35,186 nt of DNA from the NCBI GenBank assembly GCA_027082955.1, contig JALWTA010000046.1, forward strand, positions 1-35,186. Reading direction: 5' to 3'. The notes below the pieces were generated by a model that had not been told where the DNA came from, ran no database searches, and was given only the letters and a program-made list of their open reading frames with translations. Made by a program: the position numbers and the translations under genes. Below are positions 1 through 35,186 of the stretch, in pieces. Position 1 is the first letter of the stretch. Each line of letters starts with the position of its first letter. This stretch comes from Sulfurovum sp. (GTDB lineage: Bacteria; Campylobacterota; Campylobacteria; Campylobacterales; Sulfurovaceae).

Positions 1-14
1 TTGTCAAGTTCCAT
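1..14 (-). CDS. 5' end of an unidentified gene running off the left edge
   Basis: On the minus strand an ATG at 14-12 is followed by GAA CTT GAC (M-E-L-D) before the window ends. An AAAGGAG ribosome-binding site lies just upstream (about 23-29), with a normal spacing of about 8 nt. The gene lies downstream of the 133-aa gene on the same strand, so the two may be co-transcribed. Too little is visible to name a product. The start codon falls inside the arm of an inverted repeat, described separately. Confidence 0.45.
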
Positions 15-77
15 AAAACAGGCTCCTTTATACAATGTGTGTGGTAACAAATTGTACGTAAATCTGCCTGTTTATGG
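11..77 (-). promoter_or_regulatory. nested inverted repeat enclosing an SD and start codon
   Basis: On the minus strand CCATAAACAGGC (77-66) pairs with GCCTGTTTTATGG (23-11) with one bulged base. Inside it TACAAT (56-51) pairs with ATTGTA (36-31). The ATG at 14-12 lies in the outer stem and the AAAGGAG sequence lies in or next to the internal loop. If transcribed, the fold would hide the translation start of the edge gene. It could instead be an operator or a processed intergenic hairpin. Confidence 0.4.
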
Positions 78-106
78 GCTTTCGTAGATGGATTTTCCTT
101 TAGAAT

Positions 107-508
107 TTATGTGCGAAAGTTGAGATCATTTATTTTGTCTGCTAAAACATTGTTTTGTTCACATCTAATATTTAAATAAATGGCTATGGCTATAACAAAA
201 ATACCTGCAAACCAAATAATAATTTTTAAATTAGGAGAATTATGCCATGAATATTTTTCTATTTTTTGTTGTTCTTGAGCATAAGTCAACTGTTCTTTCA
301 AGCGTTTATTTTCCATTGCTATATCAAAAATTTTTGCATATACTGAATCATCTAACTCTTGCTTAATTAGCTCTATGCGTTTATTTTCTGCCTCTTCATT
401 TAAACTTATTAAGCGTTTTAGTTCTTCTTTAATTGTGTCTAAGTATTGTTGGGCTTTTTTATTCTGTTTTATGCTTTTTTCTATCTCTAAAAATTCTTTT
501 CCTAGCAA
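107..508 (-). CDS. hypothetical coiled-coil protein with one transmembrane segment
   Basis: Encodes 133 aa and starts with TTG at 508-506. The start is supported by an AAGGAAGG ribosome-binding site about 7 nt upstream on the minus strand, and no better ATG is available. Residues about 1-85 are rich in Glu, Lys, Gln and Leu and look like a continuous coiled coil. A hydrophobic stretch at about residues 94-112 is one membrane span, leaving a short C-terminal tail of about 20 residues. The gene is clearly more AT-rich than the arsC and signalling genes next to it. I do not recognise a family. The layout would fit a membrane-tethered scaffold or an accessory part of a system continuing off the left edge, but no function can be assigned. 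Confidence 0.65.
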   Translation of the reverse strand: MLGKEFLEIEKSIKQNKKAQQYLDTIKEELKRLISLNEEAENKRIELIKQELDDSVYAKIFDIAMENKRLKEQLTYAQEQQKIEKYSWHNSPNLKIIIWFAGIFVIAIAIYLNIRCEQNNVLADKINDLNFRT

Positions 509-579
509 ACTATTTTCCTTCCTTGTTTATTTCATTGTTAACTTGAAAACCCAATAATTTTTACAACTCAAAAATTTTA

Positions 580-933
580 TTAAACAGAAAGCAGTTCAAC
601 TATCTTCTCAATCGGTCGTCCGATCGCTGCTTTGCCGTCTTTGATGACAACAGGACGCTCGATGAGTTTTGGATGTGCAGCCATCGCTTCGATGAGCTTC
701 TCTTCATCTTCAACATCTTTCAGAGCGAGTTCTTTGTAGATCGCCTCTTTGGTACGCATCAGTTTGCGTGCAGAAATACCGAGCATCTTCAGTAGATCTT
801 TAAGCTTCTCTTTACTTGGTGGGGTTTCAAGATACTTGACCACTTCTACATCGGCATTCTGAGCTTCGAGCAGCCCCAGTGCCTCCCTTGATTTGCTGCA
901 TCTTGGGTTGTGATAGATTGTGATTTTACTCAT
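580..933 (-). CDS. arsC: ArsC-family arsenate reductase (glutaredoxin-type)
   Basis: A 117-aa thioredoxin-fold protein of the ArsC/Spx/YffB superfamily. The N-terminal HNPRCSKSR places the catalytic cysteine at residue 12. The three arginines that bind the oxyanion in E. coli ArsC have equivalents here in LMRTKE (about residue 60), ERPVV (about 93) and GRPIE (about 106). Length and motifs fit glutaredoxin-dependent arsenate reductase better than Spx. The ATG at 933 has an AAAGGAGT site 7 nt upstream. No arsR, arsB or acr3 gene is adjacent, so this may be a stand-alone housekeeping copy. A 7-bp dyad lies directly upstream of the ribosome-binding site. Confidence 0.85.
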   Translation of the reverse strand: MSKITIYHNPRCSKSREALGLLEAQNADVEVVKYLETPPSKEKLKDLLKMLGISARKLMRTKEAIYKELALKDVEDEEKLIEAMAAHPKLIERPVVIKDGKAAIGRPIEKIVELLSV

Positions 934-947
934 ACGATAGACTCCTT

Positions 948-973
948 TAGACTTGCTATTTTGCGAAAGTCTA
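948..973. promoter_or_regulatory. short dyad upstream of arsC
   Basis: TAGACTT (948-954) and AAGTCTA (967-973) form a perfect 7-bp inverted repeat with a 12-bp spacer, ending at the arsC ribosome-binding site. The position suits an operator or a leader hairpin. It does not match the ArsR operators I know. Confidence 0.25.
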
Positions 974-986
974 CACTATTCTCACT

Positions 987-3311
987 TTAAGGCAATTTTT
1001 CATTATCCAAAAGAGACTTAAAAGAGGCAAGATCGATTGGCGTATGCGCATAATAGCCCTGATAAGCGTCACAATGAATTGCTTTGAGATATTGGAGGGT
1101 ATCCTGTGTTTCTACACCTTCAGCCACAATGCCCAGCTGAAACTTTTGCCCTATGGCGACAACAGCTTCAACAATCATCTCATCATCTTCACTCATATTA
1201 CGCACAAATGACTGGTCTATCTTGATCACATCAACAGGAAGTTCTTTCAGATGGGAGAGGGAAGAATAGCCCGTTCCGAAATCATCAATAGAAAAACGGA
1301 ATCCAAACGCTTTGAGTTCTTTGATTTTACGCACGGCATCTTCAATGTTACGTATGATCCCGCTTTCTGTGATCTCAAGTTCAAACCATTGTGGATCGAC
1401 ATCATACTTCCGCACAAGCAGCATCAGTTTCTCTACAAAGTGCGGTTCTAAAAAATGGACGGTACTCACATTGATTGAGATATGATCCAGCCCAAACATA
1501 TCATTGCGTTCATACAATCGTTTTACATCTTTAAAAATCCGTTCAAATATCCATGCTTCCAACTGTATGATGATACCGCTCTCCTCTGCCAGCGGGATGA
1601 ACGTATCCGGCAGTACCAAACCTTTTTCAGGATGGTTCCAGCGTATCAGTGCTTCAGCACCGATGATACTGTTGGTTTTGACATCCAGTTGAGGCTGGTA
1701 GTACATCTCAAACTCATCCTCTTTCATCGCTCGTCTGATATCGTTTTCAAGCATCAACTGTGATGCTACCTCCACACTCATACTGTCACGGTAGAAACAG
1801 AGGCTGCCGCGTGCTGTCCTTTTGGCTTCGTACATTGCCGTTTCAGCCCGCTTAAGCAGATCGAATGCCGTCGCTTTCGTTTCGGAGAAAAGCACAGCCC
1901 CGATCGAAACCCCAAGATGACAAGTCCTTCCCGCGATCCTAATAGGCTGCATAAAATGCTCCTGAAGTGTCGTGACATACTGTTCAGTTCGCTGCTTTGC
2001 CTCAACTTCATCCATACCCGCATTGGCAATCAAGATCACAAACTTGTCACCGCTTACCCGGGCAAGCATCTCATGCGTACCTGTTACCTCCTCAAGCATG
2101 TGTACTGCCTGTTTAAGCGCTTTGTCACCGGTATCATGTCCAAAGGTAGTATTGATCTTTTTAAAATTGTCGATATCTAAAAAGAGAAGTGCCCCTACAT
2201 TTTTTGTACGTTTCTTTGCAGCAATAAGATTGCTTAGTTTATCCATCAGCAGTGTTCGGTTTGGGATATTGGTAAGCACATCATAATAGGCACTTCTTAG
2301 CATCTTTTCCTGCGCCGCGATCTCCGAAGTAATGTCATTGACAATCGCGATCCCGCCTGCAATCTCTCCGCTGCTGTTAAACATGGGGACTGTTGAGAGT
2401 TCAACAAACAGGTCTTTTTCATTCATATCACCGATTTTAAACGGTCCTCTATAGTGTCCTGTTTTGCCATTGTAGACATATTCATGTGCCTGGATAATTC
2501 TGTTGTCATCAATGTATTGACTGAGCGGATATCCCAAAATAGATACTTTTCCATCCAGCCTGTTCATTTGCACGAATTGGCTGTTGGCATCTTCGACAAC
2601 CAATGCTTCATTATAGTAGTATATACCAACCGGTGCACGGTCAAACAGTGAGAAAAAACGTTCTTTCAACTTTTCATGGGATGTCTTGATATCAATAAAA
2701 TCCTGACGGTTTTTAAGCCCAGAAAGGATCATCCTCCCATAATAGTTCGCAACCAGCATCATCAGCAGTACCAGTGACATGACCGCAAAACCGATGGTAT
2801 CGTAGATGCTGCCTTCTACTGCAAAAAGTTTCCAGATAAGCGGTCCATACATGACAAGTACATAGGTTAAGAGCAGATCATTTTTTGTTGCCAAAACACC
2901 CATGGATGAAAACCCGACAGCAAACAAAAACAGCATCAATACCATTTGGTGCATCATATCACCATCAGGGAAAAGCAGCAGTGCTGCACATCCCCACACA
3001 ATACCGCTTAGCAACACATTGGTGTAATAACGGTCAAGCCAAAGCATGACAGAGTGAAGTTTTTCTGATTCAGGTGTTTTTCTAAAAAGCAGGTAATGGT
3101 AAGAGCGATAGAGAAACATCACAATATTCAGCAACAGCCATATGCCTATGGCAGAGGTATCGACAATACCCAATTGCATGGCACTAAGAAGAAAGGCACC
3201 AAGTATCTGCCCGACAAGCATCTGAGGTAATGAGAGGTAGTAAAATGTCAATGTATCATACGCAAACCTGTTCTCAAAAGCTGCAGTATTCTCATTGGTC
3301 TGTTGTTCCAT
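987..3311 (-). CDS. membrane PAS-GGDEF-EAL protein, probable c-di-GMP phosphodiesterase
   Basis: Encodes 774 aa. Residues about 28-195 hold about six membrane spans forming an N-terminal sensor. A PAS-like domain follows (about 215-335), then a GGDEF domain (about 340-510) and an EAL domain (about 520-770). The cyclase signature is SGDKF (420-424) instead of GGDEF, and no RxxD inhibitory site precedes it, so cyclase activity is unlikely. The EAL domain keeps its catalytic set: EAL at 553-555, INVS, ELEITES, DDFGTGYSSL, KIDQSF, AEGVET and YQGYY. The likely role is c-di-GMP breakdown controlled by the membrane/PAS sensor and possibly by GTP binding to the dead GGDEF domain. The ATG at 3311 has an AAGGA site. 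Confidence 0.92.
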   Translation of the reverse strand: MEQQTNENTAAFENRFAYDTLTFYYLSLPQMLVGQILGAFLLSAMQLGIVDTSAIGIWLLLNIVMFLYRSYHYLLFRKTPESEKLHSVMLWLDRYYTNVLLSGIVWGCAALLLFPDGDMMHQMVLMLFLFAVGFSSMGVLATKNDLLLTYVLVMYGPLIWKLFAVEGSIYDTIGFAVMSLVLLMMLVANYYGRMILSGLKNRQDFIDIKTSHEKLKERFFSLFDRAPVGIYYYNEALVVEDANSQFVQMNRLDGKVSILGYPLSQYIDDNRIIQAHEYVYNGKTGHYRGPFKIGDMNEKDLFVELSTVPMFNSSGEIAGGIAIVNDITSEIAAQEKMLRSAYYDVLTNIPNRTLLMDKLSNLIAAKKRTKNVGALLFLDIDNFKKINTTFGHDTGDKALKQAVHMLEEVTGTHEMLARVSGDKFVILIANAGMDEVEAKQRTEQYVTTLQEHFMQPIRIAGRTCHLGVSIGAVLFSETKATAFDLLKRAETAMYEAKRTARGSLCFYRDSMSVEVASQLMLENDIRRAMKEDEFEMYYQPQLDVKTNSIIGAEALIRWNHPEKGLVLPDTFIPLAEESGIIIQLEAWIFERIFKDVKRLYERNDMFGLDHISINVSTVHFLEPHFVEKLMLLVRKYDVDPQWFELEITESGIIRNIEDAVRKIKELKAFGFRFSIDDFGTGYSSLSHLKELPVDVIKIDQSFVRNMSEDDEMIVEAVVAIGQKFQLGIVAEGVETQDTLQYLKAIHCDAYQGYYAHTPIDLASFKSLLDNEKLP

Positions 3312-3392
3312 TCGGGAATCCTTGTACAGTATCGTTTTTTATCGCTGTATCAAACAGCATAAAAATGGTCTGTTGAAGAACTCCCCTGCGAC

Positions 3393-3398
3393 ATTATA
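3393..3398 (-). promoter_or_regulatory. -10 box for the PAS-GGDEF-EAL gene
   Basis: On the minus strand the sequence reads GTTGGGCTATAATG, a perfect TATAAT with the same upstream TTGGC-like extension seen before other genes here. It lies 82 bp upstream of the ATG at 3311. No -35 is obvious, as is common in Campylobacterota. Confidence 0.5.
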
Positions 3399-3437
3399 GC
3401 CCAACTTTATAAAGATAACAAATATTAAAATATTATT

Positions 3438-3983
3438 TTATTTCTCTTCATCTATATGTCGTCTCTGCTCCAAATGGGCTGCGAACTGTTCACCGGTTTC
3501 AAGTTTCATCAGCAATCGGGCATTATTGACCCGAAGTCTGTTATTTTCCTCTTGCACTGTCTCTATGCGCTCCTGCAATGCTTCATGTTCCTGCTTGATC
3601 GCATCATATCGTTCATTCGCATTTGCCAGTTCGGCTTCAGTTCTGGCAAGTGCCTTTTGCGTCTCTGAAAGTACTCTTTCTGTTTGTGAAAATTTCTCCA
3701 GTGCATCATTCAGACGCGATTTCGTGTCATCAAACGCTTTAAGCAACTGAGCCTGTTGTGCATTGTCCATCTGGTAGCGTTTGAGTTCATGTTCCAGTTC
3801 TGCAATATGTTTCTCTTTTTCGATATTGTCGATCTCTGTATTGACGAACCGGTCTTTATAGGTCTTGACACGCATCGTCGCGATGATCACTACAAGTACA
3901 ACAAACAGTATGACCACTGCGCCGACCGCTGCGCTCAGCATCAGTACAGGATCACCGCTGATCTTTGCGATAAGTGCATTCAT
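3438..3983 (-). CDS. hypothetical membrane-anchored coiled-coil protein
   Basis: Encodes 181 aa. A strongly hydrophobic segment at about residues 14-37 is one N-terminal membrane span. Residues about 48-170 are a long heptad-rich coiled coil full of Glu, Gln, Ala and Leu. The ATG at 3983 lies 4 bp after the lolA stop codon, so it is surely translated from the lolA transcript. The layout recalls small envelope or division scaffold proteins, but I recognise no family. The link to lolA suggests an envelope role, which is an inference from position only. Confidence 0.75.
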   Translation of the reverse strand: MNALIAKISGDPVLMLSAAVGAVVILFVVLVVIIATMRVKTYKDRFVNTEIDNIEKEKHIAELEHELKRYQMDNAQQAQLLKAFDDTKSRLNDALEKFSQTERVLSETQKALARTEAELANANERYDAIKQEHEALQERIETVQEENNRLRVNNARLLMKLETGEQFAAHLEQRRHIDEEK

Positions 3984-3987
3984 CCTC

Positions 3988-4512
3988 TTACCCTCTCATC
4001 ACATCATAATTGGCGGGATAGTTACACTGCATCTGTTGTTTTGGCAGCGCATTTTTTCCATAGTGCATCTTTTTAAAAACAATCTGTACCTTGTTGTCCA
4101 GATCATCATAGTATGCCACACTCTGAAGCCTGCCCCGCTCATCGACAGCAAGGGTATATCTTCTTCCTTTGTACTCGGTGACATATACATCTTTTTTATA
4201 GGGCTTCGCCTGCTGAACAATATGTGCCAGATCAAACCCTTTCCCTATACGGTAAGCCGTCACCTGTTCCAGATCATGGTCAACCACGAGGATATCTTTG
4301 CCATCTGTACATACCTCTTTTTTCGTCGGCGACAGATAGGACCACTTAAGCCGTCCAACCGCAGAGTAAAGTACTTTGCCGCGGTATTTGATCACCTTAC
4401 TGTCCGGGTTGGTCACCATTTGAGAAAAAACGGCACTGAAATGCTTCGGAAGCCGAATGCCGCCTGCCATTGCTACACCTATGGACAAAGCGAACAAAAT
4501 TGCACTTTTCAT
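3988..4512 (-). CDS. lolA: outer-membrane lipoprotein carrier LolA
   Basis: Encodes 174 aa with an N-terminal signal peptide (about residues 1-17). The body fits the LolA fold: a FSQ(M) stretch near residue 30, a YRGKVLYS strand, the W-SYLSP segment, and a DG-dILvvDHDLEQV turn typical of LolA. LolA ferries lipoproteins through the periplasm from the Lol ABC transporter to the outer membrane. It is slightly shorter than the E. coli protein (about 200 aa), as usual for this phylum. It is divergent from secA; lolA next to secA and a LolC/E-type permease is, to my knowledge, conserved in Campylobacterota. The 181-aa coiled-coil gene follows in the same operon. Confidence 0.85.
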   Translation of the reverse strand: MKSAILFALSIGVAMAGGIRLPKHFSAVFSQMVTNPDSKVIKYRGKVLYSAVGRLKWSYLSPTKKEVCTDGKDILVVDHDLEQVTAYRIGKGFDLAHIVQQAKPYKKDVYVTEYKGRRYTLAVDERGRLQSVAYYDDLDNKVQIVFKKMHYGKNALPKQQMQCNYPANYDVMRG

Positions 4513-4570
4513 CTATTTTCCCTTCATATTGTACTCAATAATATACCCTATTTGCACTTGTATCAGGTTG

Positions 4571-4617
4571 AGAGATTATCTCACAAAAATGTGTATCGTT
4601 CGTGAAACATAATCTCT
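4571..4617. promoter_or_regulatory. inverted repeat in the lolA-secA divergent region
   Basis: AGAGATTAT (4571-4579) and ATAATCTCT (4609-4617) are perfect 9-bp inverted repeats. Between them CACA AAAA TGTG (4582-4593) forms a smaller hairpin. The structure sits in the middle of the 175-bp gap between the two divergent genes and could be a shared operator. No known regulator site is recognised. Confidence 0.35.
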
Positions 4618-4651
4618 ACAAAGCATAACGGAGTATTAATCACTTTTTGGC

Positions 4652-4657
4652 TAAAAT
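4652..4657 (+). promoter_or_regulatory. -10 box for secA
   Basis: TTTTTGGCTAAAATAAT contains TAAAAT with the TTGGC extension used repeatedly in this window. It lies 30 bp upstream of the secA ATG, giving a leader of about 25 nt. No -35 is visible. Confidence 0.5.
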
Positions 4658-4687
4658 AATCGCACTTTAACATTAGGCAAGCAAAGC

Positions 4688-7330
4688 ATGATCAAAAGTC
4701 TGTTTCAAAAAGTAGTCGGTACACAAAATGACCGTATTGTAAAAAACTATATGAAGAGGGTGCAGAAGATCAATGCACTCGAAAGCACCTATGAGCCTAT
4801 GAGTGACGAAGCACTCCAGGAGGCATTCAACGCACTCAGAGAAAGTGTCAAAAGCGGTGAGAAGAGTCTCGATGATGTCCTTTACGACTCTTTTGCCATC
4901 ACCCGTGAAGCGAGTAAGCGTGTGCTGGGGATGAGACACTACGATGTCCAGATGGTCGGGGGTATGGTGCTGCATGACGGCAACATCGCCGAGATGAAGA
5001 CCGGTGAGGGGAAAACCCTCGTCGCTACCCTGGCGGTCGTACTCAATGCGATGACAGGCAAAGGGGTGCATGTCGTTACCGTCAACGACTACCTTGCCAA
5101 GCGTGACTCCGAAGAGATGGGGGTGCTCTACAAATTCCTCGGCTACAGTGTCGGATGTATCACTGCCGATATAGACGACGAGTTCGCACGGAAAGCGCAG
5201 TATGATGCAGACATCACCTACGGTACCAACAACGAGTACGGCTTTGACTACCTGCGTGACAACATGAAAGTACGCCTCGAAGAGAAGGTACAGCGTGAGC
5301 ACAACTATGCCATTGTTGATGAAGTCGACTCCATTCTCATCGACGAAGCAAGAACCCCGCTCATTATCTCGGGACCGGCTCAGCGTGACCACAACCACTA
5401 TGCCAAAGCCAACGAGATCGCCAAACAGATGATCAAGGGTGAAGAGCTGCCTGCCAAACCGGGCGAGGACAAACAGATGACAGGTGATTTTGTCGTCGAT
5501 GAGAAAAACAGAGTAATCATCATGACAGAACAGGGATTGCAAAAAGCACAGGATCTCTTTGAGGTTGACAATCTCTACTCACTTGAAAATGCCGCCCTTT
5601 CACACCATCTTGATCAGGCTCTCAAAGCGCATCACCTCTTCGAAAAAGATGTTGATTATGTCGTCCAAAATGGTGAGATCATCATCGTAGACGAATTTAC
5701 AGGAAGGCTCAGCGAGGGACGCCGTTACTCTGAGGGGCTGCATCAGGCGCTCGAAGCCAAAGAGGGGGTAGAGATTCAGGAGGAGTCACAGACACTTGCC
5801 GAGATCACCTACCAGAACTACTTCAGACTCTACGACAAGCTTGCAGGTATGACCGGTACGGCACAGACTGAAGCGACAGAGTTTGCGCAGATCTACGGTC
5901 TGGATGTCATCTCTATCCCGACTAACGTACCTGTAGAGCGTATCGACAAAAATGACCTCATCTACAATACCGAAAGAGAAAAACTCGACGCTGTCGTACG
6001 CAAGGTCAAAGAGTATCACGAAAAGGGTCAGCCTGTCCTCATCGGTACGGCATCTATCGAAAAATCAGAAATGATCCACGAACGTCTCAAAAAAGAGAAG
6101 ATACCACATAATGTCCTCAATGCCAAAAACCACTTCCAGGAAGCGGAGATCATCAAAAATGCCGGACAGAAAGGTGCGGTCACCGTTGCAACCAACATGG
6201 CAGGGCGTGGGGTTGACATCAAGATAGATGACGAAGTACGCGAACTTGGCGGTCTGGCGATTTTGGGTACAGAGCGTCACGAATCACGCCGTATCGACAA
6301 CCAGCTGCGCGGACGTTCCGGACGTCAGGGAGATCCGGGCGAGAGCCAGTTCTTCCTCAGTCTCGATGACAATCTGCTGCGAATATTTGGCGGAGAGAAG
6401 ATCAGGAACATCATGAACCGTCTCGGTGTCGAAGAGGGAGAGTACATCGACTCCAAGATCGTCACACGTTCAGTTGAAAAAGCACAGAAGAAAGTGGAAA
6501 ACCAGCACTACGAAGCACGTAAGCACATTCTTGAGTACGATGATGTCGCCAACCACCAGAGAAAGGTCATCTACGCCTTTAGAAACCAGCTGCTTGACCC
6601 TGAGTTCGACATTGAAGCGAAGATCAAAGAGAACCGTGAAGAGTACATCCATCACCTGCTCGAAGAGGCAGAGATCATCGAGGGAATGCCGCGTGAAGAC
6701 TACGACCTCGACAAGCTTGCCGCACTCATCAGAGAAGAGCTGCTTATCGATATCCCTTCTGAAGAGTTCAAAGAGAAAGAGGCATCCGAGATCGCCGATA
6801 TGATACGCGCCATGATGGAGCATATCTACGAAGAGAAGATGAGTGTGCTCGACCCCCAACAGCGTAAAGAGATCGAGCGCATCATCTACCTTCAGGTACT
6901 CGACCCGCAGTGGCGTGACCACCTTTATGAGATGGATGTGCTCAAGACCGGTATCGGACTGCGCGGCTACAACCAGAAAGACCCGCTTACTGAATACAAA
7001 CAGGACAGCTTCAGACTCTTTACCGACCTTGTTCAGCGCATCAAGTACGAAGCGGTCAAGACCCTGCATTTGGTACAGTTTGACTTCAGCTCCCCAGAAG
7101 AGGAAGAGGCAGCCATCGAACAGATCAGAGAAGAGCTTGAAAGCGAAACGGCTGATGCAGTGCTCAACCAGTCCCTTGAAGAGGGTACCATCACAGAAGA
7201 CAGCAGCAAGCTACAGCCAATTACCGGTACCAAAAAACCAAAACGTAATGACCCTTGCCCTTGCGGTTCAGGCAAAAAGTACAAAAACTGCTGCGGACAG
7301 AGCGGGCCTAAAAAAGGCATTTTAGCCTAA
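4688..7330 (+). CDS. secA: preprotein translocase ATPase SecA
   Basis: Encodes 880 aa, the normal SecA length. The motor domain shows Walker A TGEGKT (105-110), the DEVD box (211-214), the second ATPase half with [10 protein letters not shown], and the helicase VI-like [11 protein letters not shown]. The C-terminus carries the zinc-binding tail CPC-x8-CC (C857, C859, C868, C869), which in other bacteria binds SecB and phospholipid. SecA drives export of unfolded proteins through SecYEG. The stop codon abuts the ATG of the permease gene with no gap, so the two are translationally coupled. Confidence 0.98.
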
Positions 7331-8557
7331 ATGTCCACAAAACATTCCACTTCTGATCCGCGATTTGTTAGACGCATCATTCGGCATTATCTAAAATATG
7401 ACCGAGACAACCCCTTTATTTTTATCTCTGCGCTGCTCGCTTTTTTGGGTATTGCCGCAGGGGTGATGGTACTCATGATCGCTATGGGTATCATGAACGG
7501 TACACAGGAGGAGTTCAAGAAAAAACTCTTCGTTATGAACTACCCTCTAACCGTACTTCCCATGCGTGAAAATGCTGTCAATCAAAACCTCATCAGTACA
7601 TTACACAAAGCATTTCCCCATTTGAAGTTCAGCCCCTACTACACGACACAGGTTATCACCCGAAATAACGGTGCAGTACAAGGTTCCCTGCTATATGGTG
7701 TAGATTTTCACAAAGAGAGTGCCATGAACCCTGTCTTTAAAGAGGCAGCCGACAAAAGTCGATATACCGGAAAGTTCAAAACAATCATCGGGGATTCTCT
7801 CTCATTCGAGATGGATGCACCCAAAGGGCACAAAGTAACCCTCTATTTTTCAGAGCAGCAGGCAATCGGTTTTGGTACTATGCCGCTGCAAAAACGTTTC
7901 GTGGTTGACGGAACCTTCCATTCCGGACTCAAAGCTTATGACAAAGCCATTATGTATACTACACTTGAAGCATTTGAAACACTGTTGAAACGTAAACCCG
8001 GCATCTATGATGGACTGCATATTTACACCAAGCATCCAAGAGACGACATAAAAGCCATTCGGAAAATATTGCCTAAAAGTACAATCATAGAAGGGTGGTG
8101 GCAGCAGAACGGGAACTTCTTCTCCGCTATGGAAATGGAGAAAAAAGCACTCTTTCTCGTACTGCTGCTGATCATTCTCGTCGCATCACTGAACATCGTC
8201 TCTTCACTTCTTATGACCGTCATGAGCCGAAGAAGCGAAATTGCACTCATGCGCACACTTGGTGCGACACAAAAAGAGATAGGCAGCATCTTTTTTCGTC
8301 TCGGTCTGGCAATAGGCGGTGCCGGTATTGCTGCAGGAACAGCTGTCGGCGCTTTTGGCATCTGGCTATTGAAAACATTTGACATTATTTCCATCCCAGA
8401 GGATGTCTACGGTACATCCAGACTTCCCGTTGACCTTACTATGCATGATTTTGTCATGATCATCCTTGGTACTTCTGTCATTATTCTTCTCTCAGCACGC
8501 TATCCTGCTAAAAAAGCTGCGAAGACGGATCCTTTGAAGGTACTTCGTAACGAGTAA
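7331..8557 (+). CDS. LolC/LolE-type lipoprotein-release ABC permease
   Basis: Encodes 408 aa in the FtsX/MacB permease superfamily. One membrane span (about residues 27-52) is followed by a large periplasmic domain (about 53-265) and three C-terminal spans (about 270-395). The cytoplasmic MTVMSRRSEIALMRTLGAT segment is the coupling-helix signature of LolC/E. It starts directly after the secA stop codon. Only one permease is present, as in bacteria with a single LolF-like subunit. The partner ATPase LolD is not in the window. The last 50 bp overlap the 3' end of the AsmA-like gene on the other strand. The role in moving lipoproteins to LolA agrees with lolA lying just upstream. Confidence 0.85.
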   Translation: MSTKHSTSDPRFVRRIIRHYLKYDRDNPFIFISALLAFLGIAAGVMVLMIAMGIMNGTQEEFKKKLFVMNYPLTVLPMRENAVNQNLISTLHKAFPHLKFSPYYTTQVITRNNGAVQGSLLYGVDFHKESAMNPVFKEAADKSRYTGKFKTIIGDSLSFEMDAPKGHKVTLYFSEQQAIGFGTMPLQKRFVVDGTFHSGLKAYDKAIMYTTLEAFETLLKRKPGIYDGLHIYTKHPRDDIKAIRKILPKSTIIEGWWQQNGNFFSAMEMEKKALFLVLLLIILVASLNIVSSLLMTVMSRRSEIALMRTLGATQKEIGSIFFRLGLAIGGAGIAAGTAVGAFGIWLLKTFDIISIPEDVYGTSRLPVDLTMHDFVMIILGTSVIILLSARYPAKKAAKTDPLKVLRNE

Positions 8558-11303
8558 TCGGTTTGCCTTGTTGCTGCTTAGGCTTAGGTGACGTAGAATG
8601 TTCTTTTGATTTTTGCTGCGGTGTTTTGGTTTGGGGTAGCGTCTTGGAGGGTATGGTTTTTCTCTCTTTGTGCGCATCAGGAATATCGGGTGCTACCATA
8701 GGCGTACTGCCAAGATGTGCCGGTGCAGTGATCGTCCGTTTCAGTATCTCCAGCGGCAGTGTCAAAATATCTTTGGCAACAGATGTAGTAACCTTTGGAT
8801 TATCCAGAGTACCTCCGACTTTCAATCCCACTGTCATACTGTTGTCATCTCCCATCAAGATATAGCCAAGCAATGGTATTTTGCCTACGACTTTGCCAAA
8901 CTCTCTGACTGTACGGATCGCCAGATTGACATTGATCTTTTTTGTACCTTTCAGCAACACTTCACCCTTTCCCACGACCGTTGCCGTATTACCTTTAAGA
9001 TATACAGAATCAAATACAATCTTTTCCGGCGTCATCGTATAATCGATCACCCCCTCTTCTATTTTGAATCCCTCATTGGAAAAACCGGGTTTATTCAGCG
9101 TTGCAAGTGCCGGGATCGTATTGATAAACGCAAGGGTATTGCTGTACGCCTTAAAATCACTTAGTACGCCCCCTTCAATCAGAATACGTCCTTTCATCTT
9201 TTTTGAGGGATCACCCTCTTTTTTAAGCGAATAACGCCCATGTTTCAAACCGCTGAAATTGATCAGAGGATGCAGCATTTTGTCCTTGATACGCAGTGCC
9301 TGAAGGAAGAATATATTGCCTTTTTTGGTAAACTTCACCACGTCCCCGTCATTGATCCCCATAGCACGTATATTGCCGTTAGGGAAAACTTCAATATCAT
9401 AGCTGTCTGTCACCAGTCTGTACTTTTCGTAACGCAATTGGCTGTTCTTGCCAAGAATCACTATTTTTTTGTTGGCAAGCGGACTTTTGGGCATGCGTTT
9501 TTGGGAACGCTGCTGTTCTTCTATAAAACGTTTCAAATCGATATTGAGCCCTTTCAGCGTCACAACCGATTTTTTAGCATTGTAATGCAGCCGTCTTCCA
9601 AAAGCATACAGATCGATATCGTTATTTTTTACATCCACATCTCCCTCAACTGGTATGCGGGTATAACACTGGTCGTTCTGCTCGTAAAAAAAGCATATCT
9701 CTTTTTGTATAGTACCGGAAAAGTGATAATGTACCCTGTCCTCCGTACTGATCTTAAGCTTCCCCCCGGTTAATCCGAGAAGATTGTGCCGAAGATATGG
9801 CAGCAGTTTTTTCATGTCATTCAAATAGAGATCGATACGCTTCTTCTGCTGCACCGCCTCTACCCCAAGTGTGGGCAGGACTAAACGCTGTTCTTTTCCA
9901 AAAAAGAGCTGCAATGGCAGTCGCTTATGCTGAAGCAGAAAGATTGGGTCATTTTTCTCTCCAAGCTGTGCAGATACTGCATCAAGCATCAGCTCTGCAT
10001 GTTGCTGCTGCATATCGATATTGCCATTGATCCTGCCGGTAAACCACGGTTCTTTAACATCGACATTTTTCAACACCGCTTTCTTATCCGTGTAATACAC
10101 CTCCCCGCCTGTCACATAAAAATGCATACCGCCCACAGAAAGTGTACCTTTATCCATAACCACGTCAACGGCAGCTTTGACTCCTTTTTTCTTTTTGCTC
10201 AGTGGTATCTTCAAGGTAATATCGGCACTGCAATGGCTGCCGGTATGGGAAAGTGGCAGATATATATTGTACGTATCCAAGATACGGTGCACTTCTGCAT
10301 CAAGCGGACTCACCACGTGCAAATCGAGTACGAGCATAGGCATCAGAGGTCCTACAACATGCCGTATGACTACGCTGCTGCCATCTACGCTCCGTTTTTT
10401 ATAACGTGCATCCTTCAAACTAAAAGAGAGATTGCCTTTATCATAAATCAGCGTCATTGCCTTTGCTTTGACAGGCGGCAGCCCTTTTTGAAAATAAATG
10501 CTGACATCTTTAAAATATGCTTTGCCTTTCATGGCAAGGAAATCCGGTTCTATACCGTGCTTCCCAATAGGCATACTGCCTTTGATATAGGCAAGCCGGT
10601 AAGTACCTGCCTGCACACGGTCTACTACCCATGGCATGATCGCCTTCGGAAGACCGATACGCTGTATCAATGGACGCAGATTGCCAAAAGGCTCCGAATT
10701 GAGTGCATAGACAATGCGTTTACGACGCTTTACGACTCTGAAATGTCCTTTGATACCAAAACTTTCAAAAGAACCGCCTGCTTCCAGTACATGAGTGGTC
10801 ATGTTATAGCTAAGTTTCCCCGAAAGGGTAGTGTTATACTCTTTTAAGTAAAGAACAGGAACATCAGCAACAAGACGGTTCCCGTGCCGTGTAATATTAC
10901 CTGCCACTTCATACTCTCTGCTGGAAAGGTAGAGCACATCCTGTGCATAATAGACCGTGAAATGGTTATTGTTAAAAATAACCTTTTCAAGATAGATCGT
11001 ATCAAAATAGGTCAGTAGAGATTTAATGCGGTCAAACGTCCTGTCAAGATTCTTTACAGAGGGTTTTTCCTTCTTTTCTGGAATCACCACGCGTGTCGCT
11101 TTCAGGGTAAGCTTTTTATCGAGTTTGATGTATAATCCGTCTATCTCGTAACTGCCGAATGTCAGTTTCTCGAATGTGATACCGTGTATCAGCCAGAAAA
11201 ATCCTGCTGAAAGAAGGACAAAAAGTACAATGAAAAAATCACGCACTGCCACATGGAGTACATGGATCGTATGGGCAGAAAACATTGCCGTGGTTTTGAT
11301 CAT
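8508..11303 (-). CDS. AsmA/YhdP-like envelope protein (DUF3971-type)
   Basis: Encodes 931 aa: one N-terminal membrane span (about residues 22-42), then a long periplasmic region rich in beta strands. The C-terminal part (about 690-870) resembles the AsmA-like C-terminal domain. Members of this family (YhdP, TamB, AsmA) form long grooves thought to move phospholipid between the membranes. The last 60 or so residues are low-complexity, rich in Pro, Lys and Thr. The ATG at 11303 has an AAAGG site upstream; M7 (11285) is a possible alternative start. The gene overlaps lolE-like by 50 bp at its 3' end and mltG by about 74 bp at its 5' end, both in antisense. Confidence 0.8.
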   Translation of the reverse strand: MIKTTAMFSAHTIHVLHVAVRDFFIVLFVLLSAGFFWLIHGITFEKLTFGSYEIDGLYIKLDKKLTLKATRVVIPEKKEKPSVKNLDRTFDRIKSLLTYFDTIYLEKVIFNNNHFTVYYAQDVLYLSSREYEVAGNITRHGNRLVADVPVLYLKEYNTTLSGKLSYNMTTHVLEAGGSFESFGIKGHFRVVKRRKRIVYALNSEPFGNLRPLIQRIGLPKAIMPWVVDRVQAGTYRLAYIKGSMPIGKHGIEPDFLAMKGKAYFKDVSIYFQKGLPPVKAKAMTLIYDKGNLSFSLKDARYKKRSVDGSSVVIRHVVGPLMPMLVLDLHVVSPLDAEVHRILDTYNIYLPLSHTGSHCSADITLKIPLSKKKKGVKAAVDVVMDKGTLSVGGMHFYVTGGEVYYTDKKAVLKNVDVKEPWFTGRINGNIDMQQQHAELMLDAVSAQLGEKNDPIFLLQHKRLPLQLFFGKEQRLVLPTLGVEAVQQKKRIDLYLNDMKKLLPYLRHNLLGLTGGKLKISTEDRVHYHFSGTIQKEICFFYEQNDQCYTRIPVEGDVDVKNNDIDLYAFGRRLHYNAKKSVVTLKGLNIDLKRFIEEQQRSQKRMPKSPLANKKIVILGKNSQLRYEKYRLVTDSYDIEVFPNGNIRAMGINDGDVVKFTKKGNIFFLQALRIKDKMLHPLINFSGLKHGRYSLKKEGDPSKKMKGRILIEGGVLSDFKAYSNTLAFINTIPALATLNKPGFSNEGFKIEEGVIDYTMTPEKIVFDSVYLKGNTATVVGKGEVLLKGTKKINVNLAIRTVREFGKVVGKIPLLGYILMGDDNSMTVGLKVGGTLDNPKVTTSVAKDILTLPLEILKRTITAPAHLGSTPMVAPDIPDAHKERKTIPSKTLPQTKTPQQKSKEHSTSPKPKQQQGKPITRYEVPSKDPSSQLF

Positions 11304-12192
11304 TTCGCTTGCCTTTTACATTACCCTGCCCGTTAAAACGACACAAACACTCTACATCCCGCAGGGGTCAATAGGGAGTATTATATCACACCTGACCAAA
11401 AAAGGCTACGCGCTGTCACCCATCGATTCCTATCTTCTTCGCCTTCTTGGACAACCGCAGCATGGCTGGATATTCATTGGCAAAAAAGAGCTCAACCGCA
11501 TCGATTTTTTGCATAAGCTCACCTCTTCCAAAGCGATGATCAGTAAAGTCACGCTCATACCCGGTGAAACACTCGAAAACTTCTTTGGCAGCCTTGCCGG
11601 CTCTCTCCACCTTGATAAAGAAAAGCTGATGCATGCGTATCAACAATACTCTCCATACCCAGAAGCAGGTATTTATGCAGATACTTACTATGTGCCTGTG
11701 GGAATCAGAGAGAAACAGCTTGCTCATTTTCTCGTTAAGGCTTCAGAGCACAAGTATAAACATCTTTCCAACACAATTTACGGTAGTTATGATCCCAAAC
11801 AGTGGCAGAAAATACTCACCATCGCATCGATCATCCAAAAAGAGGCAGCCAATACAAAAGAGATGCCGCTTGTCTCTTCGGTTATCTACAACCGTCTGCA
11901 CAAAGGGATGCGCCTTCAGATGGACGGCACACTCAACTACGGCAAATACTCCCACATCAAAGTCACTCCTGAACGCATCAAAGATGACAACACCACTTTC
12001 AACACGTACAAGCACAAGGGCCTCCCCGACTCCCCTATTGGCGCCGTATCACTCGATGCCGTCAAAGCGGCTGTCAAACCGGCACAGACTAAATATCTCT
12101 ACTTTATGAAAAATGCAAACGGTACCCATGACTTCAGTAAAACATTCCGCTCACACCGAAAGAACATTCAAAGAGCAAAAAGGTCAAAATAA
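11230..12192 (+). CDS. mltG: endolytic murein transglycosylase MltG
   Basis: Encodes 320 aa from the ATG at 11230, preceded by AAGAAGGA 11 nt upstream. A longer frame from 11176 lacks such a site. One membrane span lies at about residues 18-34, followed by a periplasmic YceG domain. The catalytic glutamate is E205 in TIASIIQKEA, with the family segments VIYNRL-GMRLQMDGT and GLPDSPIGAVS. MltG cuts nascent peptidoglycan glycan strands and helps set chain length. Its 5' end overlaps the start of the AsmA-like gene on the opposite strand. The C-terminus is very basic. Confidence 0.93.
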   Translation: MKKSRTATWSTWIVWAENIAVVLIISLAFYITLPVKTTQTLYIPQGSIGSIISHLTKKGYALSPIDSYLLRLLGQPQHGWIFIGKKELNRIDFLHKLTSSKAMISKVTLIPGETLENFFGSLAGSLHLDKEKLMHAYQQYSPYPEAGIYADTYYVPVGIREKQLAHFLVKASEHKYKHLSNTIYGSYDPKQWQKILTIASIIQKEAANTKEMPLVSSVIYNRLHKGMRLQMDGTLNYGKYSHIKVTPERIKDDNTTFNTYKHKGLPDSPIGAVSLDAVKAAVKPAQTKYLYFMKNANGTHDFSKTFRSHRKNIQRAKRSK

Positions 12193-12264
12193 GTCTCCCT
12201 TCTAATTTAAGAACTTTTCGTTATTATTATATTTAGAGTTTATTATATAATGGGGAAGATTCGC

Positions 12265-13488
12265 ATGCTTAATGCATCAAATAAATATCACTACTCTTTT
12301 CAATCGATTGGTATTGCACAAATAAAACTGCATTACCTTTTTACCGAAGAAGATACCCAGATACTGCAAAACCTGATGCCAACAGCACGTGAAGCTCTTC
12401 CCAAAATGAAAGAGGCTTTTTACAACTTTATCTTCAATTTTGAACATGCCAAAATGTTTCTCAATACTGATGAAGTGATCGAAAAACACCAAAAAGCTAT
12501 TGAGACTTGGTACCTGAGTCTTTTTAGCGGGCAATATGATCAAGATTATTTCGAAAGACTCTCTGCCATTAGTGAGACCCATGTCAAAGTCGGTTTGCCT
12601 GCCCATTACGTCAATGCAGCATTCAGCTTTGTCCGACAGTTCCTTGAAGATGTGCTGATCGATGCAGGATATATAAAGCATCTTCCTTCCCTGCACAAAA
12701 TCATTGATATCAATCTTGATGTACTCAGCCTCACCTATAAACAAGAATCAAAACAGAAGCTCATCAAAAATGTAGCCATTCTCAAAGCTGCCATTAAACA
12801 CAACGGTGTCGTTCCCTATGTAAAGCCGATCTATGACAACAAAACGGGAGATATCTCACACTATGAATGTCTCATGCGCATAGAAAACAAGGAGAACCAT
12901 ACAGTCTGTTCCATTATCCATATGCTGCAGCTTGCCAAAGAGATACATCTCTACCAAGACCTAATGTGCCAGATGATCAAAAAGAGCTTTGAGAAATTTT
13001 CAGAATTGCCCTATCCTTTCACACTCAATCTCAGTTATGAAGATATTGCCAATGTGGATGCACGAACATTTCTAAAAGAAAGGCTTTCTGAACTTCCCAA
13101 TCCTTCAAGAGTAACATTTGAGATACTTGAAAGCGATATGATCACTGACTATGCTATAGCCTCTGAGTTTATCACAGAGGTTAAAACTTTTGGATGTCAG
13201 ATCGCCATAGATGATTTTGGTTCCGGATATTCCAATATGGAAAATCTTTTAAAACTCAAACCCGATTACCTTAAAATAGACGGGTCACTCATACAAAATA
13301 TTGACAGTTCAGAAAAGTCACTGAAACTGGTACAGAATATTGTCAACATCGCCCATGATATCCAAGCCAAGACCATTGCTGAGTATGTCCACAACAAAGC
13401 AGTTTTCGACACACTCTCACAGATGGATATTGATTATCTGCAAGGCTTCTATCTGGCTGAACCCTTCCCTCTTAGTGAACTCAAATAG
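12265..13488 (+). CDS. globin-coupled EAL protein, haem-sensing c-di-GMP phosphodiesterase
   Basis: Encodes 407 aa from the ATG at 12265, chosen because GGGGAAG lies 6 nt upstream; the ATG at 12250 has no such site. Residues about 20-160 match the globin-coupled sensor fold. SETHVKVGLPAHY is the F-helix signature and gives H106 as the proximal haem ligand. Residues about 170-405 are an EAL domain with ECL in place of EAL (E201), N255, E286, D316-D317, K337, E373 and Q393, so all the metal and catalytic residues look present. The protein is soluble. The likely role is c-di-GMP breakdown controlled by O2, NO or CO bound to haem. Globin sensors are more often fused to GGDEF or chemotaxis domains. 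Confidence 0.85.
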   Translation: MLNASNKYHYSFQSIGIAQIKLHYLFTEEDTQILQNLMPTAREALPKMKEAFYNFIFNFEHAKMFLNTDEVIEKHQKAIETWYLSLFSGQYDQDYFERLSAISETHVKVGLPAHYVNAAFSFVRQFLEDVLIDAGYIKHLPSLHKIIDINLDVLSLTYKQESKQKLIKNVAILKAAIKHNGVVPYVKPIYDNKTGDISHYECLMRIENKENHTVCSIIHMLQLAKEIHLYQDLMCQMIKKSFEKFSELPYPFTLNLSYEDIANVDARTFLKERLSELPNPSRVTFEILESDMITDYAIASEFITEVKTFGCQIAIDDFGSGYSNMENLLKLKPDYLKIDGSLIQNIDSSEKSLKLVQNIVNIAHDIQAKTIAEYVHNKAVFDTLSQMDIDYLQGFYLAEPFPLSELK

Positions 13489-13512
13489 ATAAAAACGTAT
13501 ACCCTATCTATT
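13484..13512. terminator. weak inverted repeat across convergent stop codons
   Basis: AATAGATA (13484-13491) and TATCTATT (13505-13512) pair over a 13-nt loop spanning the stops of the globin-EAL and kinase-phosphatase genes. It is AT-rich and has no clear T-tract, so a termination role is only a guess. Confidence 0.25.
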
Positions 13513-15141
13513 CCAATAGAGAAGCTGTACAATATTCAATATAAACATGGTAATAAATCCGACCTTGTACACCATCTTCTCATGCCGCTCTATAAAGGAG
13601 GTTTGATGGTCAAAATAGGGCTGTACCTTCTCAGGGTTGTCAATCTCGTAAAGCATCTCCGAATAGTTGTGGTAACGTTTGTCCGGATCAGTCTCTATGG
13701 CGCGTAAAATGACACTCTCGAACCACTCCGGGATCTTGGGATTGAGTACAGAAGGGTGTTTGGGCGTTTTTTCAAAGCTTGGTGTCTGAAACGGCTCTAT
13801 CTCTCCAAACGGAAACTTCTGCGTCAAGGCTTCATAGAGCGTTACCCCTATGGCATAGATCTCCGTCTGTTCGGTAATCGGTGCCTTTGCAAAACGCTCC
13901 GGCGCAAGATAGGAAGGGGTCCCCGCCCTCGATACAGCTGAATACGCTTCTGTAATACTGCCAAAATCAACCATCTTAAAGACCGTCTTCTCCTTACGCT
14001 TGGTGACGATGATATTCTCGGGTTTGATATCGCCATGTACCAGATTGTGCTTTATTAGAAACTGTGACATCTTCAGCAGAAAATGTGCCAGCTCAACGCC
14101 AAGGTCAACTGAGAGGGGCTTTTTGGCTGTATATTCCTTGAGCGATATCCCATCAACATAACGCATGATGTAGTAGCGGTGCGTTCTCTTTTTTGGAATG
14201 ACCGCTTTTGGAAAAAAGCCCGCTTTAAGACGATTTGCCGTCCAAACCTCTTTGACGAACAAATCAAGCATCACTTCATCTTCTGCTGCTTCAGCCGGGG
14301 CAAATTTAATGACATACTGCACCCCTTTCTTTTCACATAACCATGTTCTATTATTCTGTATCAACGGTTTGATAAGATAGTAGCCGTCTATCTCTTCACC
14401 TTTTTTGTACTGATCCTTGACAATCAGTTCCGTCTGCTTAAGTTTAAGCCTCGGATCAAGCTCCTTGATCTCGATCACCACAGCGGTCGTATCATCGGGA
14501 AGATCATCGTTATGCTTTCTGCTTGCCTTTTTAACAAGATGTGATGCCCCTACCCGAATGCCATCTTCAAGTTCCTCCTTGGAGAGTTCATTGTAGAGTC
14601 CGTCACTACAGAGCAGTATGCGGTCACCCGGCTGCAGGTTGTTCTCGAAGTAGTAGGGTTCTACACTCTCCTCAAGTCCGATAGCAGCGGTGAGCACATT
14701 CTCCATCCCCTCCTCATCCATCGCATGATCGGACGAGAGTTGTATCAACGCTCCATTACGCGCCAAATAGATACGGCTGTCACCAACATTGGCACCATAA
14801 AGCCTGTCACCCTCTATCACCACAAGCGTCAGTGTCGTCACCAATTCCTGACGTTCATACTGCTCCATCGACTCAAGGTAGAGCACCCGGTTGATGTTTT
14901 CGATGAAGTGGCGGATGGACTTCTCCAGACTCCAGCTTCGCGGACGGTTTTTCAGTGACTGTACCAAAAACTGTGTCGTCCGTTTTGCCGCTTCGGCACC
15001 ATGTATGGAAGAACCAACCCCGTCACAAACCACTGCAACAGTAATATTCTCCATCACCTTCACTTCAAAAAAGTCATCACCTTTTAGCTGTGTACCCTTT
15101 GCAAGTGAAAAGCCGGAGGTTTCAATATTCTGTTTGGACAT
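13504..15141 (-). CDS. fused PP2C phosphatase and Ser/Thr protein kinase
   Basis: Encodes 545 aa from the ATG at 15141, which has AGGAG 7 nt upstream; the upstream ATG at 15165 sits at the predicted transcription start. Residues about 5-230 are a PP2C phosphatase with metal-binding motifs GDDFF (D22-D23), VVCDGVG (D40), GDSRIYL, LCSDGLYN (D180) and DDTTAV (D216-D217). Residues about 252-500 are a eukaryotic-type kinase with VIK lysine K279, HGDIKPEN (D371, N376) replacing HRD, VDFG (D392) and YLAPER. The glycine loop is poorly conserved. A single C-terminal span (about 525-543) anchors it to the membrane. A fused kinase-phosphatase of this layout also lies beside nitrate-assimilation genes in Pseudomonas (from memory), so a role in nitrogen control is worth considering. 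Confidence 0.9.
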   Translation of the reverse strand: MSKQNIETSGFSLAKGTQLKGDDFFEVKVMENITVAVVCDGVGSSIHGAEAAKRTTQFLVQSLKNRPRSWSLEKSIRHFIENINRVLYLESMEQYERQELVTTLTLVVIEGDRLYGANVGDSRIYLARNGALIQLSSDHAMDEEGMENVLTAAIGLEESVEPYYFENNLQPGDRILLCSDGLYNELSKEELEDGIRVGASHLVKKASRKHNDDLPDDTTAVVIEIKELDPRLKLKQTELIVKDQYKKGEEIDGYYLIKPLIQNNRTWLCEKKGVQYVIKFAPAEAAEDEVMLDLFVKEVWTANRLKAGFFPKAVIPKKRTHRYYIMRYVDGISLKEYTAKKPLSVDLGVELAHFLLKMSQFLIKHNLVHGDIKPENIIVTKRKEKTVFKMVDFGSITEAYSAVSRAGTPSYLAPERFAKAPITEQTEIYAIGVTLYEALTQKFPFGEIEPFQTPSFEKTPKHPSVLNPKIPEWFESVILRAIETDPDKRYHNYSEMLYEIDNPEKVQPYFDHQTSFIERHEKMVYKVGFITMFILNIVQLLYWNR

Positions 15142-15167
15142 GCCACTTCTCCTGTTTGTTTGCAATG

Positions 15168-15173
15168 ATTATA
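15168..15173 (-). promoter_or_regulatory. -10 box for the kinase-phosphatase gene
   Basis: On the minus strand AAAATGCTATAATC contains TATAAT with an extended TGC. It predicts transcription from about 15161, which supports translation from 15141 and not from 15165. Confidence 0.55.
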
Positions 15174-15236
15174 GCATTTTGGGAGAAGCAGTGCATTGCG
15201 CTTGGTGATGAAAAACTTGGCAATAGCAAGATTTGG

Positions 15237-15242
15237 TATAAT
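15237..15242 (+). promoter_or_regulatory. -10 box for the small exported-protein gene
   Basis: GATTTGGTATAATAG contains a perfect TATAAT with a TTTGG extension, 28 bp upstream of the ATG at 15270. It is divergent from the kinase-phosphatase promoter and only about 64 bp away. Confidence 0.55.
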
Positions 15243-15269
15243 AGAATAATTTCACTACAAAGGACAGTT

Positions 15270-15548
15270 ATGTCTGTCAAACTTTTTTTGATGCTTACCG
15301 TAATAAGCATGACTGCATCTGCAACAGCTGACAAGAATGTTACCACACACAAAAAAGAGATCATCCAAAAACAGATAGAGAAGCAGATGGCACGAGAGAA
15401 AAAGTATGCCAAAGAGCAACGGTTCTATCAGGGTGATGAATATGATCTTAAAAGCAAAGAGATAGACCCTGAAACCCTCAAAGACATCAAACCGATAGAA
15501 CCGGACTACGAACACACCAATGACTGGGGTGCTGCGGATAATGAGTGA
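15270..15548 (+). CDS. small exported charged protein of unknown function
   Basis: Encodes 92 aa from the ATG at 15270, which has AAAGGA 5 nt upstream. A signal peptide of about 20 residues ends near SATA-DKN. The mature part is almost entirely charged: a Lys/Glu/Gln-rich helix (about residues 25-55), then an acidic Pro/Asp/Glu tail ending near W86. It has no cysteine in the mature part and no further membrane span. I do not recognise a family. It is divergent from the kinase-phosphatase gene, and its stop overlaps the GTG of the antitoxin-like relic by 4 bp (GTGA). Confidence 0.7.
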   Translation: MSVKLFLMLTVISMTASATADKNVTTHKKEIIQKQIEKQMAREKKYAKEQRFYQGDEYDLKSKEIDPETLKDIKPIEPDYEHTNDWGAADNE

Positions 15549-15793
15549 ATATTATTACTACATCTCAAATTACCTTTGGAAAGTCGCTTAGAAGCTATCT
15601 TTACAAAGTAACTTTTATGCTTTTCAAAATAGTAATCATACGAAGGAACAAACCAGAAGCAATAATGATCCTTATTGAAAAGTACGAGTTGCATTAGGAA
15701 GCACATAACAGACTGGAGCGAAAAGAGATCGAACCAATTTTTTCCATTAAGTCAGATTTGGGTTTAACAGAGTTTTCACAGAGTTTTAAATGA
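15545..15793 (+). pseudogene. Phd/YefM-like antitoxin relic with an in-frame stop
   Basis: Reading from GTG at 15545 gives 82 codons to TGA at 15791, interrupted once by TAG at codon 51 (15695-15697). The start reads V-N-I-I-T-T-S-Q, close to the usual Phd/YefM start. The central IIRRNKPEAIMILIEKYE matches the family signature of an R-N-KPEAV core followed by I-EYE. The text after the stop (EAHNRLERKEIEPI) continues in the same frame and is also antitoxin-like. Length and layout fit a type II antitoxin of 80-90 aa. No toxin gene follows. It overlaps the preceding stop by 4 bp. The rest of the 15549-15833 gap shows nothing else I can name. A sequencing error or an unusual readthrough are alternatives. 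Confidence 0.55.
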
Positions 15794-15833
15794 TATGATA
15801 TAGTATCTGACTATAGCTAGAATTAGGGCAAGT

Positions 15834-17270
15834 ATGACTGCAAAACAAGATCTGATTATAACTTTGTTACGCAATATCGTACTAACATTACTGTATCTCT
15901 TTGCAGGGAAACTCAGTTTTGCACTTTTTCAGCAGGACATGATTGTAACTGTCACAGTATTTATCCCTGAAGGCATTGCACTTGCAGCTATACTCATCTA
16001 TGGCTATCGTGTCATTCCAGGCATCTTTTTTGGTCAAATGCTGCTTGCATTGGACTCAGGACTTTCTTGGAGCCCTTCATTTGGTATTGCAGTGACAAAT
16101 GCTCTTGAAGCATTGATTGCATATAGACTCTTTTACTACTTTAAACTCAACAAAAACCTCACACACATACATGACCTTATTGGACTCTTTTTACTTATTA
16201 TTCTCATATTGCAACCCTTCAGTGCACTACTTGGCAACACAATACTGCTTGTTCTGCATACGATACAAAAAGATGGATTACTGCAAAATATTTTTTTCTG
16301 GTGGTTTGGAAATGTCGTCGGACAGCTTCTCATTACACCTATGCTACTAATTTTTTACACCAATAAACAAAAGATACGCCCAGCAAGATATATGCTGGTT
16401 GCACTTTTTTTCTTGGGACTAAACTACATACTGCAAGTTATATTTGGCGTAAGTAATATTTCACTGCTTCTCATTGCCACACTCCCTTTCAGTATTTATC
16501 TTGCTACGATCAACCTCCCTGCTGCAACAGTGGCGACCCTCACACTAATCGTCAGCTCACTTTATTTTTACCATTTGCATATTGGTGCTTTTGTTGTCAA
16601 TACAAACAGTAGTGATCAGTTGATCAATATGAACTTCTTTATACTAAGTCACATTATCCTTGTCCTCATAGTAGGTGTCCTGTTTCGCGAGAAGGAGGCT
16701 GCCATCACTTCACTTCGTTCTATGGCACACTACGATCCTCTTACAGGACTTCCTAACCGTCATTTGCTAAAAGATGAAATTCATCACACTATCTATCTCG
16801 CTGAACAGTACAATCAGGAAAGTATGATCTGTTTTATTGATCTTGACGGCTTTAAAACGGTCAATGACACTTATGGTCACGCCATTGGTGATAAACTACT
16901 TAAAGAAATTGCACAAAATATCAAATGTATTATACGTTCAAGCGACACATTACTACGACTAGGAGGAGATGAATTCCTTTTGCTGCTCAACAACATTGAT
17001 ATGAAAAGATCCAAAATCATTCTTGAGAAAATCATGCAAAACGTCCGTAGTATTAAAGCTGTTGACAACCACAAAATAACGGTATCATTAAGTATTGGTA
17101 TAGCTCATTGTCCAAAAGACGGTATAAGTATGGAGTCACTTATGTATGCTTCAGACAAAGCAATGTATCAAGCAAAAAAAGAGGGTAAAGATAAAATGGT
17201 CTTTACCCCTAATTGTGTAAAAAAACAAATTTTGGGGACCAAAGAAAACACTGCCGTGTCAATGGCTTAA
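15834..17270 (+). CDS. MASE1-GGDEF membrane diguanylate cyclase
   Basis: Encodes 478 aa. Residues about 8-285 contain about eight membrane spans in the arrangement of the MASE1 sensor domain. The GGDEF domain spans about 295-460 with YDPLTGLPNR, FIDLDGFKTVND and an intact GGDEF (377-381). RSSD (368-371), five residues before GGDEF, is the classical inhibitory site for c-di-GMP feedback. It should be an active, feedback-regulated cyclase. The stop overlaps the narK stop by 4 bp in convergent orientation. Upstream sequence is AT-rich, with no clear ribosome-binding site beyond a weak AGGG. Confidence 0.9.
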   Translation: MTAKQDLIITLLRNIVLTLLYLFAGKLSFALFQQDMIVTVTVFIPEGIALAAILIYGYRVIPGIFFGQMLLALDSGLSWSPSFGIAVTNALEALIAYRLFYYFKLNKNLTHIHDLIGLFLLIILILQPFSALLGNTILLVLHTIQKDGLLQNIFFWWFGNVVGQLLITPMLLIFYTNKQKIRPARYMLVALFFLGLNYILQVIFGVSNISLLLIATLPFSIYLATINLPAATVATLTLIVSSLYFYHLHIGAFVVNTNSSDQLINMNFFILSHIILVLIVGVLFREKEAAITSLRSMAHYDPLTGLPNRHLLKDEIHHTIYLAEQYNQESMICFIDLDGFKTVNDTYGHAIGDKLLKEIAQNIKCIIRSSDTLLRLGGDEFLLLLNNIDMKRSKIILEKIMQNVRSIKAVDNHKITVSLSIGIAHCPKDGISMESLMYASDKAMYQAKKEGKDKMVFTPNCVKKQILGTKENTAVSMA

Positions 17271-18547
17271 ATCATTCCCCCTGCATTGGCACCCCATGTG
17301 GTTCTCCATCGGGTCTTAACCAGAGAGATGGCACTGATGGCAAGCAGTACCAGCCCTGCAAAGATGAAGAATCCGATGCTGTAACTGTCAAAGGTTCCCT
17401 TTGCCCAGCCAAGTGTCTTGACAAGAAACGTACCGCCGATCCCGCCGGCTGCGCCGATGAGTCCTGTCATAATCCCGATATCTTTGCCAAAACGCTGCGG
17501 CACAAGCTGGAAGACCGCACCGTTTGCCATCCCAAGGTTTGCCATGATAAGAAAAAGTACCCCAATCGCTACCCAAAACGGCAGTTTTACAAATCCACTC
17601 AGAGCAACCAGTGCCGCGACGATACCAAAGAAGATGTAGAGTGCTTTAATACCACCCATCTTGTCGGCAACCCCGCCGCCTACCGGTCGCAAAATCGCAC
17701 CGGCGAAAATAGTCAATGCCCCAAAATACCCTGCAATCACCTTTACATTTGGCTCATTAAAAGCACTCAGTCCAAAGGCACTCATATCTGCCTGATAGGT
17801 ATTCATCAGATACACCTTCATATAGTTTGCAAAGCCTACAAACCCGCCGAAGCTGACGGCATAAAAAAGCATAAACCACCAGCTGTCGCGGTCTTTGAGC
17901 AGTTTCCAGTAGTCACCCACCTTCTTGGGACGCGGCTTGTAAACGGATGCGGGCGCATCTTTTGCCATAAAGATGTAGGTAACCAGAACAATAAACGAGA
18001 GCAGTCCCCCAACGAGAAATACTGCTTCCCAGCCCCACTTCTCTGCAATCTTTGGTGCAAAGAGGAAGTCGATGACCACACCGACATTTCCCGCACCGGC
18101 GATCCCAAGTACAATACCCTGAAGCTTTGGCGGATACCACTGTCCAGCCTGCGGCAGCGCTACAGCAAAGGATGCTCCAGCAAACCCAAGCCCAAGTGCT
18201 ACGACCAGCAGTTCAGCATAGGTAATTCCTTCTCCTCTTGTATAGGCATAGAAGAGTGATGCGATAACGATCACCTGTGCGATGATCGCAGTCTTTTTGG
18301 GACCTATCTTGTCAACACCGAATCCAAGCAGTATCCGAAGCAGTGCCCCTGAAAGGATCGGGATGGAAAGCAGTGTCGCGATCTGCCCTGCGCTAAGAGC
18401 TGCTCCATGTGCGGCAAGTGATTCGTTGATCTCGGTTGCCAACGGTCCGAGCATCGTCCATACCATAAAACTGAAATCAAAGTAGAGAAATGCTGCAAAG
18501 AGTGTCTTCGCATCCCCCTGTCCTTTGAGTGCCTTAAAGTTTGCCAT
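17267..18547 (-). CDS. narK: NarK/NasA-type nitrate/nitrite transporter
   Basis: Encodes 426 aa in the nitrate-nitrite porter branch of the major facilitator superfamily, with about 12 membrane spans. Two glycine-rich nitrate signature stretches are visible: GIAGAGNVGVV (about residue 167) and GLIGAAGGIGGTF (about 375). Conserved arginines lie within spans, as in RILLGFGVDKIG. The ATG at 18547 has AAGGAGA upstream. It is transcribed divergently from nirA, beside the nitrate and nitrite reductase genes, which points to uptake of nitrate for assimilation. Nitrite export cannot be excluded. Confidence 0.93.
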   Translation of the reverse strand: MANFKALKGQGDAKTLFAAFLYFDFSFMVWTMLGPLATEINESLAAHGAALSAGQIATLLSIPILSGALLRILLGFGVDKIGPKKTAIIAQVIVIASLFYAYTRGEGITYAELLVVALGLGFAGASFAVALPQAGQWYPPKLQGIVLGIAGAGNVGVVIDFLFAPKIAEKWGWEAVFLVGGLLSFIVLVTYIFMAKDAPASVYKPRPKKVGDYWKLLKDRDSWWFMLFYAVSFGGFVGFANYMKVYLMNTYQADMSAFGLSAFNEPNVKVIAGYFGALTIFAGAILRPVGGGVADKMGGIKALYIFFGIVAALVALSGFVKLPFWVAIGVLFLIMANLGMANGAVFQLVPQRFGKDIGIMTGLIGAAGGIGGTFLVKTLGWAKGTFDSYSIGFFIFAGLVLLAISAISLVKTRWRTTWGANAGGMI

Positions 18548-18575
18548 TTGTTCTCCTTAAGAAAATGATAACCAA

Positions 18576-18581
18576 ATTATA
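18576..18581 (-). promoter_or_regulatory. -10 box for narK
   Basis: On the minus strand TTTTTTTACACTATAATTT contains a perfect TATAAT preceded by a T-tract. It lies 29 bp upstream of the narK ATG and predicts a start near 18569. Confidence 0.55.
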
Positions 18582-18610
18582 GTGTAAAAAAAGGCATATA
18601 GATAAATTTA

Positions 18611-18629
18611 TATGATTAATTTTTAATCA
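18611..18629. promoter_or_regulatory. 19-bp dyad, narK-proximal copy
   Basis: TATGATTAATTTTTAATCA holds the dyad TGATTA-N5-TAATCA. Its centre (18621) is about 40 bp upstream of the narK -10 box. A second copy differing at one base lies 77 bp away, at the matching distance from the nirA promoter. This is a likely activator site for the nitrate genes. Confidence 0.6.
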
Positions 18630-18687
18630 GTATATTTTCAGACTATTCTTACTTGTGGAGTTTATATATTATAGTAAAACAAAACTG

Positions 18688-18706
18688 TATGATTATTTTT
18701 TAATCA
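18688..18706. promoter_or_regulatory. 19-bp dyad, nirA-proximal copy
   Basis: TATGATTATTTTTTAATCA matches the narK-proximal copy at 18 of 19 positions. Its centre (18698) is about 41 bp upstream of the nirA -10 box. The core TGATTA-N5-TAATCA is longer than an FNR box. Confidence 0.6.
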
Positions 18707-18738
18707 ACACACATCATTAAAATAACGTTGAATTTAGA

Positions 18739-18744
18739 TACAAT
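18739..18744 (+). promoter_or_regulatory. -10 box for nirA
   Basis: TTTAGATACAATAAG contains TACAAT. A start near 18751 gives a leader of about 25 nt to the ATG at 18776 and rules out translation from the upstream ATG at 18728. Confidence 0.45.
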
Positions 18745-18775
18745 AAGAACAATTATTTTCCAGGAGAACTATCAG

Positions 18776-20695
18776 ATGGAAGCGTTACAGAAAGCCAAAG
18801 AGGCCAGAAGCAAAAAGCTCAACAAAGTTGAAACGACCAAAGCGCTAAAGGCACCGATGGATGTATTTGAAAAACTTGACGAGATTGCAGCGGCGGGGTA
18901 TGAAGGGTTGGCAAAAGAGGACTCCGCCTACTTTCTAAAGTGTTTCGGACTCTTCGACAAGGGCGAGGACTTTATGTTGCGCGTTCGCATTCCCGGCGGG
19001 CAGCTGACCAATGCACAGGCAGTTCGCATCGGTGAGGTGGCACAGGAGTACGGCAACGACTACATCGACATTACCACCCGTATGCAGGTGGAGCTGCGCT
19101 ATTTGCAGATTGCTGACATTGCAAAAGTCCTCAAAGCGCTTAAAGAGGTAGGCATCTCCACCTTCCAGACCGGGGTGGACAACCCAAGAAACATCGTCAC
19201 CGACCCCCTTGACGGCATCGCTTACGACAACATCATCGAGTCCATGCCCATCTTGACACAGCTTCAGGAGATTTTCCTCGAAAATCCCGAGTGGATCTCA
19301 GCCCTGCCGCGAAAATTCAATACCGGTATTCTGGGAAGCCTCAGCAACTCCTGTAACATCTTCGGGCATGACTGCAACTTCGTACTCGCCAACAAAGACG
19401 GTAACTTCGGCTTCAATGTCTACCTTGGTGCCCGTGTCGGTGTGCAGGCACGGGATGCAGACCTCTTCGTTACTCCCGAAGAGGTACCGGTATTCTTTAA
19501 AGCCTTGCTGAACGTTTTCAAAACCTACGGCTACCGCGACAACCGCAACAAGAACCGCCTGCACTTCCTGCTGCAGGATGTGGGTATTCCCGCGTTTATA
19601 GAAGCGGTCAAAGAGGAGGCTGGACTCTCCTTTGCCTCAGGCGGCATGACACTGGTACAATCACAGAACATCGCGTTGGGTGCCAACCGTGTGCTGCTTA
19701 AAAACGGCACCTACGCCTACAAGGTCATCGTCCCCTCCGGTATCTTCAGTGGAACAGATATGATCGCAGCGGCAAAAGCGGCACAGAGCTACGGCAGCGG
19801 CGACATCCGTCTAAGCTACGATCAGAACCTTTTCATTATCAACATAGACAAAGAGAAGCTTGAAACCTTTGAGAACGATAGGCTCATTGCCAAGTATGCC
19901 CAGTACAACAACCTCTATTTTCAAGATATGATCGCCTGTGCAGGCACTCAGACCTGCAGCTACGGTGTTATCCCCAACAAACCCGATGCCATCGAGATGG
20001 CGCACTTTCTTAACTCCCAAGTGCCCATCGCCAATGCCAACGTACGCATGAACTGGTCAGCATGCCCCAAAGGGTGCGGGGTGCACGGCATTGCAGACAT
20101 CGGTTTTGAGGGATGCAAGGCAAAAGATGCCGAGGGCAACCGTGTAGATGGTGTACACCTCTTTATGGGCGGCAAGATCACCCGCCAAGCCAAAGAGGCA
20201 CACATTTTACACAAGGCACTGCCTATCGACGAAGCTAAACACCACGTCAAGTATCTGCTGAAAACATATGCGGCATACAAAGAGCGCGGGGAGACCTTCG
20301 AGAGTTTCGAGACACGCTTTTTCAGCAGCAACTACAGCTATCAGGCGATCGGCTTCTTTACCAAGATCAACTACATCCTCCGAGACAAACTGGGACTGGA
20401 TGTGATGTTTGAGCTGGACAAAGAGCCCAAAAGCGGACGCCGTGAAGAGTACGAACTCTTCACCTTCGGACTCAAACTCTTCAAACTCCTCACAGGAGAG
20501 AAGCGTTTTGAGGCTGTCACAGGACTTGCCCCCACACTCGCACGTCCAAGAAAGATCAAACGTGATGAAGTCACCAAACTCAACCCAAATGTCCCACCAA
20601 AACTCTCCGAGGTCATCTACAATATGACGCATGAGAACAAGAGTGAACGGGCGCAGGTGTTCTCGGAGCTGTTGGTGGCTTTGAAAGAAGTATGA
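18776..20695 (+). CDS. nirA: ferredoxin-type nitrite reductase NirA
   Basis: Encodes 639 aa from the ATG at 18776, chosen for CAGGAGAA 7 nt upstream. It is a sirohaem / [4Fe-4S] enzyme reducing nitrite to ammonium. The pseudo-dimeric layout is visible: a ferredoxin-like half domain (about 60-130) with a haem domain, then a second pair. The cluster cysteines are C388 and C394 (CAGTQTC) and C430 and C434 (CPKGC). TRMQVELRYL is a typical sirohaem-binding stretch. It is longer than cyanobacterial NirA (about 510 aa) because of an added region at about residues 455-639. Sulfite reductase is the main alternative, but the narK and nitrate reductase neighbours favour nitrite. Confidence 0.9.
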   Translation: MEALQKAKEARSKKLNKVETTKALKAPMDVFEKLDEIAAAGYEGLAKEDSAYFLKCFGLFDKGEDFMLRVRIPGGQLTNAQAVRIGEVAQEYGNDYIDITTRMQVELRYLQIADIAKVLKALKEVGISTFQTGVDNPRNIVTDPLDGIAYDNIIESMPILTQLQEIFLENPEWISALPRKFNTGILGSLSNSCNIFGHDCNFVLANKDGNFGFNVYLGARVGVQARDADLFVTPEEVPVFFKALLNVFKTYGYRDNRNKNRLHFLLQDVGIPAFIEAVKEEAGLSFASGGMTLVQSQNIALGANRVLLKNGTYAYKVIVPSGIFSGTDMIAAAKAAQSYGSGDIRLSYDQNLFIINIDKEKLETFENDRLIAKYAQYNNLYFQDMIACAGTQTCSYGVIPNKPDAIEMAHFLNSQVPIANANVRMNWSACPKGCGVHGIADIGFEGCKAKDAEGNRVDGVHLFMGGKITRQAKEAHILHKALPIDEAKHHVKYLLKTYAAYKERGETFESFETRFFSSNYSYQAIGFFTKINYILRDKLGLDVMFELDKEPKSGRREEYELFTFGLKLFKLLTGEKRFEAVTGLAPTLARPRKIKRDEVTKLNPNVPPKLSEVIYNMTHENKSERAQVFSELLVALKEV

Positions 20696-20697
20696 AT

Positions 20698-20732
20698 AGG
20701 GAGCAGGTAGTAGGGAGTAGTGAGCAGTCACT
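20698..20732 (+). repeat. 7-bp tandem repeat array (copy A)
   Basis: Five consecutive heptamers follow 2 bp after the nirA stop: AGGGAGC, AGGTAGT, AGGGAGT, AGTGAGC, AGTCACT, with a consensus near AGGGAGY. A related array follows the DmsBC-like gene. Confidence 0.7.
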
Positions 20733-20759
20733 CAGAAAATTAGAAATTAAAGCTTTTGT

Positions 20760-20882
20760 GTTACTTTTGCACTTCTTGTGCAGATGCGGTTGCGCCCATA
20801 TGTGCGAAGCACGGCGCATAGAGCATCGTCCGCACAATTGCAAAAGTAACGCTTTTGGCGCTACCTTTTCTAAAAAGGTAGC
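20760..20882. repeat. structured palindromic repeat element, copy A
   Basis: A long imperfect hairpin followed by a short one. Stems, outside in: GTTACTTTTGCA (20760-20771) with 20839-20850; TTGTGC (20776-20781) with 20832-20837; GATGC (20783-20787) with 20823-20827; TGCGCC (20791-20796) with 20813-20818; GTGC (20802-20805) with 20809-20812, closed by a GAA loop and with a CATAT bulge on the left. A second hairpin, GCTACCTTTT-CTA-AAAAGGTAGC, spans 20860-20882. Copy B keeps the same plan with different stem sequences. Confidence 0.8.
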
Positions 20883-20910
20883 AAAAACACCAAACTTCAA
20901 AAAGAGTTTA

Positions 20911-20936
20911 TGTTACAAGACTATAATTGAGTAACA
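20911..20936 (+). promoter_or_regulatory. promoter with a flanking dyad before the DmsBC-like gene
   Basis: TATAAT at 20922-20927 lies inside the inverted repeat TGTTAC (20911-20916) / GTAACA (20931-20936). A protein bound to the dyad would cover the -10 and the start region, as a repressor would. The ATG at 20956 follows 20 bp after the dyad. Confidence 0.45.
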
Positions 20937-20955
20937 GCAAGAAAGGAAACAACAG

Positions 20956-22563
20956 ATGGCAGTGGAACCATTAAGCAAACACACACCGTTAGAGAGCTTC
21001 ATCAACCACAAAAACGACACCGGTATGCAGTGCGGCAACTACACCATCGATATCCCCGAGCTTAAGCCCGGAGAACAGTACCGTTTCCACTTCGATGCCA
21101 CCGCCTGTGTGGGGTGCCACTGCTGTGAAGTGGCGTGTAACGAACAAAACGCCAACCCCGATGAGATCAAATGGCGGCGCGTGGGTGAGATGGAGACAGG
21201 CTCTTTTCCTGATACGCTGCAGCTTTTCAACTCGATGAGCTGTAACCACTGTATCGACCCCGAATGTCTTCGCGGCTGCCCTACCGAGAGTTACATCAAA
21301 CTTGACAACGGGATTGTCTGGCATGATGACCCAAGCTGTATTGGGTGCCAGTACTGTACCTGGAACTGCCCCTATGAGGTGCCCGTCTTCAACCCTGACC
21401 GCGGCATCGTCACCAAGTGTCATATGTGCGTGGACAAACTCGAAGCGGGTCAAACCCCTGCCTGTGTACAGGCATGCCCCGGCGGTGCCATCGAGATAGA
21501 GACAGTCAATGTGGAGCAGTGGCTGGCGGAAGATATGGCAAAAGAGGGAGTCGCACCTCACCTGCCCGATATCGAGATCACCAAACCCACCACACGCTAC
21601 ACCCTGCCCGAACTTCCCGAAGGTCAGGAGGTACGCCCGGCTGATGAGCACATCCTCAAGCCTGCCCATGCCGAATTGCCGCTTGTCTTTATGACGGTGC
21701 TGACACAGGTTTCTGTGGGGGCATTTCTGGCACTCTTTTTGGGACAGATGCTCTATTCACTTGGCTTTAACCTGCCAAAACCAAACCTCATCATGGCAAT
21801 TTTGGCATTCCTGCCTGCTGCCATCGGACTGCCGCTTTCAGCCATGCACCTCGGACGGCCGGGCAAAGCGATGAGTGCCATGAAAAACTGGAAAAGCTCA
21901 TGGCTCAGCCGTGAAGCGATCGCATTGGGTGCCTACACCGGACTGGCAACGCTTACTGCCGGGCTCTACTTCCTCGATGTCGGCGGTACCCTTCTGCTGC
22001 TGCTTGAGGCACTCACCCTTGGGATCGGACTCTACGGTATCTACGCCCAGTCGATGATCTACCGTATCAAAGCACGTCCAAGCTGGAACCGCAAGAGTAC
22101 CACCAAACGCTTCTTTGGTTCAGGCTATGTCGGCTTTCTGCTTATCGCCACAGCACTGCTTGCAAGCAACGGTGCACAGGGTGCGACGGTACTGCTTGCA
22201 GTTACCCTGCTTGCGGGCATGGGGCAGGCACTGGTGATCTTTGAGGAGGTGATGTTCTACCGCCACCTTGACAAGGAAAATCCGCTCTACTACCAGTACA
22301 ACCGTAGCCGCATCCTGCTGCAGGAGCACTTTGGTAACATCAAGAAGTTCCGAGTCTATTCATTGGCTCTCTTTGCACTGGCACTGCCGCTGCTTGCCAT
22401 CCTTTTCACTGCCAGCGGCTTGACAGGTTTGGCGATAGTCACACTTGTCATCGCCACACTTGGTGCCCTGGCATCCGAACTTGCCGGACGCTACCTTTTC
22501 TACCGCACCGTAGTACCGTTAGGGCTTGCAGGGAACTTCTTTGCGGGGAACCAAAGACACTGA
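20956..22563 (+). CDS. fused DmsB-DmsC-like iron-sulfur / membrane anchor protein
   Basis: Encodes 535 aa with AAAGGAAA before the ATG. Residues about 40-205 are a DmsB-type electron-transfer domain with four [4Fe-4S] cysteine sets: C51/54/57/61, C96/99/104/108, C128/131/134/138 and C155/158/170/174. Residues about 240-530 form a DmsC-type quinol-oxidising anchor with about eight spans and the HLGRPGKA and NWKSSWLSREA motifs. There is no Tat or Sec signal, so the clusters should face the cytoplasm. Bacteria usually encode these two subunits separately. It lies between nirA and the Nas-type nitrate reductase and probably passes quinol electrons to the latter. A ferredoxin-recycling role is an alternative. 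Confidence 0.88.
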   Translation: MAVEPLSKHTPLESFINHKNDTGMQCGNYTIDIPELKPGEQYRFHFDATACVGCHCCEVACNEQNANPDEIKWRRVGEMETGSFPDTLQLFNSMSCNHCIDPECLRGCPTESYIKLDNGIVWHDDPSCIGCQYCTWNCPYEVPVFNPDRGIVTKCHMCVDKLEAGQTPACVQACPGGAIEIETVNVEQWLAEDMAKEGVAPHLPDIEITKPTTRYTLPELPEGQEVRPADEHILKPAHAELPLVFMTVLTQVSVGAFLALFLGQMLYSLGFNLPKPNLIMAILAFLPAAIGLPLSAMHLGRPGKAMSAMKNWKSSWLSREAIALGAYTGLATLTAGLYFLDVGGTLLLLLEALTLGIGLYGIYAQSMIYRIKARPSWNRKSTTKRFFGSGYVGFLLIATALLASNGAQGATVLLAVTLLAGMGQALVIFEEVMFYRHLDKENPLYYQYNRSRILLQEHFGNIKKFRVYSLALFALALPLLAILFTASGLTGLAIVTLVIATLGALASELAGRYLFYRTVVPLGLAGNFFAGNQRH

Positions 22564-22567
22564 TGTT

Positions 22568-22643
22568 AGGGAGTAGGTGGTAGGGAGCAAATTTCGCTGG
22601 CGCTGAGTGTTGAGCGCTGAGCATTGAGTATTTAGCGCTAAGA
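22568..22643 (+). repeat. 7-bp tandem repeat arrays (copy B)
   Basis: Heptamers start 4 bp after the preceding stop: AGGGAGT, AGGTGGT, AGGGAGC (22568-22588). After a short break a second run follows: GCTGAGT, GTTGAGC, GCTGAGC, ATTGAGT, ATTTAGC, GCTAAGA (22602-22643). The first three match the start of copy A almost exactly. Confidence 0.65.
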
Positions 22644-22693
22644 GAACAGTTGTGTTTTCTTAGTTTTAAATACTAGTTTTAGGTAGGTAACTT

Positions 22694-22816
22694 GTCACTG
22701 AGCACTGGGTGCACAGATGCGTTGTCGCCCATATTTGCGAAGCAAGGCGACAAAAGCATCGCCCGTGCACTTGCGAAGTGACGCTTTTTTGCCTACTTTT
22801 TTCTAAAAAAAGTAGG
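22694..22816. repeat. structured palindromic repeat element, copy B
   Basis: It has the same plan and length as copy A. Stems: GTCACT-GA-GCA (22694-22704) with TGC-GA-AGTGAC (22772-22782); GTGCAC (22709-22714) with 22765-22770; GATGC (22716-22720) with 22756-22760; TTGTCGCC (22722-22729) with 22746-22753; TTGC (22735-22738) with 22742-22745, again with a GAA loop and CATAT bulge. The second hairpin, CCTACTTTTTT-CTA-AAAAAAGTAGG, spans 22792-22816. It ends 41 bp before the nitrate reductase ATG. Confidence 0.8.
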
Positions 22817-22857
22817 AAGAAACCTTTAAACAGCAAATAGAATTTGAGGAAAACCAA

Positions 22858-25167
22858 ATGAGTCTCATAGACAAAGCAAAAAACTTTCTCGGCTTCGACA
22901 TCAAAGAGGACAAATACGCCCTCGTTGATGATCCCATCTTCGGCAAAGTCGCCAAAGCCAAAGCCCCGGACAAGTGGGTACGAAGTACCTGCGGCTACTG
23001 CGGTGTGGGATGTGGTATGTACATCGGGATTAAAAACGGTGAAGCGGTCTACTCCAAAGGTGACCCTCTTCATCCGGTCAACATGGGTACACTCTGCCCC
23101 AAAGGGCTGAGCGAACACAAGATGGTACGTGCCGACAGCCGGGTACGTACGCCACTTCTGAAAAAAAACGGCACCTTGCAGCCCGCTTCTTGGGATGAAG
23201 TCTTCAGCCATACCGCAGAAGAGTTCAAGCGTATCCAAAAAGAGCACGGAAAAGGTGCGGTTGCGGTAGTCTCTACCGGGCAGCTACTGACCGAAGAGTT
23301 CTATATGCTCGGCAAATTCGTGCAGCTCGGTCTTGAAACCAACAACTATGACGGCAATACCACCCTTTGTATGTCAAGTGCGGTCATGGGATACAAACAA
23401 ACCTTTGGAAGTGATGGACCGGTAGGTTGCTACGAGGACTTTGAAAAGGCCGATATGATCATGCTTATCGGTGCGAACATTGCCGACAACCACCCTATTT
23501 TGAAACTGCATATTGCCAAAAATAAACAGATCACAGGCAAAAAACCCACCATCATCGTCGTTGACCCGAGAAAATCCAAAACCTCACAGATGGCAGACAT
23601 CTTCGTACCGCTTAAACCGCGCTCAGATCTGGCACTCATCAATGGTCTGTGCTACATCATCATGGAACAGGGCTGGGAGGATGAGAACTTCATCAAAGAA
23701 CGCACCAACGGCTACAGAGAGTTCAAAAAGCACATTATGGAGAACTACCCTCCACAGGAGGTTGCCAACATCACCGGCATCGATGTCAAAACACTCTATG
23801 AGCTTGCGCGCGTCTATGCCGGTGCCGATGCCGCCATGAGTGCGTGGACGATGGGGGTTAACCAAAGTTCCATCGGTACTGATACCGTCTCTGCCATCTG
23901 CAACCTCGCACTCATCACAGGCAACCTCGGCAAAGAGGGAGCTGCGCCCATGTCCATCACCGGACAGTGCAACGCCATGGGTACACGGGAGTTTGGCTTT
24001 ACCTCATCCATCCCCGGATACCGTAACTACAGCAGTGAGAGCGACAGAAGAGAGTTTGCCGAGGTTATTGGCGTACCTGAAGAGCTCATCCCCACAGCAA
24101 GAGGCTACGCCTACCCGCAGATCATCGATGCGATCAACCGTGGCGAGATCAAAGCGCTCTGGGTGGTTGCCACCAACCCGCTGGTAAGCTATCCTGACCA
24201 AAACAGGCTTAGAGAAGCGCTTAAAAAACTTGACCTGCTTGTGGTACAGGATGCCTTCATGTCCGATACAGCACAAATTGCCGATGTGGTCTTTGCCGCA
24301 GCGACATGGAGCGAAAAAGAGGGCTGCTACACCAACTCAGAGCGCCGCTGCAACTATGCCAAAAAAGCCATAGAGCCCCTTGAAGACAGCAAGGCAGACT
24401 TCTACATCGTCAAAGAATTCTCCAAATATTTCGGTGACAAACATGACCTGCTCTTTAAAGACCTCAACACCCCGCGAGATGCCTTCGAGGAAATCAAACG
24501 CGTCAGCAAAGGCAGGCTGTGTGACTACAGTGGTATGAGTTACGAGCTCATTGAGGAGCTTGGCGGCATCCAGTGGCCATGCAACGAAAAAGCCCCCAAA
24601 GGTACCAAACGCCTCTACGCTGAGGATATGCCCTGCCCCACCCCTGACGGTAAGGCACAGCTACTGCCTGTAGAGTGGGTACCACTGAGTGAAATGCAGT
24701 GCAAGGATCTGCCAGTGATGCTCAACACCGGACGTACTGTAGAGCAGTTCCATACCCGAACCAAAACCGGTACTATCGGCATCCTCGATGCACTGGCGCC
24801 AGAGGCTTGGGTAGACATCAGCCCCAAAGATGCTGCCAAACTCAAAGTCAAAAGCGGAGACCGCATCGCCATTTCAGGCAACCGCGGACGTGTGGAGGAT
24901 GTCATCGTCAAAGTGAGTGAAACCGTACGTGAGGGCAACATCTTCGTACCATTCCACTTCAACGAACAGCTCATCAATGCCGTAACCATCCCCGAGTTCG
25001 ACCCCAAATCTTTCGAGCCAAACTACAAACAGTGTGCGGTACAGCTGCACTCCGAAGCGGTACCGGAGGGGATCGTCTACGAAGAGCTTGAGATAAGCGG
25101 CTACCTTGAGAATGTTAAGGTATATGAGGAAGAGGCAGAGACTGCCAAAGCACATCATACGGTCTGA
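22858..25167 (+). CDS. Nas/NarB-type assimilatory nitrate reductase, molybdenum catalytic subunit
   Basis: Encodes 769 aa with GAGGA 7 nt before the ATG. It belongs to the molybdopterin oxidoreductase superfamily. The N-terminal [4Fe-4S] set is C45, C48, C52 and C80 (CGYCGVGC...CPKG). C171 in TLCMSSAV is the expected molybdenum ligand, followed by GSDGPVGCYEDFE, typical of the Nas/Nap branch. A C-terminal molybdopterin-binding domain starts at about residue 625 (LNTGRTVEQFHTRT). There is no Tat signal, so the enzyme is cytoplasmic. It lacks the FAD or C-terminal [2Fe-2S] extensions of some Nas enzymes, so electrons must come from a partner. Formate dehydrogenase is a weaker alternative; the nirA and narK context favours nitrate. 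Confidence 0.85.
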   Translation: MSLIDKAKNFLGFDIKEDKYALVDDPIFGKVAKAKAPDKWVRSTCGYCGVGCGMYIGIKNGEAVYSKGDPLHPVNMGTLCPKGLSEHKMVRADSRVRTPLLKKNGTLQPASWDEVFSHTAEEFKRIQKEHGKGAVAVVSTGQLLTEEFYMLGKFVQLGLETNNYDGNTTLCMSSAVMGYKQTFGSDGPVGCYEDFEKADMIMLIGANIADNHPILKLHIAKNKQITGKKPTIIVVDPRKSKTSQMADIFVPLKPRSDLALINGLCYIIMEQGWEDENFIKERTNGYREFKKHIMENYPPQEVANITGIDVKTLYELARVYAGADAAMSAWTMGVNQSSIGTDTVSAICNLALITGNLGKEGAAPMSITGQCNAMGTREFGFTSSIPGYRNYSSESDRREFAEVIGVPEELIPTARGYAYPQIIDAINRGEIKALWVVATNPLVSYPDQNRLREALKKLDLLVVQDAFMSDTAQIADVVFAAATWSEKEGCYTNSERRCNYAKKAIEPLEDSKADFYIVKEFSKYFGDKHDLLFKDLNTPRDAFEEIKRVSKGRLCDYSGMSYELIEELGGIQWPCNEKAPKGTKRLYAEDMPCPTPDGKAQLLPVEWVPLSEMQCKDLPVMLNTGRTVEQFHTRTKTGTIGILDALAPEAWVDISPKDAAKLKVKSGDRIAISGNRGRVEDVIVKVSETVREGNIFVPFHFNEQLINAVTIPEFDPKSFEPNYKQCAVQLHSEAVPEGIVYEELEISGYLENVKVYEEEAETAKAHHTV

Positions 25168-25424
25168 TGTGACAGTTCCTTTCCTGTACCACGGTAATCA
25201 CTTAACACTAAAAACTCTTTGCTTATTTCAGTGCCTTTACGTATTATTTACCTATAGGCAATCCTTCAGATTTTGTCACACACATCTCGCCTCGTTTCAT
25301 TCTCTCAAACTTTCAGGATTCTTTGATGGGAAGTAATTAGTACCTGAAAAATATAGCTATCCAATTTAAAAAGTCTATTTGGCTATAATTGAATACCAAA
25401 CCACCTATTTATAAAGGATTCAGC
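25168..25424. other. intergenic region between the nitrate reductase and efflux operons
   Basis: About 257 bp with no gene I can support on either strand and no convincing terminator hairpin. Its only clear signal is the TATAAT at 25384-25389, near the right end. Confidence 0.6.
25384..25389 (+). promoter_or_regulatory. -10 box for the DUF3302 efflux operon
   Basis: ATTTGGCTATAATTG holds a perfect TATAAT with the TTTGGC extension, 35 bp before the ATG at 25425. Confidence 0.55.
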
Positions 25425-25862
25425 ATGGCAATGGCTATTGACCCCAGGACACTGGACTATGTCGCACTCGGTGTTTTTGTTACCGTTGCGATCTTCTTGA
25501 TCTACCTGATCATCTACATTCACGATATCCCCTACGAGATTGCAAAAAAACGGCAGCATCCCCATCAGGACGCCATACATGTCGCCGGGTGGGTAAGCCT
25601 CTTTCTGCTCCATGTCATCTGGCCTTTTTTGTGGATCTGGGCCTACCTTTACAAACCTGGCAAAGGCTGGGGTATGGAAACTGTACAGATAGAACCTTCT
25701 GAAGAGCTCAAAGGACAGCTCAAACTCATTGAGAAACTCAGCCAAAAGATTGAAACACTGGAAAAACAGCTGGAGAATGCCCAAAACGGCATTGACAGCT
25801 ATGAACAGAAGGTGGACAATGTCACCGGGAATGAAACAAAAAACAAAGGAGGTGAAAACTAA
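25425..25862 (+). CDS. DUF3302 (YiaW-like) inner-membrane protein
   Basis: Encodes 145 aa from the ATG at 25425, with AAAGGA 6 nt upstream. Two membrane spans (about residues 10-32 and 50-72) are joined by a basic loop. The WPFLWIWAYLYKP segment after the second span is typical of DUF3302. A coiled-coil tail (about 88-128) follows. In E. coli the family member YiaW is paired with the HlyD-like YiaV, and the same pair occurs here. The stop overlaps the next start by one base (TAATG), so translation is coupled. The function is unknown; it is probably a membrane partner of the HlyD-like protein. Confidence 0.8.
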   Translation: MAMAIDPRTLDYVALGVFVTVAIFLIYLIIYIHDIPYEIAKKRQHPHQDAIHVAGWVSLFLLHVIWPFLWIWAYLYKPGKGWGMETVQIEPSEELKGQLKLIEKLSQKIETLEKQLENAQNGIDSYEQKVDNVTGNETKNKGGEN

Positions 25863-26818
25863 TGGAAATGTTAATGCTTCTTACCTACATCACCTTCTGC
25901 TGGATCATCTTCAAAGTCTTTAAAATTCCGGTCAACAAGTGGTCTATCACTACAGCAATTCTTGGCGGTGTCGCACTCATCGGTTCTATGCTGATGGGCA
26001 TGGCATACTTCCACCCCGGTTCCAAATCGGCGCGTACCTACTTTGTCAGTACAGGTATTGTACCAAATGTGCGCGGCAAGGTCATCGAGATCGACGTACA
26101 GCCCAATGTGCCTGTCAAAAAAGGAACAGTACTTTTCAAAATAGACCCGACGCCCTACAAAGCAAAAGTCGATGAGATCAAAGCACAGCTTGCCTTTGCA
26201 GAGAAAAGACTTGAAGATACCAAAAGGCTGCTTGCCACTGCCGGCGGTTCAAAATTCGATGTTTATGAGTGGGAGAAGGAAGTTGCTACTGCCAAAGCCA
26301 AACTTGCCGATGCCCAGTTCGATCTCAACAGCACAGTTGTCAAAGCACCGACAGACGGCTTTGTCGCCCATATGCGTGTCCGTCCGGGACAGATGGCAGT
26401 AACGATGCCTTTCCTGCCGGCATTAACCTTTGTTGACACCTCTTCAGCCACACTCATTGCAGGCTTTGGTCCGGAACCGGTACAGAATATCAAACCCGGA
26501 GATCCTGCCGAAGTGATCTTCCCCAGTATTCCCGGTCGTACATTTCAGGGTAAAGTGGTCAAAGTACTGCCTGCCCTTGCAGAAGGAGAGCTAAATATCA
26601 ACCGCAATATGTATTCACTCAATCGCGCACTGCCGGAGGGTCAGATACCGGTAGTCATCAAGCTTGACAAGCCGCTCAAAGAACTCGGACTGCCGCTTGG
26701 TGTCGATGCCATTGCCGCAGTTTATGGTGCGCATGAGGGCTTCTGGAGCCATGTGGCAATCATTCGTAAAGTGCTCCTTCGTATGATGAGCTGGCAGTAC
26801 TTCCTGCGTTTCCATTAA
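25862..26818 (+). CDS. HlyD-family periplasmic adaptor (YiaV-like)
   Basis: Encodes 318 aa. Two N-terminal hydrophobic segments (about residues 2-18 and 28-50) precede a membrane-fusion-protein body. This has a biotinyl-lipoyl half (VRGKVIEIDVQPNVPVKKG), a short helical hairpin (about 95-150), the second lipoyl half (VVKAPTDGFV) and a beta-barrel domain (about 195-275). Adaptors of this type join an inner-membrane pump to a TolC-like channel. It is coupled to DUF3302 upstream and followed 12 bp later by the outer-membrane gene. No RND, MFS or ABC pump gene is in the operon. Confidence 0.88.
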   Translation: MEMLMLLTYITFCWIIFKVFKIPVNKWSITTAILGGVALIGSMLMGMAYFHPGSKSARTYFVSTGIVPNVRGKVIEIDVQPNVPVKKGTVLFKIDPTPYKAKVDEIKAQLAFAEKRLEDTKRLLATAGGSKFDVYEWEKEVATAKAKLADAQFDLNSTVVKAPTDGFVAHMRVRPGQMAVTMPFLPALTFVDTSSATLIAGFGPEPVQNIKPGDPAEVIFPSIPGRTFQGKVVKVLPALAEGELNINRNMYSLNRALPEGQIPVVIKLDKPLKELGLPLGVDAIAAVYGAHEGFWSHVAIIRKVLLRMMSWQYFLRFH

Positions 26819-26830
26819 GAAGGAGGAAAG

Positions 26831-28228
26831 ATGCACCTACGACACAGAACACTCCCACTGCTGTTTTCTACTGCTGCGGCGGCATTGCTGCTTGGCGGCT
26901 GTGCCACCGATACTGTCATGCCAAAAGAAGATGTTGCCGCATTGCAGGCACAACAACCCCATCCCGCCCACTATGCCAGCAGTTATGTAGGGGGAAAAGT
27001 ACAGGACAACTGGCTTCACAGATTTCATGACAGTACCCTCGATCAGCTTGTACGTGAAGCGCAGCAGAACAACCCCGATATCAAGATCGCTGCACAGCGT
27101 ATCGCACAGGCTGAAGCGATCATGCGATTTACAGGCACAGGGATGATGCCACAGCTGAACCTTCAAGGGACATACACTCAGCGCAGTTGGGAAGTACAGA
27201 GCAAGCACGGGCGTGGGAACATTGTCCTTGCACTTAACTGGGAGCCCGATATCTGGGGTAAGATTTCCCATCAGACCAAGCGTGATGCCTTTACGATGCA
27301 GGCACAAGGTGCCTATTATGCATGGGCACGGCAGTCGCTCTCTGCCAATACTGCAAAGCTCTGGTTTCTTGTCGCTTCAGATAGGATGATCTACGAGTTT
27401 ACAGATCAGGTCGTTGCCATTCAGAGTAAGGCACAACACATTCTTGACCAGCGTGCCAAGATCGGACAGGGAAACATGCGCGATGTACATATGTCCCGTG
27501 CCATGGTTGCCGAAGCCAAAGAGACCCGTACAGCCGCACTCTCTGCAAAAGAGCGTGACACCCGTGCACTGGAAGTACTGATTGGGCGTTATCCTGCCAA
27601 TGCGCTGCATGCAAAACGTCTGCCTCCTGTACCCTCTCGTATACCGGCAGGCATACCTGCCGATCTGCTTAATCGCAGACCAGACATCATTGCTGCACAG
27701 TATCAGGTGGCTGCAGCATTCCACAACACCAAAGCGGTCGAACTGCTGCGTCTGCCGCGTATCACACTCAGCGGCCAGGCAGGGGTAGATGTCATTCAGG
27801 ATACGATGGCAAAACTCATCGGCGGTCTCTTTATGCCGATTTTCGATGCGGGTGCCATTCAGGCACAGATCGATGCAGCAACAGCCGAGCAGAAGATCGC
27901 CATCGAGAACTACCGCAATACAGTACTCAATGCCTATGAAGAAGTAGAGAACGCACTTGCACTCGAACAGCAGCTTGTAACCCGCTATGCATACATTAGC
28001 ACAATGGTCAAAGAATACAAAACCACCTATGATATGACAAAGAAAAATTATGAAATCGGTCAAGGCACCTACATCGATGTACTGACTGTACAGGCAAAAT
28101 GGATCAGTGCACAGATACAAAAGCTGCGAATACACAAAGAACGTCTGATAAATCGTGTCAATCTCCATCTTGCACTCGGCGGCAGTTTCGACACTCCCCA
28201 AAGCAAATCTGCAAGAAAAGGCAGATAG
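26831..28228 (+). CDS. NodT/OprM-family outer-membrane efflux lipoprotein
   Basis: Encodes 465 aa with a strong AAGGAGG site. The lipobox LLGGC places the lipidated cysteine at about residue 24. The body holds two outer-membrane efflux repeats, with WLHRFHDSTLDQLVREAQQN opening the first and NRRPDIIAAQYQV the second, both family hallmarks. It should trimerise into a TolC-like channel in the outer membrane, paired with the adaptor encoded just upstream. Confidence 0.92.
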   Translation: MHLRHRTLPLLFSTAAAALLLGGCATDTVMPKEDVAALQAQQPHPAHYASSYVGGKVQDNWLHRFHDSTLDQLVREAQQNNPDIKIAAQRIAQAEAIMRFTGTGMMPQLNLQGTYTQRSWEVQSKHGRGNIVLALNWEPDIWGKISHQTKRDAFTMQAQGAYYAWARQSLSANTAKLWFLVASDRMIYEFTDQVVAIQSKAQHILDQRAKIGQGNMRDVHMSRAMVAEAKETRTAALSAKERDTRALEVLIGRYPANALHAKRLPPVPSRIPAGIPADLLNRRPDIIAAQYQVAAAFHNTKAVELLRLPRITLSGQAGVDVIQDTMAKLIGGLFMPIFDAGAIQAQIDAATAEQKIAIENYRNTVLNAYEEVENALALEQQLVTRYAYISTMVKEYKTTYDMTKKNYEIGQGTYIDVLTVQAKWISAQIQKLRIHKERLINRVNLHLALGGSFDTPQSKSARKGR

Positions 28229-28230
28229 TA

Positions 28231-29442
28231 ATGCATGAACACTTGGTCTTTCTGGGGATAAGCCTCGTTATTCTTGGGTACGGGCTCTTCTCCAAACAGC
28301 TTTCAAAGTATAACATTTCAGGACCCATGGTTTTTTCGGTTGTAGGAGTACTGCTCTCGCCTCTTGTACTGGGTACACACCCCATACATCTCAATGCCGA
28401 AGCCGTACAGGTACTTGCCGAAATCACCCTGATCATCGTTCTTTTCAGCGATGCTGCCTCACTTAACATCAAAGAGCTCAAAGCGCAGTGGAAACTGCCT
28501 GTCAGACTGCTTTTTGTCGCACTGCCTGTGACAATCGTCCTTGCAACACTGACAGGGATATGGTTCTTTCCCAACGAATCGCTGCTCTATATTTTGCTGT
28601 TGGCACTCATTCTTGCACCAACCGATGCGGCATTGGGAAAAGTGGTCGTCAGTGACGAGCGCATCCCCTCTACCGTACGTAACACCATCAATGTCGAAAG
28701 TGGACTCAATGACGGTATTGTCTTTCCTGTACTGTTGACTGTACTTGCTATGATTGGTGCAGGCAGTGACACGGCACAAAGCGGATGGATGAGCTATATT
28801 GCACAGCAGATAGGCATCGGTGCACTTGCCGGTGCCGCTGTAGGGTATACCGGTGCACGTGTCATGGTAAGAGCACTTCATAAAGGGTGGATGGCACACC
28901 AATACAGCAACCTTGCCCCCATAGCACTCGCAATTTTCTCTTTCTATTTTGCAGAGCACTTTGGCGGCAACGGCTACATCGCCGCATTTTTCTCCGGTCT
29001 CTTTTTGGGTAACACCAGCAAAATACTGCGTGAACATGTGGAGGATTTTGCAGAGAGTGAGGGAGAACTCTTCATTATGGTCTCTTTTTTGATTTTCGGG
29101 CTGGTATTTATCCCCGCAACCATCGGATACTGGAATCTCAAAGCCCTTGGCTACGCCCTGCTGAGCCTGACCCTGCTGCGTATGCTTCCCGTAGCACTGG
29201 GGTTTGGCTTTGACAAGATTGACCTATCCACCCGTCTCTTCTACGGCTGGTTTGGACCAAGAGGCATTGCCTCCATTCTCTATATTTTGGTAGCTGTTCA
29301 CCAAATTGGCGGCGTGGAGGGGCATGAAGAGATATTTGCTGTTGCGTCACTGACAGTTGTTTTGAGTATTTTCCTGCACGGACTCAGTGCCCAGCTTTTG
29401 GCAATCCTGTATGCCAAAAGCCATCCGGCAGACGAATACTGA
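28231..29442 (+). CDS. CPA1-family Na+(K+)/H+ antiporter
   Basis: Encodes 403 aa from the ATG at 28231, two bases after the nodT-like stop, with AAAAGGCAG upstream. It has about 12 membrane spans. LAPTDAALG (about residue 131) and NVESGLNDG (about 155) are the antiporter signatures, with the aspartate pair expected at the ion site. WFGPRGIAS (near residue 340) is another CPA1 hallmark. It would exchange Na+ or K+ for H+ across the inner membrane. It is the last gene of the efflux operon, which is unusual company for an antiporter. Confidence 0.88.
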   Translation: MHEHLVFLGISLVILGYGLFSKQLSKYNISGPMVFSVVGVLLSPLVLGTHPIHLNAEAVQVLAEITLIIVLFSDAASLNIKELKAQWKLPVRLLFVALPVTIVLATLTGIWFFPNESLLYILLLALILAPTDAALGKVVVSDERIPSTVRNTINVESGLNDGIVFPVLLTVLAMIGAGSDTAQSGWMSYIAQQIGIGALAGAAVGYTGARVMVRALHKGWMAHQYSNLAPIALAIFSFYFAEHFGGNGYIAAFFSGLFLGNTSKILREHVEDFAESEGELFIMVSFLIFGLVFIPATIGYWNLKALGYALLSLTLLRMLPVALGFGFDKIDLSTRLFYGWFGPRGIASILYILVAVHQIGGVEGHEEIFAVASLTVVLSIFLHGLSAQLLAILYAKSHPADEY

Positions 29443-29468
29443 TAACCATTACACTTCTGCTTTTATGC

Positions 29469-29474
29469 TAAAAT
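29469..29474 (+). promoter_or_regulatory. -10 box for pta-ackA
   Basis: TTTATGCTAAAATCAC contains TAAAAT with an extended TGC, 27 bp before the pta ATG. Confidence 0.5.
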
Positions 29475-29501
29475 CACTATTATGCCTTTAAGGACACAAG
29501 T

Positions 29502-31595
29502 ATGAGACACAAAAGCATCTATCTCTCACCTCTCGAACCCCAGTGCGGCAGTCTGGTTATCTCCATCGGGTTCATGGAGATGCTCAAAGGCAATCTTCAG
29601 CGTGTCGCTTTTTTCAGACCGATCATAGAAGAAGATCCGAAAGAGGATATCAGTATCCGGTTCATGATCGAACATTTCAAGCTTCAAATCGGTTACGAAA
29701 GCTGTGCGGGGATGACCCGACAGCAGATTGTACAGGCATTGGTCGAAGACCGTGAGGATTTCATTTATGAAACACTGCTGCACAAACTCAATACACTCTA
29801 CCAACACTATGATTTTGTACTGATCGAAGGGTACCCTGCCGATCTTCTTGCTGTAAACATGGAGACCGATATCAACCTTCAGATGACAAAGAATCTGAAC
29901 ATTCCCTATGTGCCTGTCTTCAGTGCCAAAGACAAATCCGAAGAGGATCTCTTTGGAGAAGTCCACATGGTTTCCGAGCACATAGCAGAAGAGAAGGTGC
30001 CCCTGCTTGCATCATTCATCAACCGGTGTGAGCCTAAGCAGATACCACGTCTGCAAACGCTTCTAAAACAAACTGCTGACAATGCAATGTTCTTTTTCTT
30101 TCCCGAAGTCGATATGCTTACCAAACCGACACTCGGGCAGGTAGCACGTTACCTCAATGCAACCCATATCCTTGGGGAGAAGCACACATTTGAGCACCTT
30201 GTCCATGACAAAAAAATAGCCGCCATGGCAGCCGAGGACTACCTTGAACATATTCAGGATGGTGATCTTGTCATCGTACCGGGTGATAGAACGGACATTT
30301 TGCTCGCGTCCATACTCTCACACCATGCACACAACCATCCCAACATTACCGGTATGCTCTTAAGCGGAGGCATATCTCCCGCACCGGCTATTCGCTCTCT
30401 CATCGATGACCATATCCCAGCTGCATTTCCCATGTTTGTCGTAGAGAGTGACAGCTACCAGACCGCTTTGGCTGTAGAGCGTGTCCCGGCAGACATCACA
30501 CCCGAAAGCAGCAGGAAGATCGTACAGATCAAAGCACTTTTTGAAGCACATGTCGACAAAAAAAAGCTTGTAGCACGTTTCCAAAACAGCCGTTCGGACA
30601 TCATCACCCCTATGATGTTTCAATACAGAATCATACAGTCGGCAAAAGCCAATCTGCAGCGTATCGTACTTCCAGAAAGCAGTGACGAGCGCATCTTGAA
30701 AGCAGCCGATATCCTGCTAAGACGCAATATCGCCAAGATCATACTGCTTGGAGATGCGCAGCAAATCACACAGCAGGCACGTACACTGGAACTTGACATT
30801 TCCAAAGCCCACATAGTCGATCCTTCAGAGGGTACGCTTCGTGAAGATTTTGCACAAACCTTTTATCAGATGCGTAAAGCAAAAGGGCTGACTCTCAGTG
30901 TTGCACGAGATGCCATGATGCACCTGAACTACTTTGCGACCATGATGGTCTATGAAGGGATGGCAGACGGTATGGTATCGGGTGCGGCACACACCACTGC
31001 CGACACTATCCGCCCCGCGCTTCAGATTATCAAAACCACCCCAGATACTAAACTTGTCTCTTCTGTTTTTTTTATGTGTCTTGAGACCCGTGTGCTGGTC
31101 TATGCCGACTGTGCTATCAATCTCGACCCAACTGCCGAAGAACTAGCTCAGATTGCTGTCTCTTCAGCAGATACAGCACGGCAATTTGGCATTGAACCCA
31201 AAGTGGCAATGCTCTCCTACTCCACAGGAACTTCAGGTGCCGGTCCCGAAGTGGAAAAGGTACGCACTGCAACCCAGATCGTCCAGAGACTGCGTCCCGA
31301 TCTTCCAGTGGAAGGTCCCATCCAGTACGATGCTGCCATAGATGAGACGGTTGCAAAACAGAAACTGCCAAACAGTAAAGTAGCAGGACACGCCACGGTT
31401 TTCATCTTTCCCGATCTAAACACAGGCAACAACACCTACAAAGCTGTACAGCGTGCCACAGGAGCACTGGCTATCGGACCGGTGCTGCAGGGGCTCAAAC
31501 TGCCGGTCAACGACCTTAGCCGAGGATGCAGTATCGATGATATTGTCAATACCGTTGCCATTACTGCCGTTCAGGCACAGAAGGCATCACGATGA
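29502..31595 (+). CDS. pta: phosphate acetyltransferase
   Basis: Encodes 697 aa, the long form of Pta. The N-terminal P-loop-like domain (about residues 1-215) has SPLEPQCGSLVIS where a classical loop would carry GK(S/T), so nucleotide hydrolysis there is doubtful. A DRTGG-type regulatory domain follows (about 220-330), with DLVIVPGDRTDILLA and MLLSGG. The catalytic PTA domain spans about 370-690, with IVLPESSDERIL, DGMVSGAAHTTADT and STGTSGAGPEVEKV. It interconverts acetyl-CoA and acetyl phosphate. AAGGA precedes the ATG. The last 4 bp overlap ackA. Confidence 0.95.
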   Translation: MRHKSIYLSPLEPQCGSLVISIGFMEMLKGNLQRVAFFRPIIEEDPKEDISIRFMIEHFKLQIGYESCAGMTRQQIVQALVEDREDFIYETLLHKLNTLYQHYDFVLIEGYPADLLAVNMETDINLQMTKNLNIPYVPVFSAKDKSEEDLFGEVHMVSEHIAEEKVPLLASFINRCEPKQIPRLQTLLKQTADNAMFFFFPEVDMLTKPTLGQVARYLNATHILGEKHTFEHLVHDKKIAAMAAEDYLEHIQDGDLVIVPGDRTDILLASILSHHAHNHPNITGMLLSGGISPAPAIRSLIDDHIPAAFPMFVVESDSYQTALAVERVPADITPESSRKIVQIKALFEAHVDKKKLVARFQNSRSDIITPMMFQYRIIQSAKANLQRIVLPESSDERILKAADILLRRNIAKIILLGDAQQITQQARTLELDISKAHIVDPSEGTLREDFAQTFYQMRKAKGLTLSVARDAMMHLNYFATMMVYEGMADGMVSGAAHTTADTIRPALQIIKTTPDTKLVSSVFFMCLETRVLVYADCAINLDPTAEELAQIAVSSADTARQFGIEPKVAMLSYSTGTSGAGPEVEKVRTATQIVQRLRPDLPVEGPIQYDAAIDETVAKQKLPNSKVAGHATVFIFPDLNTGNNTYKAVQRATGALAIGPVLQGLKLPVNDLSRGCSIDDIVNTVAITAVQAQKASR

Positions 31596-32776
31596 AACTG
31601 CTTGTCATCAATGCCGGAAGTTCATCACTGAAGTGCAGCTACTACCTTGACAAAACCGTTGAAGCATCACTGCTGATAGAGCGTATCGGCAAAAAAGACG
31701 CCAAAGCAACCCTCCACCGTCAAAACCACATCCTCACCCAAGAAACAGCCGTAACAAACCATCACGATGCCATGATCCTGATGGAAAAACTGCTGCTTCT
31801 CTCCGGAGCACTGGAAAATTTCGATACCCTTGACGGCATCGGTCACCGGGTGGTACATGGCGGAGAACATTTCAATGCAGCCGTATATATTGACAGCAAA
31901 GTCATCAAAGCCATAGAGTCAGTCATACCGCTTGCACCCCTGCACAACCCTGCCAACCTTGAAGCGATACGTCTGTTTCAAAAAAACTACCCAAACATAC
32001 CCCAGATCGCAGTGTTCGATACAGCCTTTCACCGTACCATGCCAGAGTATGCCAGCCGCTATGCCCTGCCTGAAACAGTGAGCGACACACTTGGCATACG
32101 GCGCTACGGTTTTCACGGTACCTCCCACAGCTATGTTGCCAAAGAGGCTGCCAAGGTGTTAGGGAAACAGCTTGCATCACTTCGGCTCATCACCCTGCAC
32201 CTTGGCAACGGCGCCAGTGCCTGTGCTATCCAAAACGGACGAAGCATTGACACCTCTATGGGCATGACCCCGCTTGAAGGACTTGTCATGGGTACACGCA
32301 GCGGCGACATCGACCCTGCGATCATATTCTATCTGCAGCATCAGGGCTATACAGTTGATGATGTCGATACCCTGCTGAACAAACAAAGCGGGCTGACCGC
32401 ACTCTGCGGTACAAACGATATGAGAGAGATTCTTGAACGTGTCCAAAGCAATGATCCAAAAGCAGTACTGGCACTTGAGATGTTTACCTACCGTATCCGA
32501 AAATATATCGGTGCGTACACTGCTGCGCTTGGCGGAGTGGATGCGATTGTCTTTACAGGAGGCATTGGAGAGCATGCATCATTGGTGAGAGAGATGGTCT
32601 GTGAAAAGCTTGCATGGCTTGGTGTATCGATAGACAGAAAACGTAATCACGAGAAAACAGATGGCAATCGTACAATTACAACACCGCAAAGCAGTGTGGC
32701 AGTACTGGTCATTCCTACTGACGAGGAGCTTGAGATTGCACATCAGTGTGAAGCAATATTAGAGAACCGAGTTTAG
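31592..32776 (+). CDS. ackA: acetate kinase
   Basis: Encodes 394 aa with the acetokinase signatures NAGSSSLKC, HRVVHGGE, FDTAFH, YGFHGTSH, LHLGNGASAC, DTSMGMTPLEGLVMGTRSGD and FTGGIGEH. It makes ATP and acetate from acetyl phosphate, or the reverse. ATGA overlap with pta gives translational coupling. The 3' end overlaps the convergent pqiC gene by 18 bp, leaving no room for a separate terminator. Confidence 0.97.
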   Translation: MKLLVINAGSSSLKCSYYLDKTVEASLLIERIGKKDAKATLHRQNHILTQETAVTNHHDAMILMEKLLLLSGALENFDTLDGIGHRVVHGGEHFNAAVYIDSKVIKAIESVIPLAPLHNPANLEAIRLFQKNYPNIPQIAVFDTAFHRTMPEYASRYALPETVSDTLGIRRYGFHGTSHSYVAKEAAKVLGKQLASLRLITLHLGNGASACAIQNGRSIDTSMGMTPLEGLVMGTRSGDIDPAIIFYLQHQGYTVDDVDTLLNKQSGLTALCGTNDMREILERVQSNDPKAVLALEMFTYRIRKYIGAYTAALGGVDAIVFTGGIGEHASLVREMVCEKLAWLGVSIDRKRNHEKTDGNRTITTPQSSVAVLVIPTDEELEIAHQCEAILENRV

Positions 32777-33349
32777 TTTTTTGGCAATATGCCTGCTAAG
32801 ACGTTCAAGCAGTCTGCTCTGTGCCTCGACCATCGCATCAAATGTCAACGCTCCCTGCTCTTCAAGGTGTATCTCTTCACCGGCAATCAGGCGGTTGTTT
32901 TCAGGCTCCGCCAGACTCCAGCGCCCATCAAAGACAACGTTACCGCTTTTGATGTCGGCATCGAAACGCGCCACACTCAGATAGATGCGGTAGTGCTCTT
33001 TAATCGGTTCCTCCCACGGTTTTGGCAAAAAGGAGTATTGCGGCAACATTGCAGAGAGGTCTTGTGCGATAACCGCCTGCATATTCTTGTCAAGCGCACC
33101 CACCCAGCGCTCCTCCTCGTTGACATTCACTCTGCCCGAAGAGAGCCGTGTCACAATCTGCGGTTTGTCGAGATATTCGGGGAGATCCACCTCGGCAATA
33201 CCGATAACCTTTTTACGTATATGGCTTGTTTGTGTACTTTTTGCCTGCACGCTCTGAGGATAGAGCTGGTAAAAGTTCGACTTGCTGCTACAGCCGGAGA
33301 AGACCAACATGGCAACAACACTTATAAGCAGTAGATAATGTGTTCTCAT
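32759..33349 (-). CDS. pqiC: PqiC-like ABC-type transport auxiliary lipoprotein
   Basis: Encodes 196 aa with a signal peptide and lipobox VFSGC (cysteine at about residue 20). The body matches the PqiC/YmbA family: FYQLYP near the N-terminus, GIAEVDLPEYLDKPQIVTR, WVGALDKNMQAVIAQDLS, and a C-terminal helix. It is an outer-membrane lipoprotein working with PqiB. The ATG directly follows the pqiB TAG, with the ribosome-binding site inside pqiB. Its 3' end overlaps ackA. Confidence 0.85.
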   Translation of the reverse strand: MRTHYLLLISVVAMLVFSGCSSKSNFYQLYPQSVQAKSTQTSHIRKKVIGIAEVDLPEYLDKPQIVTRLSSGRVNVNEEERWVGALDKNMQAVIAQDLSAMLPQYSFLPKPWEEPIKEHYRIYLSVARFDADIKSGNVVFDGRWSLAEPENNRLIAGEEIHLEEQGALTFDAMVEAQSRLLERLSRHIAKKLNSVL

Positions 33350-34933
33350 CTATTTTCCTTTAATCAGTGATTCGGGATGACGTTCGAGATAGTCCGTCAA
33401 ATGTTTGATCGACTTGGTCGTACGCGTCATCTCATCAAGCAGTTTCAGCATCTTTCGGTTGATCTCGGCATTGGAGTCAAGATAGTTCTTACGCGCACTG
33501 GTCATCAAGGCATTGGTATCATTAATCAGTTTGGAGAACTCAACAAAGGACTGGTTGACCTTTGGCAATGTCTGGGTGTCTATCTTCTCCATAGAACTGT
33601 TGAGATGTGCACCGATCTCCTCAAACGGAATGGCAGAAATACGCTTCATCACCGTTTTAAAGTCGGTTTTCAGTGATGCCATCGTCGTCGGTACGGACGG
33701 AATGACATAAATGTTATACTCATGTCTAATCTTCACAGGCGGTGCATCCGGATAGATATTGAGGTCAATAAACTGCTCTCCGGTCAGCAGGTTACCTGTC
33801 TGAAGCTGAGCACGCAGCCCCTTTTGTACCAGTTTTTCAAAAATAGGAATGTGTGCCTCATCTCCAGTGTGTCTTCTACCAATCACGTCAAAACGTTCCG
33901 GTTCTATTTTGATCAAGATAGGTATACGGAACTCTGCAGTATTGGCATCACCTACCAGTGAGTAGTGAACCACTTCACCAATCTTGACACCTTTAAACTC
34001 AACCGGTGCGCCCTCAGAGAGTCCTCGTACCGAATCATCAGTATAGACCCAGAAGAAGATCTCTCTGCTGTAATGCTGTTCTTTCGCCATTTTCCGACTT
34101 TTGTAAAGTTTGTAAACATGATCCTGCTCTACCGGTTTTCCGGTACCGTGCACCACAAAATTCTCAAACGCCAAACCACCCATCAGTACCGATACCAATG
34201 ATTCAGTCTGCAAATCCACACCGTTGGCATTCATATTCAGAGAGATACCGCTGACATTGAAAAAACGCGTCTTGCTGTCAATCAATTCATCAAACGGTGA
34301 TTTTATGAATGCTTTAATCGTCACCTGTTTGCCATCAGGATCAAGCTTGTAGGAAGCAACGCTTCCTGCTTTGAGCTTCTTGTAGTAGATAGGTGAACCA
34401 ACACGAAGTGACCCAATGCTGTCCGCCTTGAGAATGAATGTACGACCCTTCTCTCCTGAGTCAACAACTGGAATCTTGTCAAGTCCCTGAAACTCCCGAA
34501 CACGTTTATCACCTTTTTGCGGATCCATCACAATATAGACTCCTGAAAGCAGTGTATCAAGTCCTTGTACCTTGTCCACTCCAAGCTCTGCCTGCACTAC
34601 CCAAAATCGTGTTTTTTCACTCAAAAACGGTTTCATATTCTTTTGCAGTTCTGCAATCACTTCAACACTTCGAAGGTCTTTGGTGAAGGTTACTTTTTTC
34701 ACCTGCCCTACCACCACATCTTTATATTTGATTACGGTTTTGCCCGCTTCAATCCCTGCTGCAGATTTGAAGTTGATCACAATTTCAGGGCCTTTTTGGC
34801 TCCAGGACTGAAAAAAGAGCCATCCGCCTATAACCAGTGCGACAATAGGCACGATCCATACCGTTGATATCCCTTTTTTCTTCTCCTGCCAGAGCGCCTC
34901 TTTGATCATTTCATCATTATGCGTTTGCTGCAT
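33350..34933 (-). CDS. pqiB: PqiB-like MCE protein
   Basis: Encodes 527 aa from the ATG at 34933, with GAGGAG about 10 nt upstream; an ATG at 34951 is possible. One N-terminal span (about residues 24-43) is followed by three MCE domains (about 50-140, 165-245 and 280-390) and a long C-terminal helical region (about 430-525). In E. coli PqiB forms hexameric rings that stack into a tube across the periplasm, and the C-terminal helices form the needle. It is thought to move lipids between membranes. The start overlaps the pqiA-like stop by 17 bp. Confidence 0.9.
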   Translation of the reverse strand: MQQTHNDEMIKEALWQEKKKGISTVWIVPIVALVIGGWLFFQSWSQKGPEIVINFKSAAGIEAGKTVIKYKDVVVGQVKKVTFTKDLRSVEVIAELQKNMKPFLSEKTRFWVVQAELGVDKVQGLDTLLSGVYIVMDPQKGDKRVREFQGLDKIPVVDSGEKGRTFILKADSIGSLRVGSPIYYKKLKAGSVASYKLDPDGKQVTIKAFIKSPFDELIDSKTRFFNVSGISLNMNANGVDLQTESLVSVLMGGLAFENFVVHGTGKPVEQDHVYKLYKSRKMAKEQHYSREIFFWVYTDDSVRGLSEGAPVEFKGVKIGEVVHYSLVGDANTAEFRIPILIKIEPERFDVIGRRHTGDEAHIPIFEKLVQKGLRAQLQTGNLLTGEQFIDLNIYPDAPPVKIRHEYNIYVIPSVPTTMASLKTDFKTVMKRISAIPFEEIGAHLNSSMEKIDTQTLPKVNQSFVEFSKLINDTNALMTSARKNYLDSNAEINRKMLKLLDEMTRTTKSIKHLTDYLERHPESLIKGK

Positions 34934-35186
34934 CGCTTCTCTTCTCCTCATCAATTTGCATATCCCATATCAGTTTTGGGTCAAACTGCATTGCTGCAAT
35001 CATGGTTATGACCACTACTAGAAGGAAATAGGTTGCCCCCGCACCTGCCCGTATCTCCGTCAGTCCGCCGAAGTGTACAAGCGCGATCATGATGGCAACA
35101 ACATAGACATCCACCATCGACCACTTTCCGATGATCTCGGTCAGCACATAGAGCTTCTTGCGTCTGCGTCTGTTCTTGACACTGCC
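34917..35186 (-). CDS. pqiA: 3' end of a PqiA-like membrane protein (runs off the right edge)
   Basis: An open frame enters at the right edge and ends at 34917. The last 89 residues include the basic stretch KNRRRRKK, then LTEIIGKWSMVDVYVVA, close to the FIGRWSM-DVFVVA segment of PqiA. Two hydrophobic segments follow before the polar tail. PqiA is the inner-membrane partner of PqiB. The GTG at 35147 is internal and not the true start. Confidence 0.85.
   Translation of the reverse strand, partial: GSVKNRRRRKKLYVLTEIIGKWSMVDVYVVAIMIALVHFGGLTEIRAGAGATYFLLVVVITMIAAMQFDPKLIWDMQIDEEKRSDAANA

Follow-up and report, generated by a model that had tools for sequence, protein, structure and literature searches.

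The window examined here is a 35,186-nucleotide stretch of DNA from Sulfurovum sp., the source genome of which comprises 2.1 Mb in 48 contigs. Within it, two copies of an intergenic palindromic element that we call the Sulfurovum repeat (copy A, 20760-20882; copy B, 22694-22816) are neighbored by genes for a nitrite/sulfite-reductase-like protein, an Fe-S plus DmsC-like protein, and a molybdopterin oxidoreductase of the formate dehydrogenase / assimilatory nitrate reductase group. These neighbors make plausible the suggestion, put forward in an earlier note on this DNA, that both copies lie upstream of genes of a nitrate module. However, this is one context among many. The position beside nitrate-assimilation genes looks incidental because other copies adjoin unrelated housekeeping genes (purH, a pepD-like peptidase gene, gyrA and others; named by eye).

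The repeat measures ~125-135 bp and is composed of two modules, a multi-stem head and a tail hairpin (Table 1). The head is built from five nested stems and includes a CATAT bulge and a GAA loop, both conserved; it typically starts with TGTC or TGTT and ends with GACG or AACG, and is linked via a run of T nucleotides to the A/T-rich hairpin of the tail. Every stem previously listed for copies A and B is present where it was reported and forms in the minimum-energy folds. The single-strand fold of copy A has a predicted energy of -58.6 kcal/mol (z = -6.6) and that of copy B -57.5 kcal/mol (z = -6.0), and for each copy none of 200 shuffled sequences folded as well. Beyond the stems already listed, there is an outermost stem outside the TTGTGC / GTGCAC stem (GTTACTTTTGCA / TGCAAAAGTAAC in copy A; GTCACT..GCA / TGC..AGTGAC in copy B), and a GATGC / GCATC stem is common to the two copies. 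A TATAAT sequence lies between copy A and the next gene, where the earlier note had placed a -10 element, and is kept in two other genomes (L084 and L147), but a promoter scan reported no full promoter there. Low-complexity GAGCGCTGAG / GGGAGTAGGTAGTAGGGAG repeats lie 5′ of both copies (22560-22660 and 20695-20735) and recur at other sites.

Table 1. Coordinates of the Sulfurovum repeat features in the window.
Feature	Position	Strand	Basis
Copy A head, nested palindrome	20760..20850	+	sequence, fold, covariation
Copy A P1	20760-20771/20839-20850	+	
Copy A P2	20776-20781/20832-20837	+	
Copy A P3	20783-20787/20823-20827	+	
Copy A P4	20791-20796/20813-20818	+	
Copy A CATAT bulge	20797-20801	+	
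Copy A P5	20802-20805/20809-20812	+	
Copy A GAA loop	20806-20808	+	
Copy A T-run linker and tail hairpin	20851..20882; arms 20860-20869 / 20873-20882	+	sequence, fold
Copy A tail hairpin CTA loop	20870-20872	+	
TATAAT between copy A and next gene, outside element	20922..20927	+	seen in sequence
Copy B head	22694..22782	+	sequence, fold, covariation
Copy B P1	22694-22699 + 22702-22704 / 22772-22774 + 22777-22782	+	
Copy B P2	22709-22714/22765-22770	+	
Copy B P3	22716-22720/22756-22760	+	
Copy B P4	22722-22729/22746-22753	+	
Copy B CATAT bulge	22730-22734	+	
Copy B P5	22735-22738/22742-22745	+	
Copy B GAA loop	22739-22741	+	
Copy B T-run linker and tail hairpin	22783..22816; arms 22792-22802 / 22806-22816	+	sequence, fold
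Copy B tail hairpin CTA loop	22803-22805	+	

When 30 copies were aligned with MAFFT, with no fitting to structure, 97.2% of the cells at stem positions pair. Double-sided changes occur in 101 cells, whereas shuffling predicts 28.4 ± 3.8 and none of 500 shuffles reached the observed number; cells here are counts of sequences rather than independent events. The covariation signal is gone when partners are slid by one to three columns; the structure was taken from members of the family, which biases this second control in its favor, and the double-change count is far above both controls. Sixteen type-2 copies yield the same result, with the outer stem and tail included. These data confirm the original observation that the two diverged copies in the window preserve one fold through compensatory changes. 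The accompanying claim that the unpaired parts are conserved is true of the CATAT bulge and GAA loop, where most columns have a mean pairwise identity of 0.81-1.0 (0.65 for the third CATAT column), but not in general, as evident by the averages of 0.66 for unpaired columns and 0.77 for paired columns. Within the source genome, the copies form two subtypes (A/C and B/D) that have unpaired motifs in common and differ in their stems. G-U pairs occupy only 7 of 741 cells. Such pairs are normally commoner in structured RNAs, although this expectation is not calibrated for the present copies, and their scarcity makes upkeep at the level of DNA the simpler reading.

Nucleotide and covariance searches reveal four copies in the source genome, including two more full ones beyond A and B. 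One is located between purL and purH and the other beside a pepD-like peptidase gene (names by eye), and each points opposite to the gene downstream of it. Model R1 matches 18 of 41 genomes, all from one genus. Covariance model R2 matches 70 of 175 Sulfurovaceae genomes representing 5 of 11 genera, with 1-14 matches per genome, many of which are weak or short (~88 nt); a large number of the weaker ones are short elements that combine a different head with the same kind of tail. Outside the family, a class-wide sample of 298 genomes contains only head-plus-tail relatives in one other genus. The covariance-model check recommended at the outset recovers the same fold in the source genome and in many related genomes, and neither a lack of further copies nor random stem-breaking substitutions, the two outcomes that the earlier note held would count against its proposal, were seen.

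No match to Rfam was obtained at the gathering score, and a permissive search gave only weak chance matches below it. No match was found in phages, nor in viral contigs when searched with one exact pattern, and matches in plasmids come from one record, a 395-kb replicon of Sulfurovum mangrovi. A literature search for Sulfurovum with repeats or structured motifs returned nothing beyond a single report (PMC3733652). Elsewhere in the order, three loci of another genus (L291, L292 and L293) carry head-plus-tail elements arranged tail to tail in inverted pairs, with two different heads and many copies per genome. In four other loci (L056, L057, L077 and L228), a second palindrome of the GTGAAGCGAAGCGGTATGC...GCATATCAC type resides inside the loop of the tail hairpin.

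Orthologous intergenic sites vary in occupancy among close relatives: some are empty, and others carry a different subtype or a palindrome unrelated to the element. Three genomes (source, L084 and L147) have the element at the A site, which elsewhere is short or holds another palindrome (GTAGGGTGTTGT...ACAACACCCTAC). At the B site, the source genome has one subtype, and L084 and L085 have other subtypes. A ribH-like site has no element in the source genome (L239) and has one in L049 and L054, and a gyrA-like site lacks the element in L213, carries it in L047 and L057, and retains only a tail-like hairpin in L226. The head found at the B site of L085 and that found at the gyrA-like site of L047, in another genome, share 98% identity. 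Homologous recombination of intergenic DNA between strains could account for part of this variation in occupancy.

Copies occur singly between genes, and tail-to-tail inverted pairs are also found. Genome G051 and its relative G046 contain near-identical copies whose flanks are largely unrelated, and these reveal that the unit starts at TGTC and ends shortly past the tail hairpin, and among 62 copies the conservation of flanks is lost within 3-6 bases of the 5′ end. Neither a target-site duplication nor a clean target motif was found at the compared sites, whose flanks are too diverged to provide a clean empty site. Of the 15 full copies in four complete Sulfurovum genomes, 12 have the same orientation relative to replication (p = 0.035), as do 18 of 25 when partial copies are included (p = 0.043), a weak and post hoc bias for which dnaA was taken as the origin, the terminus was assumed to be opposite, and positions were assigned by hand.

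Several other palindromes were observed at these and similar sites. The sequences GTAGGGTGTTGT...ACAACACCCTAC and GTAGGGGTGCCCCTTGTGGGTACCC occur at the A and B sites of relatives (L085, L086 and L087 upstream of 6001; L086 and L096 downstream of 7605). The purL-purH site of L220, L207 and L221 holds a different long multi-stem palindrome (CCGGTTTCATCCGAT...ATCGGATGAAACC), and at an hslU/V-like site, L224 and L227 carry an unrelated element of the same head-plus-tail plan where other genomes hold the Sulfurovum repeat. At ~2425-2475 of L044, next to copy C, there is a short palindrome of the CGTC type (CGTCATTCCTGGTTTGACCGGGAATC), which L206 lacks at the corresponding site. Composite inverted pairs occupy the same site in opposite orientation in L299 and L303, which derive from G051 and G046.

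The main rival explanation for the compensatory changes is template switching between the arms of an imperfect inverted repeat, in which one arm is rewritten from the other and no function of the fold is needed. Polymerase template switching is a documented process that can generate hairpins and keep them intact (PMC8794818). In L084, a close relative, the tail hairpin at the A site is changed along its entire length, on both arms, relative to the window and L147, as this process could produce, and a near absence of G-U pairs is expected if arms are copied from each other. However, such rewriting would tend to erase asymmetries, and most copies keep the asymmetric CATAT bulge, the 3′ bulge and, in type 2, a GA/GA mismatch. 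Comparisons at the same site also reveal many one-sided changes (61, versus 32 two-sided), whereas all pairs of strong copies give a two-sided excess; the two sets differ in divergence and their pairs are not independent, making this comparison suggestive only. Moreover, template switching leaves the dispersal of the element unexplained. We consider it unlikely as the overall explanation, although it may contribute to the compensatory changes and act together with a mobile-element mechanism.

A second alternative is that the element functions as RNA and is conserved as such, either as a cis-regulatory leader or as a small noncoding RNA. The strong fold and covariation would suit such a role, as would the location of both window copies upstream of genes in the sense orientation. 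Among 53 copies with callable neighbors, 40 lie between codirectional genes, 7 between convergent genes and 6 between divergent genes. The neighbors were assigned by simply taking the longest ORFs, and the set includes some orthologous copies, such that the 53 are not independent insertions. The 40 copies between codirectional genes are divided equally between sense (20) and antisense (20), and this balance does not fit a common role as a leader or one-way terminator; a 5′ leader or cis-regulator was rejected on this basis. Neighboring genes are unrelated, occupancy varies among close relatives, and the rarity of G-U pairs and the lack of an Rfam match likewise argue against a structured RNA, which we regard as quite improbable. 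Less probable still is that the head and T-run serve as a terminator for the upstream gene: in the aligned copies, a G+C-rich stem does precede CGC or CGA and a run of 4-7 T nucleotides, but of those flanked by codirectional genes half face the opposite way, a terminator scan that counts only loops of 3-8 nt flags neither window copy, and the T-run can pair with the purine run after the tail, although termination may arise as a side effect.

Of the two readings originally left open, a mobile palindromic repeat or a structured noncoding RNA, the first is favored by dispersal, variable occupancy, balanced orientation and the paucity of G-U pairs. The element is thus likely a non-autonomous mobile DNA repeat that has spread through the intergenic DNA of Sulfurovum and related genera, and it is probably handled as folded single-stranded DNA. 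Copies are dispersed and their fold is conserved; their distribution suggests that they have moved. In the mechanism we envision, DNA that becomes single-stranded, for example at replication, would allow the strand to fold, and an enzyme encoded elsewhere would read the constant bulge, loop and stem ends and copy or paste the element into other intergenic sites. If only copies that fold can serve as substrates and propagate, then the fold would be held by compensatory change while the letters of the stems drift into subtypes.

A link to a REP-associated or IS200/IS605-like transposase, as the earlier note had suggested, was not found. Y1 genes are present in 21 of the 31 genomes that carry strong copies and in 37 of the 47 that do not (hand tally). 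No copy is located within ~1.5 kb of any Y1 gene at the 30 Y1 loci scanned. Genome G155 has 14 matches and no Y1 gene over the cut-off, and G003, G124 and G126 likewise lack Y1. A Y1, IS200 or RAYT enzyme as the mobilizer is not supported by these data, and it is conceivable that the element was mobilized earlier by an enzyme since lost.

In its behavior, the Sulfurovum repeat appears similar to REP and REPIN elements. Sulfurovum sp. NBC37-1 carries both GTAG-tagged and CGTC-tagged REPs (Di Nocera, De Gregorio and Rocco, 2013; PMC3733652). CGTC REPs are defined by an unpaired terminal CGTC (or TGTC, CCTC) tag, a stem of 8-9 bp with complementary AT in its first two positions, and a loop of 4-5 bases, and they have no dedicated transposase (PMC3733652). 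Like them, the Sulfurovum repeat is a dispersed intergenic palindrome that occurs in inverted pairs with no dedicated transposase known, and type-2 heads have TGTC at one end and, on the opposite strand, CGTC at the other. However, the tag bases of the Sulfurovum repeat are paired (GTC with GAC in type 2), type-1 copies have GTTAC in place of a tag, and AC rather than AT follows TGTC in most type-2 copies. Its ~130 bp include five nested stems spanning ~90 nt plus a separate tail hairpin. We therefore do not class the repeat as a CGTC REP, from which it departs in the tag, stem, loop and first stem pairs.

REPINs, which are mobile hairpin-forming intergenic units in which two-sided compensatory changes are common (Bertels and Rainey, 2011; PMC3116915), are the closest in behavior. 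Like them, the Sulfurovum repeat appears to be a mobile hairpin unit dispersed through intergenic DNA, as judged from the distribution of its copies. REPINs consist of two inverted REPs around a spacer; the head of the Sulfurovum repeat reads as one nested palindrome, the arms of which may or may not descend from two REPs. The repeat differs from REPINs by its few copies per genome, conserved asymmetric bulge, tail hairpin and lack of RAYT association. ERIC, Correia and other MITE-like intergenic repeats are palindromes of 100-150 bp found between genes in either orientation. The Sulfurovum repeat resembles them in each of these respects, as compared by description, but no target duplication is seen at the compared sites with their diverged flanks. 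Integron attC sites vary in sequence but retain the folded single strand with its bulges, which parallels the drift described here. In contrast to attC sites, type-2 copies read without terminal GTTRRRY/RYYYAAC core sites, and the repeats are not linked to cassettes.

More tentatively, these repeats might constitute a Campylobacterota mobile DNA family whose substrate is a five-stem single-stranded DNA fold with a tail hairpin, whose enzyme is neither Y1/RAYT nor a REP-linked transposase, and which forms one branch of a wider modular set with different heads and the same kind of tail; we view this larger proposal as possible but doubtful. The Sulfurovum repeat bears on the open question of how CGTC-type repeats spread with no dedicated transposase (PMC3733652). 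Its clear boundaries, near-identical copies at unrelated sites, occupied and unoccupied orthologous sites, and copy-rich genomes that lack Y1 serve to narrow the search for the enzyme. Finally, the strongly compensatory evolution of what looks like a DNA element and not an RNA calls for caution when covariation is used to discover noncoding RNAs.
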